Positions 1 through 64,000 of a DNA stretch of 64,000 bases are shown piece by piece. Positions within the stretch are counted from its first letter, which is position 1. Each line of letters opens with the position of its first letter. The DNA lies in NCBI RefSeq assembly GCF_016887565.1, contig NZ_CP069396.1, forward strand, positions 2,507,001-2,571,000, read 5' to 3'. The translations under genes were made by a program, and so were the position numbers. The notes beneath the pieces are model-generated. The model saw only the letters and a program-made list of their open reading frames with translations. It made no database searches and was not told the DNA's origin. Origin of the DNA: Archangium violaceum (GTDB lineage Bacteria > Myxococcota > Myxococcia > Myxococcales > Myxococcaceae).

Positions 1-1
1 C

Positions 2-571
2 CGGGCGGCGGCCTTCGCCTTCGAGGACTTCCTCCTCAGCCGCTACCACATGTTCATCTCGGTCTATTACCACCACACCTCGGTGAACTTCGATTACATG
101 CTGCGGCGCTACTACGAGGAGGCGCCCGGCGAGTTCGAGATTCCCTCCGACCCCGAGGCCTTCCTCACCTGCGACGACGTGGCGCTCTGGTACACGCTGC
201 GGCGCTCGAAGAACCGGTGGGCCCAGCGCATCTCCACGCGCCAGGGCTTCAAGCTGCTGGCGCAGTTCACCGAGCGGGACGTGGGCTACGACCTGGACGT
301 GCTGCGCAGCGCGCTCGTGACGGGCGGTTTCGAACATTTCACGGTGGAGTCGCGCGGGGTGCTGTCCAAGTACTTCTCGGAGGGCTCGGGCCCCAGCCTC
401 TTCATCGTCGACAGGTCCACCGGTCGGCTGACGGAGGTGGCGCGCTACACGCCGCTCTACCAGCGCTACAGCGGCGCGGTGCGGCTGTCGCGCCTGTACG
501 TGCGTCCGGACCAGATCGAAGACGCGCGCAACATGATGGCCCGGCTGTTGGGCCAGACGGTGCAATCATGA
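2..571 (+). CDS. HD superfamily phosphohydrolase, C-terminal part (5' end outside window)
   Basis: The reading frame is open from base 2, so the start lies upstream of the window; an internal ATG at 50 is not a convincing start because the residues before it (FLLSRYHMF) continue the same protein. The visible stretch has the pattern of the C-terminal half of COG1078-type HD phosphohydrolases (nucleotide or dNTP triphosphohydrolase relatives): 'LLSRYHMFISVYYHHTS', then a 'DDVALWYTLRR' helix followed by 'RISTRQGFKLL'. The catalytic HD residues would be upstream and cannot be checked. It ends with a 4-base ATGA overlap with the next gene, which suggests translational coupling. Substrate unknown. 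Confidence 0.68.
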   Translation, partial: RAAAFAFEDFLLSRYHMFISVYYHHTSVNFDYMLRRYYEEAPGEFEIPSDPEAFLTCDDVALWYTLRRSKNRWAQRISTRQGFKLLAQFTERDVGYDLDVLRSALVTGGFEHFTVESRGVLSKYFSEGSGPSLFIVDRSTGRLTEVARYTPLYQRYSGAVRLSRLYVRPDQIEDARNMMARLLGQTVQS

Positions 572-2082
572 GTGAAGCGTTTCCTGGAATGCCGCCGCCT
601 CCTCCCGTCGCGGCGACGAGGCCCGCGTCGGTGGTGGTGCTGTACCGGAATGCACCCGGAGGTGTGGAGGTCTTCTGGGTGAAGCGCGAGAAGGCGCTCG
701 CCTTCGCCGGGGGCTTCTACGCCTTCCCGGGTGGCAAGGTGGACAAGGCGGACGCGGAGGTGCCGGTGCGCGGGGCCTCGGGGCAGGAGGCGGCGCTCCG
801 GGTGGCGGCGGCGCGCGAGCTGCTCGAGGAGACCGGGGTGCTGGTGGCCGGGGGCGCCGAGCGTCTGACGCCGGACGTGGTGCGGGAGCTGCGCCTCGCG
901 CTGCTGGAGAAGCGGGCCACGTGGCCGGAGCTGCTCCAGCGGCACGGCCTCACGCTGAGGGCGGAGGACTTCCCGGACGCGGGGCGGTGGGTGACGCCGG
1001 AGTTCGCTCCCGTCCGCTTCGACACGTTCTTCTACCTGGTGGAGGCACCGGCGCACGCCCGGGCGGAGTGGCTGGCCGGAGAGCTGTCGGAGGCGGCGTG
1101 GGTGAAGCCCTCCGAGGCGCTCGCGCGCTGGGAGCAGGGGACGGCGCTGCTGCACCCGCCCGCCCTGCACGTGTTGAGGGTGATGGAGGACTTCGACTCG
1201 CCGGAGCGGGCCCTGGCGCGTCTGCGCGAGCAGCCGCACTGCCCGGACTTCATCGCGCAGCGCATCGAGTTCCACCAGGGCGTGCGGGTGTTCCCGCTGC
1301 GGACGGCCACGCTGCCACCGGCCACGCACACCAACGCGTACGTGCTGGGCAATGGCGAGCTGCTCATCGTGGACCCGGGAGCGGACGACGAGGCGGAGGT
1401 GGCGCGGCTGCTGGCGATGGTGGAGGGGCTGGTGGCGGACGGGTGCCGGGTCAAGGCCGTGCTGCTGACGCACCACCATGGAGACCACGTCGGCGGAGTG
1501 GGCCTGGTGAAGGCGCGGTTGGGCGTGCCGCTGTGGTGCCACGCACGGACGGCGGACCGGCTGGACGTGCCGACGGAGCGGCTGCTGGAGGATGGCGAGG
1601 TGCTGGAGCTGGCGGGGACGCCGGTGCAGCGCTGGCGGGTGCTGTACACGCCGGGACACGCCCGCGGCCACCTGACCCTCGTGGACGAGCGCACGCACGC
1701 GGCGGTGGTGGGGGACATGGTGGCGAGCGTGGGCACCATCGTCATCGATCCGCCCGAGGGCGACATGGGCGAGTACCTGAAGCAGCTCGCGCGGCTGCGG
1801 GACTGGCCGGTGACGACGCTGCACCCGTCGCACGGGGCGGCGATTCCGGACGGGCCGGGGAAGCTCCAGGAGTACCTGGACCACCGGGCGGCGCGCGAGG
1901 CGCGCATCGTGGAGGCGGTTCCGGCGGAGGGCGCGACGCTCGCGGACGTCGTGGAGCGTGCGTACGCGGAGACTCCGCCGTTTCTTCACCCCGTGGCGGA
2001 GCGAAGTGCGCTGGCGGTCCTGCTGAAGCTGGAGCAGGAGGGCCGGCTGCGGGAGTCCTCCGGCCGCTACTTCCGGGTGTGA
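568..2082 (+). CDS. Nudix hydrolase / metallo-beta-lactamase fusion protein
   Basis: A 504-residue cytoplasmic two-domain hydrolase. The N-terminal half (about residues 15-240) is a Nudix domain: 'FPGGKVD' followed by the Nudix core 'ARELLEETGVL', the Mg-binding helix that hydrolyses nucleoside-diphosphate-X compounds. The C-terminal half (about 250-480) is a metallo-beta-lactamase fold of the LACTB2/glyoxalase II type, with 'LTHHHGDHVGG' (HxHxDH), 'YTPGHARGH', 'VVGDMV' and a final 'HPSHG' histidine. A small winged-helix-like tail follows, as in LACTB2. ATG 568 overlaps the previous stop by four bases; longer starts upstream would run through the preceding gene. Nudix-MBL fusions are known in bacteria, but their substrate is not established; CoA or RNA-derived substrates are guesses. 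Confidence 0.85.
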   Translation: MSEAFPGMPPPPPVAATRPASVVVLYRNAPGGVEVFWVKREKALAFAGGFYAFPGGKVDKADAEVPVRGASGQEAALRVAAARELLEETGVLVAGGAERLTPDVVRELRLALLEKRATWPELLQRHGLTLRAEDFPDAGRWVTPEFAPVRFDTFFYLVEAPAHARAEWLAGELSEAAWVKPSEALARWEQGTALLHPPALHVLRVMEDFDSPERALARLREQPHCPDFIAQRIEFHQGVRVFPLRTATLPPATHTNAYVLGNGELLIVDPGADDEAEVARLLAMVEGLVADGCRVKAVLLTHHHGDHVGGVGLVKARLGVPLWCHARTADRLDVPTERLLEDGEVLELAGTPVQRWRVLYTPGHARGHLTLVDERTHAAVVGDMVASVGTIVIDPPEGDMGEYLKQLARLRDWPVTTLHPSHGAAIPDGPGKLQEYLDHRAAREARIVEAVPAEGATLADVVERAYAETPPFLHPVAERSALAVLLKLEQEGRLRESSGRYFRV

Positions 2083-2127
2083 ACGGGGGACGTGCGGAAA
2101 GAAGGTACGGGCGCGGGCGGTTGACGC

Positions 2128-3803
2128 ATGATGCGCCCCATGTCGCGACCGCCCCCCCTGCCGGTCTCCTCCCTGGCTTCCGCCCTCGGGGAGCTCGCGC
2201 GCGCGCAGCAGCGTGCCGGCCGCTCCGCCATGCTGGGACTGGCGCTGCTCGGCCTGGTGGCGTTGGCCAGCCCCCTGCTCGCCTACCATGAGGATCTGCG
2301 CAACGCCCGCGAGGAGGTGCTCGGGCACCTCTCCAACCAGGCCCATGTCCAGGCCGACGCGCTGGGCGTGCACCTGGGGCTGCTGGAGGCCGAGCTGCGC
2401 CGCCTGGCCGAGCACCCCCAGCTGTCCCCCGAGGATGGCCCCTCCATCCTGGAGAAGGCCGTGCTGGACAGGGCCCTCCACCACTCGCCGCTCTTCTCCG
2501 AGGGCGTGGCCCTGCTCACCCTCAAGGGGGAGCGCGTGTGGAGCGACCCGCCCCAGATGACGCTGGGGGACTCCTCCCTGAATACCCGCCCCTGGTTCCG
2601 CCGGGTGCTGAGCAGCGGTGTGTCGGACATCAGCCTGCTGGAGGGGAACGAAGGGCCCCTGGTGGTGGCGGTGCCCATCGTGCGCGGCGGGCAGGTGCGG
2701 GGGTTGCTGGTGGGCGAGCTGAGGGCGGGCGCCCGCCCGCTTCCCGGCGTCCAGTCGGGAGGCGCGGACATGGTGCTGCTGCTGGACGGCAATGGCCAGC
2801 TGCTGCTGCCCGCGCCCCTGCCGCGTTTCGTGTGGACCCGGGAGCGCGCCGCGCTCGTGCGCGCCCTGGTCATGGATCCGGGCCCCCTCATCCTGGGGGG
2901 CTCACGCATGCTGGGCGCGGCGGCCCCGGTCCCCGCCCCGGCGGGGATCAGCGGCATGGTGCTGGCCGTGCTGGAGAACGAGGAGCGGGACATCGCGCGG
3001 CTGCGGCGCCGCTTCCTCGGGCAGTTCCTCTTCCACGTCGCCCTGCTGGGCAGCACCCTGCTCATCTTCACCTTCCTGCTGCGGCGCTCGTACCACTCGC
3101 TGATCGCCGCCGAGGATCGGCTGCGGCACCAGGAGACGATGGCCGCGCTGGGTTCCGCCAGCCAGCTCATCGCCCATGAGGTGAAGAACGCCCTCAATGG
3201 CATCCAGGCCGCGCTCTCCCTGTTACGGCCCGCCGCCTCCGCGGGAGAGGTGGCCCTGCCCGCCCTGCGAGCCCAGGTGCAGCGGCTGGGGCACCTGGCG
3301 CGCTCGCTGTTGTCCTTCGGCGCGCCGCGGCCCGCCCTGCGCCGCACCTGCGAGCTGCGCCTGCTGGTGGAGGAGGCCCTGCAGTCGGTGCGCCTGCTGC
3401 CGGAGGCCGAGGACGTGCCCGTGTCGGTGGTGCTGGCCGAGGGCGTCACCGTCCAGGCCGACCCGGCGCTGCTGGTGTCCGCCGTCGACAACCTCTTGCG
3501 CAACGCGGTGGAGGCGGGCGCGGTGGCGCGCGACACGGGCCTGCGTCCCTCGCCCTGGGTGCGGGTGGCCCTCACGCGCGAGGCGGGCGAGGCCGTGCTG
3601 ATGGTGGAGGACAACGCGGGCGGGGTGGATCCGGATCTGGAGCCGCGCCTGTGGGAGCCCTTCGCCACCGCGCGGGCCAAGGGCGTGGGCCTGGGTCTGC
3701 CCATGGCCCGTGCCGCCGTGGAGGCCCACGGAGGTAGTCTCACCTATACCCGCCTGCCCGACGGCAGCCGCTTCACCCTCCGCCTTCCCCTGGAGAGCAC
3801 CGC

Positions 3804-3807
<4 letters not shown>
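2128..3807 (+). CDS. membrane sensor histidine kinase
   Basis: A 559-residue sensor kinase. One transmembrane helix near residues 32-53 and a second near 295-315 bracket a periplasmic sensing region of about 240 residues that resembles Cache-type domains in layout. The cytoplasmic part has the H-box 'IAHEVKNALNG' with phospho-acceptor His about residue 350, the N-box 'VDNLLRNAVEAG', then 'VEDNAGGVD' and 'GVGLGLPMARAAVEAHGG' for ATP binding. No HAMP or PAS domain is evident. It overlaps the downstream response regulator by four bases (ATGA), so the two are almost certainly a cognate pair. Several ATGs cluster at 2128-2140; the first was kept. The signal is unknown; gene context points to bicarbonate or another anion handled by the next operon. 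Confidence 0.88.
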
Positions 3808-5147
<1,340 letters not shown>

Positions 5148-5192
5148 GCGCGCGCACGACCGCTAGAACGTGTGCTTCCTTAGAAAGCAGGA

Positions 5193-5240
5193 ATTCAAGG
5201 AAGTTTCAGTGCCGCGGGTAGCACTTCAAGATTCTTGAAG
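5193..5240. promoter_or_regulatory. candidate activator-binding palindrome with degenerate second copy
   Basis: CTTCAAGATTCTTGAAG at 5224-5240 is a perfect inverted repeat with 8-base arms around one central base. A weaker related copy (ATTCAAGGAAGTTTCAG, about 10 of 17 matching) starts 31 bases earlier at 5193, about three helical turns away. It lies 50-70 bases upstream of a -24/-12-like element and immediately downstream of a sigma-54 activator gene. Reading it as an upstream activating sequence is inference. Confidence 0.45.
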
Positions 5241-5292
5241 TCCCCGTGGCCCTCCCTCGGCCCGCTCCAGAGGGAAGCACGGCTCCACACGC

Positions 5293-5309
5293 CCGGCATG
5301 CCCCTTGCG
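5293..5309 (+). promoter_or_regulatory. candidate sigma-54 (-24/-12) promoter of SulP-carbonic anhydrase operon
   Basis: The bases CGGCATGCCCCTTGCG match the YGGCAYR-N4-TTGC pattern, with GG (5295-5296) and GC (5307-5308) separated by exactly ten bases as sigma-54 requires. Transcription would start near 5320, leaving a leader of roughly 60 bases before the ATG at 5384. The adjacent upstream gene is a sigma-54 activator. Confidence 0.45.
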
Positions 5310-5383
5310 AAGGGTCGCCGGAACCGCGCGTGCCTCCCGAAAGGAGGCGCGACGCCTTTCGCTGCGTGGAGGCTGAGAGAATC

Positions 5384-6928
5384 ATGGAGTCCAAAGAGCA
5401 GAGCGCCGGTTCAGCCGGCTCGCTCAAGGCGGTGCTAGCGAGCGATGTACCCGCCTCCCTGGTGGTCTTCCTGGTGGCCCTGCCTCTGTGCATGGGCATT
5501 TCCCTAGCCTCGGGCGCCCCCATCATGGCCGGCCTCATCGCCGGCATCGTGGGCGGCCTGGTGGTCGGGCTGTTCGGTGGTGCGCCGCTGCTGGTGAGTG
5601 GTCCGGCCGCGGGCCTGGCGGTGATGGTGTTCGGCTTCATCCAGGAGCTGGGCTTCGCCGCCACCTGTGCCGCGGTGGCCGCCGCGGGCGTGGTGCAGAT
5701 GGCGATGGGCGGCCTGAAGGTGGCGCGCACCGCGCTGGGCATCTCGCCGGCCGTCATCCACGGCATGCTCGCGGGCATCGGCATCCTCATCGTGCTGGGC
5801 CAGCTGCACATCGTGCTGGGCGGCAAGCCGCAGTCCAACGCCTGGGCGAACCTGCGCGAGCTGCCGGAGCAGATCGCCAACCTGCACGGCCCCGCGACGA
5901 TCCTCGGCCTGCTCACCATCGGCCTGCTGGTGCTGTGGCAGGTGATGCCCAACAGCCGCCTCAAGAAGGTGCCCGGGCCCCTGGTGGCGGTGGTGGGCGC
6001 CTCGGCGGCCGCGGCGCTGTGGGGCACGGACGTGGCGCGGGTGCAGCTGTCCGGCAGCCTCTTCGAGAGCATCCAGCTGCCCTCGCTGCCCCAGGGCAAC
6101 TGGGGTGGCTTCGTGACGGCGGTGCTCTCGCTGGCCCTGGTGGCGAGCGCCGAGTCGCTGCTGAGCGCGGTGGCCACCGACAAGCTGCACACCGGCCCGC
6201 GCGCCAACCTGGACAAGGAGCTGTTGGCGCAGGGTCTGGCCAACACCGTCTCGGGTCTGGCCGGTGGCCTGCCCATCACCGGCGTCATCGTGCGCAGCGC
6301 CGCCAACATCAACGCGGGGGCCAAGACGCGCATGTCCGCCGTGCTGCACGGCGTGTGGATGCTCCTCTTCCTCTCCCTGCTGGGGGCGTGGTTGGGGCTG
6401 GTGCCCCTCACCGTGCTCGCCGGTCTGCTCGTCCACGTGGGCGTGAAGCTGGTGAACATGCACCACATCCAGGAGCTGCGCCGCCGCGGGGAGCTGTCCG
6501 TGTACCTGGTGACGGTGGCTGGCGTGGTGGGCATCAACCTGCTGGCCGGCATCGGCATGGGCCTGGCGCTGGCGGTGGCGCGGCTGCTGTGGCGGCTGGG
6601 CCGGGTGCAGGTGGAGGTGCGGCGCTCCGGTGACGTGCACCAGGTGCGCGTGGGCGGCGCCCTCACCTTCGTGGGTGTGCCCAGGCTGGCCACCGCGCTC
6701 GCCCAGGTGCCCTCCGGCGCCCAGGTGGAGCTGGACCTCGCGGTGGAGACGCTGGACCACTCTGGCTACGAGGCTCTCGAGAGCTGGTGCCAGAACCACC
6801 GCAAGACGGGCGGCAAGGTGTGGATGGAGCCGCTCGAAGATGTGTGGACGCGCAAGGGTGCCATTGCGCAGCCGAAGTCCGTTGCCGCTGTTTCCTCCTC
6901 TGCGACTCTCTCCTCGGAAGGTGCGTGA
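5384..6928 (+). CDS. SulP-family anion transporter with STAS domain (possible bicarbonate importer)
   Basis: A 514-residue inner-membrane transporter. It opens with the SulP signature region 'DVPASLVVFLVALPLCMGIS' and continues with about ten or more hydrophobic segments to residue about 410. A cytoplasmic STAS-like tail (about 415-495) follows ('VGGALTFVGVPRLATAL'). The ATG at 5384 was preferred to a GTG at 5246 because the extra 46 residues are non-hydrophobic and overlap the putative promoter. It shares one base with the downstream beta-carbonic anhydrase gene. SulP plus carbonic anhydrase pairs are a recurring arrangement interpreted as bicarbonate uptake; sulfate or another anion cannot be excluded from sequence. 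Confidence 0.85.
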   Translation: MESKEQSAGSAGSLKAVLASDVPASLVVFLVALPLCMGISLASGAPIMAGLIAGIVGGLVVGLFGGAPLLVSGPAAGLAVMVFGFIQELGFAATCAAVAAAGVVQMAMGGLKVARTALGISPAVIHGMLAGIGILIVLGQLHIVLGGKPQSNAWANLRELPEQIANLHGPATILGLLTIGLLVLWQVMPNSRLKKVPGPLVAVVGASAAAALWGTDVARVQLSGSLFESIQLPSLPQGNWGGFVTAVLSLALVASAESLLSAVATDKLHTGPRANLDKELLAQGLANTVSGLAGGLPITGVIVRSAANINAGAKTRMSAVLHGVWMLLFLSLLGAWLGLVPLTVLAGLLVHVGVKLVNMHHIQELRRRGELSVYLVTVAGVVGINLLAGIGMGLALAVARLLWRLGRVQVEVRRSGDVHQVRVGGALTFVGVPRLATALAQVPSGAQVELDLAVETLDHSGYEALESWCQNHRKTGGKVWMEPLEDVWTRKGAIAQPKSVAAVSSSATLSSEGA

Positions 6929-7626
6929 TGAAGAAGCTCATTCAGGGTCTGCTCGATTTCCAGCGTCACGGTCTCCCCGCCTACCGCGCCACCTTCGCGC
7001 GGCTGGCCCATGGACAGTCCCCGGACTGCCTGTTCATCGCGTGCTCCGACAGCCGCGTGGTGCCCAACCTCTTCGTGTCCACGCACCCGGGTGACCTCTT
7101 CGTCATGCGCAACGTGGGCAACATGGTGCCGCCCTCGGACTCGGCGGGCCTGTCCCTGAGCGATCGCTCCGAGGCGGCGGCCCTGGAGTTCTCCCTGCTG
7201 AACCTGCCGGTGGAGGACGTGGTGGTGTGCGGGCACTCCGGCTGCGGCGCCATGAAGGCGGTGCTGGCGGGGTACAACGACCAGAAGACCCCCAACCTCA
7301 GCAGCTGGCTGGACATCGGCCGTCCGGCCCTGGCCGCGATGGCGAACACGAAGGTGGGCGAGGGGCTGCCCCCGGCGGATCGGCTCAGCCAGCTCAACGT
7401 GCTGCAGCAGCTCGAGCACCTGCGCAGCTACCCCCTGGTGCGCGAGCGCCTGGAGGCCGGCACGCTGCGGCTGCACGGCTGGTGGTTCGACATCGGCCAC
7501 GCGCGGGTGCACGTCTACCGCGCGGACCTCGAGCGCTTCATCCCCATCGATGAGCTGGAGGGTGAGCGGATGCTCGCGGAGCTGGGAGCGAAGAGCGCGA
7601 ACGACTCGAACAGCTCGGCCGCCTGA
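6928..7626 (+). CDS. beta-class carbonic anhydrase
   Basis: A 232-residue cytoplasmic zinc enzyme that interconverts CO2 and bicarbonate. Zinc ligands are visible: Cys39 and Asp41/Arg43 in 'ACSDSRVVP', and His103 and Cys106 in 'VCGHSGCGAMKAVL'; 'MRNVGNMVPP' is also typical. The ATG overlaps the last base of the SulP stop (TGATG), so the two proteins are co-translated and probably work together, the enzyme trapping or releasing the anion moved by the transporter. Family length is normal. The last ten residues are a polar tail. Confidence 0.93.
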   Translation: MKKLIQGLLDFQRHGLPAYRATFARLAHGQSPDCLFIACSDSRVVPNLFVSTHPGDLFVMRNVGNMVPPSDSAGLSLSDRSEAAALEFSLLNLPVEDVVVCGHSGCGAMKAVLAGYNDQKTPNLSSWLDIGRPALAAMANTKVGEGLPPADRLSQLNVLQQLEHLRSYPLVRERLEAGTLRLHGWWFDIGHARVHVYRADLERFIPIDELEGERMLAELGAKSANDSNSSAA

Positions 7627-7802
7627 GCCTCTCGCGGGCCTTGCCCAGGTTCCGGTCCGCCCCCTCCCTGCCCGGGTGGTGGCGGCCGGGGCGAGCTGAC
7701 GACACAGCGCTTCGACCGCTGGGGTCTTCACTCCGCGGGCCGAGGGCCACGGCCACCCTGGAGCTTCCGCTCACGCCCGACGCGGCCTGAGCGGACCCGG
7801 AG

Positions 7803-9659
7803 CTACCCCCGCGAGGACGCGTCCGCCAGGCGCGTGCTGCTCCCGCGCCGCTTGATGAAGAGGATGATGAGCGGGATGGCCGTCAGCACCGCCTGCGGGA
7901 CGAGCGACATGGCATCCGGGTAGATGCCCAGCAGGTCGATGGTGACGAAGGGGATGGGCTTGAGCGGCACCAGGGCCACCTCCTGCAGGGCATGGAGCGC
8001 CTTGCCCAGCAGGATGATGGCGGTGACCACCAGCAGCACCGTGGACGCCTTGAAGAGCGTCTTCATGGGCAGCTTGTAGCCCACGCGGTTGACGAAGAGG
8101 ACGAGCGCGGTGAGGGCCACGGCGCCCGCGGCGCAGCCCCAGGCCACGCCCGAGGCCGAGTCCAGCGCGAGCCCCTGCAGGAAGATGGCCGTCTCCACCG
8201 TCTCGCGCAGCACGGAGCTGAAGGCGATGCCGAACAGGCCCGCCATGCTGCCGCGGCCCAGCGCCCCCTGCATCTTCTCGCGCAGCTCGCCCATGAACTT
8301 GCTCATGTTGGAGCGCGCGTTGAGCCACAGCGCCGCGTACAGCAGCATGCCCACGGCCAGCAGCCCGGCGATGCCCTCGAGCAGCTCGCGGTTGGCGCCG
8401 CTGAGCAGGTGCCGCCCGAAGATGAAGGCCAGGGCGCCCACCACCAGCGCGGACACCCAGCCCGCGTGCACCACGCGCGCGGAGGAGGTCGCTTGCATCT
8501 TGCGCAGCATGGCCAGCAGCGCGGCGACGATGACGGTGGCCTCGAAGCCCTCGCGCAGGAGGATGAGCAGGGTGAGCCACACCACCGAGACGAAGCCCAC
8601 CGCGTTGCCGCTGCCGCGGCGCGCCTCGTCCAGCACGGACAGGAGGATGCGGGCCTCGTCCTGCAGGTGCGGGCTCTTCTGCTCGGCGGCCAGCCGCGTG
8701 TCCAGGAAGGCCTTCTCCAGCTTGAGCACCAGCTCCGGGCTGCGGGCGCGCAGCATCGGCTCCACCGGCTCCACCCCGTTGAGGTAGGCATCCAGCAGCG
8801 CGTTGCGCGCCCCGAGCGAGTCCCCGGCGGCGCCCAGCTTGATGGCCTGCTCCACGTGGTCGCGCGCCGTCAGCAGGCCGCGCTCCGCGTCCACGTCGGG
8901 CATCTTGCGGCGCAGGCACGCGAGGTTCTTCTCGCCATGGGCCTGGACCAGGTCCGCATCGGTGGAGTTGGCGAGCTGCTCCAGCGAGACGCTCGGCGGC
9001 TTGTCGTCGCACGGGGGCTGGCGGAGGGTGAAGACGTAGAAGGCGACGGCCCAGCGCTCCTGCTCGGAGAGGGTGGGGAAGCCGGGCATGGCCGTGCCGG
9101 GCACGCCGAAGCCGGTGGTGTTGAAGGCCTTGTACGGGGTGAGCCCGGCCATCAGGTCCGCGTCGTGGAAGTTGGCCGGCTGGGGCTCCATCGTCCGGGC
9201 GATGGACACCTGCGCGCGCCCGTCCGGGCCGTGGCACGCCACGCAGCTCTCCTGGAAGATGGCCTTGCCGCGCTCGAGGTCCGGCGCCAGGCGCGGGCTG
9301 CGCGCCAGTCCTCCGGCGAGCACCAGGTCCTCCACCAGCGCCGCGCAGTCGCGGCTCACGCCCTGCGGATCCTCTCCCTTGTCCACGCGGGCCTTGATGT
9401 CCTCCAGGCGCGGCAGGAACGCCTCGCCCTGATGGCCCATCTCCCGGGCCGCGTCCGTGGCCTCGGCGATGAAGCTGCGCTGCTCGGCCATCTCGAATTC
9501 GGACTTCGACTCGATGGCGTTGGGATAGTCCGCCTCGAGGTACTGGAGGATGCCCACCAGCCGGTGCCAGGAGCGCCCCTCGGAGGCACCCTCGTCAGCG
9601 GCAATGGCCAGCGGCGCCGCGATCAACAGGGACAGGAGCAGGAGGCCCGTGTGTTTCAC
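7803..9659 (-). CDS. FTR1-family iron permease with N-terminal cytochrome c domain
   Basis: A 618-residue fusion. A signal peptide (1-21) is followed by an alpha-helical periplasmic region and a monohaem cytochrome c domain with C139-V-A-C-H143 ('ESCVACHGPDGRA') and a distal 'AMPGFP' axial Met segment. The C-terminal half is an FTR1 permease with both REXXE iron-translocation motifs, REGFE (about residue 370) and RETVE (about 485), among seven or so membrane helices. In the FTR1 family Fe(II) is oxidised and carried inward; here the oxidising or electron-carrying partner is built in. The start is GTG; a nearby upstream ATG is out of frame. A Fur-like palindrome lies about 40 bases upstream, consistent with iron repression. 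Confidence 0.9.
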   Translation of the reverse strand: MKHTGLLLLSLLIAAPLAIAADEGASEGRSWHRLVGILQYLEADYPNAIESKSEFEMAEQRSFIAEATDAAREMGHQGEAFLPRLEDIKARVDKGEDPQGVSRDCAALVEDLVLAGGLARSPRLAPDLERGKAIFQESCVACHGPDGRAQVSIARTMEPQPANFHDADLMAGLTPYKAFNTTGFGVPGTAMPGFPTLSEQERWAVAFYVFTLRQPPCDDKPPSVSLEQLANSTDADLVQAHGEKNLACLRRKMPDVDAERGLLTARDHVEQAIKLGAAGDSLGARNALLDAYLNGVEPVEPMLRARSPELVLKLEKAFLDTRLAAEQKSPHLQDEARILLSVLDEARRGSGNAVGFVSVVWLTLLILLREGFEATVIVAALLAMLRKMQATSSARVVHAGWVSALVVGALAFIFGRHLLSGANRELLEGIAGLLAVGMLLYAALWLNARSNMSKFMGELREKMQGALGRGSMAGLFGIAFSSVLRETVETAIFLQGLALDSASGVAWGCAAGAVALTALVLFVNRVGYKLPMKTLFKASTVLLVVTAIILLGKALHALQEVALVPLKPIPFVTIDLLGIYPDAMSLVPQAVLTAIPLIILFIKRRGSSTRLADASSRG

Positions 9660-9695
9660 GGTCCATGCTCTACCAGTCCTCGGGGGGTTACTTCA

Positions 9696-9714
9696 ATTTT
9701 GAGAATCAAAATCA
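9696..9714 (-). promoter_or_regulatory. Fur-box-like operator of the FTR1 gene
   Basis: ATTTTGAGAATCAAAAT at 9696-9712 is a perfect 7-3-7 inverted repeat in an unusually AT-rich patch. The overlapping TGAGAATCAAAATCA matches the 7-1-7 Fur consensus (TGATAAT-N-ATTATCA) at 11 of 14 positions. It ends about 37 bases upstream of the GTG of the iron permease gene, where a repressor would block transcription. Confidence 0.55.
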
Positions 9715-9790
9715 GGATTCGAGAACAACATCCTGCAAGGTACCCCGAGACCCGGCGCGGGGATGTGCTGTCGGGTGGTGGGCGTTGCCC

Positions 9791-10267
9791 CTACCGCTCG
9801 TAGGTGAGGAAGGAGAAGGGTGGTTCGGTGGCGGTGGCCGGGTGGTGCTCCTCGAAGACGAGCCGCCAGCCGGACAGGTCCACCTCGGGAAAGAAGGTGT
9901 CGCCCTCGTACGGGCGCTCCAGCCGGGTGAGGTACAGCCGCCGCACCCGGTCCATGGACTGCCGGTAGAGGTCCGCGCCCCCGGCGATGAAGACTTCGTC
10001 GCCGCGCGCCAGCTCCAGGGCCTGCTCCAGCGAGTGCGCCACCTGAACGCCCTCGGGGGCGTAGTCCCGCTGGCGCGTCACCACGATGAACGTCCTGCCC
10101 GGCAGGGGCCGGCCGATGGACTCGTACGTCTTGCGGCCCAGGATGAGGGTGTGCCCCATCGTGAGCTGCTTGAAGCGCTTGAGGTCCGCCGGCAGCCGCC
10201 AGGGCAGGGCGTTGTCCCGGCCGATGCACCGGTTGGAGGCCATCGCCACGATGGCCGACAGCGTCAT
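9791..10267 (-). CDS. folA: dihydrofolate reductase
   Basis: A 158-residue enzyme that reduces dihydrofolate to tetrahydrofolate with NADPH. It shows the N-terminal '[21 protein letters not shown]' block (substrate and loop region), '[20 protein letters not shown]', '[15 protein letters not shown]' and the NADPH-binding '[10 protein letters not shown]'. It is downstream of thyA, overlapping it by four bases (ATGA). Thymidylate synthase produces the dihydrofolate that this enzyme recycles, so coupling is functional as well as physical. Length is normal for bacterial DHFR. Confidence 0.95.
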
Positions 10268-11058
10268 ACGGCCACCGGCGCCTTGATGGCCGGGTGCGGG
10301 TCGTAGTCGCTGAGCGTGAAGTCCTCGTACTTGAAGTCGAAGAGCGAGCGGACCTCGGGGTTGAGCGTCATGCGGGGCAGGGGCCGGGGCTCGCGCTGGA
10401 GCTGGAGGCGGGCCTGCTCCACGTGGTTGAGGTACAGGTGCGCGTCACCCGTGGTGTGGATGAACTCGTGCGCCTTCAGGCCCGTCACCTGCGCCACCAT
10501 CATCGTCAGCAGCGCGTAGGAGGCGATGTTGAAGGGCAGGCCGAGGAAGATGTCCGCGCTGCGCTGGTAGAGCTGGCAGGACAGCCGGCCGTCGGCCACG
10601 TAGAACTGGAAGAGGATGTGGCAGGGCGGCAGCTTCATGGCGTCCAGGTCCGCCACGTTCCACGCGCTGACGATGTGACGGCGCGAGTCGGGGTTCTTGC
10701 GCAGCTGCTCGACGAGCTGGGAGATCTGATCGATGGAGCCGCCGCCGGGCCGGGCCCACGAGCGCCACTGGTGCCCGTAGATGGGGCCGAGGTTGCCCTG
10801 GGCATCGGCCCACTCGTCCCAGATGGTGACGCCGTGCTTCTGCAGGTCGTGCACGTTGGTGCCGCCCGCGAGCATCCAGAGCAGCTCGTGGATGATGGAC
10901 TTGAGGTGGAGCTTCTTGGTCGTCACCAGCGGGAACCCCTGGGAGAGGTCGAATCGCATCTGGTGACCGAAGATGCTCAGCGTCCCGGTGCCGGTCCGGT
11001 CGCCCTTCTTCGTCCCGTGGTGGAGGACGTGCTCGAGCAGGGCCAGGTATTGCTTCAT
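10264..11058 (-). CDS. thyA: thymidylate synthase
   Basis: A 264-residue enzyme, the same length as E. coli ThyA, that methylates dUMP to dTMP using methylene-tetrahydrofolate. Catalytic Cys146 sits in '[12 protein letters not shown]'; 'DRTGTGT', 'WRSW' and '[10 protein letters not shown]' bind phosphate and substrate, and '[12 protein letters not shown]' is a hallmark. The ATG at 11058 was chosen because it gives the canonical '[12 protein letters not shown]' N-terminus; the longer open frame upstream reads as arginine-rich non-family sequence. It is followed by folA with a 4-base overlap. Confidence 0.97.
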
Positions 11059-11218
11059 GTGTCGGTGTAATCTCGGGTGCGTGTGGGGTCCGGGCAAGAA
11101 AATGCCCGACCCCCGTACTTTGCGCACGGCCGGATGCGAATGGGGGCCTTGAATGTCGAGCACGTCCGATCCACGAGGACACCTGTCAGCTCGTGGACGC
11201 GAGCTAGGATGCCGCACC

Positions 11219-12166
11219 ATGTTCCTGTCCAACCGTCGAGCGTCCGTGATGCTCGTCCTGGTGCTCCTGTCGCTGGTGGGGGCCCCGTTGCAGTCCGCCC
11301 ACGCGGCGGATGATTTCAACCGCTACTTGAGGGCCGCCATCCGCCTCTACGAGGGCCTCGATTACGAGCGGGCGCTCAAGCAGCTCGAGCGGGCCCGGCG
11401 TGTGGCACGTGGCGTCGAGGATGACGTCACCCTCGGGCTCCACGAGGGCATCATCCTCGCGGACATGGGGCGGTGGCAGGACGCGCAGGCCACCTTCAAG
11501 ACGGCGCTCCTGTTGAATCCGGAGGCGAAGCTGCCCCTGCGCGTCTCCCCCAAGGTGGAGGCCGAGTTCGAGAAGCAGCGCGAGCGCGCGAGGCAGGAGC
11601 TGGCGCGCATGCAGGGCCAGGAGCCGCCGAAGGCCGGCACGGCCACCGCGGGCAAGCCGGAGCAGAAGCCCGCGACCGCTTCCACGGGGACTCCCGGGAA
11701 GAAGCCGGGTCAGAAGCCGGCGAGCACGCCTCCGGTGGTGGCGACCCCGGGTGGCACCGGGACGAAGCCCGAGGCTCCCCCCGCCGTGGCCTCCACGGAT
11801 CGGCCCGAGCAGAAGACCTCGGAGGGGAGCGCGCTCCTGCCCTCCACGCCTCCTCCCGCGGCCTTCACGCCGACGGTGGAGGCCAGCCCCCGCCGGCTGC
11901 CCGTGGTGCCGCTGGCCCTGGCGGGTACGGGCGTGGTGGCCGGCGGTCTGGCCACGTACTTCGGCCTGGCGTCTCGCGGTCAGGTGACGGCCGCTCGCGA
12001 GGCGGAGTTCCAGGACGAGCTCATCTCCAACCACCAGGCGGCACGGCGCAGCGCCACCACCGCCAACATCCTCGTGGGCACCGCGGGGCTCGCTCTCGCG
12101 GGCGCCGTGGTGACCTGGTTCCTCATGCCGGCCGATGCGGCCACCGCGTCTGGAGAGACCCGATGA
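11219..12166 (+). CDS. exported TPR-like protein with C-terminal membrane anchor
   Basis: A 315-residue protein of unknown function. A signal peptide (about 1-30, ending 'QSAHA') precedes a helical TPR-like region (about 33-120; '[17 protein letters not shown]', '[20 protein letters not shown]'). A Pro/Lys/Thr-rich linker of about 100 residues follows, then two hydrophobic helices near 235-255 and 285-305. The ATG at 11219 is preferred to an upstream ATG at 11153, which lacks a hydrophobic leader. It overlaps the next lipoprotein gene by four bases, so the pair probably acts together at the cell envelope. Confidence 0.7.
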
Positions 12167-14799
12167 AGCGCCTCACGTGGGCCGCTGGCCTGATGTTGCT
12201 GTTGGCGGGTTGTACCGTCCCGGAGTTGGGCGAGCTCGAGAAGGAGAAGCCTCGCGCCTGCAACGCGGAGCATGCGTGTGCCGGGGGCTACGAGTGCGTC
12301 GGAGGGCTGTGCCTCCCGGCGGGCATCCCCCACGAGTGCGTGCCCAACACGACGGAGGCGTGTGGCAGGAGCGTCGGTGAGTGCCGGCCCGGCCAGCGCC
12401 GCTGCTCCCATGACGGCACCTGGGGCGCCTGCGAGGGCGAGACGGGGCCGAAGTCCGAGGTGTGCAACGACCTCGACGACGACTGCGATGGGCGGACGGA
12501 CGAGGACTTCACCCTGGGCGCGCTCTGCGACATGACCAACGGCTGCAAGGGCGCCTGGTCGTGCGACTCGGGCGGAGGGCGCACCTGTGTGGTGACCCCC
12601 GGCCTGTGGCACCCGGACGAGGATCGCGATGGCCAGGGCGCTCGGGGCTCCCCGGGCATCGACGGCTGCCAGCAGCCGATGGGCCATGCGCCCAATGCGC
12701 TCGACTGTGATGACACCAACTACTCCCGCTACAGCGGTGCGTCCGAGACGTGCAACGCCGTGGACGACGACTGCGACGCGCAGGTGGACGAGGACTTCGG
12801 TGGCCCGGCGTGCACCTGCGCGGCCACGCAGGAGTACGTCGGCGGAGCGTGCGTGTCCCGCTTCGCCTCGGTCACCGTGCTGGAGCCGGCGGAGGGCACT
12901 CCCACGGGTGGCGCGGAGGTGACGCTGCGGATGCGGCTCGAGGTGAAGCCGGAGTTCGCCTCCAACCCGAGGTTCCCCGCCGAGCTCGTCTTCAGTGGGA
13001 CGGGAGTGGCGGGTGGGCAGGGCGGCTCCTTCTCCGCTCAGAGCTCGGCCGAGGGCGTGTACGAGGTGAAGTGGCTGCCGTCGGCGACCGGTGAAGGTGA
13101 CGTCAAGCTGACGGCGGCCGTGCCGGATGGAGGCCCGAGCGCCACGGTGACCGTGAACGTGGATCGCACGCCTCCAGCCGTCACGTTGGTGGTGCCCAAC
13201 CCGACCTTCCCCACCGACACCTCGGGCAGGGCACAGTACGCCGACCCCAACGTGCCCAACGCGTGGAGGCGCGACCAGGAGGTCCGGGTCGAGTTGCAGG
13301 TGAAGGAGCCGCACGTCGACTCCTCGTCGCTCACCCTCGAGGTGAAGGGGACCGACGGCGTGAGCAAGGCCGTGGCCCTGACGCCTTCCACGCCCTGCTC
13401 CGTGAACTTCTGCGCCCAGGGCACCGTGAATCTGTGGGAGTCGCGGTTCGACGCGTTCCGCGGGCAGATGGAGCTCGTGGTCAACGCGCGAGACACGGTG
13501 GGCAATACGAAGACGGTGAACGGCAGCATTCCGGTGACGCGCTGGAAGTGGGCCTACGATCTCTTCGACTACGTCGAGACGAACCCCGCCATCGGAGCCC
13601 GTGGAACCATCTATGTCTCCGCCCGGAGCAGGCTCCTGGCCGTGACTCCCGAGGGAAAGCTGAAGTGGCAGTCGTTGCCGTCGAACAATTACCTGAGCAC
13701 GCCCGTGGTGGGGCAGCCCCGGGACAATGGCTTCGGGGGAAGCACGGAGATCGTCTACGTCGCGTCGGGGACGAACGGCTCCTCGTACTCGGAGCTGTAC
13801 GCGTTCGACGGAGACCTGGGCCAGCTCCGGACGGGCTGCCCGCTCTCCGGCTCCTCCTTCAATGGGAACATCCACGGGTCACTCACCCTGCTCACCACCC
13901 CGTCCAGCACCGGTGACAAGGAGACAGTGGTGGCCCTCCTTCAGGGCTCGGCGAACTCGAACCGCTTCGTGGCCATCAGGCCGGACGCGGAGACGAGCGC
14001 GGAGCGGTGTCCCGAGTTCGGCAACGCGCTCCAGAGGCCCATCGGACCGGGAGGCCTGGTGTCGCAGGGCACCAACCTCTTCTACGTGTCCGAGAGCAGC
14101 ACGTGCTGTAACTCCACCGAGCTCGCCAGCTACACCTTCGGAAGCAATCAGTCCCGGCTCGACTGGCCGGTGAAGATCGAGGCCACCCTGGGAAGCCCCG
14201 TGCTGGTTGGCACCCAGCTCGTCGTGCCAGGGTGGGGGAACAGCCTCAACACGCGCGGCCTCTTCTCCGTCCCGACCAGCGGGAGTCTGTCGACGTTGAG
14301 GTACCAGGTCCCGTCGAACTATTCCCTGGGCGGCGTCTCGGTGGGGAGCGCCAACGAGGCCTTCCTGACCGTGAATGGCTCCTCGGGTGTCGAGCTGCAC
14401 CGCTTCCCGCTGGCTGGGGGGACGGCGACCGTCAAGGGCGGGCTCTCGGGCCCGGTCTCCGCGACGACTCCCGTGCTCGGACGGGATGGGACCCTGTATT
14501 CGACGCTGGGCACCCTGTCGGCGTGGTCCACGGCGGATCTCTCCTCGCGCTGGAGCGCGTCGTCTCAGTCGGGAATCCCGACGGGCTACGAGCTGACGCT
14601 CGACTGCGCGCGGGACACCGCGGGGACGCAGATCTCCAATCGCCCCGGCGTGCTCTACCTGTCCGCGTACAGCGATCGGCGGCTGTACGCCTTCGTGGTG
14701 GACAGTCAGGGGCTGGACGCTTCCGCGCAGTGGCCGAAGTTCCAGCACGACGTGCGCAACACGGGAAACCCCGCGACCCCCGTGACGAACTGCAAATAG
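12163..14799 (+). CDS. MopE-type metal-binding lipoprotein with PQQ-like propeller
   Basis: An 878-residue predicted lipoprotein (lipobox 'LLLAGC', Cys17). The N-terminal third is Cys-rich and contains two MopE-type repeats with the DDDCDG/xxDED signature, 'DLDDDCDGRTDEDF' (about residue 104) and 'AVDDDCDAQVDEDF' (about 199), a motif associated with metal binding (Pfam Cu-binding_MopE). The middle contains Ig-like beta domains marked by 'VDRTPPAVTLVVP'. From about residue 465 a PQQ-like beta-propeller is suggested by 'GTIYVSARSRLLAVTPEGKL' and later similar blades. ATG 12163 overlaps the stop of the upstream gene. A long frame extending to 11473 is an artefact of GC-rich coding DNA. Confidence 0.75.
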   Translation: MKRLTWAAGLMLLLAGCTVPELGELEKEKPRACNAEHACAGGYECVGGLCLPAGIPHECVPNTTEACGRSVGECRPGQRRCSHDGTWGACEGETGPKSEVCNDLDDDCDGRTDEDFTLGALCDMTNGCKGAWSCDSGGGRTCVVTPGLWHPDEDRDGQGARGSPGIDGCQQPMGHAPNALDCDDTNYSRYSGASETCNAVDDDCDAQVDEDFGGPACTCAATQEYVGGACVSRFASVTVLEPAEGTPTGGAEVTLRMRLEVKPEFASNPRFPAELVFSGTGVAGGQGGSFSAQSSAEGVYEVKWLPSATGEGDVKLTAAVPDGGPSATVTVNVDRTPPAVTLVVPNPTFPTDTSGRAQYADPNVPNAWRRDQEVRVELQVKEPHVDSSSLTLEVKGTDGVSKAVALTPSTPCSVNFCAQGTVNLWESRFDAFRGQMELVVNARDTVGNTKTVNGSIPVTRWKWAYDLFDYVETNPAIGARGTIYVSARSRLLAVTPEGKLKWQSLPSNNYLSTPVVGQPRDNGFGGSTEIVYVASGTNGSSYSELYAFDGDLGQLRTGCPLSGSSFNGNIHGSLTLLTTPSSTGDKETVVALLQGSANSNRFVAIRPDAETSAERCPEFGNALQRPIGPGGLVSQGTNLFYVSESSTCCNSTELASYTFGSNQSRLDWPVKIEATLGSPVLVGTQLVVPGWGNSLNTRGLFSVPTSGSLSTLRYQVPSNYSLGGVSVGSANEAFLTVNGSSGVELHRFPLAGGTATVKGGLSGPVSATTPVLGRDGTLYSTLGTLSAWSTADLSSRWSASSQSGIPTGYELTLDCARDTAGTQISNRPGVLYLSAYSDRRLYAFVVDSQGLDASAQWPKFQHDVRNTGNPATPVTNCK

Positions 14800-14817
14800 G
14801 GCGTTAGACGAGGCGCC

Positions 14818-15378
14818 ATGAAGATCTACACGAAGACCGGGGACACGGGAGAGACGGGCCTGTTCGGCGGCGGACGGGTGCGCAAGGACAGCGTGCGCGT
14901 GGACGCCTACGGCGAGGTGGACGAGCTGAACGCCTCGCTGGGCCTGGCGCGCTCCCTGTCCATGCCCTCGGACCTGGACGCGCTCCTGCACCGGTTGCAG
15001 GACCAGCTCTTCACCGTGGGCGCGGCGCTGGCCACGCCCGCGGGCACCAAGGCCTCCGAGCACATCCCCAAGCTCAAGCCCGAGTGGGTGACGGACATGG
15101 AGCGGGCCATCGACACGTTCGAGACCGAGCTGTCCCCCATGACGCACTTCATCCTCCCGGGAGGCAGCCAGGCGGCCGCCGCGCTGCACCTGTCCCGCAC
15201 GGTGTGCCGCCGGGCCGAGCGCCGTGTCGTCGCCGCCGTGCGCGAGGGCGAGGCCCCCCAGGAGACGGTCGTCTTCCTCAACCGCCTCTCGGACCTGCTC
15301 TTCGTCATGGCCCGAGTGGCCAACCACCGGGCAGGCGTCGAGGATGTGAAGTGGATACCCGAGAAGCCCGCGAAGTAG
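14818..15378 (+). CDS. PduO-type cob(I)alamin adenosyltransferase
   Basis: A 186-residue enzyme that transfers the adenosyl group of ATP to cob(I)alamin, making coenzyme B12. The N-terminal ATP-binding signature 'MKIYTKTGDTGETGLFGGGR' is clear, followed by 'VDAYGEVDELNASLGLA', 'FILPGGSQAAAALHLSRTVCRRAER' (ATR helix with conserved Arg residues, split here for reading) and 'FLNRLSDLLFVMARVAN'. Family length is normal. It begins 18 bases after the upstream lipoprotein gene but has no evident functional link to it. It would support B12-dependent mutases or ribonucleotide reductase. Confidence 0.93.
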   Translation: MKIYTKTGDTGETGLFGGGRVRKDSVRVDAYGEVDELNASLGLARSLSMPSDLDALLHRLQDQLFTVGAALATPAGTKASEHIPKLKPEWVTDMERAIDTFETELSPMTHFILPGGSQAAAALHLSRTVCRRAERRVVAAVREGEAPQETVVFLNRLSDLLFVMARVANHRAGVEDVKWIPEKPAK

Positions 15379-15425
15379 CACGTGGGGGGCTCCGTTGGGG
15401 CGGCGACGCGGTTATGTAGGGGACC

Positions 15426-16445
15426 GTGAGTCCGCTGCCCTCCGAACACCTTCGCCAGCTCTCCCAGCGGGTCGGCTTCGACCTCGTGGGCTTCGCACGC
15501 GCCGAGCCCATCGAACCCGGGTTCCTCCTCGGGTGGCTCGAGGCCGGCTGCGCCGCGGACATGGACTGGATGACCACGCGGGCCGCCGAGCGGTTGGATG
15601 TCTCCCGGCTGCTCCCCGGCGCCCGCACGGTCATCGCCTTCGCCACCAACTACTACCGGGACGAGCCGCGCGCGGCGGGCTCGCCCATCGCCCGCTACGC
15701 GCGCGGCCGGGACTACCACTCCACGCTGCGCGACAAGCTCAAGGCCTTCCGCAGGTTGTTCTCGGAGGCCTACCCCGAGGTGCACCACTACGGCAGCGTG
15801 GACTCGGGCCCGTTGATGGAGAAGGTGTGGGCCGCGCGCGCGGGCCTGGGCTACGTGGGCAAGAACGGGTGCTTCATCACCGAGCCCTATGGCTCGTGGG
15901 TGCTGCTGTCCGCGCTCGTGCTGGACGCCGAGGTGGATGCATACGCGGGCGGACCGGCGGAGGACCGCTGCGGCCACTGCCGCAAGTGCATCATGTCGTG
16001 CCCCACCGGCGCGCTGCTGGGCCAGGGGAGGGTGGACGCGCGGGCCTGCCTCTCGTACCAGACCATCGAGAACCGCCACGCCGAGGTGCCCGAGTCCTTC
16101 CGCGTGGAGATGGACAACCTCATCTTCGGCTGCGACATCTGCCAGGACGTCTGTCCCCTCAACCGGCACCCCGTGTTCACCCCCAACGAGCGCTTCGCGC
16201 CCCGGGCGGTGGCGGAGCTCGGGGTGATGGAGCTGGCCGCGCTCACCCCCGAGCAGTACGAGCGGCTCATCCCCGGCACGGCGCTCGCGCGGGCCAAGTA
16301 CGATGGGTTGCGCCGCAACGCCGTGTACGCGCTGGGCGCCGCGAAGCAGCTCGAGGCCCGGCCCCTGTTGGAGACGTTGAGCCAGGACCCGAGTGAGCAG
16401 GTGCGCCACGCCGCGCAGTGGGCGCTCCGGCACCTGGACGCCTGA
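15426..16445 (+). CDS. queG: epoxyqueuosine reductase
   Basis: A 339-residue cobalamin- and iron-sulfur-dependent enzyme that performs the last step of queuosine tRNA modification. Two 4Fe-4S clusters are marked by 'CGHCRKCIMSCPTGAL' and 'CDICQDVCPLN'. The N-terminal 'AGCAADMDWM' and 'GYVGKNGCFI' regions are family-typical. A C-terminal HEAT-like repeat ('LRRNAVYALGA', 'VRHAAQWALRHL') binds tRNA in the family. The start is GTG. Its position just after a B12 adenosyltransferase gene may be coincidental, though both handle cobalamin. Confidence 0.93.
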   Translation: MSPLPSEHLRQLSQRVGFDLVGFARAEPIEPGFLLGWLEAGCAADMDWMTTRAAERLDVSRLLPGARTVIAFATNYYRDEPRAAGSPIARYARGRDYHSTLRDKLKAFRRLFSEAYPEVHHYGSVDSGPLMEKVWAARAGLGYVGKNGCFITEPYGSWVLLSALVLDAEVDAYAGGPAEDRCGHCRKCIMSCPTGALLGQGRVDARACLSYQTIENRHAEVPESFRVEMDNLIFGCDICQDVCPLNRHPVFTPNERFAPRAVAELGVMELAALTPEQYERLIPGTALARAKYDGLRRNAVYALGAAKQLEARPLLETLSQDPSEQVRHAAQWALRHLDA

Positions 16446-16552
16446 CGGAGCGTGCTCGGAGAGCACTCCGGGAGGCTGTCACTTCTGGCCGCTTCCCGAT
16501 ATGCCGGTGCCGGGTCCCTCCGGGCCTGTCGTTCCCTCTTCAGGAGGCCACG

Positions 16553-16936
16553 ATGTCCCAGCACTTCCGTCCTCTGATCGCCGCGCTGTGCGGTGCCACC
16601 GTTCTCGTGCTCTCGGGCTGCGGCGACACCGGCCCCACCGGTGCCACCTGCCCGCAGGGCAGCGCGCTCACCTATCAGAACTTCGGCAAGACCTTCATGG
16701 ACACCTACTGCACCCGCTGCCACAGCACGGTGCTCTCCGGTGCCGCGCGCCAGGACGCCCCGGAGGACCAGAACTTCAACACCCCCGAGGGGATACGCGC
16801 GCACTTGAAGGACATCGACGCGTGGACGGCCTCCGGCCCCGACCGCACCAACACCGAGATGCCTCCCAACGGCACCATGCCCACCACCGACGAGCGGAAG
16901 AAGCTCGGCGAGTGGCTCGCTTGCGGCGCGCCCTGA
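16553..16936 (+). CDS. small cytochrome c-like lipoprotein
   Basis: A 127-residue predicted lipoprotein (lipobox 'LVLSGC', Cys23). A single haem-binding CxxCH, C53-T-R-C-H57, lies in 'FMDTYCTRCHST', and a C-terminal 'MPPNGTMP' could provide an axial Met, as in small periplasmic c-type cytochromes. 'LGEWLACGAP' ends the protein, typical of myxobacterial cytochrome-like lipoproteins. The ATG at 16553 follows 'ttcaggaggccacg', a strong ribosome-binding site, which rules out the longer upstream frame. Redox partner unknown. Confidence 0.78.
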   Translation: MSQHFRPLIAALCGATVLVLSGCGDTGPTGATCPQGSALTYQNFGKTFMDTYCTRCHSTVLSGAARQDAPEDQNFNTPEGIRAHLKDIDAWTASGPDRTNTEMPPNGTMPTTDERKKLGEWLACGAP

Positions 16937-17118
16937 CGGCCCCGGTTCGTTTCACGACGGGTCGTATCGGGCCCGTGCCACGCGCGTGTGACGCGTCGTC
17001 CCAGGTGCTGGCGGGTTGAACGCGCGGGTTCTTTGAGTTCCTACCGGACAGTCGGTGCCCGCCCGCCCCGTGAAATGCCGGGCGGCACCTCGGGCAATCT
17101 GGTACTTCGCGCCGGGCG

Positions 17119-18090
17119 ATGGGCGCATCCTCCCTTGAGTCCGGTTCTTCTCGTCAGGCCCCGCTCGGCGCGGTGTACACCGCGCTGTTCGTCCAGGTGC
17201 TCATCAACGCGGGCACCTATCTGGCCGGCAAGCGCGCCATGGAGGAGCTGCCTCCCCTCACCGTGGTGCTCTGGCGCTTCCTCCTCAGCGCCGCCGTCTT
17301 CTGCCTGCTGCTCCTCTTCACCCCCGGCCCCAAGCTGCCTCCGCGCTCCGAGTGGCGCCGCGTCCTGATGCTCGGCCTGCTCGCCGGCCCCATCAACCAG
17401 GTGCTGTTCTTCTTCGGGCTGTCCCGCTCCACCGCCTCCCACGCGGCGCTCCTCTACGCGCTCACCCCGCTCGGCGTGTACCTGCTGAGCCTCGCGCGGG
17501 GGCACGAGCGGCCTTCCTCTCGCGCCACGCTCGGCATCCTCACCGCGCTCGTCGGGGTGGTGGTGCTGCTGCTCGGCCGCGGACTGGCCTCGGCGAGCGG
17601 CTCCCTCCTGGGCGACCTGCTCATCCTCGCCGCCGTGTCCGCCTGGGTCGTCTACACCACCGAGGGCAAGCCCTTCGCCGCCACTCACGGCCCCGTGCGC
17701 TCCACCGCGTGGAGCATGGTCACCGCCGCCCTGCTCCTCGTGCCCGTCATGCCCTTCGCCCTGGACCCGGCCCGCACCTTCTCCGTCAGCCGCCCCGCCC
17801 TCGGCAGCATCGTCTACCTGGCCCTCCTCACCTCCGTCGTGGCCTACCTCATCTGGTACTACGCCCTGTCCAAGGTCCCCGCCTCCCGCGTCGCCATCTT
17901 CTCCAACCTCCAGCCCGCGGCTACTGCTCTCGCCGCGTGGTTGTTGCTCGGCGAGTCGCTCCACTGGGCTCTGGTTCTCGGGGGCGGGTTGGTGATTGTC
18001 GGTGTCCGGCTGACTCAGGGGGCTCCCGTCGGGCCGGTGTCCCCTGGTGCATCCTTGGATGAAGAGGCCCCAGTCGCTGGACGCGGGTGA
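17119..18090 (+). CDS. EamA/DMT-family transporter
   Basis: A 323-residue inner-membrane protein with about ten hydrophobic helices arranged as two five-helix EamA repeats, for example 'LFVQVLINAGTYLAGKRAME' at the N-terminus and 'LLTSVVAYLIWYYALSKVPA' followed by 'NLQPAATALAAWLLLGESL', the characteristic second-repeat signature. The drug/metabolite transporter superfamily exports amino acids, metabolites or drugs; the substrate here cannot be inferred. It is a single gene, closed by a hairpin repeat element just past its stop codon. Confidence 0.88.
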   Translation: MGASSLESGSSRQAPLGAVYTALFVQVLINAGTYLAGKRAMEELPPLTVVLWRFLLSAAVFCLLLLFTPGPKLPPRSEWRRVLMLGLLAGPINQVLFFFGLSRSTASHAALLYALTPLGVYLLSLARGHERPSSRATLGILTALVGVVVLLLGRGLASASGSLLGDLLILAAVSAWVVYTTEGKPFAATHGPVRSTAWSMVTAALLLVPVMPFALDPARTFSVSRPALGSIVYLALLTSVVAYLIWYYALSKVPASRVAIFSNLQPAATALAAWLLLGESLHWALVLGGGLVIVGVRLTQGAPVGPVSPGASLDEEAPVAGRG

Positions 18091-18095
18091 CTCGG

Positions 18096-18150
18096 GTTCA
18101 ACCCGGGGGCCCTATACCCTCACCCCGTCCCTCTCCCAGGGGGAGAGGGG
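18096..18150 (+). repeat. interspersed hairpin repeat, copy 1
   Basis: Begins six bases after the transporter stop. It contains AACCCGGGGGCC, then ATACCCTCACCCCG and a perfect 9-bp stem CCCTCTCCC (18129-18137) / GGGAGAGGG (18141-18149) with a 3-base loop. The same unit, including the left flank, recurs at 29524-29579, and in inverted orientation at 29598-29643 and 33123-33171. It may act as a transcription terminator or mRNA 3'-end protector. Confidence 0.75.
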
Positions 18151-18195
18151 TTGGTCCGCGGGGTTGGTCCTCGGGGTTGGTCCTCGGGTTGCTCC
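18147..18195. repeat. 13-bp tandem repeat
   Basis: Three consecutive 13-base units of GGGGTTGGTCC followed by GC, TC and TC (18147-18159, 18160-18172, 18173-18185), then a degenerate partial fourth. It abuts hairpin repeat copy 1 and ends just before the 3' end of the minus-strand gene at 18209. Confidence 0.7.
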
Positions 18196-18208
18196 TTCGG
18201 GTCGTTGC

Positions 18209-18850
18209 TCAGTCCCCGTTGGGATCCCACTCCGAGATGTCCTTCTTCTTGGGCTCCGGCGGCGGTGTCGGACGCACCGGCTCCGCCGGCTTCGGCGCCG
18301 GCTTCGGCGCGGGCGCCGGCTCGGGCTCGTCCTTGTCGAAGATGGGCACTTCCTCGCTCTCCGATGACGCCGGCTCCGGCGCCGTCTTCGTCGGCGCGGC
18401 GGGTTTCGTCTCGGTCCTGGGCTCGGGCGCCGCCACCGGCTCCGCCCTCGGAGCCGGTTGGATGGGCTCGGTCGACTCGTCTTCCGACGCCCGATAGACA
18501 CCTCGGCGCACCGAGTCCCCGGAGCCTTGCGTGCTCGACGCGGGCACCGTCGAGGCCTTGTCGGGATCCTCGTACGGCTCCGCATCCCTCATCGCCGGAT
18601 CCGGCTGGCGCGCGGGCATCGGGTCGATCTGCGCGTCCTGGAGCGAGTAGTGCTGGCTGCTGCACTGCTTCTGCTCCTTGTCACAGCTCACCAGGCACTG
18701 GGTGAGCTGCTTGTACTTCGTCGTGGTGCCACCGTAGTCGATGGTGCAGTCCTCGCGGCACGTCCTGTAATCCTCGCGGCACCCCGCGGGGATGGGACGA
18801 TCGGGACCGGCGGCGAGCGTCAGGAAGATGACGAGCGAGAGCGGATGCAT
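18209..18850 (-). CDS. secreted Cys-containing, Pro/Glu-rich protein of unknown function
   Basis: A 213-residue protein with a short signal peptide (about 1-15). A compact Cys-rich region follows, with the spacing 'CREDYRTCREDC', 'CLVSCDKEQKQCSS' (about residues 24-62). The rest is low-complexity, rich in Pro, Glu and Ala ('EPEPAPAPKPAPKPAEPVRP') and probably disordered, perhaps spanning the periplasm or cell wall. I do not recognise a family. The ATG at 18850 gives the signal peptide; the longer open frame upstream is Arg-rich non-coding sequence. It is divergent from the YihY gene. Confidence 0.6.
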   Translation of the reverse strand: MHPLSLVIFLTLAAGPDRPIPAGCREDYRTCREDCTIDYGGTTTKYKQLTQCLVSCDKEQKQCSSQHYSLQDAQIDPMPARQPDPAMRDAEPYEDPDKASTVPASSTQGSGDSVRRGVYRASEDESTEPIQPAPRAEPVAAPEPRTETKPAAPTKTAPEPASSESEEVPIFDKDEPEPAPAPKPAPKPAEPVRPTPPPEPKKKDISEWDPNGD

Positions 18851-19010
18851 GGTGGAAGGGAAGGCTAGCAGGCATTCTGACTTCCTGCGTGCATCCCCGG
18901 TCGGAGAGCAGGGGAGGGGACGGTAAGGGCCCGCTCCACCCCTCGCTGCACGGAGGCCCACCCATGCCCACCTTCCCAGCCTTACCCGGGATGCAGCGGA
19001 GGCGGGAAGC

Positions 19011-20081
19011 ATGAGGTTCCGCAAACCCAGGCACCTGACGTGGCGCGAGCTCGGCCGACGCTTCTGGGTGGAGCTACAGGAGGACGCCGTCACCGAGTGC
19101 GCGGCGCAGCTCGCCTTCTATTTCCTCTTCGCCCTGTTCCCCTTCCTCTTCTTCTTCGTGACGCTCGCGGCCTACCTGCCGTTCGCCCCGGGCGCCGTGG
19201 ATGCCATGGTGGCGCGGCTCGGTCCGCTCATGCCGCCCGAGGCCCTGCGTCTGGTGCAGGAGCACCTCGAGTCGCTCGTCACCGACACCCAGCCCCGCCT
19301 CATCACCCTCGGCCTCCTGGTGGCGCTCTGGTCGGCCTCGCGCGGCGTGGACGCCCTGCGCCGCGCGCTCAACCTCGCCTATGACGTCCCCGAGTACCGT
19401 CCCATCTGGAAGACGCAGGGGCTCGCCATCCTCATGACCGTGGCGGGCTCGCTGCTCATCCCCCTCGCCTTCGCCCTCTTCCTGCTGGGTGGACGGCTGG
19501 GCGAGTGGATCGCCCGTCACCTCCACGTGCTCAACGCCTACCACACCGTGTGGTCGTGGCTGCGCTGGCCCTTCACCGCGGCGCTCGTCATGCTGGTGCT
19601 GGCGTTGTGCTACTGGCGCCTGCCCGCCGTCCGGCACCGCTACCAGTTCCTCTCGCCCGGCGCGGTGCTCGCCAGCGTGCTGTGGCTCCTCACCACCTGG
19701 GGCTTCACGCAGTTCGTCGAGCTCTTCGGCCGCTACAACGTCACCTACGGCTCCATCGGGGGCGTCATCGTGCTGCTGCTGTGGCTCTACGTCACCGGCC
19801 TCATCTTCATCATCGGCGGCGAGGTGAACGCCGTCCTGGAGCAGGCCGAGGCGGAGGTGGCGCAGGCGGAGGGACGGCCTCCGCCCATCGAGGTGCCCCA
19901 TCTCAAGTCGAGCGGGGCCGGGGCGGAGGGCTCGGGGCGGGAGCGGTTCGCCTTCTGGCGCTGGCGCCGGCGCATGGCGGAGCGCGCCACCGCCGAGGTC
20001 GAGCCTCCCGCCGAGGTGCACGACTCCCCCGACGACGAGCCCCCTGGCACCGGGGAGCAGCGGCCTCCCTCGGTGCATTGA
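19011..20081 (+). CDS. YihY/BrkB-family inner-membrane protein
   Basis: A 356-residue membrane protein of the UPF0761/YihY (formerly 'RNase BN') family. Six hydrophobic segments are visible, with family motifs 'LAFYFLFALFPFLFFFVTL' near residues 35-55, 'LWSASRGVDALRRALN', 'LSPGAVLASVLWLL' and 'YGSIGGVIVLLLWLYVTGL', then 'IGGEVNAVLEQ'. A charged cytoplasmic tail of about 70 residues is specific to this protein. Function is uncertain in the family; BrkB was linked to serum resistance, and the old RNase assignment is not supported. Confidence 0.9.
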   Translation: MRFRKPRHLTWRELGRRFWVELQEDAVTECAAQLAFYFLFALFPFLFFFVTLAAYLPFAPGAVDAMVARLGPLMPPEALRLVQEHLESLVTDTQPRLITLGLLVALWSASRGVDALRRALNLAYDVPEYRPIWKTQGLAILMTVAGSLLIPLAFALFLLGGRLGEWIARHLHVLNAYHTVWSWLRWPFTAALVMLVLALCYWRLPAVRHRYQFLSPGAVLASVLWLLTTWGFTQFVELFGRYNVTYGSIGGVIVLLLWLYVTGLIFIIGGEVNAVLEQAEAEVAQAEGRPPPIEVPHLKSSGAGAEGSGRERFAFWRWRRRMAERATAEVEPPAEVHDSPDDEPPGTGEQRPPSVH

Positions 20082-20093
20082 GGCCCGTGGGGC

Positions 20094-20918
20094 CTACTTC
20101 CTCAGGCTCTGCTTGATGGCGGCCAGCCGTTCCGCTCCCAGGTTGGAGCCCGACAGCCGGTTCTTCGCGATGTAGTCGTTGATGTGGGCCATGCGCTCGC
20201 TGGAGGGCGGGTGCGTGCTCAACCACTTCAGCACGCCCGGCGTCTTGCCCTCACCCGCCGCCAGCTTCCCGAAGAAGGTGGCCAGGCCGTGGGGGTCATA
20301 GCCCGCCGCGGCCGAGTACCTCGCGCCGTACTCGTCCGCCTCCGTCTCGTTGCCGCGGCTGTACGCCAGGCCCACGCCGGTGCCGGCGAGCCCCGCGGCG
20401 ATCTGCCCCACCGTGCCCTGGTTCTTGCCGAGCGCCGCGTCGATGATCGCCTGCTGGCCATACTGGAGGATCATCGCCCGCGCCGAGTGCCGGCCCACGA
20501 CGTGGCCCGCCTCGTGCGCCATCACCCCGGCCACCTCCGCCTCGTTGTCCGCCGCCAGCAGCAGGCCCGTGTACACGTACAGGTAGCCGCCCGGCGTGGC
20601 GAACGCGTTCACCGTCTTCGGGTCGTCGATGACGTTCACCTTCCACTTCACGCCCTTGCGGTCCCGGTTCGCCGCCTGGAGGATGGGCGTGGACAGGGTG
20701 CGCACGTACTCCACCACCGCCGGGTCCTCCACGTACTTGATCTTCTCCTTCGTCTCGAGCTCGGTCTTCACCTGCTGGCCGAGCTGCTCCTCCTGCTGGT
20801 CGGAGACGAGGTAGGACGCCGCCGTCCGTTGCGCGCTGGCGAGGCGCTGGGAGGTGCACCCCGTCATCAGTCCCGTCATCAGCGTGAGGCCCACAATCGC
20901 AGAGAGAATCCGTTGCAT
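20094..20918 (-). CDS. M48-family metalloprotease lipoprotein
   Basis: A 274-residue lipoprotein (lipobox 'LMTGC', Cys21) with the zinc-protease motif HEAGH (residues 135-139) in 'VMAHEAGHVVGRHSARAM' and a downstream 'ETEADEYGARYSAAAGYDP' that supplies the third zinc ligand, as in BepA/LoiP-like periplasmic peptidases. 'THPPSSERMAHI' near the C-terminus is also family-typical. The ATG at 20918 is preceded by AAGGGAAGGAACGGC, a good ribosome-binding site; an in-frame ATG at 20936 is possible. A role in outer-membrane protein quality control is inferred from family. Confidence 0.9.
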   Translation of the reverse strand: MQRILSAIVGLTLMTGLMTGCTSQRLASAQRTAASYLVSDQQEEQLGQQVKTELETKEKIKYVEDPAVVEYVRTLSTPILQAANRDRKGVKWKVNVIDDPKTVNAFATPGGYLYVYTGLLLAADNEAEVAGVMAHEAGHVVGRHSARAMILQYGQQAIIDAALGKNQGTVGQIAAGLAGTGVGLAYSRGNETEADEYGARYSAAAGYDPHGLATFFGKLAAGEGKTPGVLKWLSTHPPSSERMAHINDYIAKNRLSGSNLGAERLAAIKQSLRK

Positions 20919-21167
20919 GCCGTTCCTTCCCTTCATGGTGTCTGTCACCGCCGGATGAACCGGCCTCGTAATCAGCGTCCCGGGCACGCGGCAAGCGTTC
21001 CGTGACGCTCCTCCCCGTGGGACGTCCCGCGCGGATGGATATGCAACGCTGGCTCCCAGCGGCCGGCCCGGCGGGCCCATGTCCGCGCGCGTGGAGCGCC
21101 TTGCCGCCCGGTCTCCCGGGACAGAGCTTAGGAGATGGCGCCCTCTCGGGTGCCAGGGAGGCCCCAC

Positions 21168-22118
21168 ATGTCTCGTCCCGTCTGGACCGGCTCGCTCGGC
21201 TTCGGGCCCATGCATGTCCCGGTGCGGCTCTACGCGGCCGTCTCACCCAAACAGGTGCAGTTCCACCTCCTGCACGACGCGGACGGTGCCCGCATCCAGC
21301 AGAAGCGCGTGTGCTCGGCGGATGGAGAGGAGGTCCCCTTCGAGCACGTGGTGAAAGGCTATGAGATCCGTCGCGGCCGGTACGTGGAGATGACGCGTGG
21401 CGAGCTCGAGGCGTTCGATCCCCAATCCAGCCGCACCATCGACCTGCAGGACTTCGTGGAGCTCGCGGACATCGACCCCATCTTCTTCGACACCACCTAC
21501 CACCTCATGCCGGGCGAGGACGCCACGAGGCCCTACGCCACCATGGCGATGGCGCTGAGGGCCTCGGGCCGCGTGGGCATCGGTCGGCTGGTGATGCACC
21601 TGAAGGAGCACCTGTGCGCCGTGTGGCCGCACGAGCGGGGGCTCGTCCTCTCCACGCTGCACTTCGCGGACGAGCTCATCCCCCAGGAGAGCTTCTCCGA
21701 GTTCTCCGGCACCGTGCCTCCAGTGCAGCGCGAGGTGGAGTCCGTGCTGGACATCATCGAGACACGCATCGTGGACTTCGTGCCCCAGCGCTACCAGGAC
21801 CTGCACCGGGAGCGGCTGCTGGCCTTCCTCGAGCGGCGCGCCCGGACGCACGGGCTGCGCGAGGCGCCCGCCGAGGCTCCGGAGTCGGCGGGTGAGGAGG
21901 TGCCCCGCGTCACCCGGGCGGGCAGGGCGGCGGGACGTGCCGCCCCCGAGGCCACGGGCGGCGAGGTTCGCGAGCTCCCCACCCGGGGCTCGCTGCGTCT
22001 GCGTCAGCAGGCCGCCCGCGAGATGCGGGAGCGGACTCCGCGGGGGAAGAGGGCGGAGGGCACGGCCACGCCTCGGCCCCGGCGCCGGAAGGGCGGCTCC
22101 GCCACGAAGCGCAAGTAG
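21168..22118 (+). CDS. ku: Ku protein, DNA end-binding (non-homologous end joining)
   Basis: A 316-residue homodimeric Ku. The N-terminus 'SRPVWTGSLGFGPMHVPVRL' is the standard bacterial Ku opening, followed by 'KRVCSADGEEVPFEHVVKGYE', 'IDLQDFVELADIDPIFFDTTYHL' and 'HFADELIPQ' (each shown in part). The last 90 residues are Arg/Lys-rich and low-complexity, ending 'RKGGSATKRK', typical of the DNA-threading tail in bacterial Ku. The ATG at 21168 follows GGGAGGCCCCAC. Ku recruits LigD to broken ends; no ligD is in this window. Confidence 0.95.
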   Translation: MSRPVWTGSLGFGPMHVPVRLYAAVSPKQVQFHLLHDADGARIQQKRVCSADGEEVPFEHVVKGYEIRRGRYVEMTRGELEAFDPQSSRTIDLQDFVELADIDPIFFDTTYHLMPGEDATRPYATMAMALRASGRVGIGRLVMHLKEHLCAVWPHERGLVLSTLHFADELIPQESFSEFSGTVPPVQREVESVLDIIETRIVDFVPQRYQDLHRERLLAFLERRARTHGLREAPAEAPESAGEEVPRVTRAGRAAGRAAPEATGGEVRELPTRGSLRLRQQAAREMRERTPRGKRAEGTATPRPRRRKGGSATKRK

Positions 22119-22147
22119 CGGGGGAGCACCTGGTGCCGGAACGACGA

Positions 22148-22180
22148 CGGCGGATGGGCCCGAGCCGAGCCCATCCGCCG
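22148..22180. terminator. bidirectional hairpin between ku and sod
   Basis: CGGCGGATGGGC (22148-22159) pairs perfectly with GCCCATCCGCCG (22169-22180) across a 9-base loop, between two convergent genes. No U-tract follows, so it is a stem of the GC-rich kind rather than a textbook intrinsic terminator. Confidence 0.55.
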
Positions 22181-22206
22181 CCGTGAGGGAAGAAGTCCCG
22201 AAGCGA

Positions 22207-22812
22207 CTACTTCTTCAGGCGGGCCTCGCAGGCCTCGAAGTCGATGTTCTGGAAGTAGGCGTCCACGTACTTGGCGCGCTCGAACGGCTTGTAGTCCGGC
22301 ACGAAGGCGTGCTCCCAGGCATCCATGACGATGATGGGGGTGTAGCCGGCGATGTTGCCGTTCTCGTGCAGCGTCACCCAGTGGTTGGAGAGCCAGCCGG
22401 TGCGCGGATCCTGGAAGGTGATGGCCCAGCCGATGCCCGGCGAGGTGCCCACGGCCTTGAAGTCCGCCAGCCAGTTCTCATAGGAGCCGAAGCTCTGCTC
22501 CATGGCCTGCTTCAGCTTGCCGCCCGGGGTGGTGGCGCCGCCCGGCTTCATGTTGCCGAAGTAGTACTCGTGGAGGACCATGCCGTTGTACTCGAAGCCC
22601 ATGCGGCGGGTCATCTCGGCGTAGGCCGGGTTGGAGCCAGCGGCCTCACCCTTGGCCTGCATGCCCGAGAGCAGCTCGGTGAGCTTGTTGGTGCGGTTGA
22701 CGTAGCCCTCGTACAGCTTGAAGTGCGACTCGAGCACCGCGTCGCTGATGCCCTTGAGACCCTTGAGGTGGGTGAACTGCATCGGCGTGTACTTCTTCTG
22801 GATGTCGGCCAT
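22207..22812 (-). CDS. iron/manganese superoxide dismutase
   Basis: A 201-residue enzyme that dismutates superoxide. Metal ligands are identifiable: His30 ('ESHFKLYEGYV'), His81 ('MVLHEYYFGN'), Asp164 and His168 ('MDAWEHAF'). The usual second-His-rich HHxxHH segment of the first helix is reduced to a single His followed by FKLYEGY, placing it in a divergent branch, and the N-terminal half is less conserved than usual. Metal choice cannot be decided. The ATG at 22812 is preceded by ATCGGAGGCCCGA. It is predicted cytoplasmic (no signal peptide). Confidence 0.85.
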   Translation of the reverse strand: MADIQKKYTPMQFTHLKGLKGISDAVLESHFKLYEGYVNRTNKLTELLSGMQAKGEAAGSNPAYAEMTRRMGFEYNGMVLHEYYFGNMKPGGATTPGGKLKQAMEQSFGSYENWLADFKAVGTSPGIGWAITFQDPRTGWLSNHWVTLHENGNIAGYTPIIVMDAWEHAFVPDYKPFERAKYVDAYFQNIDFEACEARLKK

Positions 22813-23493
22813 TCGGGCCTCCGATGGGGAGAAGAGGTTGCGGCGAAAGGCGTCCCTTGTACCGGGCAGACGCAGCCTTTCGGGGGTTGTTTCGCGCAGA
22901 TGTGCGCGCGGCAACAAGTGAGAAGTGCGTGCCTCGGCGCATTTGTGCATGCGCCGTCGTGAGAAGGCCCGGGCGTTCCACTTCTGGACGGTGGAGGAGC
23001 CCTCTTCGTCCATGTGGGTCGACGAACCCCACCGCACGGGGTGGGTCAACGAGATGACTCCTCAGGTGGTCCTTCAATACGAAGGCGGGTTCTGGTTGAA
23101 GGAGGTGGGCGCGTGCTCCTTCGAAGCAGCCCGGGTGGACGAACCTGTTGGGACATCGCCTTCGGCCATCCCCAGCAGATAGTCCTACTCTGGCGGTACT
23201 CGCCGGCGGCCCCACCGGTCCAGGTAGGAGGAGACCCAGGGGGAGGAGTCTGTCCGAAGATCGGGCAGGGGAGCTGCACCACGCGTAACCCTCCCAGGTG
23301 CTTGGAGATTTTTCACGAACTGTAAACAGGTCTTACACGAGCGCGTTCCTCGGAGTGGAGCATCCATGTTCCGGTCCAGATTCGTACGTTCTGAAACCCT
23401 GTCTTTCAGCTCCCCCTGGGATTTCAGGCCTCTCACTTGCATCATCCTTTCCTGGTTCGACCGGTCCCCTCCCCCGAGCGAGCCAGGAAGCCC
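22813..23493. other. 681-bp gene-poor interval between sod and Cys-rich lipoprotein gene
   Basis: No convincing gene. A possible GTG-started frame at 22925-23182 (+, 85 residues, five Trp, no recognisable domain) loses coding-like third-position bias toward its end. The right side (23300-23450) is distinctly less GC-rich, with TTGGAG and TGTAAACA-like elements near 23300-23335 that could be a promoter for the gene at 23494. I see no known riboswitch or RNA gene. Confidence 0.4.
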
Positions 23494-23982
23494 ATGGATG
23501 AGCCCAGAATGGACGCGGGCGCGGCCCTCCGCGGATTGCTGCTCGTGATGATGGCGGCGGCCTGCTCCTCCTCATCCGCCGCGCGATACGCGGACACCTC
23601 CGGCACCCATTCCGAAGAGAGCCTGGGCCAGGACCCTCCCATCGTGCTCACCGGGAATGGCGACAAGATCATCCCGGAGTTCGAGTGCATGCAGCGTGGC
23701 TGCCCCGACACCGTTCAGTGTGGAGCCGCCCGGTGCTTCGTCACCCACTGTGGAAAGGGCAGCTGCACGAACTGCGGTGGGCTGATTCCCGTCCCGGACT
23801 CGTTCAAGAACCTCGTCATCAAGGAGTGGTGCGCCTACGGCTGCATGAGTGCCTCGAAGTCCATTGGAAGTGCCTATGGCTTCGTCCCGGCCGTCGGGGG
23901 AAAGACCTTCGTGGGTCCCATCTGTCCGGCGCAGCCCGCCGCCTTCGCTTCCGCGCGGAGCGGAGAGGGGGAGGGCAGATGA
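23494..23982 (+). CDS. Cys-rich predicted lipoprotein, unknown function
   Basis: A 162-residue protein with an N-terminal hydrophobic segment ending 'MMAAAC', a plausible lipobox, followed by a Ser-rich linker. The mature part has many paired Cys residues: 'CMQRGCPDTVQCGAARC', 'HCGKGSCTNCGG', then 'EWCAYGC' and 'ICPAQ', suggesting a disulfide-stabilised extracytoplasmic fold. I do not recognise the family. Starts at 23494 or 23509 are both possible. It overlaps the next gene by four bases (ATGA), so the two are probably partners. Upstream sequence is AT-richer than the surroundings. Confidence 0.6.
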   Translation: MDEPRMDAGAALRGLLLVMMAAACSSSSAARYADTSGTHSEESLGQDPPIVLTGNGDKIIPEFECMQRGCPDTVQCGAARCFVTHCGKGSCTNCGGLIPVPDSFKNLVIKEWCAYGCMSASKSIGSAYGFVPAVGGKTFVGPICPAQPAAFASARSGEGEGR

Positions 23983-24335
23983 CTCCGTCCGCCGCCGAAC
24001 AGGCCGCCCGCCTGGCGAACGCACTCAATGACCTGGGTCACCTCGCGCTCGACCACCCGATGGAGGACTCGCGCCGCTCCAAGGGAGACGCGAAGCTGCG
24101 CGACGAGTACCTGGAGTCCGTCACCGAATGCATGGAGATGGTGAATCGCACGCTGCGCGGCCCCCAGCCGGGCGCGTTCCCGAATCCCGCCAGGGCCCTG
24201 GATGCGCTCACCCGGATGAAGAACGTGCTGCCGTCCGTGGATTGGGACGATGCGGTGAGCCTGGGCAGGCTCCGGGAGGATGCACGCCAGGCGCTCGAGG
24301 CGCTCGGTTTCGAGCTGTCGGGACAGTCCAGCTAG
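23979..24335 (+). CDS. small helical cytoplasmic protein, unknown function
   Basis: A 118-residue protein without signal peptide or membrane segment. It appears mostly alpha-helical ('AARLANALNDLGHLAL', 'EYLESVTECMEMVNRTL', 'LREDARQALEALGF'). No family recognised. It begins within the stop codon of the Cys-rich lipoprotein gene. A secreted protein followed by an overlapping small cytoplasmic protein is a layout seen in effector/immunity and regulator pairs, but nothing else here supports that reading. Confidence 0.55.
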   Translation: MTPSAAEQAARLANALNDLGHLALDHPMEDSRRSKGDAKLRDEYLESVTECMEMVNRTLRGPQPGAFPNPARALDALTRMKNVLPSVDWDDAVSLGRLREDARQALEALGFELSGQSS

Positions 24336-24390
24336 GCGGACCACCGCGCTGCTTTCCCCCGTGGCGCGCGGGTGTTATGGCGCGCTCGCC

Positions 24391-25248
24391 ATGCCCGAGC
24401 TTCCCGAAGTCGAAATCGCCCGGCGCAACCTCGTCCGTTGGCTGGACGGGCGCCGCGTGGTGCGGGCCGAGGCGGACGACACCCGCGTCTTCCGTGGGGC
24501 GCGCCGTCAGGACTTCGCTTCCCTCCAGGGGCGCCTGGAGTCCCTGGAGCGGCGGGGCAAGTACCTCCTCTTCACCTTCGAGGGAGGCCGGGGGCTCATG
24601 GCCCACCTGGGCATGACGGGCCGCTTCCTCCGCCGCCCCGAGGGCGTCCCCGTCCCCTACAGCCGCGCCCGCTTCTACCTGGACTCCGGCGAGGTCATCC
24701 ACTTCGCGGACTCGCGCCTCTTCGGCCGCATGGAGCCGTGCCCCGCCTCGCGCCTGTACGCGCTGGACGCCGTGAAGGAGCTGGGGAGGGATCCGCTCGC
24801 CGAGGGGCTCACCGCCGGGCAGCTCCAGGAGGCCCTGGGCACCTCGCGCCAGGCGCTCAAGGTGGCCTTGATGGACCAGGGACGGGTGACGGGGCTGGGC
24901 AACATCCACGCCGCCGAGGCGCTCTACCGCGCCGGGCTGCACCCCGCGCGCGCGCCCGCCTCCCTCTCCCCCGCCGAGTGGGCCCGGCTGGCCGATGCCA
25001 TCCACGCCTCCATCGCCTTCGGCCTCGAGGAGCAGCAGGGCGACGAGCCCGCGTACCTGGAGGACGGCGCGGAGAACCGTTTCCTCGTCTACGGTCGCGC
25101 CGGAACTCCTTGTGCCCGGTGTGGGGCGACGGTGGAATCCTTCACCCAAGGTGGCCGCACCACCCATTGCTGTCCCCAGTGCCAACCGCTACACCCTGCC
25201 CGTAAACCCCCGGACGGACGGCGGAAGACAGCCGCTCGCCGTCGTTGA
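24391..25248 (+). CDS. mutM: formamidopyrimidine-DNA glycosylase
   Basis: A 285-residue base-excision repair enzyme that removes oxidised purines such as 8-oxoguanine and nicks the strand. The mature N-terminus after Met is 'PELPEVEIARRNL', supplying the catalytic Pro and Glu. The helix-two-turns-helix segment reads 'GRVTGLGNIHAAEALYRAGL', and the C-terminal zinc finger is 'CARCGATVESF' and 'CCPQCQP'. The ATG at 24391 is fixed by the required N-terminal Pro. The last 20 residues are a basic extension past the zinc finger. Confidence 0.95.
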   Translation: MPELPEVEIARRNLVRWLDGRRVVRAEADDTRVFRGARRQDFASLQGRLESLERRGKYLLFTFEGGRGLMAHLGMTGRFLRRPEGVPVPYSRARFYLDSGEVIHFADSRLFGRMEPCPASRLYALDAVKELGRDPLAEGLTAGQLQEALGTSRQALKVALMDQGRVTGLGNIHAAEALYRAGLHPARAPASLSPAEWARLADAIHASIAFGLEEQQGDEPAYLEDGAENRFLVYGRAGTPCARCGATVESFTQGGRTTHCCPQCQPLHPARKPPDGRRKTAARRR

Positions 25249-25325
25249 CACCCCCGGCCGGGTCCGCTTGACTCGCCCGCCCTTTGCACCCGCCGCACTC
25301 GCGCGGCACCGGAGAAGAATCCCCT

Positions 25326-27167
25326 ATGTCGTCCAACGCCCTGCTGGCGGCGCTTCTCGTCGCCTCCGCTACGGCCACCGCGCAGACGCCGGAGCCGCCT
25401 CCGTCCGGCACGCCGGCTCCCTCCCAGGAGAACGCCGCTCCCGCCACCCAGGAGGCCGCCGCCGACTCCACCGAGGAGCGCATCCGCCAGGAGGTGGACA
25501 AGCGCCTGGAGGCCGCCAAGCAGGAGATGCGCGAGGAGATCCGCGCCCAGCTCGCCACCCAGTCGCTCGCCAGTGACTGGCAGGAGGAGTGGGTGGAGGA
25601 GAAGCGCAAGCTGGAGGTCTTCTCGCTCGACGGCTACTACCGGCTGCGCCCCAACCTCTTCTATCAGTTCAATCTGGGCCAGGCGCCGGAGCTGTCGCTG
25701 TGGAACGCCTCGCCCCGCGCCACGGAGAAGACCCAGTCGGGCGCCGACATGCGCCTGCGGCTGGAGCCCACCTTCAACATCTCCGAGGAGGTGCGGGTCA
25801 AGGCGCAGCTGGACGTGCTGGACAACCTCGTGCTGGGCTCGACGCCGTCGCTCGGCTACCCCAACGACAACTTCCAGCTCTTCGACGTCTTCAATGACGG
25901 GCAGGTGTCCCCCGAGGCGGGCCTCAACGCCCTGCGCGGCTCGGTGCGGGTGCGCGAGGCCTATGGCGAGGTGTCCACGCCGGTGGGTCTGCTGCGCTTC
26001 GGCCGCATGAACGCGCACTGGGGTCTGGGCATCGTGCGCAACGACGGCAACTGCCTGGAGTGCGACTTCGGGGACCAGGTGGACCGCGTCATGTTCGTCA
26101 CGGAGCCCTTCGACGGCTTCTACGTGACGCCCATGCTGGAGTTCAACGAGGAGGGCACCGTCGCCCAGCCCAACGGGCAGAGTGGCCAGCCGGTGGACCT
26201 CACCAACGCGGATGACAGCCACAGCCTGGTGCTGGCCGTGGCGCGCCGCGACACCCCGCAGCAGGTGAAGGCCAAGCTGGAGAACAACCAGGGCGTCTTC
26301 AACTACGGCCTGCACTTCAGCTGGCGCCAGCAGCGCTACGAGGCCTCGGGGCTCTACACCAGCCCCGCGGTCAACGCGGACGGCTCGGTGAACCAGGGCT
26401 CGGGGTTCGTCCAGCGCGACGCCAACCTCTACATCCCGGACGTGTGGCTGCGCTACGAGGAGCGCAAGTTCCGCGTGGAGCTGGAGTTCGCCGCCTACCT
26501 GGGCCGCATCGGCAACCGGGCGCGGACGCCGGGCGAGCAGAACAACCCCAACCTGAACCAGTCGCTGGACGTGGTGAACTTCGGCGGCGCGGCGGTGGGC
26601 GAGTACCGGCTGCTCAACGGCCAGCTCAACATCCAGCTGGAGCTGGGCTTCGCCTCGGGTGACCGCGCGCCGGGCTTCGGTGCCTACCCGGCCCGGTCCC
26701 GGACGCAGCAGGTGGGCTCCACCCAGGCCGTCCTCGAGGGTCCGCAGTTCAACTGTGGCGTGGGCGGCTGCCAGGACAACGCCATCCGCAACTTCCGGTT
26801 CAACCGCGCCTACAACGTGGACAACATCCTCTGGCGTCAGCTCATCGGCACCGTCACCGATGCCTTCTACGCCAAGCCCACGGTGCGCTACACGCTGACC
26901 CAGGGCTTCGACGTCTTCGGCAGCGCCATCTACTCGCAGGCCATCTACCCCGAGTCCACGCCTTCCTTCGCGGATCGGATGCTGGGCATCGAGACGAACC
27001 TGGGCGCCCGCTACGAGACGGAGGATGGCTTCGTCGCCCGCATCGACTGGTCCGTGCTCTTCCCGCTCGCCGGCCTGAAGCTGGATCCGGATGCGAATCC
27101 CGCGACGGCGGCCCCGGATCTGGCCACGGCCCAGTCCATCCGCGGCACGCTGGGCATCCGTTTCTAG
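25326..27167 (+). CDS. outer-membrane porin-like protein (myxobacterial type)
   Basis: A 613-residue predicted outer-membrane beta-barrel. A signal peptide (about 1-19) is followed by a Pro/Ala linker and a coiled-coil-like charged helix ('[19 protein letters not shown]', about 50-80). From about residue 100 the sequence alternates polar and hydrophobic residues with aromatic ends ('[20 protein letters not shown]') and ends in Phe ('GTLGIRF'), as expected for a barrel recognised by BamA. I associate this layout with a porin-like family described in myxobacteria (TIGR04551), from memory. The ATG at 25326 follows GGAGAAGAATCCCCT. Confidence 0.7.
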
Positions 27168-27179
27168 GAAGGTGCCAGG

Positions 27180-27386
27180 GTGAGCTCTCGCGCTCTCATC
27201 GCGCTGCTCGGCCTGGTGCTGGGGGTGGCGGCCTGCGGTATCAAGGGGCCGCCCCGTCCGCCCGCGGAGCCGCCTCCGCCCACCGGCTCGCCGCCGCCTG
27301 CGCCCGCCGCCGGCACGCAGCCTCAGGGTACGCAGCGGGATCCGCTGCCTTCGTCGCTTCCTCCACCCGACGCCGGGACTCCGTGA
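27180..27386 (+). CDS. LptM/LppL-like small lipoprotein
   Basis: A 68-residue lipoprotein starting with GTG. The signal peptide ends 'LGVAAC' (Cys19) and the mature start is '[10 protein letters not shown]', the signature of the YifL/LptM family of small lipoproteins that help LptD assembly in E. coli. The rest is Pro-rich and probably disordered. The family commonly sits immediately upstream of lysA in proteobacteria, and here it overlaps lysA by four bases (GTGA). Despite its small size the gene is well supported. Confidence 0.8.
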
Positions 27387-28624
27387 ATCACTTCACCTAT
27401 CGCAAGCGCGTCCTCCATGCCGAGGAGGTGCCCCTGTCCGCCATCGCCGACGCGGTGGGCACCCCCGTCTACGTCTACTCCACCGCCACGCTGCGCCGGC
27501 ACTTCCGCGTGGTGACGGAGGCCTTCGGCTCGCACCCGCACCTGGTGTGCTACGCGGTGAAGGCCAACTCCACCCTGGCGGTGCTCAAGCTGCTCGCCGA
27601 CGAGGGCAGTGGCTTCGACATCGTCTCCGGCGGCGAGCTGGCCCGCGTGAAGGCGGCCGGCGGCAAGCCGGGCAAGGTGGTCTTCGCCGGCGTGGGCAAG
27701 ACGGCGGACGAGATGGCCCAGGCCCTCGACGCCGGCATCCTCTTCTTCAACGTGGAGAGCCCCGAGGAGCTGGAGCTGCTCGACGCGGTGGCTCGCTCCA
27801 AGGGGAAGCGCGCGCCCTTCGCCATCCGCGTCAACCCCAACGTGGACGCGGGCACGCACCGCCACATCTCCACCGGCCTGAAGACGTCCAAGTTCGGCGT
27901 CCCCTTCGAGGAGGCCATGGCCCTCTACACCCGGGCCAGGAAGATGAAGGGCCTGGAGGCGGTGGGGGTGGACTGCCACATCGGCTCGCAGATCACCCGC
28001 ACCGCGCCCTTCAAGGCCGCGCTGTCCAAGGTGGGTGGGCTCTACAAGGAGCTCAAGGCCAAGGGGCACGCGCTGCGCTACCTGGACATCGGGGGTGGCC
28101 TGGGCATCACCTATACGTCCGAGACGCCGCCCTCTCCCGAGGAGTACGCGCGCGCCGCCCTGTCGGCCGTGGGTGACACCGGCGCCACGCTCATCTTCGA
28201 GCCGGGCCGGGTCCTGGTGGGCAACGCCGGCCTGCTCGTCACCCGCGTGCTCTTCCGCAAGAAGACGCCGGCCCGCCACTTCGTGGTGGTGGACGCGGGC
28301 ATGAACGATCTCATGCGCCCCGCCCTCTACGACGCCCACCATGGGCTCCAGCCGCTCGTTCAACGGCGCGGCCAGGAGGTCGAGGTGGACGTGGTGGGGC
28401 CGGTGTGCGAGTCCACCGACGTGCTGGCCCGCCAGCGCAAGGTGGTGCTCCCCAAGCAGGGCGAGCTGTACGCGCTCATGAGCGCTGGTGCTTATGGCAT
28501 GAGCATGGCTTCTACCTACAACTCGCGCCCCCGCCCGGCCGAGGTGCTGGTGGACGGGGACGCCTGGCGGGTGGTGCGCGAGCGGGAGAGCGTCGAGGAC
28601 CTCTGGCGCGGCGAGCGGCCCTGA
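27383..28624 (+). CDS. lysA: diaminopimelate decarboxylase
   Basis: A 413-residue PLP enzyme converting meso-diaminopimelate to lysine, the last step of lysine synthesis. Lys60 in '[15 protein letters not shown]' is the Schiff-base residue; 'HIGSQI', 'LDIGGGLG' and '[12 protein letters not shown]' bind PLP phosphate, and '[12 protein letters not shown]' carries the active-site Cys-Glu. The start is GTG. It begins a series lysA-dapA-dapB that covers three steps of the same pathway in one strand and close spacing. Confidence 0.96.
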
Positions 28625-28640
28625 ACATATAAGCCGCAGC

Positions 28641-29528
28641 ATGAAGACCTTCGAAGGCTCGATGACCGCGCTGGCCACCCCGTTCCGGGATGGCGCGCTC
28701 GACGAGGCCTCCTACCGTGCGCTCGTCCGGCAGCAGATCGCCGGGGGAACGAGCGTGCTCATCCCCATGGGCACCACCGGTGAGGCCGTGACGATGACCC
28801 CCGAGGAGCGCTTCCGCGCCATCCGCGTGGTGGTGGAGGAGGCGGCGGGCCGGGTCCAGGTGGTGGGCGGCGCGGGCTCCAACAGCACCGCGGAGGCCAT
28901 CGACGGTGTGAGGCGCGCCCGCGAGGCCGGCGCCGACGGCACGCTCATCGTCACGCCCTACTACAACAAGCCCACCCAGGCGGGCCTGGTGGAGCACTTC
29001 AAGGCCATCGCCAAGGCGCACCCGGGCTTCCCCATCGTCGCCTACAACGTGCCGGGCCGTACCGGCGTGGACCTGCTCCCGGAGACGGCGCTGCGGCTGT
29101 GCGACATCCCCGAGGTGGTGGCCATCAAGGAGGCCACGGGGAACATGGCCCGCACCGTGGACCTGGTGGAGAAGTGCGGCGAGCGCCTGACGCTCCTGTC
29201 CGGCGATGACTTCACCGTGCTGCCCTTCATCGCCTGCGGCGGCAAGGGCGTCATCTCGGTTTCCTCCAACGTGGCTCCGCGGATGATGGCGGACCTGGTG
29301 GCCGCCGCTCGGGCCGGACAGCTCGCCAAGGCCCGGGAGTTCCAGGTCCGGATGAACGAGCTGCACAAGCTGCTCTTCATCGAGAGCAGCCCCATCCCCG
29401 TGAAGTGGGCCCTGCACAAGCTGGGACTCTTCGGACCGGAGCTGCGTCTGCCCCTGGTTCCCATGACCGAGCCCAATGCGAAGAAGCTGGAGGCCGAGCT
29501 GCGCAAGCTGGGCCTGCTCCAGGGTTGA
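28641..29528 (+). CDS. dapA: 4-hydroxy-tetrahydrodipicolinate synthase
   Basis: A 295-residue aldolase-class enzyme condensing pyruvate with aspartate semialdehyde, committing carbon to lysine and diaminopimelate. Schiff-base Lys163 lies in 'VVAIKEATGN'; Tyr135 and Arg140 in 'VAYNVPGRTG' and 'PMGTTGEAVTM' bind substrate. It follows lysA by 16 bases. A double copy of the interspersed hairpin repeat separates it from dapB. Confidence 0.97.
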   Translation: MKTFEGSMTALATPFRDGALDEASYRALVRQQIAGGTSVLIPMGTTGEAVTMTPEERFRAIRVVVEEAAGRVQVVGGAGSNSTAEAIDGVRRAREAGADGTLIVTPYYNKPTQAGLVEHFKAIAKAHPGFPIVAYNVPGRTGVDLLPETALRLCDIPEVVAIKEATGNMARTVDLVEKCGERLTLLSGDDFTVLPFIACGGKGVISVSSNVAPRMMADLVAAARAGQLAKAREFQVRMNELHKLLFIESSPIPVKWALHKLGLFGPELRLPLVPMTEPNAKKLEAELRKLGLLQG

Positions 29529-29643
29529 ACCCGGGGGACTCCATACCCTCACCCCGACCCTCTCCCAGAGGGAGAGGGACTAACCCTGGTTCCTCACCGT
29601 GTATGTCCCCTCTCCCTTCGGGAGAGGGCTAGGGTGAGGGTAT
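29524..29643. repeat. interspersed hairpin repeat, head-to-head double copy
   Basis: Two copies in opposite orientation fill the dapA-dapB gap. The first, 29524-29579, has the stem CCCTCTCCC (29558-29566) / GGGAGAGGG (29570-29578); the second, 29598-29643, has the same stem at 29608-29628 followed by CTAGGGTGAGGGTAT. Each copy folds alone, and the two halves can also pair with each other over about 100 bases. The left flank matches copy 1 at 18096; the right matches the copy at 33123. Confidence 0.75.
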
Positions 29644-29653
29644 CGAGGTCACC

Positions 29654-30469
29654 ATGATCCGCACCGTCATCACCGGAGTCTCTGGCCGCATGGGCAGCAC
29701 CCTGCTGCGCCTCGTCCGTGACTCGAAGGACCTCGAGCTGGCCGGCGCCACCTCGCGCAAGGGTTCCGCCTCCGTGGGACAGGACGCCGGCCAGGCCGCG
29801 CGTCTGGAGACGCTCGGTGTCTCCGTGAACGATGACCTCGGCCGCGTGCTCGACGCGTCGCGAGCCCAGGTGGTCATCGACTTCACCAGCGCGGAGGCCA
29901 GCGTGGCGCACGCGCGCCAGTGTGCCGAGCGCGGTGTGGCCATGGTCATCGGCTCCACGGGCTTCACCCCCGAGTCCCGCGCCGAGGTGGCCGCCAGCGC
30001 CAGGTCCATCCCCGTGGTGCTCGCCCCCAACACCTCCGTGGGCGTGAACGTGGTCATCCGCATGGCCGCCGAGCTGGCCCGGGTGCTGGGGGAGGGCTAC
30101 GACGTGGACGTGCTCGAGGCGCACCACCGGATGAAGAAGGACGCGCCCTCGGGGACGGCGCTGAAGCTGGCCGAGGTGCTCGCCTCGGCGCTGGGGCGCG
30201 GGCAGGAGGATCTCACCTTCGCCCGGCACGGGCAGATTGGCGCGCGCCCGAAGCAGGAGATTGGGGTGCAGACGCTGCGGGGCGGGGACGTCGTGGGCGA
30301 GCACACCGTATACTTCTTCGGTGAGGGCGAGCGCATCGAGCTCACCCACCGGGCCACGAGCAGGGACCAGTTCGGACTCGGGGCGCTGAGGGCGGCGCGT
30401 TGGGTGACGGGCCGGGCGCCGGGGCTCTACGACATGGCCGACGTGCTCGGCTTCCAGAGGACGCCATGA
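29654..30469 (+). CDS. dapB: 4-hydroxy-tetrahydrodipicolinate reductase
   Basis: A 271-residue NAD(P)H-dependent reductase that follows DapA in diaminopimelate synthesis. The Rossmann motif is '[14 protein letters not shown]', and the substrate-binding signature is '[20 protein letters not shown]' with catalytic His and Lys. '[11 protein letters not shown]' is also typical. It overlaps the next gene by four bases. Because the hairpin repeat lies just upstream, expression relative to dapA may be uncoupled. Confidence 0.96.
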
Positions 30470-31233
30470 CGACGCGGTATTGCCGTTTCCAGGACGAGGG
30501 CCGAGCGCAATACGGCCGCATCGAGGGTGACGAGGTGGTGGTGCTCTCCGGTGCGCCGTGGGCGGGCGGGGAGGACACGGGCCGGCGCGTGGCGCTGGGC
30601 GCGGTGTCGCTGCTGGTGCCCTCCGAGGCCTCCAAGGTGGTGTGCATCGGGCAGAACTACCGCAAGCACGCGGAGGAGATGGGCAAGCCCGTCCCGCCCG
30701 AGCCCCTCATCTTCATGAAGCCCTCCACCGCGCTCAACGCGCACCGCTCGCCCATCCGGATTCCCAAGGCGAGCCAGGAGGTGCACTACGAGGCGGAGCT
30801 GGGGCTGGTCATCGGCGAGCGGCTCAAGAACGTCGACGAGGCCACCGCCGCCCGGGCCATCTGGGGCCTCACCTGCATCAACGACGTGACGGCGCGCGAC
30901 ATCCAGCGCCGCGAGGTGCAGCACACCCGCGCCAAGAGCTACGACACCTTCGCCTGCGTGGGCCCCTGGGCCGTCACCGGCCTGTCCCCGGCGGACCTGC
31001 GCATCCTCTGCCGCATCAACGGGCAGGTGAAGCAGGACAGCCGCACCTCGGACATGATCTTCGGTCCCGCCCGGCTGGTGTCCTTCATCTCCCACATCAT
31101 GACACTCCTGCCGGGTGACCTGGTGAGCACGGGGACTCCCTCGGGCGTGGGTCGGCTGGCCGCTGGAGATACGGTGGAAGTGGAGCTGGAGGGAATCGGG
31201 ACCCTGGCCAATCCTGTTGAGATGGAGCCTTGA
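30466..31233 (+). CDS. fumarylacetoacetate hydrolase-family protein
   Basis: A 255-residue member of the FAH superfamily, which cleaves C-C bonds in beta-diketo acids or acts as hydratase/decarboxylase. Metal ligands are visible in '[12 protein letters not shown]' (two Glu) and '[10 protein letters not shown]' (Asp); '[14 protein letters not shown]' and 'IFMKPSTAL' are the usual N-terminal motifs. The specific substrate is not clear; oxaloacetate decarboxylation is a common activity of similar short members. It overlaps dapB upstream and folK downstream by four bases each. Confidence 0.88.
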
Positions 31234-31757
31234 GCGCCACTGTCTATGTAGGGCTGGGCTCCAATGAGGGAGACCGCGAAGCCCAACTCGTCTCCGCCCT
31301 GGAGGCGCTGTCCCGAATCGATGCGGTGGCCGTCCTGCGCTGCTCTTCCCTTTTCGAGAGCGCCCCGGTGGGGCCTCCCCAGCCGCGCTACCTCAACGCC
31401 GTGGTGGAGCTGGAGTGCGGGCTGCCTCCCCAGCGGCTGCTCTGCATCCTGAAGCAGATCGAAAAGGACCTGGGCCGCCGCCTGGACGGTCCCCGCTGGG
31501 GCCCCCGTCCCATCGACCTGGACATCCTCCTGTGGGAGGGTGAGGTCGTGGCGGACCCCAACCTGCAGGTGCCGCACCTGGAGTTGCACAAGCGCCGCTT
31601 CGCCCTGGAGCCCCTGGCCGAGCTCGCCCCCGAGGCCGAGCACCCGGTGCTGGGCATGTCGGTGGTGGAGTTGCTCGCCCAGCTCGCGCCGCAGGACGTG
31701 CAGCGGTGCCCGGCCACCCAGTGGCCCGAAACCCTTTCCCCCGTGACCGAGTCATGA
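31230..31757 (+). CDS. folK: 2-amino-4-hydroxy-6-hydroxymethyldihydropteridine pyrophosphokinase
   Basis: A 175-residue folate-pathway enzyme (HPPK) that transfers pyrophosphate from ATP to hydroxymethyl-dihydropterin. Signature motifs are 'YVGLGSNEGDR', 'SSLFESAPVG', 'YLNAVVELE' and 'RWGPRPIDLDILL' with the Mg-binding Asp pair. The start is TTG at 31230, forming a TTGA overlap with the upstream stop; no better start is available without losing the first beta strand. It is followed by a TPR gene with another 4-base overlap. Confidence 0.94.
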   Translation: MSATVYVGLGSNEGDREAQLVSALEALSRIDAVAVLRCSSLFESAPVGPPQPRYLNAVVELECGLPPQRLLCILKQIEKDLGRRLDGPRWGPRPIDLDILLWEGEVVADPNLQVPHLELHKRRFALEPLAELAPEAEHPVLGMSVVELLAQLAPQDVQRCPATQWPETLSPVTES

Positions 31758-33124
31758 CCCTCTCCCTGGCCCTGGCTACCGCGGCCCTCCTCGCCGCCGA
31801 GCCCACCAACCTGCCCGCCGGGCATCCGACCCTTGGCTCGGACGCACAGCCCTCCGCCGCCAGCCCGGGCGCGGCCATGCCCCCCTCGGGGCAGATGATG
31901 GAGGGGCACCCGCCGATGACGGGCCGTTCGCCGCCCACCGCCGAGGAACTGCTCCAGCAGCTCGACGGCATGCAGGGCCTGCGCGAGCGCGAGAAGACGT
32001 TCGAGATCGCCTCGGCGCTCGGCAAGCTCTACTACACGAACGGGCGTTCCGCGGATGCCGTCTCCTACTTCCTCCAGGCGGAGGAGAAGGCGAAGGCCAC
32101 GCGCGAGCTCTTCGTGGCGCAGCGCAAGAAGCTGGGCAAGGGCGCGGTGCCGTCCGCGGAGGAGGCCCAGTGTGGCTTCTCGGTGGACACGCCGGTGGAG
32201 CAGATGGGGGCGGTGGCGGCGGAGCGTGCGAAGAAGGGCGACACCGCGGGTGCGGTGGCCTGCGCGCGCGCGGCGCTGCAGCCGGTGCTCGAGGTGGAGT
32301 CGATGCGCGGCAACGCGCTGTTCCTCAACGGTGACGCCGAGGGCGCGCTGAAGGTGTACGAGCGGGTGCTGGAGGTGTCGCCCTCGTTCGCGGACGCGCT
32401 CTTCGGGCGCTCGGCGCTGCTGTACGAGACGCGGGGCGAGGACATGAAGGCGCTGCAGTCGGCGCGCGATGGCTTCGAGGCCTTCCTCGCGGCGCACCCG
32501 GACTCGACGCGCTCGGCGCTGGCGCGCAAGCTGAGCCGCCTGGCGGATGACGCGGTGAAGGCCGGTGGCATGAAGAAGATGCTGGCCTCGCGCGCCGAGG
32601 ACCGGCGCATCCGGGTGTCCAAGCTGGACCTGTCGCCGAAGCCGACGATGGGGATGGCGGGAGCGGGTGGGCCGATGGCGGGGGCGGGTGGCCCGATGGC
32701 GGGTGGAGCCGCCGGGGCCTCGGCGCCCACGCTCTCGCAGGAGACGATGCAGGCGATGCAGAACGTCGAGCACACGCCGGAGCTGGAGGCGCAGCTCGAC
32801 CAGACGGTGGCGCAGGGCGAGGAGCTGCTGGCGAAGGGCCGCTTCGACGAGGCGCTGCAGTCGTACCGGCAGGTGATGCCGTTGCGTCCGGACGGGCGGG
32901 TGAAGGCGGGCCTGGCGTGGACGCTCATTGGCCTGGGCAAGCCCACGGCGGACCGGGTGTGGGGCGTGGCGGTGGAGTCGGACCCGGCGGCGGTGGACAA
33001 GCTGGGCGAGACGTTGAAGGCGAAGGGTGACCTGAAGGGAGCGAAGGCGCTCTGGACGAAGCTGGCGGCCTCGGCGCCGGGCTACGCGGCCCAGACATCA
33101 CTCCAGGCCAAGCTGAGCCAGTAA
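31754..33124 (+). CDS. exported TPR-repeat protein
   Basis: A 456-residue protein with an N-terminal hydrophobic leader ('LSLALATAALLAAE', about 1-18), then a Pro/Gly-rich stretch. Helical TPR-like units follow ('FEIASALGKLYYTNGRSADA', 'GNALFLNGDAEGALKVYERV', 'ADALFGRSALLYETRGED', and a C-terminal 'GEELLAKGRFDEALQSYRQV'). A low-complexity segment with tandem 'GAGGPMA' units lies near residues 297-315. It is translationally coupled to folK but shows no metabolic link. Scaffold or envelope role is likely; no family recognised. Confidence 0.7.
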   Translation: MTLSLALATAALLAAEPTNLPAGHPTLGSDAQPSAASPGAAMPPSGQMMEGHPPMTGRSPPTAEELLQQLDGMQGLREREKTFEIASALGKLYYTNGRSADAVSYFLQAEEKAKATRELFVAQRKKLGKGAVPSAEEAQCGFSVDTPVEQMGAVAAERAKKGDTAGAVACARAALQPVLEVESMRGNALFLNGDAEGALKVYERVLEVSPSFADALFGRSALLYETRGEDMKALQSARDGFEAFLAAHPDSTRSALARKLSRLADDAVKAGGMKKMLASRAEDRRIRVSKLDLSPKPTMGMAGAGGPMAGAGGPMAGGAAGASAPTLSQETMQAMQNVEHTPELEAQLDQTVAQGEELLAKGRFDEALQSYRQVMPLRPDGRVKAGLAWTLIGLGKPTADRVWGVAVESDPAAVDKLGETLKAKGDLKGAKALWTKLAASAPGYAAQTSLQAKLSQ

Positions 33125-33171
33125 CCGTGTATGCCCCCTCTCCCCCTGGGAGAGGGCTGGGGTGAGGGTAT
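33123..33171 (-). repeat. interspersed hairpin repeat, copy 4
   Basis: Begins at the stop codon of the TPR gene: ACCGTGTATG, then the stem CCCTCTCCC (33136-33144) / GGGAGAGGG (33148-33156) with a 3-base loop, and CTGGGGTGAGGGTAT. It matches the right-hand copy in the dapA-dapB gap base for base except at a few positions in and near the loop. Confidence 0.75.
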
Positions 33172-33189
33172 TGCCCCTCCGTGCCCTGC

Positions 33190-34251
33190 CTAGAAGTACC
33201 GAGCGGCGAGCAAATCCTGGACGTCGAGCAGGCCCACGGCCTTGCCCTCGGCGTCCACGACGGGAAGCTGGTCGACGCGGAACTCGCGCATGAGCTTGGT
33301 GGCCTCGAGCACCAGAACCTCGGGGCCGACGCACCGGGGCCGCTTGCCCATGACCTCGCGGATGGGGCGCTCGAAGTTGGTCTCCCCGCGCTCGACGAGC
33401 CGGCGCAAGTCGCCATCGGTGAAGATGCCCACGAGGCGGCCCTGGCGGTCGACGACGTTGGTGGCACCCGGCCGGCCGGGGGTGTTGGTCATCACGACCA
33501 CGGCCTCGGAGAGCCTGGCGGAGTCGCGGACGACGGGGTTGGAGGGCCCGGAGCGCATCAGCTCGAAGACGCGCATGACGGAGCGGCCGATCTTCCCGCC
33601 GGGGTGGAGCAGGGCGTACTCGCTGGAGGAGAAGGGCCGTGCGCGCATCACGGCCATGGCGAGCGCATCACCGATGGCGTGCAGGGCGGCGGTGGAGGCG
33701 GTGGGCACCATGCCCATGGGGCAGGCCTCCTCGATGCGGCCGATGTCCAGCACCACGTCCGCGCCCCGGGCCAGGGGGCTCTCCGCGTCGCCGGTGAGGG
33801 CGATGACGGGGGCGCCCAGCCGCTTGAAGGAGGGCAGCAGCCGCACCAGCTCCTCGGTGGCGCCGCTGTTGGAGAGGGCGAGGATGACGTCCCCGCGGCC
33901 CACGCGGCCCAGGTCTCCATGGACGGCCTCGGTGGGGTGGAGGAAGACGGAGCGCACGCCGGTGGAGGCCAGGGTGGCGGACAGCTTCTGGCCGATGAGG
34001 CCCGCCTTGCCGATGCCCGTCACCACCGTCTGGCCCGGGCAGTCGCGCACCAGCTCGAGCGCGCGCAGGAAGGAGTCGCCCAGCCGCCCCATCAACCCGA
34101 GGATGGCCTGGGCCTCGGCCTCGAGCACGCTGCGCGCGTAGGCGAGCGTGGCCTCGCGCTCGTCGCGGGAGGGCTCGGGGGAGGGGGGATTGGGAGAGGG
34201 GAGGGCGCGGAGGCGGGGCTTCCGGGCGGTGCTTCGGGAGGCTCGGGCCAT
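33190..34251 (-). CDS. kdsD: KpsF/GutQ-family arabinose-5-phosphate isomerase
   Basis: A 353-residue enzyme that would convert ribulose 5-phosphate to arabinose 5-phosphate, the first step toward KDO in lipopolysaccharide. A SIS domain (about 65-215) has 'VTGIGKAGLIGQKLSATLAS', 'LALSNSGATEEL' and 'PTASTAALHAIGDALA'. Two CBS domains follow (about 230-350; 'DRQGRLVGIFTDGDLRRL', 'DAEGKAVGLLDVQDLL'). The N-terminal 40 residues are basic and Pro-rich and outside the family. The ATG at 34251 was chosen as it removes a non-conserved 21-residue extension. Single-gene unit convergent with the TPR gene. Confidence 0.9.
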   Translation of the reverse strand: MARASRSTARKPRLRALPSPNPPSPEPSRDEREATLAYARSVLEAEAQAILGLMGRLGDSFLRALELVRDCPGQTVVTGIGKAGLIGQKLSATLASTGVRSVFLHPTEAVHGDLGRVGRGDVILALSNSGATEELVRLLPSFKRLGAPVIALTGDAESPLARGADVVLDIGRIEEACPMGMVPTASTAALHAIGDALAMAVMRARPFSSSEYALLHPGGKIGRSVMRVFELMRSGPSNPVVRDSARLSEAVVVMTNTPGRPGATNVVDRQGRLVGIFTDGDLRRLVERGETNFERPIREVMGKRPRCVGPEVLVLEATKLMREFRVDQLPVVDAEGKAVGLLDVQDLLAARYF

Positions 34252-34423
34252 GGTGGTGGGGCCCTTGTAACCCCGGGCCGGGCGGGCCTGCCAGCTTGAC
34301 GCACCGGGGGGCATCGGCTACGCGCCTCCTCGCCCGGCGGGCAGACGGGAGCGTCTCGCCTGCACCCGTGGGTTTCCGCCTTACAACCTTACAGGGCAGA
34401 CCTGAACCTGGAGAGGGGACGAG

Positions 34424-35080
34424 ATGAAGTTCTTCATCGACACCGCCGACGTCGAGGAGATCCGCAAGGCCCATGCGATGGGCGTGCTGGATGGAGTGAC
34501 CACCAACCCGTCGCTGCTGGCCAAGGTGGGCCGCGGCCTGGAGGAGACCATCCGGGAGATCTGCTCCATCGTGGATGGACCCGTGAGCGCCGAGTGCGTC
34601 TCCGCCGACGCGCCCGAGCTCATCAAGGAGGGCAAGGGGCTCGCCAAGATTCATGACAACGTGGTGGTGAAGGTTCCCATGGGCGTGGAGGGCCTCAAGG
34701 CCGTCAAGGCGCTCACCGCCGAGGGGATCCGCACCAACGTGACGCTGTGCTTCTCCGCCAACCAGGCGCTGCTGGCCGCCAAGGCGGGGGCCACCTACAT
34801 CTCGCCGTTCGTGGGCCGCCTGGACGACATCTCCCAGGACGGAATGGAGCTCATCGCCCACATCATCGAGATCTACCAGAACTACGACTTCACCACGCAG
34901 GTGCTGGTGGCGAGCGTGCGCAACCCGGTGCACGTGCTGCAGGCGGCGCGCATGGGAGCGGACGTGGCCACGCTGCCCTACAGCGTCATCGCCCAGCTGG
35001 CCCAGCACCCCCTCACCGACATCGGTATCAAGAAGTTCCTGTCCGACTGGGAGAAGGTTCCCAAGTCCGCCAAGCCGTAG
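34424..35080 (+). CDS. fructose-6-phosphate aldolase / transaldolase-like protein
   Basis: A 218-residue protein of the short TalC/FSA class. The N-terminus '[16 protein letters not shown]' and '[11 protein letters not shown]' are diagnostic, and Lys83 in 'NVVVKVPMG' forms the Schiff base. '[20 protein letters not shown]' and 'SPFVGRLDD' complete the active site. Members act either as transaldolases of the pentose phosphate pathway or as FSA; key residues distinguishing them were not resolved. The ATG at 34424 follows GGAGAGGGGACGAG. A perfect 11-bp hairpin lies after the gene. Confidence 0.92.
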
Positions 35081-35102
35081 GCCGTCGTCGCCCGGCAACG
35101 AA

Positions 35103-35134
35103 GAGGCCACCGCCCGTACTGGCGCGGTGGCCTC
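35103..35134. terminator. bidirectional hairpin terminator candidate
   Basis: GAGGCCACCGC (35103-35113) pairs perfectly with GCGGTGGCCTC (35124-35134) over a 10-base loop, between the convergent transaldolase-like and Ig-lipoprotein genes. No clear U-tract. Confidence 0.6.
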
Positions 35135-35160
35135 GTCGATTCAGCGCGGCGTGTGGCCGA

Positions 35161-37392
35161 CTACTCGATGGCGCCGTCGATGGGGATCGCGAGCCCGATG
35201 TTGAGCACGGTGCAGGTGATGTACACCCTGTCCGTCTGACACGGGGTCACGTCCGTGGTGGAGGCGCCCTTGATCTGGAACTGTCCCGTGTAGCCGTAGC
35301 CCCAGTCGTAGAACAGCGTCCGCCAGTTGCACACCTTGACGGCCGGAGTGCAGTCCGAGCCATCCACGGGGTTGATCTTCCGGCGCTCGATGCCGAAGCC
35401 ATAGCCGTCCTGGAGGCCGGAGATCAGCTGCGACACGCTCCCCTTGCTGGCGGTGTGGGAGATGTTGAAGCCGGTCGCGGCGGCCTGGGGACGGTTGAGG
35501 AACTCGTCGCCGAAATAGCCCTCGATGATGACATCCGTCCCCTTGGCGAGTCCGTTGCCGCAGCCGCCGGAGAAGGTCGTGTACACCGGCGGATAGCCGC
35601 CGGGGCGCCTCATGAGCAGCGAGTTCGAGGCTACCGGACGTCCGGTGTAGAGGATGAACGCCTCGCTCCAGATGCTGGTGTCCTTGTCCCAGACGCCGTT
35701 GGGCGGGTTCCACTTGCCGTCGGCGGGCGCCTCGTCGATGTAGATCTCACCCTCGTCCCGCACCCCGTTGTCGTTGCTGTCGACGTAGGGCTCGCCCTGG
35801 TCGATGAACTGCTCGTTCGCGTCGCGAATGCCGTTGCTGTTGTCGTCCGAGAAGTACTCCTCACCGCGCGTGTAGGCGATGATGGTCACCAGGCTGTCGC
35901 GCGGGTTGCGCTCGAGCTGGCCACTGAGGACCCGCGGCTCCTTGCTGCGCGAGAACGGGAACTGGGAGGGATTCGCCTCCAGCGGGGTGACATCCACCGG
36001 GAAGTTGGTACCGCCACGCGTCTTGAAGGTGACGGAGCCCTCGCCCTCGTTGATGTTGTTGCCGGTGGGGGAGTAGGGGGTGGTGTTGACCGAGGTGGTG
36101 ATGTTGCCCGCCTCTGCCTTGAAGTTCACCGGCGTGCCGGTACCCACCGGGTTGTTGTACCGGTCCACCACCTTCACCTTGCAGCCGACATCGAAGGCGG
36201 CGGGGGGATCCGGGCTCACGTAGGCGGCGATGTTGACCAGGTTGCACTGGATGGACAGGCCGTTGTTGGTGGGCTTGGCGCCACGGATACCGATGGTGGG
36301 GCTGTCCACCTCGACCAGGCCCGGAATGGCCGTGGCGTGCACCACGATGGCGCCGATGGTGGGGCCGGCGGAGATCGTCGCGGTGACGTCACCCTGGGCG
36401 TTGGTGTAGCCGAAGGGCGTGACGGTGGTGTTCATCGGCGCGTTGGGGATGCTGAAGGTCACCTTCACTCCGACGGCCGGCCGGTTGGACGAGTCCTTCA
36501 GGTTGAAGGTGATCTGCGCCTGCTCGTTGAAGCCCGAGCCACGCACACCCATGATGGTGCAGGCCGTGCCGTTGCACAGGGTGGACTTGTGGGTGAGCTG
36601 CTGCACGGTGGTGACGTCCACCTGGATGGACTTCGCCTGACCCGAGGCCTCGTGCTTGGCCTGGATGCTGGCGGTGCCCGGGGAGCCCGTCTCCACGAAG
36701 CGCACCTGCGCGATGCCGTCGGAGGCGGTCGTCGCCGACAGCGACTGCACGGGCGTGGTGCCGCCATCGGTGGGCTGCAGACCGCCGATGGTGGTGTCGA
36801 ACGCGATCGTCTCACCCGCCCAGACCGTGCCGTTGGTGCGCTTGAGGGTGGCGGTCACGATGGCGTAGTCACCGACGTTGTAGAAGATGGGGTTCTTGCT
36901 GACGGACAGGCTCACGCCCGGGCCACCATCTCCCGCGCCACCATCCGTGGGCGGGGGCTTGATGGGGCCACCGTCGGTGCCACCGTCCGGGGTGGTGGTG
37001 CCGCTGCCCACCGTGATCGTCACCTTGGAGGTGGCCTGGCCCCACTGGGCGTCGATGGCCACGCCGCCCCTGCAGCCCACGTCCTGGGCCTTCGGGCACT
37101 TGTAGGTGGTGGTGGCGCCACCGTTCTCCAGCGTCAGCGTGATGGTGCTCTGGTCGTTGTCGAAGACGCCGGCGGCGGCCGTCAGCTCCACGGAGCCCGT
37201 GCCCGGCTCGTCCTTGCCATCCGTGGCCGTTACGGTGAGCGTGGACGCCTGTCCCACGTCGTCGATGCGGGTGGGCCTGGCGGTCACGAGCAGCAGGGGC
37301 TCATTCTCCTCTTCGCCCCCGAAGATTCCCGGACAGGCGGTGATTCCCAGCACCAGCGCCAGGGCGCCAGTGAGTTTCAACAATCGATGCAT
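35161..37392 (-). CDS. large Ig-domain lipoprotein with calcium-loop repeats
   Basis: A 743-residue lipoprotein (lipobox 'LGITAC', Cys20). Several bacterial Ig-like (Big-type) domains follow: one about 35-110, one after a Gly/Asp/Pro linker (about 125-150), then at least three more, recognised by strands such as 'YAIVTATLKRTNGTVWAGETI' (in part) and 'RPAVGVKVTFSIPNAP'. Around residues 505-550 are EF-hand or thrombospondin type 3-like calcium loops, 'DDNSNGIRDANEQF' and 'DSNDNGVRDEGE'. Probably exposed at the cell surface as an adhesin or structural protein; no enzyme domain is seen. It is divergent from the acyl-CoA dehydrogenase gene. Confidence 0.75.
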   Translation of the reverse strand: MHRLLKLTGALALVLGITACPGIFGGEEENEPLLLVTARPTRIDDVGQASTLTVTATDGKDEPGTGSVELTAAAGVFDNDQSTITLTLENGGATTTYKCPKAQDVGCRGGVAIDAQWGQATSKVTITVGSGTTTPDGGTDGGPIKPPPTDGGAGDGGPGVSLSVSKNPIFYNVGDYAIVTATLKRTNGTVWAGETIAFDTTIGGLQPTDGGTTPVQSLSATTASDGIAQVRFVETGSPGTASIQAKHEASGQAKSIQVDVTTVQQLTHKSTLCNGTACTIMGVRGSGFNEQAQITFNLKDSSNRPAVGVKVTFSIPNAPMNTTVTPFGYTNAQGDVTATISAGPTIGAIVVHATAIPGLVEVDSPTIGIRGAKPTNNGLSIQCNLVNIAAYVSPDPPAAFDVGCKVKVVDRYNNPVGTGTPVNFKAEAGNITTSVNTTPYSPTGNNINEGEGSVTFKTRGGTNFPVDVTPLEANPSQFPFSRSKEPRVLSGQLERNPRDSLVTIIAYTRGEEYFSDDNSNGIRDANEQFIDQGEPYVDSNDNGVRDEGEIYIDEAPADGKWNPPNGVWDKDTSIWSEAFILYTGRPVASNSLLMRRPGGYPPVYTTFSGGCGNGLAKGTDVIIEGYFGDEFLNRPQAAATGFNISHTASKGSVSQLISGLQDGYGFGIERRKINPVDGSDCTPAVKVCNWRTLFYDWGYGYTGQFQIKGASTTDVTPCQTDRVYITCTVLNIGLAIPIDGAIE

Positions 37393-37567
37393 GTAGATGA
37401 CTCCCCTCGGACACGGGGTTGAACCGGCCCAGACCCCGGGTCTTGACGGCTGGCAGTATTCCGGTGCACGCGGTATTCGTCAAACCACAGACACATGGCA
37501 CGAAGCCGGTGGGAAGCACCCTTTCAACCACCGTGTTTTTCTGCCGGATCACAGCCCGCGAGGACCC

Positions 37568-38704
37568 ATGGACTTCCAGCTTTCCGAATCCCAGCGCGCC
37601 CTGCAGGAGATGGCGCGCAAGTTTTCTCGTGAAGTGATTCGCCCCAAGGCGGCCCACCACGACGAGACCTCGGAGTTCCCCCGGAGCATCATCGCCTCGG
37701 CCTGGGAGAACGGCCTGCTGAACATGGCCACCCCGGAGGCGTACGGCGGCTTGGGCCTGTCGCACGTGGACCAGCTGCTGGCCTACGAGGAGCTGGCCTG
37801 GGGGTGCGCGGGCATGGCCACCTCCATCACGGCCAATGACCTGGCCAACCTGCCCATCATCGTGGGCGCCAGCGAGGAGCAGAAGAAGCGGCTGCTCACG
37901 CCCTTCACCGAGAAGTTCAAGCTTTCCTCGTTCTGCCTCACCGAGCCGGAGGCCGGCTCGGACGTGGCGAACATGAGCACCACCGCGGTGCGCGACGGCG
38001 ACCACTACGTGCTCAATGGCGCCAAGTGCTTCATCACCAACGGCGGCCACGCGGACCAGTACACGGTGTTCGCCACCGTGGACAAGGCGAAGAAGCACAA
38101 GGGGATTACCTGCTTCGTGGTGGAGGGCCGTCCCAAGGGCCTCACCGTGGGCAAGCACGAGAACAAGATGGGCCAGCGCGCCAGCGACACCGTGGCGCTC
38201 ACCTTCGAGGACGTGCGCGTCCCGGTGGCCAACCGCATCGGCGAGGAGGGCGAGGGCTGGCGCATCGCCATGGAGACGCTGGACAACAGCCGTCCCATCA
38301 CCGCCATCCTCTCGGTGGGCATCGCCCGCGCCGCGCTCGAGCACTCCCTGGACTACTCCGCTCAGCGCAAGACGTTCGGCAAGCCCATCCGTGAACACCA
38401 GGGCATCCAGTTCATGCTGGCCGACATGGCCATCAACATCCAGGCCGCGCGTCTGCTGTGTCACCAGAGCGCGTGGCTGCTGGACCAGGGCCAGCGCGCC
38501 AGCCTCCAGTCCTCCTACGCCAAGTGCTTCGCGGCCGACATGGCCATGAAGGTCACCACCGACGCCGTCCAGGTCTACGGCGGTTACGGCTACATCAAGG
38601 AGTACCCGGTGGAGAAGCTCATGCGCGACGCCAAGCTCATCCAGATCTACGAGGGCACCAGCCAGGTGCAGCGCCTCGTGATCGCGCGCGAGCTGTTCAA
38701 GTAG
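37568..38704 (+). CDS. acyl-CoA dehydrogenase
   Basis: A 378-residue FAD enzyme introducing the alpha-beta double bond in acyl-CoA. Motifs are 'FCLTEPEAGSDVANM' (FAD/substrate site), 'FITNGGHAD', 'QRKTFGKPIREHQGIQFMLA' and 'YGGYGYIKEYPVEKLMRDAK', with the catalytic Glu at about residue 362 in 'IYEGTSQVQRLVIAREL'. Length and motifs fit the short/medium-chain group. etfB and etfA follow on the same strand, providing the electron acceptor. The ATG at 37568 yields the standard 'MDFQLSESQRALQE' start. Confidence 0.95.
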   Translation: MDFQLSESQRALQEMARKFSREVIRPKAAHHDETSEFPRSIIASAWENGLLNMATPEAYGGLGLSHVDQLLAYEELAWGCAGMATSITANDLANLPIIVGASEEQKKRLLTPFTEKFKLSSFCLTEPEAGSDVANMSTTAVRDGDHYVLNGAKCFITNGGHADQYTVFATVDKAKKHKGITCFVVEGRPKGLTVGKHENKMGQRASDTVALTFEDVRVPVANRIGEEGEGWRIAMETLDNSRPITAILSVGIARAALEHSLDYSAQRKTFGKPIREHQGIQFMLADMAINIQAARLLCHQSAWLLDQGQRASLQSSYAKCFAADMAMKVTTDAVQVYGGYGYIKEYPVEKLMRDAKLIQIYEGTSQVQRLVIARELFK

Positions 38705-38718
38705 ACAAGAAAAACTGT

Positions 38719-38776
38719 CCGCTCCTTGCGCTTCCCGGTTGCCGGAGCGGGGCGTTGATGCGTAAATCAACGCCCC
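38719..38776 (+). terminator. two overlapping hairpins between acyl-CoA dehydrogenase and etfB
   Basis: CCGCTCC (38719-38725) can pair with GGAGCGG (38744-38750), and GGGGCGTTGAT (38749-38759) pairs perfectly with ATCAACGCCCC (38766-38776). The stems share bases 38749-38750, so they compete. The second, 11 bp with a 6-base loop, is stronger. It may partially terminate transcription before etfBA or simply end the first mRNA. Confidence 0.5.
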
Positions 38777-38855
38777 GCGACGCGGCGCGTTGCGTCATGA
38801 AAACGCACCCGTCAGGTCATTTCTGGGAGTACCCGCTCTAAGGAGAAGGACGACC

Positions 38856-39653
38856 GTGAAGATCCTCGTCACCGCCAAGCGCGTGGAAGACCCCGAGTCC
38901 AAGATCAAGGTGAAGCCGGACGGCTCGGGCATCGTTCAGGAGGGGCTCAAGTACAAGATCAACCCCTTCGATGAGATTGGCGTCGAGGAGGGACTGCGTC
39001 TCGTGGCCAAGCATGGCGGCGAGGTGGTGGTCGTCTCCATCGGCGGCAAGGAAGTCCAGGAGCAGCTGCGGCACGCGCTGGCCATGGGCGCCCACCGCGC
39101 GGTGTGGGTGAACCACACGGGCGCGCTGGACCAGATGGGAGTGGCGGGGCTGCTGCAGAAGGTGGTGGAGAAGGAGAAGCCGGACCTGGTCGTGCTGGGC
39201 AAGCAGTCCATCGACGATGACCAGAACCAGGTGGGCCAGTACCTGGCCGAGTACCTGGGTTGGGGCCAGGCCACGTTCGCCTCCAAGGTGGAGTCGCTGG
39301 AGAGCGAGCAGGAGAAGAGCAAGGTGCCGGCGCTGCTGGTGGGCGCGGATGGCAAGAGCGTGCGCGTGGTGCGCGAGGTGGACAACGGCCTGACGACGCT
39401 CGAGTGCGCGCTGCCGGCGGTGGTCACCACGGACCTGCGCCTGAACCTGCCGCGCTACGCCAGCCTGCCGGGCATCATGAAGGCCAAGAGCAAGCCCATC
39501 GAGGAGCTGACGCCGGCGAAGCTGGGCGTGGACGTCACCCCGAAGGTGCAGGTGCTGAAGATGGCGGCGCCGCCGCCGCGCAAGGCGGGCATCAAGGTGC
39601 CGGACGTGGCGACGCTGGTGGACAAGCTGCGCAACGAGGCCAAGGTCGTCTGA
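38856..39653 (+). CDS. etfB: electron transfer flavoprotein, beta subunit
   Basis: A 265-residue subunit that binds AMP and forms the ETF heterodimer carrying electrons from acyl-CoA dehydrogenases to the quinone pool. Typical motifs are 'KILVTAKRVEDPESKIKV', 'NPFDEIGVEEGLRL' and 'VLGKQSIDDDQNQVGQYLAE', plus 'RYASLPGIMKAKSKPIE' which includes the ETF recognition loop. The start is GTG at 38856, behind AAGGAGAAGGACGACC; an earlier in-frame ATG would lie in the hairpin region. etfA follows 42 bases later. Confidence 0.96.
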   Translation: MKILVTAKRVEDPESKIKVKPDGSGIVQEGLKYKINPFDEIGVEEGLRLVAKHGGEVVVVSIGGKEVQEQLRHALAMGAHRAVWVNHTGALDQMGVAGLLQKVVEKEKPDLVVLGKQSIDDDQNQVGQYLAEYLGWGQATFASKVESLESEQEKSKVPALLVGADGKSVRVVREVDNGLTTLECALPAVVTTDLRLNLPRYASLPGIMKAKSKPIEELTPAKLGVDVTPKVQVLKMAAPPPRKAGIKVPDVATLVDKLRNEAKVV

Positions 39654-39695
39654 CGGGGCGTCGTTCCCCTTCTTCTTCGAGATTAGGAGCCGAAC

Positions 39696-40664
39696 ATGCC
39701 GATCGTTCTCATCGTTGCGGAGCAGCAGCCGGACGGGAACCTGCGCAAGGCGACCCTCAACGCCATTGGCGCGGGCAAGCAGCTCGCCGAGAAGGCGGGC
39801 GCGGAGCTGCACCTGGTGCTGCTCTCCAAGGATCCCTCCAAGGTCACCCAGGAGCTCGCGGGCCTGGGCGCCAAGGCGGTGCACACCGCCGCGGCCCCCG
39901 AGTTCGAGCACTACCTGGCCGAGACGTACGCCCCGGCCATCGCCGAGCTGGCCAGGTCCATTGGCGCCAACTACGTGGGCATGGCGTCCACCGCGCAGGG
40001 CAAGGATCTGCTGCCCCGCGTGGCCGCGCGCCTGCAGGCCGCCATGGCCACCGACGTCATGGGGTTCAACGGGAGTGGCGCGGACGTCACGTTCTCCCGG
40101 CCCATGTGGGCGGGCAACGTGTTCGCCGAGGTGAAGCTCACCACGCCGGTGAAGGTCTTCACCCTGCGCGCCACCGAGTTCCCCGCGGCCGCGGGTGGCC
40201 AGGGCGCCGCCGAGGTCAAGACCTTCTCCCCCAAGGTGGAGGCGGGCAAGACGAAGTTCGTCGACTTCAAGGAGGTCAAGAGCGCGCGGCCCGAGCTCAC
40301 CGAGGCGCGCGTGGTGGTGTCCGGCGGTCGCGGCACCAAGGGCGACTTCAAGGAGATCGAAGCGCTGGCCGACGAGCTGGGTGCCGCGGTGGGCGCCTCG
40401 CGCGCGGTGTGCGACGCCGGCTGGGTGCCCAATGACCTGCAGGTGGGCCAGACGGGCAAGGTGGTCGCCCCGCAGCTCTACATCGCCGCGGGCATCAGCG
40501 GTGCCATCCAGCACCTGGCGGGCATGAAGAGCTCCAAGACGATCGTCGCCATCAACAAGGACCCCGAGGCCCCCATCTTCCAGGTGGCGGACTACGGGCT
40601 GGTGGAGGACCTCTTCAAGGTGCTGCCCGCGCTGCGCGAGGCCATCCACAAGGCCAAGGGCTAG
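39696..40664 (+). CDS. etfA: electron transfer flavoprotein, alpha subunit
   Basis: A 322-residue FAD-binding subunit. It shows the N-terminal '[20 protein letters not shown]' domain shared with EtfB and the C-terminal FAD-binding signature: '[20 protein letters not shown]' through '[20 protein letters not shown]', '[20 protein letters not shown]' and '[15 protein letters not shown]'. It forms a gene trio with the upstream acyl-CoA dehydrogenase and etfB for fatty-acid or amino-acid derived acyl-CoA oxidation. Confidence 0.96.
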
Positions 40665-40739
40665 GCACTGCCGGAGCAGCAGTCCCGGGAGGGGCGGTGG
40701 CGGGGAGACTCCTCGCGCCGCCCCTTCTCCGTTGCGGGC

Positions 40740-41306
40740 TCAGAGCTCGATGTCCTTCTCGTCTCCCTCGGGCTCCTGTTCCTCGGGCGGCGAGTCGCCG
40801 GGCTCCTCGTCCTCGGGCAGGGGCTCGACGTCCGGGAGCGAGTCGGGGAAGGGCACGGTGTCGGGTGGAGGCGCGGGTTCTCCGCCGAGCAGGTCGATGG
40901 TCGGGCGTCCCGGCACCTCCACCTGAAGCGTGGTGAACTTCCACTCGTCCCCGTTCTTGTAGGCCTCGACGAGGAGGGTGCCGTCGGCCTTGGGGCCCTT
41001 GAGGGGCACGGAGAAGTTGGCCGAGCCCTGGTCGTTCTGGGACTGGATGGAGCCCTGGAGCATCATCCCCGATTCGATGGGCTCGCCGAGCGTCTGGCGC
41101 ACCTCGGGAGACTGCTTCGCCTGGGTGAGCGCCTCGACGAAGACGCCAGTGCCTCGGAGGGCCTGGTAGGTGAAGCCGAAGACGAGGGCGCCGAGGCAGC
41201 CGCAGGACAGCAGCAGCCCCAGGCACCCCGTGGGCACCACCCACTTCCAGTTGCGGCCCCACCAGCCCTGCCGGGGCGCCATCTCACTTTCTGGCATCGT
41301 GTTCAT
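40740..41306 (-). CDS. membrane-anchored Coa1/Tim21-like protein
   Basis: A 188-residue protein with a Trp-rich N-terminus ('APRQGWWGRNWKWVVPTGC') and one transmembrane helix (about 20-45). The extracytoplasmic part resembles Coa1-type cytochrome-oxidase assembly domains: 'LGEPIESGMMLQGSI', 'GSANFSVPLKGPKADGTLLV' and 'EWKFTTLQVEV'. The C-terminal 45 residues are acidic and Pro-rich. No oxidase genes are nearby, so the assignment rests on the weak motif match alone. Starts at 41306 or 41297 are both possible. Confidence 0.55.
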   Translation of the reverse strand: MNTMPESEMAPRQGWWGRNWKWVVPTGCLGLLLSCGCLGALVFGFTYQALRGTGVFVEALTQAKQSPEVRQTLGEPIESGMMLQGSIQSQNDQGSANFSVPLKGPKADGTLLVEAYKNGDEWKFTTLQVEVPGRPTIDLLGGEPAPPPDTVPFPDSLPDVEPLPEDEEPGDSPPEEQEPEGDEKDIEL

Positions 41307-41488
41307 GGTTTCCCTGGTTCCTCCCGCCGCCTGCGAGGGTGGCGCGCCCCCGTCATAGCGGTTACCGCATGGTCGACAACAGGGCTTGCGGGCGAGCACG
41401 GTTCCTGGCCCGGGTATCGGGGAGGGGGTAGCATCCCACCCCGTTTCGCACGGGGCTGGGGGTCAAGGCCGGAGGAGGGAGGGCACAC

Positions 41489-41788
41489 ATGGAGGACGTG
41501 ATGAGTGTGGTGCCGAACCTCCACCCGGACGCGGGCGTGCAGCGGGTGGGAGACCGGATGCTGGCGGTGGGGCCGGACGACACCCTGCACACGTTCGAGG
41601 ACGAGGGCGGCGAGGTGTCCGAGGTGGCCGAGCGCATCCTGGAGCTGGTCGACGGACGGCGGACATTGGGCGACATCGTGGCGGCGCTGTGCGAGGAGTT
41701 CGAGGTGGAGCCCGAGGCGTGCCGTGAGGACACGGTCGCCTTCGTGAGGCTCCTGGTGGACAAGAAGGTGCTGGTGCTCGGGCTGTGA
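41489..41788 (+). CDS. PqqD-like peptide modification chaperone
   Basis: A 99-residue protein of the PqqD/RRE fold. The pattern is 'PNLHPDAGVQRVGDRMLAVG', then 'DTLHTFEDEGGEVSEVAERI' and 'LELVDGRRTLGDIVAALCEE' and a C-terminal 'VAFVRLLVDKKVLVL', matching the PqqD layout of a beta-hairpin, 'ldG.rt..ei' helix pair and hydrophobic tail. In other systems such domains bind leader peptides of ribosomal natural products and deliver them to tailoring enzymes. It is first in a row of five co-directional genes that includes a candidate precursor and an HPr-kinase-like enzyme. Starts at 41489 (behind GGAGGAGGGAGGG) or 41501 are both possible. Confidence 0.75.
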   Translation: MEDVMSVVPNLHPDAGVQRVGDRMLAVGPDDTLHTFEDEGGEVSEVAERILELVDGRRTLGDIVAALCEEFEVEPEACREDTVAFVRLLVDKKVLVLGL

Positions 41789-41829
41789 AGCCCGGTGTGG
41801 GGCCGGTTCCAGTACGTCGAGAGGCAGTC

Positions 41830-44800
41830 ATGCGTCGAACGGGATGGCAGTGGCTTCTGGCGGTGTGTGCGCTGTGGACGGCGGGGTGTACGTGCGGCAA
41901 GCCGCCGGTGGAGTCCGAGCTGACGGTGGCCTTCGAGCGGCCGGTGGATGGTCAACGGCTGGCGCTGGGGGATGACGCGGACGTGGGCGCCGCGGGCTTC
42001 CAGTACGACGTGGTGGCGGTGGCGGCGGACTCGGCCGGGCGCGCGGTGACGCTGTCACAGGCGAAGCTGGAGGTGCTGTCGGCGGGCGAGTCGGTGTGGC
42101 GGGAGGGGCCGGCGGCGACCATCGAGGGCCAGCGGGTGCGCTTCCCCACGGTGACGCTGCCGGGGCGCACCAACGTGCTGCGGGTGACGGTGGAGGAGCA
42201 GGGCTCGAAGCGCACGGCCTCGCACGACCAGAGCGTGACGGTGGGCGCCGAGACGCGGACCCTGGACATCGTCATCCCCGCCGAGGGGCAGGTGCTGCGC
42301 GAGGTGGATGACGCGGACCCGCTGCTGCCGGGCTACCAGGTGGATTTCGAGCTGTGGGGCACGGGACTGCGGGGGGCCAGTGGCCTCATCTCGTGCGCGG
42401 GGGTGTGCGGCATCGCGCCAGTGCCCTTCACGGTGGGCGACAATGGCAAGGCCGTGGCGCGGGTGACGCTCTCCGAGCCGGTGCGCGAGGCGCAGCCCTC
42501 GCAGTGCGTGGCGGTGGTGAAGCTGCCCGGTGGGGACGTGACGTCTCCGGCGCGCGGCATGACGTTGGACACCGAGGGACCGCGGCTGGCCATCAGCTCG
42601 CCCGTGTCCGCGGTGGCCACCCGCACCTTCAAGGTGGAGGCGGTGGTGCGCTCGGTGGAGGATGGTGCCACGGCCACGCTGACGCGAGAGGGAGCCGCGG
42701 CGCTGACGACCACGGTCCGCGCGGGGCAGGCCCTCTTCCCGGAGGTCACCGTTCCCGGTGACGGCCGGCACGACTTCCAGCTCAGCGTCACGGACTTGGG
42801 TGGCAACGTGACCGGCAAGCCCCTCTCCGTCGTGGTGGCGAGCACCGCGCCCGCCCCCGTGCTGAGGGTGCCGGCCACCGTCGACACCTTCGTCGCCGGT
42901 CAGCCCGCCCAGGCCGAGGCGGTGGTGAAGGTGGACGACCAGCCGGTGGGCACGGAGGTGGAGCTGTGGACGACGGTGTCGGGCCGGCTCGGCCAGCCGC
43001 AGCGTGCGCGGACGGTGGATGGCAGCGGGGAGGGCCGGGTGGCGCGCTTCACCCTGTCGCTCGCCGAGGGCGCCAACACGGTGAAGGCCTGCGTGCGCAA
43101 CGCGGCCGGCATCCAGGTGTGCACGCTCGCCACGACGCAGGTGCGCACGGGCCGTCCCAACTGCCGCATCGTCGAGCCCTCGCCGGGCGACGTGCTGCCC
43201 GCGGGCGGCAAGCCGGTGGCGGTGCGGGTGGAGGCGCTCGGTAACAACGGACCGGTGAGTCTCTCCGCGCAGCGCACCGGGGCCTCGGAGAATGCCTCGG
43301 GGACGGCGTCGGGTGGTGCGGCCTCCCTGTCCGTGAACCTGTCCGGGGACGGCGCCTGGAGTCTGGTGGCCTCGTGCGCCGGGGGCGGCGTCAGCCAGGC
43401 CGTCACCGTGTCCCGTGACACCACGCCTCCCGCGCTCGCCGTCACCGTGCGCGACGCACCCGGGGGCCGCGTCGAGCCTTCCTTCATCGACACCTCTTCG
43501 CTGCCCGGCACCCAGGTGGTGCTCGACGCGGTGACGGAGCCCTTCGCGCAGGTGCTCGTCCAGGGCTGCGGGTTGCAGGGCACCCTCCTGGCGAGCGCGG
43601 ACGAGCAGGGTCGTGCCTCGCTTCGCGACGTCGGTGTTCCCACCAGCGGCACCTGCTCCTTCTCCGCGCGAGCGGTGGACCTCGCTGGCAACGAGTCCTC
43701 GGTGTCCGTGCCCGTCGTCTCGGCCTTCGTGGCCTCTTCCCTGAAGTTCGAATCGCCGGATCCCTCCCAGACGTTGGGAACGGCCGATGGCACGCCGGTG
43801 GGCGAGGGCAACCTCCTGGTGGCGCTGAAGCTGGGCTTCTCCGCTGGGGCCCAGGGACAGCTGAAGCTCTACCGTGACACCACCGAGGTGGGTGGGGTCC
43901 CCGTGGAGGTGGTGGACACGGGGAAGACCTTGTCGGGGGTGCAGCTCGCCGATGGCGTGAACGTGCTTCGCGCGGTGCTGGTGAACAACGCGGGCGCCGG
44001 GGCGTGCGCGAGCGCGCTGTACACCGTGGACACCACGCCGGGCGACATCGTCCTCAGCGCGCCGGGTGCCTCCAGCAACTACAACCTGCAGTCGGATCGC
44101 GACCCGCTCACTCCCGGCATCCAGCACCCCCTGAGCTACACGCTCAATGGTGCCTCCGCGACGGCCACGGTGGACGTGTGCACCAGTGTCGCGCTCACCA
44201 CGGCGGCGGCGCCGTGCCGGGACGGGAGCGGCTGGTTCACCCTGGCGGCGGGGATTCCGGCCTACACCAACCTGTTCTCCTATCCGGACGGAAGGTACTC
44301 GCTGAAGGTGGTGCTCGACGACGGTGGCACCGTCCGTGAGTCCGCTCCCGTGTCGCTGGTGGTGGACAGCGTGCGCCCGGAGGTGACCGCGCTCGAGCTC
44401 GTGGGCGATGCCAACGGGGACCGGATGGTGAATGCGACCGAGTGGCCCTCGGGTGCCCCGGTCCTGCGCGTGTCCACCACCGGGCTGGCGGCCGGTCTGC
44501 CGATCCAGGTCCGCGACGCCACGAACAACACCCTCTATGGCAATGCCGTGTCCGCGGGCGCGGTGACCGACGTGACGCTCGGTTCGTTGCCGCCCCTCGA
44601 GGAGGCGGATTACTCGCTGGTGGTGGTCGTCACGGACGCCGCGGGCAACGCGAACCGGACGGTGGCCGCCGTGCCGCCCAATCCGTTGGACCCGGTCAAT
44701 GCCGCGGCACTGATGTCCTTCCGGCTGGATCGGGTGGTGCCCCAGCTCAACCCCACCTCACCGGGCAGAGCCACGCTCGGACCGGCGGATGACGCGGCTC

Positions 44801-47685
44801 CGGCCACGGCGGGCTTCCAGCTCCGGGCCAGCGCTCAGACAAGCGCCGATGTCGGGCCCGGTGGTGTCTCCCTGCGCCTGGACCCCGCGGGCACCGTGGT
44901 GACGAAGACCCCGGAGGGGCGCTCGGTGTCCCACGACTTCACGGTGGAGGCGACGGGCACCCGCAGCTACACGCTCGTCTTCACCGCCCAGGACAAGGCG
45001 GGCAACCTGGGCGCGCCGGTGAGCGTGCCGGTGACGGTGGACCTGGAGGCCCCGGTGCTCACGCTGGTCAGTCCTACCTCCGGCTCCACCCTGAGCTCTC
45101 CGCTGGCGACGGTGCGGGTGGAGGTCGAGGGCGGCGAGGGGCTCATCGTGAGTGTCTTCTCCGTACGAGGAGGCTCGGAGGAACTGGTGGGCTCCTTCCC
45201 GGTGGTCAACGGAGTGGCGCAGGGCACCGTGAACCTTCCCGAAGGCACGCAGGACGTGACGGTGAGGACCGCGGACGCCGCGGGCAACAGCGTCTCGGCG
45301 AGTGCGCAAGGGGTGACGGTGCCGCACGTCGGCTGTGACGTCTCGCTCACCTCTCCCGCGGGGACTCCGGTCACCTTCAACCAGACGGATGATGGGAACG
45401 CGGGCCAGGCGGGCCTGCAGTACACGCTGCGCGGGCGCACCACCCGCTGCGCGGGCCAGACCGTGTGGCTCTACAAGGAGGGCACCACGCTGGGCTCCAC
45501 GCTGGCGGATCCGGGCACCGGGGACTTCTCCTTCGACGTGTCGCTGCCCGACGGCGAGCAGTCCCGGCTGACGGTGGAGATGGTCGACTCGGCGTCGAGC
45601 CGGACGAGCGACTTCGTCGACTACACGGTGGACGTCACCCCGCCCGCCTTCAGCACCGTCACTCCCGCCCAGAAGACGTTGACCTTCGTGTCCGCCTCCA
45701 ACGTGAACCTGCCGGGCTCCGGCTACGTGCAGGACCTCACGCCGGGCGGTGACGCGGAAGCGGAGTTCCGGGCGACGGTGACGGGCGCCACCGGGGGCCG
45801 CCTGCGCATCCTCTACAAGGGCACCACGGAGCTCGCGTCGTTGTCGATCTCCCAGAGCCCCGAGTCGCTGACGATTCCCCTCGTCCTGCCGCACGGCACC
45901 AACGGGCCGCTGGAACTGAGGCTGCGCGATACGGCCCTCAACGAGACGGTGTACGCCATCGACGTCACCGTGGACGTTCGGCCTCCGGCCCAGGTGGCCT
46001 TCACCGCGAACATCCCCGCGGGTGGGGCACGCAAGGCCTGGGTGGACCTGACGTGGCCTCGGAGCGGTGATGATGACGCCACGGGCACGCCGGTGGGTTA
46101 CGACCTGCGCTGGACCACCGACACGCTGCTGCCGACGGGCATCCCGGACGAGGCCACCTATTACAGCTCCCAGGTGCGGCGGGAGACCGGCGCGTTGCTG
46201 CCCGCGCAGACCACGTCCTACCGGCTCACCCTGCCTCCGCTGGCGAAGTACTTCATCGAGGTCCGGGCCCTCGATGAGGTGGGCAACGTCTCGCCCTTCC
46301 GGACCATCCCGGTCTTCGACAATGCTCCGAACAAGGTCCTCACCAACCCCACGGCGAGGTCCGGGTTCTTCGGCCTCGTCATGGCCAGCGGTGACCTGAA
46401 CGGCGATGGCAAGGATGAGCTGGTGACGGGGGATTCCAGGGCCAGCTATGTCGTGGGCAGCACGACCACCACGAACGTGGGCGCGGTCCACATCTACTCC
46501 GATGCCCTCTCCGGCAACGAGACGCCCCTGACGCTGTGGCCTTCCACACCCACCGTGGCGACCCAGACCTTCGGGACCGAGGTGGCGGTCGGCAACGTGG
46601 GCGACGCCTCCGGGGAAGGGCGGCCGGATCTGCTGGTGGGCTCGCCGAACTGGACCAGCACGCGAGGCCGGGCCTTCCTCTACTTCGGCCGCACGGGCCA
46701 GCCGGTGGATCCGACTCCCATCGAGTTCCGGGGCCAGGCCAGCGGGACGAGCTTTGGCGCCGCCGCCCGCATCATCGCGGACCTCAACGGGGATGGATTG
46801 TCCGAGGTGCTCCTCAGCGCCGACGGGGAGAACGGTGGGAAGGGCAGGGTCTATCTGTTCTTCGGGCGCACCCGGGCGAACTGGGTGGCGGCCGCGACCG
46901 GAAACGAGAGCGGCGTGGCCTTCGTGCCCGTGGACAAGGCGGACCGCATCATCGAAGGGGATACGAGCCTCACGGTGAACACCAACACCTACTTCGGCCG
47001 GCGCCGGGGGCAGGCGAACGTGGGAGACCTCGATGGCGATGGCAAGCCGGAGCTCTCGATCTCCGCGCCCTACGACAAGATCAACACCCTCTACATCTAT
47101 CCCGGGAGCGTCCTGATGGCCCGCGGCGGCGCGACCGTGGCGGAGCGGACGCTGACGGTCGCGGACGTGCTCCAGCGCCTCTCCTACGGACCGGTCAGCA
47201 CGGGCGGTCTGAATGGCTTCGGCGTGGACGTGGTGGCGCGGGTGAACTTCGCGAGTGGACCCGCCAGGGACCTGGTCGTCAGCCAGCCCGAGTCGAACAC
47301 CCTTCGCGTCTTCCCGGACGGTGGGGCGTCGGGGTTCGTCCAGCCCGAGTGGTCCATCACCGTGGCGAATGACCCCAGCATCACGGTCAAGCGCTTCTTT
47401 GGCTACACGCTGGCCTCGGCGGACATCAACCAGGATGGGTTGCCGGACCTCGTGACCGGCGAATCCATGACCACCAGCGCCTCGGCCTGGATCCTCTACA
47501 ACCGGGGGGGCACCGGGGCTCCGTTCGATCCCGTGGCGGGTGAAGGTGTCGCACAGTCCCGCTTCAAGGGAGTCAAGGCACTCGGGGCCGGTGTTGTGAC
47601 AGGAGACTTCAACGGGGATGGTGTGCCGGACGTGGCGGCGGGCGATCCCTTTGACACCCCGGGTCGGATTACCGTGTGGTATTGA
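41830..47685 (+). CDS. giant Ig-domain / FG-GAP repeat lipoprotein
   Basis: A 1951-residue predicted lipoprotein or secreted protein (signal segment 1-20 ending 'LWTAGC'). About ten or more Ig-like beta domains are marked by recurring junctions such as 'VDTTPG', 'VDSVRPE', 'VDLEAP', 'VDVTPP' and 'VDVRPP'. A fibronectin III-like domain lies about 1395-1500 ('YFIEVRALDEVGNVSPF'). The last 440 residues are FG-GAP/integrin-type repeats with calcium loops: 'GDLNGDGKDELVTGD', 'ADLNGDGLSEVLLS', 'GDLDGDGKPELSISAP', 'ADINQDGLPDLVTGE' and 'GDFNGDGVPDVAAGDP'. Start 41830 is preferred over a GTG at 41785 since it gives the export signal. It is 41 bases after the PqqD-like gene and 12 before the small peptide gene. 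Likely a surface adhesion or display protein. Confidence 0.8.
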   Translation: MRRTGWQWLLAVCALWTAGCTCGKPPVESELTVAFERPVDGQRLALGDDADVGAAGFQYDVVAVAADSAGRAVTLSQAKLEVLSAGESVWREGPAATIEGQRVRFPTVTLPGRTNVLRVTVEEQGSKRTASHDQSVTVGAETRTLDIVIPAEGQVLREVDDADPLLPGYQVDFELWGTGLRGASGLISCAGVCGIAPVPFTVGDNGKAVARVTLSEPVREAQPSQCVAVVKLPGGDVTSPARGMTLDTEGPRLAISSPVSAVATRTFKVEAVVRSVEDGATATLTREGAAALTTTVRAGQALFPEVTVPGDGRHDFQLSVTDLGGNVTGKPLSVVVASTAPAPVLRVPATVDTFVAGQPAQAEAVVKVDDQPVGTEVELWTTVSGRLGQPQRARTVDGSGEGRVARFTLSLAEGANTVKACVRNAAGIQVCTLATTQVRTGRPNCRIVEPSPGDVLPAGGKPVAVRVEALGNNGPVSLSAQRTGASENASGTASGGAASLSVNLSGDGAWSLVASCAGGGVSQAVTVSRDTTPPALAVTVRDAPGGRVEPSFIDTSSLPGTQVVLDAVTEPFAQVLVQGCGLQGTLLASADEQGRASLRDVGVPTSGTCSFSARAVDLAGNESSVSVPVVSAFVASSLKFESPDPSQTLGTADGTPVGEGNLLVALKLGFSAGAQGQLKLYRDTTEVGGVPVEVVDTGKTLSGVQLADGVNVLRAVLVNNAGAGACASALYTVDTTPGDIVLSAPGASSNYNLQSDRDPLTPGIQHPLSYTLNGASATATVDVCTSVALTTAAAPCRDGSGWFTLAAGIPAYTNLFSYPDGRYSLKVVLDDGGTVRESAPVSLVVDSVRPEVTALELVGDANGDRMVNATEWPSGAPVLRVSTTGLAAGLPIQVRDATNNTLYGNAVSAGAVTDVTLGSLPPLEEADYSLVVVVTDAAGNANRTVAAVPPNPLDPVNAAALMSFRLDRVVPQLNPTSPGRATLGPADDAAPATAGFQLRASAQTSADVGPGGVSLRLDPAGTVVTKTPEGRSVSHDFTVEATGTRSYTLVFTAQDKAGNLGAPVSVPVTVDLEAPVLTLVSPTSGSTLSSPLATVRVEVEGGEGLIVSVFSVRGGSEELVGSFPVVNGVAQGTVNLPEGTQDVTVRTADAAGNSVSASAQGVTVPHVGCDVSLTSPAGTPVTFNQTDDGNAGQAGLQYTLRGRTTRCAGQTVWLYKEGTTLGSTLADPGTGDFSFDVSLPDGEQSRLTVEMVDSASSRTSDFVDYTVDVTPPAFSTVTPAQKTLTFVSASNVNLPGSGYVQDLTPGGDAEAEFRATVTGATGGRLRILYKGTTELASLSISQSPESLTIPLVLPHGTNGPLELRLRDTALNETVYAIDVTVDVRPPAQVAFTANIPAGGARKAWVDLTWPRSGDDDATGTPVGYDLRWTTDTLLPTGIPDEATYYSSQVRRETGALLPAQTTSYRLTLPPLAKYFIEVRALDEVGNVSPFRTIPVFDNAPNKVLTNPTARSGFFGLVMASGDLNGDGKDELVTGDSRASYVVGSTTTTNVGAVHIYSDALSGNETPLTLWPSTPTVATQTFGTEVAVGNVGDASGEGRPDLLVGSPNWTSTRGRAFLYFGRTGQPVDPTPIEFRGQASGTSFGAAARIIADLNGDGLSEVLLSADGENGGKGRVYLFFGRTRANWVAAATGNESGVAFVPVDKADRIIEGDTSLTVNTNTYFGRRRGQANVGDLDGDGKPELSISAPYDKINTLYIYPGSVLMARGGATVAERTLTVADVLQRLSYGPVSTGGLNGFGVDVVARVNFASGPARDLVVSQPESNTLRVFPDGGASGFVQPEWSITVANDPSITVKRFFGYTLASADINQDGLPDLVTGESMTTSASAWILYNRGGTGAPFDPVAGEGVAQSRFKGVKALGAGVVTGDFNGDGVPDVAAGDPFDTPGRITVWY

Positions 47686-47697
47686 GAGACCTCGTCC

Positions 47698-47838
47698 ATG
47701 CGGCCGGAACCGAAGCAGCCACTTCCCAAGAAGCCCTATCGTCCTCCCCGGGTGAGGTCCGAGCGCATCATCGTGCCGGACCTGTTCCAGCCGACGAACT
47801 GCGACCCCTTCGGTGACCCGCGCCCCGAGTGCCTGTAG
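47698..47838 (+). CDS. 46-residue candidate RiPP precursor peptide
   Basis: A short gene between the FG-GAP lipoprotein (12-base gap) and the kinase gene (9-base gap). The product starts 'MRPEPKQPLPKKPYRPPRV', continues 'RSERIIVPDLFQPT' and ends 'NCDPFGDPRPECL'. The KKPYxxPxV-xSE element resembles the YxxPxL leader motif recognised by PqqD-like domains in lasso-peptide systems and in related small peptides. The C-terminal part, with two Cys (residues 38 and 45), Asn, Asp and Pro-Gly turns, would be the core. All three reading-frame neighbours support this being a real gene: tight spacing, common strand and a partner PqqD-like protein in the same operon. Modification and function are inferred. 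Confidence 0.65.
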   Translation: MRPEPKQPLPKKPYRPPRVRSERIIVPDLFQPTNCDPFGDPRPECL

Positions 47839-47847
47839 GTCCGGAGC

Positions 47848-48624
47848 ATGGCGCGGGTGTGTTTCGGCCGATGGGTGTGCGAGGTCGAGGACGCGCTCCT
47901 CGACGCGGCCCGCCCCCGGTGCGGTTACGAGCCCTTCCTCGTGGAGGAGGGGCGGCCACGGCTGAGGCTTTGGCGGCGGGCTGACCTGGGCGAGGGGGCC
48001 CGGCCCTTCCAGCCGGGACAGCCCTCGCTCGGCGCCGTTCAAGTGGAGGAGGAGGGGCTGGGGACGGATGCGCCCCTGGAGCTCCTCTCGGCGGAGCTCG
48101 CGCTGCGAGCGCTCTTCCAGCTCGCCATCCTGCGCCAGGGAGGTCTCTGCCTGCATGCCGCTGGCGTGGCCTTCGGTGAGGCGGCGGTGGTGGCCCTGGG
48201 TCCCAGTGGAGCGGGTAAGTCCACCCTCTCGCGGCTTTGCGTCCAATCGGGCCGGGCCGGGCTGCTCTCGGACGAGGTGGTGGCGCTGCTGCCGGACGGC
48301 CTCGTGTGCGGCAGTCCCTTCCGCTCGGAGCCGGACCTGCCGGCCTCGCGCGCCGAGGCTCGCCTGCACGCCTTCCTGTTGCTGGAGAAGGGGCCGGCCG
48401 AATCGTTGTCCCCGGTGCGCCCGGCGGCCCTGGTGGCGCCGCTGCTCGGACAGGTGTTCCAAGGGGAGGGAGTCACGGGGCTGAGCCTCGGAGCCGGGAC
48501 GCTGCCGAGGTTGGGTGGCCTGATGGCGCCGGCTCCGGGTTTCCGCCTGATGTTCCGCAAGGACCCGGCCGTGGCGGGCTTCCTTGACGAGTGGGTGCAT
48601 GGCCTCTCGCCGTCCCGAAGCTGA
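47848..48624 (+). CDS. HPr-kinase/phosphorylase-like protein (peptide kinase candidate)
   Basis: A 258-residue protein with a C-terminal P-loop domain of HPrK type: 'GGLCLHAAGVAFGEAAVVAL' leading into Walker A GPSGAGKST (118-126), and 'LLSDEVVALL' with Asp142-Glu143 as the Walker B-like acid pair; 'GSPF' follows. The N-terminal 90 residues replace the HprK regulatory domain with an unrecognised one. HprK phosphorylates a serine of HPr; relatives encoded with PqqD-like proteins phosphorylate or otherwise modify peptide substrates, e.g. lasso peptide kinases. No HPr gene is here, and the neighbour is a small peptide. The C-terminal ten residues overlap the next gene. Confidence 0.8.
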   Translation: MARVCFGRWVCEVEDALLDAARPRCGYEPFLVEEGRPRLRLWRRADLGEGARPFQPGQPSLGAVQVEEEGLGTDAPLELLSAELALRALFQLAILRQGGLCLHAAGVAFGEAAVVALGPSGAGKSTLSRLCVQSGRAGLLSDEVVALLPDGLVCGSPFRSEPDLPASRAEARLHAFLLLEKGPAESLSPVRPAALVAPLLGQVFQGEGVTGLSLGAGTLPRLGGLMAPAPGFRLMFRKDPAVAGFLDEWVHGLSPSRS

Positions 48625-49570
48625 GTGGGTGGCCTTCCTCGAGGCGAGCTCCCCGGGGACGCGCCTCTGGGTGCGTGGGGCGGGGCGGAGCATGTACCCG
48701 CTGCTGCGCGGTGGTGATGCCATCCAGGTGGAGCGCTGCTCGGATGTCTCCAGGATGCGGCCCGGGGACATCGCGCTCGTCCGGGTGAAGGAACGGGGAC
48801 TCGCGGCCCACGTGGTGTCCTCCGTGGCTCCGCTGAGTACGCGGTCCTTCCTCGGGCGCCTGGACGAGGGCCCCGTGCATTTGCTGGGACGGGTGGTCGC
48901 GGTACGACGCTTGGGGCTTCGCCTGCCGGTGGGGGGACGGCTCGCGCCGCTGTTGCTGATCGTCCACCGGGCGAGTGCTCGCGCGGCGGGCAGCCCTCAC
49001 CTTCGCCGGAGCGTCCAGGTGTTGCGGCGCATCACCTCTTCTCCGGCCACGCGCGAGATGCGGCGGCGGTGGCTCGGTCCCATCGAGGTGCGGCCCCTCG
49101 GCCCGGAGGACGCCGAGGCGCTGCTGCTCTACGCGGGGCATGCCCTGCGGGGGCCCACGGCTTTCCTGGGCGATGCGCTGCGGGAGCGCTGGTCCCTGGA
49201 GGACGGAGCGGTGGGAGCCTTCACCGCCCGAGGACGGATGGTGGGTTTCGCGGCTCGGGAAGGGGAGTGGTTGCGTTACCTCCACGTGACGGAGGAAGCG
49301 CGGCGGCTCGGAGTGGGAACGCGGCTGCTCGGGGTGCTGCTGGAAGGTGCCGCCTCCCGACGAAGTGTCCTGGTGCTGCGCGCGGCGGTGCGGGAAGAGG
49401 AGGTGGCCTGCCGGGAGTTCATGGCTGGCGCTGGCTTCCTCGAGGTGCCTGGAGGGCACGGGGCGGAGCGCCGGAGCCCGCCGTGGAGTCCATCCGGAGG
49501 TACCTGGCGGGAGCTCGTGCGCCCCCTGGGGGATGAAGCCACCCCCCCATTGCGTCGGCCCGAAGGGTAG
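48599..49570 (+). CDS. S24/S26 signal-peptidase-like domain fused to GNAT acetyltransferase
   Basis: A 323-residue fusion. Residues about 10-125 are S24/S26-like: 'GRSMYPLLRGGDAIQVER' with candidate catalytic Ser31, 'MRPGDIALVRVKERGLAAHVV' with His71 where many family members have Lys or Arg (a Ser/His dyad as in SipW-type signal peptidases), and 'LLGRVVAV'. The linker is basic ('SPHLRRSVQVLRRITSS'). Residues about 163-310 are a GNAT acetyltransferase, with motif A 'LRYLHVTEEARRLGVGTRLL' (RRLGVG binds acetyl-CoA) and 'CREFMAGAGFLEV'. No transmembrane anchor is evident. An in-frame GTG at 48584 is an alternative; overlap with the kinase gene is 26 bases. A role in leader removal and acetylation of the neighbouring peptide is inference. 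Confidence 0.75.
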   Translation: MASRRPEAEWVAFLEASSPGTRLWVRGAGRSMYPLLRGGDAIQVERCSDVSRMRPGDIALVRVKERGLAAHVVSSVAPLSTRSFLGRLDEGPVHLLGRVVAVRRLGLRLPVGGRLAPLLLIVHRASARAAGSPHLRRSVQVLRRITSSPATREMRRRWLGPIEVRPLGPEDAEALLLYAGHALRGPTAFLGDALRERWSLEDGAVGAFTARGRMVGFAAREGEWLRYLHVTEEARRLGVGTRLLGVLLEGAASRRSVLVLRAAVREEEVACREFMAGAGFLEVPGGHGAERRSPPWSPSGGTWRELVRPLGDEATPPLRRPEG

Positions 49571-49601
49571 GCCAAAAGCACGGGGCATCCTTCCTCCTTC
49601 A

Positions 49602-49616
49602 TGAGAACGATTCTCG
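49602..49616 (+). promoter_or_regulatory. Fur-like palindrome upstream of the second DMT transporter
   Basis: TGAGAACGATTCTCG is an inverted repeat (GAGAA/TTCTC, 3-base centre) matching the 7-1-7 Fur consensus at about 10 of 14 positions. It lies four bases before the GTG of the transporter gene and would block its transcription or translation. It could instead be part of a -10 region or chance. Confidence 0.35.
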
Positions 49617-49620
49617 CCCC

Positions 49621-50550
49621 GTGAGCAGCCCCTCTTCCTCTCCGACGAACGACACCTCCCGCTTCCGGGCGGACGGGGCCCTGCTCCTCATCACCGCTTT
49701 CTGGGGCACCACCTTCGTGGTGGTGAAGGGAGCGCTCGGCCATGGGGATCCGTACTCCTTCCTCACGCTGCGCTTCACGCTCGGTGCGCTGGCGCTCACG
49801 GCTGTCGCCCGGCGCCAGATGCTCGTCCCCCAGACGCTGCGCCGGGGGCTGTTGCTGGGGGTGTTCCTCTTCCTCGGCTTCGTGCTGCAGACGGTGGGGC
49901 TGGTGTCCACCACGCCCTCGCGCTCGGCCTTCATCACCGGGCTGTACGTGGTCTTCGTCCCGCTGCTGGGACTGGCCCTCTTCCGGAGGATGCCGCGCGT
50001 CACCTCGTGGGTGGGCGTGGTGCTGGCGGCGGTGGGCCTGCGCTATCTCACCGGCGCGGACGTGGGCGAGGGGGGGTTGTCCTCGGGTGACTGGCTGACG
50101 CTGGGCTGCGCGGTGGCCTACGCCCTCCACATCCTCCTCACCGAGCGCTACGCGCCGAAGTCGGGAGTGGTGCCGCTCGTGGCCGTGCAGTTGTGGGTGG
50201 TGGCCGTGCTGTCCGCGCTCTGCCTGCCCTTCACCGAGACACGGGTGGAGTGGGCGCCCATCTTCATCGTGGCGGTGGCCTTCTGTGGCCTCATCGCCAG
50301 CGCGATGGCCCTGTGCGTGCAGACGTGGGCGCAGGCGCGCACCACCGCCGTGCGCGTGGCGCTCATCTGCTCCATGGAGCCCGTCTTCACGGCGGTGTAC
50401 TCGGTGGGGCTCGGCTACGAGATGCTCGGCGTGCGCGAGTGGGTGGGCGGTGGCCTCATCGTGTCGGGCGTGCTGGTGGCCGAGCTGGGAGGCCATCTGC
50501 TCGGCCGCCTGCGCGCGCGCGGGGCCGCCGAGCAGCTCCCAGACGTGTAG
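49621..50550 (+). CDS. EamA/DMT-family transporter
   Basis: A 309-residue membrane protein with about ten helices in two EamA repeats: 'ALLLITAFWGTTFVVVKGAL' at the N-terminus and 'LICSMEPVFTAVYSVGLGYE' followed by 'GGGLIVSGVLVAELGG' in the second repeat. Start is GTG. Sequence differs clearly from the DMT transporter at 17119. It follows the peptide-modification locus by 50 bases and might export its product, but the Fur-like site in the gap suggests separate regulation. Substrate unknown. Confidence 0.88.
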   Translation: MSSPSSSPTNDTSRFRADGALLLITAFWGTTFVVVKGALGHGDPYSFLTLRFTLGALALTAVARRQMLVPQTLRRGLLLGVFLFLGFVLQTVGLVSTTPSRSAFITGLYVVFVPLLGLALFRRMPRVTSWVGVVLAAVGLRYLTGADVGEGGLSSGDWLTLGCAVAYALHILLTERYAPKSGVVPLVAVQLWVVAVLSALCLPFTETRVEWAPIFIVAVAFCGLIASAMALCVQTWAQARTTAVRVALICSMEPVFTAVYSVGLGYEMLGVREWVGGGLIVSGVLVAELGGHLLGRLRARGAAEQLPDV

Positions 50551-50648
50551 CACGGGCCCGCTCCTCCGCCTGCCCGACGCTCGGGTTCGCGGAGCGGTGG
50601 ACGAGAAGGCGCACGAGCCGCGGGGACACGCTATACCCGACGACTCCC

Positions 50649-51626
50649 ATGAGCGTCGAGCTGCGAAGGAACGGACTGCACCTGGCTGGGACGCCGCTGG
50701 CGCTGGATGCCACGCGCAAGTCCCCGCTGTCCTTCGTCAGCCACGCGCACTCGGACCACATCGCCCGGCACGAGCGCACCATCGCCACCGCCGCCACCCT
50801 GCGCCTCATGGCGCACCGGCTGGGCACGCTCAGCGCGCCGCTGCCGGCCCCCTACGGCCGACCCTTCGCGCTGGGCTCGCTGACGCTGGAGCTGCTGCCC
50901 GCGGGCCACGTGCTCGGCAGTGCCCAGCTGCGCGTCACCCGCGAGGACGGCCGGCGCATCGTCTACACGGGCGACATCAACCTCGCGCCCTCGCTCACGG
51001 CCGAGCCCGCCCAGGTGGCCGAGTGCGACACGCTCATCATCGAGTCCACCTTCGGGCACCCGCGCTACGTCTTCCCGCCGAGGGAGGAGGTGCTGGGGCA
51101 GGTGGAGTCCTGGGTGCGCCGGCACCAGGAGCGCGGCGCGGTGCCGGTGCTGCTGGCCTACGCGCTGGGCAAGAGCCAGGAGGCGATGAAGTACCTGTCG
51201 GACCGGGGCTTCCCGCTGGTGGCCCACGCCTCCATCTACGAGGTGACGAAGCTGTACGGGGAGCTCGGTGTCCCCATCGAGCCGCTGCGCCGCTTCGACG
51301 GGCGCGTGGAGCCGGGCGAGGTGCTCTTCTTCCCGCCGCACCAGGCGCGGGGTGGGGCCCTGGCACCGCTCTGGCCGCGCGCCACCGCCGTCCTCACGGG
51401 CTGGGCGGTGGACGGGCCGGGGGCCACGCGACGCTATGGCGCGGACGTGGCCTTCCCGCTGTCGGACCATGCCGACAGCCCGTCGCTGGTGCGCTACGTG
51501 AAGGCCACGGGAGCCCGCGACGTCATCACCCTGCACGGCTTCGCCGAGGAGCTGGCCGAGGTGCTGCGCGGGGAGGGCCTGGATGCGCGGGCGCTCGGGC
51601 AGCCCAAGCAGCTGGCGCTCCTGTGA
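50649..51626 (+). CDS. MBL-fold beta-CASP-like exonuclease
   Basis: A 325-residue metallohydrolase related to CPSF/RNA-processing nucleases and to ligase-associated DNA exonucleases. Visible motifs: 'FVSHAHSDHIA' (HxHxDH), 'GHVLGSAQL', 'YTGDIN', 'IIESTFGHPRY', 'LLAYALGKSQEAM' in the beta-CASP-like insertion, 'LSDHADSPSLV' and a terminal 'TLHG'. Cytoplasmic; probably acts on RNA or DNA 3' ends. No ligase gene is adjacent, so the ligase-associated role cannot be assumed. The ATG at 50649 was chosen from the conserved N-terminus; the longer frame overlaps the transporter. Confidence 0.85.
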   Translation: MSVELRRNGLHLAGTPLALDATRKSPLSFVSHAHSDHIARHERTIATAATLRLMAHRLGTLSAPLPAPYGRPFALGSLTLELLPAGHVLGSAQLRVTREDGRRIVYTGDINLAPSLTAEPAQVAECDTLIIESTFGHPRYVFPPREEVLGQVESWVRRHQERGAVPVLLAYALGKSQEAMKYLSDRGFPLVAHASIYEVTKLYGELGVPIEPLRRFDGRVEPGEVLFFPPHQARGGALAPLWPRATAVLTGWAVDGPGATRRYGADVAFPLSDHADSPSLVRYVKATGARDVITLHGFAEELAEVLRGEGLDARALGQPKQLALL

Positions 51627-51640
51627 GCCTTCGAAAAGAC

Positions 51641-51674
51641 GACCGGGGACACGGCGCGAGCCGTGTCCCCGGTC
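51641..51674. terminator. 15-bp perfect hairpin between convergent genes
   Basis: GACCGGGGACACGGC (51641-51655) pairs completely with GCCGTGTCCCCGGTC (51660-51674) across the tetraloop GCGA. It follows the exonuclease stop by 14 bases and faces the convergent DUF4382 gene, so it can serve both. No U-tract. Confidence 0.65.
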
Positions 51675-51719
51675 GGGAGTCCCACCTGAAGGGGGGTAAA
51701 CAGGGGGACGCGTCCTGGA

Positions 51720-52646
51720 TTACTGCGCCGAGGCCGAGGTGAGGATGAAGGCCTGCGTCTGGTCCTGGCCGGAGGCGATGGTGACGGGGGCCGGCACGGA
51801 CGGGTTGGTGGTGAAGCTCACGCCCGCGGGGGCCACGAAGTTGATCTTGTAGTTGCCGGGGACGAGGAACTTGAAGCTGGCCTCGAACACGCCGTCGCCG
51901 TTGGCGTCCGTCAGGGCGAGCTCCTCGGCGGCGGGGGCGGCGGCGCCGTCGGCGTCGGCCTCGGCGGTGAGCGTGGCCCTGAACTGGCCGAGCGTCACGG
52001 CCTGCTCATTGATGACGGGCAGGGTCACCTCGGCGCCCTTGGCCAGGGTCACGTTCACGCTGCCGCTGAAGGTGATGTCCGCGCCCTTGATGACCGGCTT
52101 CATCACCCACTTGTCGCCCTGGCCGCGCTCCTTGCCGAAGCTCTGCGCCACGTCGAAGTCCACGAGGATGACCTTCTGCTCGCCGGAGATCTCCACGTCG
52201 CCGTCGAACTTCACCTTCAGGCCGGAGGAGCTGAAGCTGGGCGTCTGCAGCTTGCCGGCGACCTTGGCGCCCTCGGGCAGACCCGCGTAGTTGTCCTCGG
52301 TGGCGTAGATGAGCGTGCTGCCGTCGGCCTGCTCCACCTCGATATAGGCGCCGGAGATGACGAAGCGCAGCTCGGAGTAGTTGCCGGCCGGGACCACCGC
52401 GTCCTTCACGATGTCCTTCGTGTCGTTGGCCAGGGAGATCAGGTTGGTGGTCGTCGCCTCGTCGCTGAGCACCACCTTGCCATCCGCGCCCTGGAGGTAG
52501 ACCTCCGAGATGGTGACGACGGCCTTCTTGAAGTCGCCGGGGGCGTCGGTCAGCTTGATGGTGACCTGGCTGTCGCCGCCGCAGCCGGTGAGCAGGCCGA
52601 AGGTGAGCGCGAACAGGCTGAGCGTCAGAAGCTGGATGCGTTTCAT
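51720..52646 (-). CDS. DUF4382-domain lipoprotein
   Basis: A 308-residue lipoprotein (lipobox 'LLTGC', Cys22). Residues about 27-165 fit the DUF4382 family: 'VTIKLTDAPGDFKKAVVTIS' with 'YLQGADGKVVL', and 'PAGNYSELRFVISGAYIEV'. The C-terminal part is a carboxypeptidase-regulatory-like beta sandwich ('LTDANGDGVFEASFKFLVPG'). Presumably surface or periplasmic; the role of the family is unknown. It is transcribed toward the exonuclease gene and stops at the shared hairpin. Confidence 0.82.
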   Translation of the reverse strand: MKRIQLLTLSLFALTFGLLTGCGGDSQVTIKLTDAPGDFKKAVVTISEVYLQGADGKVVLSDEATTTNLISLANDTKDIVKDAVVPAGNYSELRFVISGAYIEVEQADGSTLIYATEDNYAGLPEGAKVAGKLQTPSFSSSGLKVKFDGDVEISGEQKVILVDFDVAQSFGKERGQGDKWVMKPVIKGADITFSGSVNVTLAKGAEVTLPVINEQAVTLGQFRATLTAEADADGAAAPAAEELALTDANGDGVFEASFKFLVPGNYKINFVAPAGVSFTTNPSVPAPVTIASGQDQTQAFILTSASAQ

Positions 52647-52748
52647 GGAGGGTGCTCCGGGGTTTGGAAGGAGGGCTTCATGAGCCCGTGGGCTCATGCC
52701 ACTCCCCCAAAGCACTCCCCGTGCCGCGCTCCAACCCCTTGAAATCAG

Positions 52749-52778
52749 GCCCGCCGGGCTGTCGAACGCCCGGCGGGT
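52749..52778 (-). terminator. hairpin after the pentapeptide-repeat gene
   Basis: GCCCGCCGGG (52749-52758) and CCCGGCGGGT (52769-52778) form a stem of nine to ten pairs with a 10-base loop, in the 3' region of the minus-strand gene ending at 52814. Confidence 0.5.
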
Positions 52779-52813
52779 GTACCGGATGGGACAGGGGAAG
52801 TGTCCCGGGCCGT

Positions 52814-54283
52814 TCACTCGCCCGGCGACTGGACGATGAGCTTCTCCTTGCCGCACACGTCGCAGCGCAAGTGGACGAAGAGGTCCTCCTCGCTCTCCTC
52901 GGGCACCTCGCCCTCGGGGACGCCCAGCTCGCTCTTGCCCAGCGCGGGCACCTTCTTGGGGATGTCCTCGGCGCTCAGCGACTGCACGTAGGTCATCTCC
53001 CGGTCGTGGCACTCGCGCGTCTCGGGGCCGGTGAGCCACGCGGGCTCCATGCCCTCGGGGAGCCGGCCGATGAGCTCCAGGTGCGAGAGGGCCTCGGCCA
53101 GGTACGCCAGGCGGCGCAGCCGGGCCTCCTCGGGGAGGGCGGCGAACACCTGGAAGCCCTCGAGCAGCGCCTGCCGGTCCTCGCCGGTGGCCAGCTGCGC
53201 CAGCTCCATGGCGGCGTCGGCGGACTCCAGGGCCTCCTCCCAGTTGTTCTCCGGGGTGAAGCCGGCCTCCAGCAGCGCGGTGTACAGCTGCGTGGCGGCG
53301 AGCCGGCGGCGCACCTCGTGGGTGTGCTCCACCACCTCCTGGGGGAGCCGCAGCTCCAGCAGGGCGCCCGTGGTGCGCGGGTCCACCGAGCCGGTGAGGT
53401 CATCCACCTGCAGCTCCTCGCGCAGGGCGCCCTTGATGGCCTTGGCCGCGGAGAAGCGGAAGGAGGGCACCACGCCCACCTCGCGCAGGTACATGGCGGC
53501 GAGGTTGGCGTCCTTGGAGCCCATGCGCAGCGAGCGCTGGGCGCGCTCCACGGCGCCGGGGTCCGCGGCGGGCTTCTTGTTCTCCAGGCGCGTCTTCACC
53601 GACTCGCGGTAGAGCGTCTCCAGGGAGGAGCCAGGGGGCAGGCGCGCGGGCAGTAGCGGGCGCAGGCCGGGCACGTCCAGCACCCAGAGGGGCGGGGCGC
53701 CGAGGCGCTTGAGGGCGCGGAAGAAGAGCTGACCCGGGTTGTCCTGGGGCTTGAAGGGGGGCAGCTCGTTCTCCGAGGGCTGCTCGGCGGCGGGCGCCAG
53801 GAGGGCACCGGGGCCCATCACCCGGTCGCGCTGCTCGCGGGTGAAGGCGGTGATGCCCTGCACCGGGGGAGGCGGGGGAGGTGGGGGCTCCTGACCATCC
53901 AGGCCGGTGACGCGGTCCATGTCCACGTCCTCGAAGTCCGCCTCGTCCACGCCCTTGGCGCCGGTGAAGTCACAGCGCAGCAGCTTGAGCTTCTCGAAGG
54001 TGGCGCCCTCCAGGTTGGCGCCCCGGAAGTCACAGTCCTGGAGGCGGCCGCCGTGGAAGTAGGCGTTGGAGAGGTCCGTGTCGCGGAAGTTCACCTTGGA
54101 CAGGTCGCAGCGCTCCCACTCACTGCCCACCAGTCCCAGACCCGACAGGTCGGCATTGGCGGAGAAGAGCTGGGTGAAGGTCGCGCCCGTGTGCTCGGTG
54201 GGCACCTTGCCGGCCTTGCGCAGTCGGTTCCATTCCGCGCTTCCGTTCTGAAGGAGCTGTTCAATCGTGGGGGCTTTCGGCAT
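52814..54283 (-). CDS. pentapeptide-repeat protein
   Basis: A 489-residue cytoplasmic protein. Residues about 40-120 contain pentapeptide-type A(D/N)LxX repeats ('FSANADLSGLGL', 'CDLSKVNFRDTDLSNAYFHG', 'CDFRGANLEGATFEKLKLLR'), which form a right-handed beta-helix. A Pro-rich linker ('PPPPPPPPV') separates a larger alpha-helical region with no recognised domain, ending in 'LRCDVCGKEKLIV', a CxxC pair that might bind metal with other residues. Function unknown. It is divergent from the pseudouridine synthase with only 43 bases between the starts. Confidence 0.75.
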   Translation of the reverse strand: MPKAPTIEQLLQNGSAEWNRLRKAGKVPTEHTGATFTQLFSANADLSGLGLVGSEWERCDLSKVNFRDTDLSNAYFHGGRLQDCDFRGANLEGATFEKLKLLRCDFTGAKGVDEADFEDVDMDRVTGLDGQEPPPPPPPPVQGITAFTREQRDRVMGPGALLAPAAEQPSENELPPFKPQDNPGQLFFRALKRLGAPPLWVLDVPGLRPLLPARLPPGSSLETLYRESVKTRLENKKPAADPGAVERAQRSLRMGSKDANLAAMYLREVGVVPSFRFSAAKAIKGALREELQVDDLTGSVDPRTTGALLELRLPQEVVEHTHEVRRRLAATQLYTALLEAGFTPENNWEEALESADAAMELAQLATGEDRQALLEGFQVFAALPEEARLRRLAYLAEALSHLELIGRLPEGMEPAWLTGPETRECHDREMTYVQSLSAEDIPKKVPALGKSELGVPEGEVPEESEEDLFVHLRCDVCGKEKLIVQSPGE

Positions 54284-54326
54284 GGACCCGAATTTATCGG
54301 TGTGGTGAGGTCCGTACGCCAGTCAA

Positions 54327-55292
54327 ATGATCGAGTTCCGAATCGAGGAAGACAGCGCGGGCATGCGGTTGGACAAGTTCCTCCGCAAGAAGCTCGCGAA
54401 CGTGCCCACCTCCCACCTCTTCAAGATGATTCGCGTGAAGAAGGTACGGGTGAACGGCAAGCGGGCTCAGCCCGAGCAGCCCCTTGCGGCCGGAGACACC
54501 ATCTCCATCCGGGGGACACAGGAGCAGCTGCTCGCGCCGGCCGGCCCCGAGGAGCGCAAACCCCCACCCCCACCCCCCGTGGACCCCAGCGAGCTGGTCA
54601 TCCTCATGGAGGATGACTGGATGATGGCGGTGGACAAGCCGAGTGGGATGGCCGTCCACACCGGGAGTGGCATCACCGGGGGGACGCTGGTGGACTACGT
54701 CCGGGCCCACCTGGGGCCCAAGGCGGTGAGAAACGACTTCGCGGCCAGCCCCGCTCACCGGCTGGACAGGGAGACGAGCGGCGTCATCCTGGTGGCCAAG
54801 CGCCGGCCGGCGATGGTCCACTTCACGGAACTCTTCACCAACGGACACCCCCGCAAGAGGTATCTGACACTGGTCAAAGGGAAGATGCCGAAGGATTCGG
54901 GCGTCATTAACCTCCCGCTCGCCGAACACCAGCAGACGGCCGAGTCCAAGGCCCGTCGCGGGGTGAACATGCAGGAGGCCGTGACGCGATGGAAGGTCAT
55001 CAAGCAGTCGGGCGAGGCAGCCCTCCTCTCCTGCGTCATCGAGACCGGACGCACTCATCAGATAAGAAGGCATCTGGCCGCCATCGGACATCCGGTGGCG
55101 GGGGACAAGAAGTACGGTGACTTCGCCTTCAATCGGGAAGTCCGGGCCCGGTGGGGCCTGAAGCGTTTGTTCCTGCACGCCGAGTTCATCGAATTTCCCC
55201 ACCCGGCTCATGGGGGCAAGGTGGCGGTGGAGGCGCGAATGCCCCCGGAGTTGAAGGACGTGTTGAAGCGAGCCGCGCTGGAACCCTCATGA
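54327..55292 (+). CDS. RluA-family pseudouridine synthase
   Basis: A 321-residue RNA-modifying enzyme. An S4 RNA-binding domain (about 12-70, 'MRLDKFLRKKL', 'KKVRVNGKRAQP') precedes the catalytic domain with the RluA motif HRLDRETSG containing catalytic Asp147, and 'GRTHQIRRHLAAIGHPVAGD' (in part) near the C-terminus. It most resembles RluC/RluD-type 23S rRNA synthases; the target site is not determined. It overlaps the downstream PBP gene by four bases (ATGA). Confidence 0.93.
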   Translation: MIEFRIEEDSAGMRLDKFLRKKLANVPTSHLFKMIRVKKVRVNGKRAQPEQPLAAGDTISIRGTQEQLLAPAGPEERKPPPPPPVDPSELVILMEDDWMMAVDKPSGMAVHTGSGITGGTLVDYVRAHLGPKAVRNDFAASPAHRLDRETSGVILVAKRRPAMVHFTELFTNGHPRKRYLTLVKGKMPKDSGVINLPLAEHQQTAESKARRGVNMQEAVTRWKVIKQSGEAALLSCVIETGRTHQIRRHLAAIGHPVAGDKKYGDFAFNREVRARWGLKRLFLHAEFIEFPHPAHGGKVAVEARMPPELKDVLKRAALEPS

Positions 55293-57868
55293 GTATGAAT
55301 TCCGACAAGACCGATCGCTCCCAGTCGAAGCTGGTGCTCGACGGCGTGCCCCCGAAGCGCCGCTGGTGGGTGCGCCTCTTGAAGTTCGCCGCATGGGCGA
55401 CACTCACGGGCGCCACCGCCGCGGCGGTGGCCGTGGTGGGGGTGTACTACCACTTCTCCCAGGGGCTGCCGGAGATCCCCAAGGTGGACCAGTACTGGCC
55501 GCCCATCGTCACCGAGGTCTACACGGATGACGCGGTGCTGGCCGGCGAGTTCTACCACCAGCGGCGCAAGGTGGTGCCCTACGAGCGCATCCCCAAGCGG
55601 CTGGTGCAGGCCTTCATCGCCAGCGAGGACTCCAGCTTCTTCGACCACCACGGCGTGGACGTGTTGGGCACGGCGCGCGCCGGCTCCAAGACGATCATGA
55701 AGAAGCTGGGCCTGGGCGGCAGCATGCAGGGTGGCTCCACGCTGACGCAGCAGACGGCGAAGGCCGTGCTCATCGGCGCCGAGGGCTACGAGAAGGCCAC
55801 CGCCAAGAACCTCACGCGCAAGATTCGCGAGGCCATCCTCGCCCGGCGCCTGGAGGAGGCGCTGACGAAGGAGGAGATCCTCTACCTCTACCTCAACAAC
55901 GTGTTCCTCGGGCACCACAGCTATGGCGTGCAGAGCGCGGCGGAGAACTACTACCGCAAGGACGTGCGCGACCTGACGCTGGGGGAGATGACGCTCATCG
56001 CGGGCCTGCCCCAGGCGCCCAGCCGCTACTCGCCCTTCCTGCGTCCGGAGGCGGCGAAGAAGCGCCGCTCGTACGTGCTGCGCCGCATGTTCGACGAGGG
56101 GATGATCTCCGCGGAGGAGCGCAAGCAGGCCGACGAGGAGCCGGTGCGGGTGTACCCGGTGGAGGACGTCTTCCACGAGTTCGCCCCGTTCTTCACCGAG
56201 CAGGTGCGCCGCGACGTGGTGGAGCGCTACACCAACAAGGTGCTGCTCAACGAGGGTCTGAAGATCTTCGCCACCATGGACAGCGAGCGTCAGCGCGGCG
56301 CGCAGGAGGCCGTGCTCGACGGGCTGATGTCCATCGACAAGCGGCAGGGCTTCCGCGGGCCGGTGCTGCAACTGGGCACGGAGCAGGAGCGCAAGGCCTT
56401 CATCGAGAAGTCCACCAAGGTGATGGGGGACGAGAAGCTCCAGGAGAACAAGCTGTACGTGGGCGTGGTGACGCGGGTGGATCCGGACGGCCAGGGAGCG
56501 GATGTTCAGGTGGGTCCGCACAAGGGCCTGCTGCCGCTGCTGGGCATGCGCTGGGCGCGCAAGGTGAACCCCGAGGGGTACTACCCGGGGCTGATGCTCA
56601 CCTCCGTCAAGCGCGTGCTGACCGTGGGAGACGTCCTCGTGGTGCGCCACGTGGTGCAGAAGGAGCTCACGGACGACAACGTCCAGTTCGACCGGAAGCT
56701 GGACAAGGAGGTTCCCCAGGGCGTGCCGCTCTTCCGGCTGGAGCAGGAGCCGGAGCTGCAGAGCGCGCTGGTGTCCATTGATCCGCACCGCCAGTACCTC
56801 ACGGCGATGGTGGGCGGGTACGACTTCGACGCGAACGAGTTCAACCGGGCCTTCCAGGCGTGCCGCCAGCCGGGCAGCTCCTTCAAGCCGCTGGTGTACT
56901 CGGCGGCGCTGGAGCAGCTGGGGTGGACGGGCGCCACCATCATCGTGGACTCGCCCATCGTCGAGCACGATCCGGAGAGCGGCGTGAGCTGGAAGCCGGA
57001 CAACTACAGCGAGGAGTTCCAGGGAGACGTGCTGCTGCGCACGGCGCTGGTGAACTCGATGAACATCCCCGCGGTGAAGACGTTCGCGGCGGTGGGCGTG
57101 AAGAACATGGCCGCGTGGAGCGAGAAGCTGGGCCTCACCACGCCGATGAACATGGACTTCTCGGCGGCGCTGGGCTCCTCGTGCGTGTACCCGTACGACC
57201 TGGCCAACGTGTACGCCACCTTCGACCGCTACGGCCGCAAGAAGCCCACGTACTTCATCCGCAAGGTGGAGGACCGCTTCGGGCGCACGCTGGAGGACCA
57301 CACGGCGTACGACGACGCGTGGGCGCCGCTGCAGGACCGGGTGGCCGCGGGTTATGCGCGCATGTTCGAGCCGGGCGAGCAGGTGATGAGCCCCGAGACG
57401 GGCTTCATCCTCACCTCGCTCTTGCGTGGCGTGGTGCAGGAGGGCACGGGCGGGCCGGCGCAGAAGCTGGGCAAGCCGGCGGCGGGCAAGACGGGAACGA
57501 CGAACGACTCGTTCGACACGTGGTTCGCCGGCTTCACGCGCGACCTGGTGACGGTGACGTGGGTGGGCTACGACAAGAACGAGCACCCGCTGGGCCGCTA
57601 CGAGACGGGTGGCCGCGCGTCGCTGCCCATCTGGCTGAGCTACATGAAGACGGCGCTGGCGGCCCGGCCCCAGGCCGAGTTCTGGCCGCCCGAGTGGCTG
57701 CGCGACGACATGAGGCTGCTGCGCATCGACAAGAAGACGGGGAAGCTCGCCTCCTCGGGGACGAAGGACGCCGTCAACATCTGGTTCAAGAAGGGCACGC
57801 AGCCCGAGGACGTGGCCCCGGAGAAGGGCCAGGTGGGCACGCAGGAATTCCTCATGGGCGCGCCGTAG
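55289..57868 (+). CDS. class A penicillin-binding protein (PBP1A type)
   Basis: An 859-residue bifunctional peptidoglycan synthase. An N-terminal cytoplasmic tail and one transmembrane helix (about 33-57) lead into a GT51 glycosyltransferase domain: 'FIASEDSSFFDHHGVD', 'GGSTLTQQTAK', 'RKIREAILARRLE' and 'YLNNVFLGHHSYGVQSAAE'. The transpeptidase domain has Ser530 in 'SSFKP' (SxxK), 'NSMN' (SxN, about 590) and 'KTGT' (about 734). An OB-like insert between them fits PBP1A. It probably polymerises and cross-links the wall, and is a beta-lactam target. The ATG at 55289 lies within the upstream stop codon. Confidence 0.95.
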   Translation: MSMNSDKTDRSQSKLVLDGVPPKRRWWVRLLKFAAWATLTGATAAAVAVVGVYYHFSQGLPEIPKVDQYWPPIVTEVYTDDAVLAGEFYHQRRKVVPYERIPKRLVQAFIASEDSSFFDHHGVDVLGTARAGSKTIMKKLGLGGSMQGGSTLTQQTAKAVLIGAEGYEKATAKNLTRKIREAILARRLEEALTKEEILYLYLNNVFLGHHSYGVQSAAENYYRKDVRDLTLGEMTLIAGLPQAPSRYSPFLRPEAAKKRRSYVLRRMFDEGMISAEERKQADEEPVRVYPVEDVFHEFAPFFTEQVRRDVVERYTNKVLLNEGLKIFATMDSERQRGAQEAVLDGLMSIDKRQGFRGPVLQLGTEQERKAFIEKSTKVMGDEKLQENKLYVGVVTRVDPDGQGADVQVGPHKGLLPLLGMRWARKVNPEGYYPGLMLTSVKRVLTVGDVLVVRHVVQKELTDDNVQFDRKLDKEVPQGVPLFRLEQEPELQSALVSIDPHRQYLTAMVGGYDFDANEFNRAFQACRQPGSSFKPLVYSAALEQLGWTGATIIVDSPIVEHDPESGVSWKPDNYSEEFQGDVLLRTALVNSMNIPAVKTFAAVGVKNMAAWSEKLGLTTPMNMDFSAALGSSCVYPYDLANVYATFDRYGRKKPTYFIRKVEDRFGRTLEDHTAYDDAWAPLQDRVAAGYARMFEPGEQVMSPETGFILTSLLRGVVQEGTGGPAQKLGKPAAGKTGTTNDSFDTWFAGFTRDLVTVTWVGYDKNEHPLGRYETGGRASLPIWLSYMKTALAARPQAEFWPPEWLRDDMRLLRIDKKTGKLASSGTKDAVNIWFKKGTQPEDVAPEKGQVGTQEFLMGAP

Positions 57869-57898
57869 CGGCGCGCCCGTGGGGGGCGCCACCGTGCC

Positions 57899-58660
57899 TC
57901 AGCGCATCTTGCGCATGGTGGCGTCGAAGAGGGCGTTGGGCATCCACTTGAGCAGGCCCATGGCGCTGGCCATCTGCCAGGGGAAGGCATACTCGGCCTC
58001 CCCTCGGAGGATGGCCTTGGCCATCAGCTCCACGGCCTCCTCCGTCTCCAGGAGGAAGGGCATGGGGAACTTGTTCTGGGCGGTCATCTCGCTCTTCACG
58101 AAGCCGGGGTAGATGCAGGAGACGCGCACGCCGGTGCCCTTGAGGTCCACGCGCAGGCTCTCCATGAAGGTGGAGAGGTAGGCCTTGGAGGCGGAGTAGG
58201 CGGCGTTGCGCCCCAGGCCCCGGTAGGCGGCGAGGCTGGCCACGCCCACCACGTGTCCGCGCTTGCGCTCCACCATGCGCGGGAGCACGGCGCAGAGGGT
58301 GGCGGCGGCGCCGATGACGTTGACGTCGATGAGCTGTTTGACCACCTCCCACTTGATGCGCCTGGCGTTGGTCTCGATGCCGGCGCCGGCGTTGGCGACG
58401 ATCAGCTCCAGACCGCCGCAGGAGTCATCCAGCTCGCGGATGCGCGCGAGGGTGGTATCCGCGTTGGTGACGTCCAGCTCCACGGGCTCCACGGTGGCGC
58501 CGGCCGCGCGGGCCTCGTTGGCGAGCGCCTCCAGGTTCTCGCGGCGCCGGGCCGCGGCGTACACCTTGACGCCGCGCCGGCCGAACCAGAGCGCCAGCCC
58601 GCGTCCCAGGCCGCTCGAGGCTCCCGTGATCAGCGCCGTCCGATAGCTCATCTCCGCCAT
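57899..58660 (-). CDS. short-chain dehydrogenase/reductase
   Basis: A 253-residue SDR oxidoreductase. NAD(P)-binding TGxxxGxG is 'ITGASSGLGRGLALWF', followed by 'LDVTNAD', 'VANAGAG' and the catalytic Ser-Tyr-Lys ('GVASLAAYRGLGRNAAYSAS' with YSASK). 'CIYPGFVKSEM' follows. Substrate unknown; a keto-lipid or steroid-like reductase is possible. The ATG at 58660 is preceded by CCGGAGGGAGCAAC. The C-terminal 'MGLLKWMPNALFDATMRKM' is slightly hydrophobic. Confidence 0.9.
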   Translation of the reverse strand: MAEMSYRTALITGASSGLGRGLALWFGRRGVKVYAAARRRENLEALANEARAAGATVEPVELDVTNADTTLARIRELDDSCGGLELIVANAGAGIETNARRIKWEVVKQLIDVNVIGAAATLCAVLPRMVERKRGHVVGVASLAAYRGLGRNAAYSASKAYLSTFMESLRVDLKGTGVRVSCIYPGFVKSEMTAQNKFPMPFLLETEEAVELMAKAILRGEAEYAFPWQMASAMGLLKWMPNALFDATMRKMR

Positions 58661-58806
58661 GTTGCTCCCTCCGGGTGTGCACGCCTTCCTGCCATGGAAG
58701 GGCGGGGGAGGGGAGAGAAAGCGACGCGGTGCGGCAAGCGGCACGTGTGGGTATTCCATGGAGCTGACTACCCGACAGGGGGTAATCGGAACTTGGAGGA
58801 ATCCCC

Positions 58807-60111
58807 ATGAGGCCGAGCTGGATGGCCGTGGCGCTGATGCTCCTCGCCGGTTGCGGCACTGCCACCCACGTCGTGCGTTTGGACACGGGGCAGGACAAGC
58901 CCCTCGTCTTCACCCCCCGCGATGGCCAGCATTTCGTGCGGCTGCGCGAGAGTGAGTTCAAGGAGTCGCTGGCGGAACTGGCCCGGGACGTGCGGCCTGG
59001 CTCGCTGCCCACGCGGCGTGCCCGGGAGTTGATGTTCGAGTCCTGGCGACAGGAGGTGTACCTGGAGTGGATGGGACGGCGCCTGGTGCCCGACGCCCTG
59101 GACTCGCGAGGGTTCAGGCTGGTCTCGGACGAGGATGAGCTGACGCGAGGCTATGGGCGTTGGTGCGAGCGACGGCATGAGCGGCGAGACTGTTTCTTGC
59201 TGCTGAGGGACACCCCCTCGCTCGACGCGGATGGGCGATACACGCTGGCGATGGCCATCGCCACGGATGCGGTGTGGAGCGAGACGAAGCAGGCTCTGGC
59301 GGACATGGCGGATCCGGAGATGGTGCGGGTTGGCATCGTATCCGCGATGGCCATGTACATGATGCTCTGGGCACTGCCCGAGCCCGTTTCAAAAGGCATC
59401 GCGGCCACGCTGACGGCTGGGCTCATCGCGTACCTGGGAATCGACACGGTGTGGGGCCTCATCGGTGGCTGGATGAGGCTGGTGGAGGAGGTGGAGCGGG
59501 CCAAGACCTTCGAGGAGTTACGGGAGGCGGGCGAGCGGTACGGGAAGGTGATGGGGAGGCACGCGGCGCGGGTCTTCGTGCTACTGGCGACGGCGGCCAT
59601 CGGTAACACGTCGGGACTGGCGGCGAAGGGGCCAGGGCTGCCCGGCTACTCCCAGGCGGCGGTGCTGGCGGAGTCACAGGGCGGCTTCCGGTTGGTGGCA
59701 TTGGGCGAGGTGCACTCGGTGGCCGTGTCCGCCGAGGGCACCTTCTCCATCGCGCTCGCGCCACACGCGGTTGCCATGTCGGTTCGAGGCACTGGTGCTG
59801 GAAACCCACCAATGCCGGGTCCTGTCACCAATGAGGAGGGTGGTGGAGAAGGTCTCAAGAACATCTACAATGGAGTGAAGAATGCTCCGGGCTATCCACC
59901 CAGCTTCAGAGGCGCCCAGAACGGAACGACCACTCATCCCGTGACCGACAAGGCACTGATGGAAAAACTACGGCAGGTCGAGCCGGGTCATTGGCGGAAG
60001 GTATACAGGGATGGCTGGATTGGAAATGACAAGGTTTCACTCCATTATTTCGAGAGCCCATCGGGAAAGGTGTTCAACTTCAAAATCAAACGCGGGTGGA
60101 GCAACCCATGA
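58807..60111 (+). CDS. SitA-like polymorphic lipoprotein toxin
   Basis: A 434-residue predicted lipoprotein (lipobox 'LMLLAGC', Cys16). The N-terminal 'CGTATHVVRLDTGQDKPLVF' and the following charged helix ('FKESLAELARDVRPGS') match my memory of SitA5-type toxins of myxobacteria, which pass between kin cells by outer-membrane exchange and kill cells lacking the cognate immunity gene. Two hydrophobic helices lie near 180-215 and 255-270. The last 100 residues, after a Gly-rich linker, form a separate C-terminal domain ending 'KVSLHYFESPSGKVFNFKIK' that I do not recognise. This end is markedly less GC-rich than the N-terminal part, as expected for an exchangeable toxin tip. An overlapping small gene follows (ATGA). 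Confidence 0.75.
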   Translation: MRPSWMAVALMLLAGCGTATHVVRLDTGQDKPLVFTPRDGQHFVRLRESEFKESLAELARDVRPGSLPTRRARELMFESWRQEVYLEWMGRRLVPDALDSRGFRLVSDEDELTRGYGRWCERRHERRDCFLLLRDTPSLDADGRYTLAMAIATDAVWSETKQALADMADPEMVRVGIVSAMAMYMMLWALPEPVSKGIAATLTAGLIAYLGIDTVWGLIGGWMRLVEEVERAKTFEELREAGERYGKVMGRHAARVFVLLATAAIGNTSGLAAKGPGLPGYSQAAVLAESQGGFRLVALGEVHSVAVSAEGTFSIALAPHAVAMSVRGTGAGNPPMPGPVTNEEGGGEGLKNIYNGVKNAPGYPPSFRGAQNGTTTHPVTDKALMEKLRQVEPGHWRKVYRDGWIGNDKVSLHYFESPSGKVFNFKIKRGWSNP

Positions 60112-60527
60112 GCAAATCCCCTCCTGACGAGGGTGCGTCGCGGGCGGAATTGTGGTTCCGGGCAGAGGGGCGCGAGGATGCACAGGTGCTCATTGCCCTG
60201 ACCGCTCTGGGGATGTGCCGCGCGCTAAGCGCGGGGGCGATCAGTCCGGCCTATGCCTGTCACCGGCTTTTCGGACCCGCCCTGCTGGCGGAGCTCGAGC
60301 AGATGGGCGCGCATCCCGAGCTTCGCGATGCCATCCATCTCGCCACCGAGCTCGAGGATGTGGCCGACATCATTCCGGACAAGCTTTCCAACTCCATCGC
60401 CGAGGTGGAGACCCGACTCATGAAGGTCCTGAGGGTCCTGCCATCAAATGAGCTCGCCGGGGAGAAGTGGTTGGCATGGCCCGACGCGGAGCGCGTCGGG
60501 CATCGGGCCGACAGATACAGGCAGTGA
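60108..60527 (+). CDS. candidate immunity protein for SitA-like toxin
   Basis: A 139-residue cytoplasmic protein, mostly helical ('ALTALGMCRALSAGAISPAY', 'ELRDAIHLATELEDVADIIP'), starting inside the toxin stop codon. Its pattern loosely resembles DUF3969-type proteins, some of which are linked to toxin systems, but I would not rely on that. Position directly after a SitA-like toxin and translational coupling are the main reasons for the call. It shares the toxin tail's lower GC content near the junction. It ends 11 bases before the convergent GST gene. Confidence 0.6.
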   Translation: MSKSPPDEGASRAELWFRAEGREDAQVLIALTALGMCRALSAGAISPAYACHRLFGPALLAELEQMGAHPELRDAIHLATELEDVADIIPDKLSNSIAEVETRLMKVLRVLPSNELAGEKWLAWPDAERVGHRADRYRQ

Positions 60528-60538
60528 GCGTCGCATCC

Positions 60539-61216
60539 TCACCGCTGCAGGATGTTCTGCACCGTCTTGATGGCCTGGGTCTGGTCGGTGGACGTCTCGA
60601 GCTTGTGCACGTGCGGCACGGTCACGCCCTTCTGGGCCGCGGGCCGCTGCTCGATGGCCGCCAGCCAGCGTTGCAGGTTCGGCAGCCCGTCGACGGACAC
60701 GCCCGCCCATCCGTGGATGCGCACCCAGGCCCAGTTCGCGATGTCGGCGATGCTGTAGTCCCCCGCCAGGTACTCGCTCTCTCCGAGCCGCGTATCCAGC
60801 ACCGTGTAGAGCCGCCGCGTCTCGTTCTGGTAGCGCTCGATGGCCGCGGGAATCTTCTCCGGGAAGTAGCGGAAGAAGACGTTGGCCTGTCCCTGCATGG
60901 GGCCTACGCCCGCCATCTGGAACATCAGCCACTGCGTCACCCGCGAGCGCCCCTTCCGGTCCGCCGGCAGCAGCTTCCCCGCCTTCTCCGCGAGGTACAG
61001 CATGATGGCCCCCGACTCGAACACCGCGAAGTCTGCCTCCTCGCGGTCCACGATGGCCGGGATGCGCCCGTTGGGATTGATCTTCAGGAACCAGGGCTGC
61101 TTCTGCACGCCCTTGCCGATGTCCACCGGGTGCACCGTGTAGGGCAGCCCCAGCTCCTCCAGCGTGACGGATACCTTCCAGCCATTGGGCGTCGCCCAGG
61201 TGTACAAGTCGATCAT
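60539..61216 (-). CDS. glutathione S-transferase (YfcG/YghU-like)
   Basis: A 225-residue enzyme. The thioredoxin-like N-terminal domain starts '[20 protein letters not shown]', close to the opening of E. coli YfcG, with '[12 protein letters not shown]' and '[12 protein letters not shown]'; '[13 protein letters not shown]' binds glutathione gamma-Glu. The helical C-terminal domain has '[17 protein letters not shown]'. Nu-class members act as disulfide-bond reductases or peroxidases. The ATG at 61216 is supported by family N-terminus. It is the last of three minus-strand genes with gaps of 38 and 29 bases. Confidence 0.92.
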
Positions 61217-61245
61217 CGGCCAGCTCCTCTCGGGTGGGCGGGTGC

Positions 61246-61788
61246 TCAGGCCCCGAACAGGTTGCGCAGCACCTCGCGGTGGTAATTGGTACTGCCCACG
61301 TGCGTGGAATGCCACTTCGCCGACTGGCTCAGCCGGTTGACCACCGCCTCGAACTCGGCCTGGCTCACGTCCCGCAACGACATGTACAGGCGCGTCGCCC
61401 CCTTCAGGTACGAGAAGAGCGGGTGCGGGTCATCCCCGTCCGGCCTCCGCCGCAGCTGGCGATAGAGCCGCTCGAACTCATCGTCCGTCTCGGCCTTACC
61501 GGTGGCCGCGCAGTAGTTGGCCGCCGTCGACTCCAACAGCAGGAAGAAGGGCTGGTACTGCGGCGGCGGCGTCCGGGACAGGTCCGGCGGCAACGCCGAG
61601 CCCGTCCATAGCTTCGACAGGGGCTGGAGCGTCACCAGCATCAGCCCCTCGTTGCCCATCACCGGCACCTCGGTGCCCAGCTTCATCACCTTCTTGTTCT
61701 CGTCGCGCTGGATGGCCACCCGCAACAGCTCGGGTTGATCCACCTTCAGTCCCGCGCGCTGCAACCTCTCCACGGCTTCACGATCCAC
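61246..61788 (-). CDS. hypothetical protein
   Basis: A 180-residue cytoplasmic protein starting with GTG ('[20 protein letters not shown]'). No membrane segment or recognised domain. It has mixed alpha/beta features, e.g. '[20 protein letters not shown]' and '[20 protein letters not shown]'. It is between the HDAC-like and GST genes with short gaps, so it is probably cotranscribed with both. It could be a small enzyme or adaptor, but I see no catalytic motif. Confidence 0.55.
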
Positions 61789-61826
61789 GTCTCACCCCAT
61801 CACCCTCGAATGTCCTCGGGGTCTCC

Positions 61827-62858
61827 TCACCCGCGCAGCACGGACCAGTAGGGCCTGAGTGCCTCGCGGCTGCTCCGCAGCGCCGCCGCCGCCTCCCGCG
61901 AGACCCCTCCCGGGAAGCTGTCCTTCGCCTCTCCCGCCATCACCTCCACGCAGCAGTGCACCGAGCGAGCGAGGCCCTCCAGCGAGTAGCCCCCCTCCAG
62001 AAACAGCACCAGCTTTCCTCCGCACGCGCTCTGCGCCAGCTCCAGCATGTCCGTGCACATGGCCGCGAAGCCGCGCTCGGTGAGCACCATGCCCCCGATG
62101 GGGTCCCTGTGGTGCGCGTCGAAGCCCGCGGACACCAGCACCACGTCCGGCTTGTAGGCCTGCGCCACCGGCAGGAAGAGGTCCTGGTAGATCGCCCCGT
62201 AATCCGCGTCCGTCGAGCCTCCCGGCAGCCCGCAGTTGAGGGTGTAGCCCTCGCCCGGGCCCTCGCCCACGTCGTGCGGCGCGCCCGTGTCCGGGTAGTA
62301 GGGGTACTGGTGCACCGACATGTAGAGCACGTCCCGCCGCTTCCAGAAGGCCGCCTGCGTGCCGTTTCCATGGTGCACGTCCCAGTCCAGGATGAGCACC
62401 CGCTCGGCACCCTGTCGGCGCGCGGCCTCCGCGGCGATGGCCACGTTGTTGAAGAGGCAGAAGCCCATGGCCTTGTCCGGCTCGGCGTGGTGTCCCGGGG
62501 GCCGCACCAGCGCGAAGGCGTTGCTCGCCCGCCCCGACATCACCTCCTCCACCGCCTGCACCGACGCCCCCGCCGCCAGCACCGCCGCGTCGTAGCTGTC
62601 CGGTGACGTCAACGTGTCCGGATCGACCACCTCGTGCCGCCCTCGCAGCCCCTTGAGGTACTCGCGCAGTCGCGGTGTGTGTACGGCCGCCAGCTCCTCC
62701 TCGGTGGCCGGGCGAGGGACCCGGCGCTCGATTCCCCAGACGGGCTTGCGCTCCAACAGATCCAGGATGTGCGCCAGCCGCGCCGGCCGCTCGGGATGGT
62801 CCTCGCCCGGGTCGTGTTTGAGGAAGAGCGGGTCGGTCAACAGCAGCGTCTGGGTCAT
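61827..62858 (-). CDS. histone deacetylase-family protein
   Basis: A 343-residue class II-type deacetylase (HDAC/acetylpolyamine amidohydrolase/AcuC superfamily). Motifs: 'ERPARLAHILDLL', 'VRPPGHHAEPDKAMGFCLFN' with the His pair, 'LILDWDVHHGNGTQ' with the zinc Asp and His, and 'VSAGFDAHHRDPIGG' with the second Asp. It hydrolyses acetyl-lysine or acetylated small molecules; bacterial substrates are often acyl-CoA synthetase or polyamines. The ATG at 62858 matches the family start. First gene of a minus-strand trio; divergent from the sensor gene at 63003. Confidence 0.93.
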   Translation of the reverse strand: MTQTLLLTDPLFLKHDPGEDHPERPARLAHILDLLERKPVWGIERRVPRPATEEELAAVHTPRLREYLKGLRGRHEVVDPDTLTSPDSYDAAVLAAGASVQAVEEVMSGRASNAFALVRPPGHHAEPDKAMGFCLFNNVAIAAEAARRQGAERVLILDWDVHHGNGTQAAFWKRRDVLYMSVHQYPYYPDTGAPHDVGEGPGEGYTLNCGLPGGSTDADYGAIYQDLFLPVAQAYKPDVVLVSAGFDAHHRDPIGGMVLTERGFAAMCTDMLELAQSACGGKLVLFLEGGYSLEGLARSVHCCVEVMAGEAKDSFPGGVSREAAAALRSSREALRPYWSVLRG

Positions 62859-63002
62859 GGCGCGGGCTCCCACCCATCCAGTATGGCGTGAGCGGAGCCC
62901 GGATGCCCGCCCTCTCTCTCTCCGGCCAGGGAAGGGGCGAGGCCCACCGCCAGACGGACCGCCGGTTTCTTGCTCTCGCGGGGTCAACCTTCCTACAGTC
63001 CC

Positions 63003-64000
63003 GTGGCCTTGGTCCGACGCCTCAAGAAACCCGGTCTCCGGGTCACCCTCTTCGTCACCTTCACGCTGGCCCTGGCCTTCATTCTGGGGGCCCTCCACCT
63101 GTCCATCTCCTGGATGGTCTCGGACTATCTCGAGACGAGACTCCTGGATCATGGCCGAGCCAAGGCCCGGGAGCTCGCGCGGGGCCCCATCCAACAGGGG
63201 GCCGACCCGCATGACACGCGGGCCATGCGCGCCATTGGCTATCTGCCGGAAGCCGATGACGACTTCACGTACGCCGCCATCATCTCTGGCACCGGGGACA
63301 TCCTCCTCGACGGAGGCGAGCGGCCCGCGCAGCTCGAGTCCGTGCTGGTCAAGGTCGTCCAGCCGGGGTCACCTCCGATCGTCGAGCTGTCCAATGGGGA
63401 CGTGCTCGTGTCCGAGGTGGTGCCCTCCGAGGGCGAGGCGATGCCGCGTCGGATCGTCGTGGCGGTGGACTTCTCGCCCCTGCGGGACATCCTGGGCCAG
63501 CTCACCTTCCTGTTGATTGGAGCCTTCATCATCGGCCTGGGGCTGGTGGTGGGGCTCATCTACGTCGTCACCCACAGGCTCATCCTCAAGCCGCTGGAGC
63601 GGATGATGGCGGTGGCGCGCAAGATGGCCGAGGGAGACCTGTCCGGCCGCGTGGTGGCGATGGACAACAGCACCGGGGGCGAGCTGGGCCAGCTGGCCGA
63701 GGCGCTCGACGGCATCGGCCAGTCGCTGCGCAAGACGCTCGGTCAGGTGCGCGGCGTGTCCGAGGTCGTCTCCAACGTCATCGAGCAGCTCTCGCGCGCG
63801 GGCACCACCGTGTCCTCGGGTGCCTCCACCATCCAGGGGCGCGTGGAGGAGACGTCCTCCTCCATGGAGCAGATGCTGGCCAGCTTGCGCGGCATCGCGG
63901 AGAACGTGGAGGTGCTCTACCAGAGCGCCGAGGAGAGCAGCTCCTCCATCATGGAGATGGCGGCCACCAACGACGAGGTGGCGGAGAACGTCCAGGCCAT
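63003..64000 (+). CDS. HAMP-domain methyl-accepting chemotaxis-type sensor, N-terminal part (truncated by window)
   Basis: An open frame of 332 residues running off the window. After a short basic N-terminus ('LVRRLKKPGLRV'), a transmembrane helix (about 13-40) and a periplasmic domain of about 130 residues are followed by a second helix (about 166-192), a HAMP domain ('RLILKPLERMMAVARKMAEG'), then a coiled-coil with repeated Ser/Glu patches ('RVEETSSSMEQMLASLRGIA', 'QSAEESSSSIMEMAATNDEV') as in methyl-accepting chemoreceptors. The GTG at 63003 has no obvious ribosome-binding site and is tentative. The output domain, possibly kinase or chemoreceptor tip, is outside the window. Confidence 0.75.
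   Translation, partial: MALVRRLKKPGLRVTLFVTFTLALAFILGALHLSISWMVSDYLETRLLDHGRAKARELARGPIQQGADPHDTRAMRAIGYLPEADDDFTYAAIISGTGDILLDGGERPAQLESVLVKVVQPGSPPIVELSNGDVLVSEVVPSEGEAMPRRIVVAVDFSPLRDILGQLTFLLIGAFIIGLGLVVGLIYVVTHRLILKPLERMMAVARKMAEGDLSGRVVAMDNSTGGELGQLAEALDGIGQSLRKTLGQVRGVSEVVSNVIEQLSRAGTTVSSGASTIQGRVEETSSSMEQMLASLRGIAENVEVLYQSAEESSSSIMEMAATNDEVAENVQA

Follow-up and report, generated by a model that had tools for sequence, protein, structure and literature searches.

A giant FG-GAP lipoprotein gene within a conserved myxobacterial gene set for an apparently processed, probably phosphorylated small peptide

Here the gene of a giant lipoprotein lies amid genes resembling a peptide maturation pathway. 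The locus lies in a window of 64,000 nucleotides of Archangium violaceum DNA, to which all positions refer. The initial annotation had described five co-directional genes with gaps of 41, 12 and 9 bases and one overlap, and we confirmed both the frames and their spacing: one strand carries all five, at unchanged positions.

41489..41788, + strand: PqqD-like RiPP recognition element, discrete RRE (P0001), 99 aa
41830..47685, + strand: giant lipoprotein of about 1951 aa, likely start ATG 41830
47698..47838, + strand: precursor peptide (P0003), 46 aa
47794..47796, + strand: codon of Thr33 of P0003, candidate phospho-acceptor, third residue of the core should F30 be the last of the leader
47848..48624, + strand: HprK-like P-loop kinase (P0004), 258 aa
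48599..49570, + strand: S26-type Ser-His-Asp peptidase fused to a GNAT domain (P0005), start ATG 48599
49621..50550, + strand: EamA/DMT-type permease (PF00892), possible exporter and tentative part of the set

Given the likely lipoprotein start at ATG 41830, 41 bases separate the PqqD-like gene from the lipoprotein gene, 12 bases lie between lipoprotein and peptide and 9 between the peptide and the HprK-like frame, which overlaps the S24/S26-GNAT frame by 26 bases. From this spacing, the five genes may be expected to form an operon. A promoter scan at the locus found none, and one terminator-like site was detected (51640-51675, minus strand), such sites being fewer than in shuffles. The EamA permease lies downstream of the gene set in 20/21 loci (L033-L053), sometimes more than 1 kb away, and also in families f2 (L130) and f8 (L126), which possibly reflects mere synteny. 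As already noted in the initial annotation, the scanned window neighbours include no lasso cyclase, transglutaminase-like protease, asparagine synthetase or nucleotidyltransferase (NTP transferase); nor do they include a radical SAM gene or an MsbA-like ABC exporter, the EamA permease being there instead. We dropped a plain toxin-antitoxin or bacteriocin reading, there being no evident immunity or lysis gene among the scanned neighbours and the site being stable across genera.

The grouping of these genes is more than chance. Among the 36 best P0004-match loci in other genomes, 23 hold PqqD, lipoprotein, HprK and peptidase together, and this association is conserved throughout the family and, less tightly, the phylum. 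In 96 genomes (counted at E<1e-15, a cut set after seeing the list), PqqD and HprK were both found in 37, PqqD only in 3, HprK only in 0 and neither in 56. The three PqqD-only genomes consist of 740-1260 contigs each. The gene set is old and conserved in myxobacteria, seemingly yielding a small processed, probably phosphorylated peptide whose gene nearly always adjoins the lipoprotein gene.

The 46-residue frame is a real gene. A similar small frame follows the lipoprotein gene in 34/35 loci, the window included, and its pN/pS in close pairs was 0.19 (from small, overlapping counts), as expected under purifying selection. A search of the genome for more copies of the peptide gave this one alone (E=1.7e-14; next match 0.58), and profile annotation of P0003 alone gave no Pfam or NCBIfam family; no peptide was detectable in L083, and none by the patterns used in L217. 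Residues 1-30 make up the predicted leader, whose motif Y14xxP17xV19 is typical of RRE-bound precursors, and residues 31-46, QPTNCDPFGDPRPECL, the probable core; cleavage would fall after F30. Across 31 peptides, [YW]xxP is universal (partly by selection, as the frames were picked by eye), and counted from its Y/W a hydrophobic residue stands at +5 in 30 and at +16 in 28, Ser/Thr at +7 in 29 and Ser/Thr somewhere between +17 and +22 in all 31. The mean entropy of 1.48 bits at offsets 0-7 vs 3.09 bits at 17-27 marks a conserved leader and a hypervariable tail. Ser/Thr occurs among the first six tail residues in 28/28 distinct peptides (5000 shuffles averaged 15.5 and never exceeded 24), in a test whose six-residue span was chosen after the data were seen. 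As the aligned rows are related, p-values in general overstate. The locus thus displays the general features of RiPP pathways, a conserved leader and a variable core with an RRE and modifying and processing enzymes together. Neighbour conservation and selection on the small frame support the earlier interpretation of the locus as one for a processed RiPP-type peptide. What had been proposed did not yet include the Ser/Thr pattern, the cysteine parity described below, the spread over the whole phylum, the relatives with radical SAM genes or the match to the linear polyphosphorylated peptides (LPP) of Bacillota.

P0001 matched PqqD (PF05402) with 52.7 bits, above the gathering cut-off of 23.4, and its profile A3 matched the lasso RRE TbiB1 (5v1u, E=2.3e-8); by eye, D81 is D in 26/28 rows and E in 2/28. 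The structure model of P0004 supports the HprK-like P-loop enzyme proposed earlier in the form of a predicted PEPCK/HprK-type fold, which aligns with PEPCK over 235 residues (Z 12.8) and has HprK/P among the Foldseek matches listed (probability 0.94-1.00). Against PDB sequences, the profile of the kinase returned mainly generic P-loop matches, HprK only at E=0.024. H103, the Walker A core and D142-E143 are invariant in 22/22 rows, the second acidic residue being Glu in every row. In the HprK tree, rows of the second system (described below) form two separate groups, and four of these rows fill just 19-38% of the columns. For this reason, and as the linked f1 rows do not form one clade, only the unlinked clade was used.

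For P0005, previously read as an S24/S26-GNAT fusion, the second half is supported as a GNAT domain by the structure model (best folds Ard1/NatA/RimI, Z 17-18); profile matches to GNAT and S24 stayed below cut-offs, and since the listed Foldseek and VIA matches cover the GNAT half only, the S26 assignment is by sequence. The predicted triad S31/H71/D89 is present in 19/19 rows and intact in 24/24 loci with peptide genes and in 10/41 genomes without PqqD and HprK. Active-site residues of the predicted leader peptidase decay in many relatives lacking the RRE and kinase genes, which provides a natural experiment. The GNAT half is dispensable, being missing or shortened in several loci; it survives in genomes without RRE and kinase, and together with the 10 intact triads this suggests that P0005 may have another job.

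We consider it likely that the locus encodes a RiPP-type pathway working like LPP, with a cysteine-paired product perhaps acting with the FG-GAP lipoprotein at the surface. P0001 would bind the P0003 leader via YxxPxV, P0004 would phosphorylate a Ser/Thr that closely follows the leader, Thr33 in this peptide, and the S26 peptidase in the front half of P0005 would cut near the hydrophobic leader end (DLF) and remove the leader. The N-terminus thus exposed may then receive a cap from the fused GNAT, which resembles N-alpha-acetyltransferases, and the cysteine-paired core would then probably exit the cell, perhaps via the EamA permease. On the surface, it may act with the giant lipoprotein as a ligand, displayed part or receptor partner. 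We infer all chemical steps, phosphorylation and acetylation of the peptide included, its export and the role of the lipoprotein alongside it.

The cysteines also fit another product, a disulfide-stabilised small protein from which only the leader is removed, the kinase having another substrate or regulating cleavage and leaving no phosphate behind. Their number after +12 is even in 28/28 distinct peptides (after +10, in 30/31 peptides), 9/12 six-cysteine members share the order C-C-CC-C-C by eye, and genomes of g3 and g26 have their kinase and peptidase genes at other sites. Such a product leaves the invariable Ser/Thr near the tail start and the near-perfect co-occurrence of kinase and RRE without a reason, and we regard it as quite unlikely. 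Reading the six-cysteine peptides as secreted lipoproteins, with LLAC resembling a lipobox, was rejected, as no hydrophobic stretch was seen by eye.

Even less probable, in our judgement, is that the core is additionally cross-linked by a radical SAM enzyme whose gene lies at a distant site of the genome, the product being a cross-linked peptide. This idea draws on distant relatives, in which radical SAM genes stand beside HprK (by Pfam in L130, L132, L137 and L218; by the CxxxCxxC motif alone in L134, L217, L221, L226 and L232), but in 23 linked f1 loci the HprK and peptidase genes abut with no space for such a gene between them, and the scanned window neighbours include none.

What, then, does the lipoprotein contribute? 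Its description as a giant FG-GAP lipoprotein was borne out by an FG-GAP match of 104.3 bits and the lipobox WTAGC with Cys at residue 20; Ig-like domains precede C-terminal FG-GAP repeats, and 35/38 relatives carry a loose lipobox pattern near the protein start. In f1 its gene separates RRE from precursor, and it does so too in f2, f5-f8, f11, f20, f24 and f31. This order, which recurs across Myxococcota and is there frequently accompanied by a radical SAM gene, is the new element: the openly licensed PMC literature yielded no description of RiPP-type peptide genes paired with a giant surface lipoprotein gene and no FG-GAP together with radical SAM and RiPP, and FG-GAP with a lasso peptide in one paper alone, on Bradymonas (PMC10368454). 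The lipoprotein could nonetheless be an old passenger at a stable site, unrelated to a RiPP pathway made up of RRE, precursor, kinase and peptidase. The whole site, with acyl-CoA dehydrogenase, EtfA and exonuclease, is syntenic in many genomes, so that adjacency of the lipoprotein alone is weak evidence, and the authors of the Bradymonas paper took the FG-GAP gene bordering the bsf cluster to be presumably not involved (PMC10368454). Against this, PqqD and lipoprotein remain together in the g3 and g26 genomes even though HprK and peptidase are mostly outside the stretch that was fetched and the 2 kb or so upstream contain no EtfA; the lipoprotein was lost along with PqqD, peptide and HprK in 7 Myxococcus- and Corallococcus-like neighbourhoods (no remnants at E below 0.1 between EtfA and S26-GNAT in seven loci); and its place between RRE and precursor is kept across families. 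We therefore think a mere passenger unlikely.

If the lipoprotein binds the peptide, RiPPs would gain a novel use, the maturation of a cell-surface protein. More speculatively, and with considerable doubt, the loci might form a phylum-wide, largely vertically inherited RiPP class in which the peptide is no diffusible antibiotic; it would be built into a giant outer-surface beta-propeller lipoprotein, encoded between RRE and precursor, as its partner, either as a ligand on display or as a prosthetic part; the ancestor would have used radical SAM chemistry, and Myxococcaceae would have replaced cross-linking by phosphorylation and disulfides, in a cysteine-knot-like order in some genera. The same genome carries a second system (G000 6.53 Mb, L070) with S24, PqqD, a giant beta-propeller-type protein, a YxxP cysteine peptide and HprK in one run, differing in the PQQ/BamB-like repeats of the giant protein, a peptidase without GNAT and a separate leader family. 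If the speculation is true, the combination of a propeller and a processed peptide would, with this system, become a general theme. The peptides also offer cysteine-rich scaffolds of small size, marked by a leader that can be recognised, for testing.

Among known systems, SynChlorMet and GeoRSP cassettes combine PqqD-like and HprK-like proteins, also with radical SAM/SPASM proteins. The window locus shares the PqqD-like and HprK-like pair with these (TIGR04248-04251, TIGR04302-04303) and with HprK_rel_A (TIGR04352), and radical SAM/SPASM occurs in its relatives, but it has no radical SAM gene nearby and scores far below the curated cut-offs (P0004 vs HprK_rel_A 25.6 bits, cut-off 200; vs ScmC of NCBIfam 14.3 bits, cut-off 125). 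Nothing on SynChlorMet was found in the openly licensed PMC literature. Phosphorylated lasso peptides of the paeninodin and bsf types have in common with it an RRE, an HprK-type kinase and a YxxP/WxxP leader, and the bsf cluster also borders an FG-GAP gene (PMC10368454); the B2 protease and macrolactam synthetase of lasso peptides are missing among the scanned neighbours.

The closest likeness is to LPP of Bacillota. For these, the experiments of Popov et al. 2026 (PMC13381572) showed a discrete RRE, a kinase of HprK-like type with core Ser3 as its target, and a Ser-His-Asp peptidase resembling SpI. Here too we find a discrete RRE, a YxxPxV leader, a predicted HprK-like kinase (by conserved residues and fold model), a SpI/S26 Ser-His-Asp leader peptidase (predicted by sequence), a variable C-terminus and no cyclase. 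Of the LPP leader YxxPxVLxHQxIxFETxxS, the YxxPxV and the Ser/Thr spacing are matched (Y-to-Ser 18 in LPP; Ser/Thr at 19 in 15/31 peptides here), whereas HQxIxFET is absent; and where LPP bears multiple phosphates on core Ser3, whose change to Thr abolished phosphorylation (PMC13381572), the window peptide has Thr. The LPP core set includes an NTP transferase, with an MsbA-type exporter; since neither lies nearby, we do not regard the window locus as a member. Unlike LPP, the myxobacterial locus has cysteine-rich cores, the GNAT fusion and the giant FG-GAP lipoprotein. Finally, LPP logic is reported as Bacillota-restricted and patchy, by transfer (PMC13381572), whereas the myxobacterial locus holds the same chromosomal site in many Myxococcota genomes; an LPP-like pathway at so stable a site may do something constitutive for its producer.

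The initial annotation had placed five genes on one strand of the window with defined spacing, and the frames matched this description. We regard this set as a conserved RiPP-type locus, a conclusion that is well supported, and it comes with a nearly constant giant surface lipoprotein. The genome is a single contig of 13.2 Mb, and the set and its neighbours are arranged as follows.

39696-40664, EtfA, upstream of the five-gene set
within 40740-41399, opposite strand, Coa1-family gene, upstream of the five-gene set
41830, + strand, ATG taken as the start of the lipoprotein gene; lipobox MRRTGWQWLLAVCALWTAGC
48599, + strand, ATG taken as the start of the last gene, the S26-GNAT gene (P0005)
49621-50550, EamA permease, downstream of the five-gene set
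downstream of the five-gene set, gene resembling that of the ligase-associated exonuclease (209.5 of 325 bits)

A short inverted repeat, GAGAA-CGA-TTCTC, lies at 49600-49620 immediately 5' of the EamA gene and is a possible operator.

Profile A3, the PqqD/RRE search profile, matches TbiB1 (5v1u) at E=2.3e-8 as well as PqqD structures. Residue D81 of the PqqD-like P0001 aligns to a Gln of the lasso-type chaperone 9x90, and its position holds D in 26/28 rows and E in 2/28. In the linear polyphosphorylated peptides (LPP), Asp70 of the RRE LppB contacts the leader Tyr, and the paeninodin RRE tested in that study carries Gln at that position (PMC13381572); D81 may occupy the same position as Asp70. 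In the HprK-like kinase P0004, all 22 rows share H103, the Walker A core residues G118, S120, G123 and K124, and D142-E143. Its structure model (pLDDT 93.1) aligns with PEPCK over 235 residues (Z 12.8, rmsd 4.3), and Foldseek also lists HprK/P structures, at probabilities of 0.94-1.00 and with low TM-scores.

The same genome carries a separate PqqD/HprK peptide locus at 6.53 Mb (L070, G000 C1 6529000-6548000), which also encodes S24, a YxxP cysteine peptide and a giant protein whose repeats are PQQ/BamB-like. Comparable arrangements are seen in L071, L072, L138, L140, L141 and L144; relatives such as L141 have an additional hypothetical protein of 168 aa.

Matches to P0004 were obtained in 81/96 family genomes, many of them weak and from this second system. 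In 23 (L033-L053, L066, L068) of the 36 best-matching loci fetched from other genomes (L033-L068), the genes for PqqD, the lipoprotein, HprK and the peptidase occur together, which bears out co-conservation, a check set in the initial annotation, for these four genes. Their order is that of the window except in L050, where the peptidase precedes HprK. HprK lies away from PqqD in the other 13 loci (L054-L065, L067); in four of them (L060, L061, L063, L065) the 18-kb stretch that carries PqqD and the lipoprotein gene contains it too. These unlinked HprKs form one clade (99/98) to which the linked row L068 is nearest (81/90, not starred). PqqD was matched in 41/96 genomes at E<=0.001 and in 40/96 at E<1e-15. 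With the latter threshold, applied to both proteins and chosen after the lists were seen, 37 genomes have both PqqD and HprK, 3 PqqD only, none HprK only and 56 neither (by genus 16, 1, 0 and 9). The three with PqqD only (G007, G008, G080) are assemblies of 740-1260 contigs. An S26 protein is likewise encoded on other contigs in 6/6 g3 genomes, g12, g25 and 6/7 g26 genomes, and PqqD is absent from the 4 off-site S26 neighbourhoods read in this group of genera.

In L054-L065, the HprK genes away from PqqD are often near the exonuclease-like gene and also, as judged from translations alone, near PanD-like or YdjC-like genes. In G010, an S26 gene away from PqqD lies beside a second six-cysteine peptide with a WAAP leader (L153, 6406-6600, minus strand) and a 1010-aa gene, an arrangement resembling the second system.

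A small frame similar to the 46-residue precursor P0003 directly follows the lipoprotein gene in 34/35 loci of family f1, window included, whose contig extends to that point. The exception among these is L083, whose lipoprotein frame appears disrupted. The small frames were chosen by eye from the three reading frames on the basis of leader and cysteine tail, and the feature counts therefore partly reflect selection. We lined up 31 peptides without gaps on [YW]xxP, omitting the near-copies L035, L040, L042 and L043 and keeping the second-locus peptide L153. Y or W and a P at +3 are present in 31/31, followed by a hydrophobic residue at +5 (30/31), R/K at +6 (27/31), S/T at +7 (29/31) and a hydrophobic residue at +16 (28/31). 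Past +17 the residues are variable, but every one of the 31 peptides has an S/T between +17 and +22, and 15 have it precisely at +19. In the 28 distinct peptides (without L033, L041 and L053), S/T is among the first six tail residues in 28/28, compared with a mean of 15.5 and a maximum of 24 in 5000 shuffles, the six-residue span having been picked after inspection of the data. Cysteine number is even after +10 in 30/31 peptides and after +12 in 28/28 distinct ones, the latter limit excluding one L049 leader cysteine: two cysteines in 11, four in 4, six in 12 and eight in 1. By eye, 9/12 six-cysteine peptides have the order C-C-CC-C-C. Purifying selection, one of the tests that the initial annotation set for this frame, is evident between close relatives (pN/pS 0.19 for the whole frame and 0.30 for the leader; eight overlapping pairs, small counts). 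These pairs show no amino-acid change in the core, which is thus conserved across the close species tested, while from genus to genus it is hypervariable.

The peptidase-GNAT protein P0005 has S31, H71 and D89 invariant in 19/19 rows. Its GNAT half is missing in L044 and shorter in L046, L047, L048, L050 and L053. In the window's protein, this half has the fold of Ard1/NatA/RimI N-alpha-acetyltransferases (Z up to 18.2, rmsd 2.2, 140 residues). Such a fold would suit capping of the N-terminus released by the fused peptidase. Genera g5 and g19, which we take to be Myxococcus-like and Corallococcus-like, have no PqqD or close HprK of the five-gene system, G079 excepted. A complete S26-GNAT is nevertheless present in 41/42 of these genomes (G022: fragment only). 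In the 7 neighbourhoods read, EtfA, S26-GNAT and EamA follow one another at the site with no PqqD-to-HprK block; Coa1, which in the window lies upstream of PqqD, occupies the gap in 3/3 sites tested. Judging by the missing PqqD, lipoprotein and peptide were probably also lost in the other 34 genomes, from which the S26-GNAT gene alone was retrieved. The S-H-D triad is intact in 10 of the 41 proteins and altered in 31, with many different residues taking their place (C, G or D instead of S, Q or R instead of H), and is intact in 24/24 peptide-bearing loci, including L068 after start correction. Fisher's test gave p 1e-8 for the table with 23 intact loci before that correction; as rows are related, it indicates direction only. 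This pattern links the active site of the peptidase with the presence of the peptide genes. Against such a link, ten triads and the GNAT half survive without PqqD/HprK, so P0005 may have another role.

Beyond the family, profile A3 (E<=1e-6) matches 55/147 class and 74/195 phylum genomes, some through the second system. An FG-GAP-type giant adjoins PqqD in 11/20 order-level regions fetched, and 10 of those 11 have a weak peptide-profile match (E 0.0004-0.16) at or just past its end; L127 is truncated by a contig edge. At phylum level, counting Pfam-scanned giants among further giants present, 6/20 regions have a confirmed FG-GAP giant (L217, L218, L221, L225, L226, L232). Five of these six have a YxxP peptide; we looked for one in L217 and found none. 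A radical SAM gene lies by HprK in L130, L132, L137 and L218 by Pfam and in L134, L217, L221, L226 and L232 by motif alone. EtfA is less than about 4 kb from PqqD in loci of families f1, f2, f6, f11 and f15. We read the locus as old and the Myxococcaceae form as lacking the radical SAM gene, with a direction of change that we infer.

Family f6 peptides (L131, L132, L134) have none or one cysteine and a proline-rich RPPP-type end, and are a separate core type; a radical SAM gene is near them in L132 and L134. In L145 (2291-6700), PqqD and an S24-GNAT fusion cluster with a 650-aa HprK-profile protein holding CxxxCxxC, possibly an HprK-radical SAM fusion.

LPP systems, described as Bacillota-restricted and patchily transferred, use LppB to present the leader, the HprK-like LppK to phosphorylate core Ser3 and the SpI-like LppS (S29, H68, D93) to cleave the leader (PMC13381572). 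The window locus appears to follow the same working logic of RRE, HprK-like kinase and Ser-His-Asp peptidase. However, neither an NTP transferase nor an MsbA exporter is encoded among the scanned neighbours, and the peptide lacks the remainder of the LPP leader motif; the locus is therefore not an LPP member. In the openly licensed PMC literature we found no paper treating FG-GAP proteins and RiPPs jointly besides that on the Bradymonas bsf lasso cluster, whose bordering FG-GAP gene is considered presumably uninvolved there (PMC10368454). The Myxococcota data suggest a second look at that gene.
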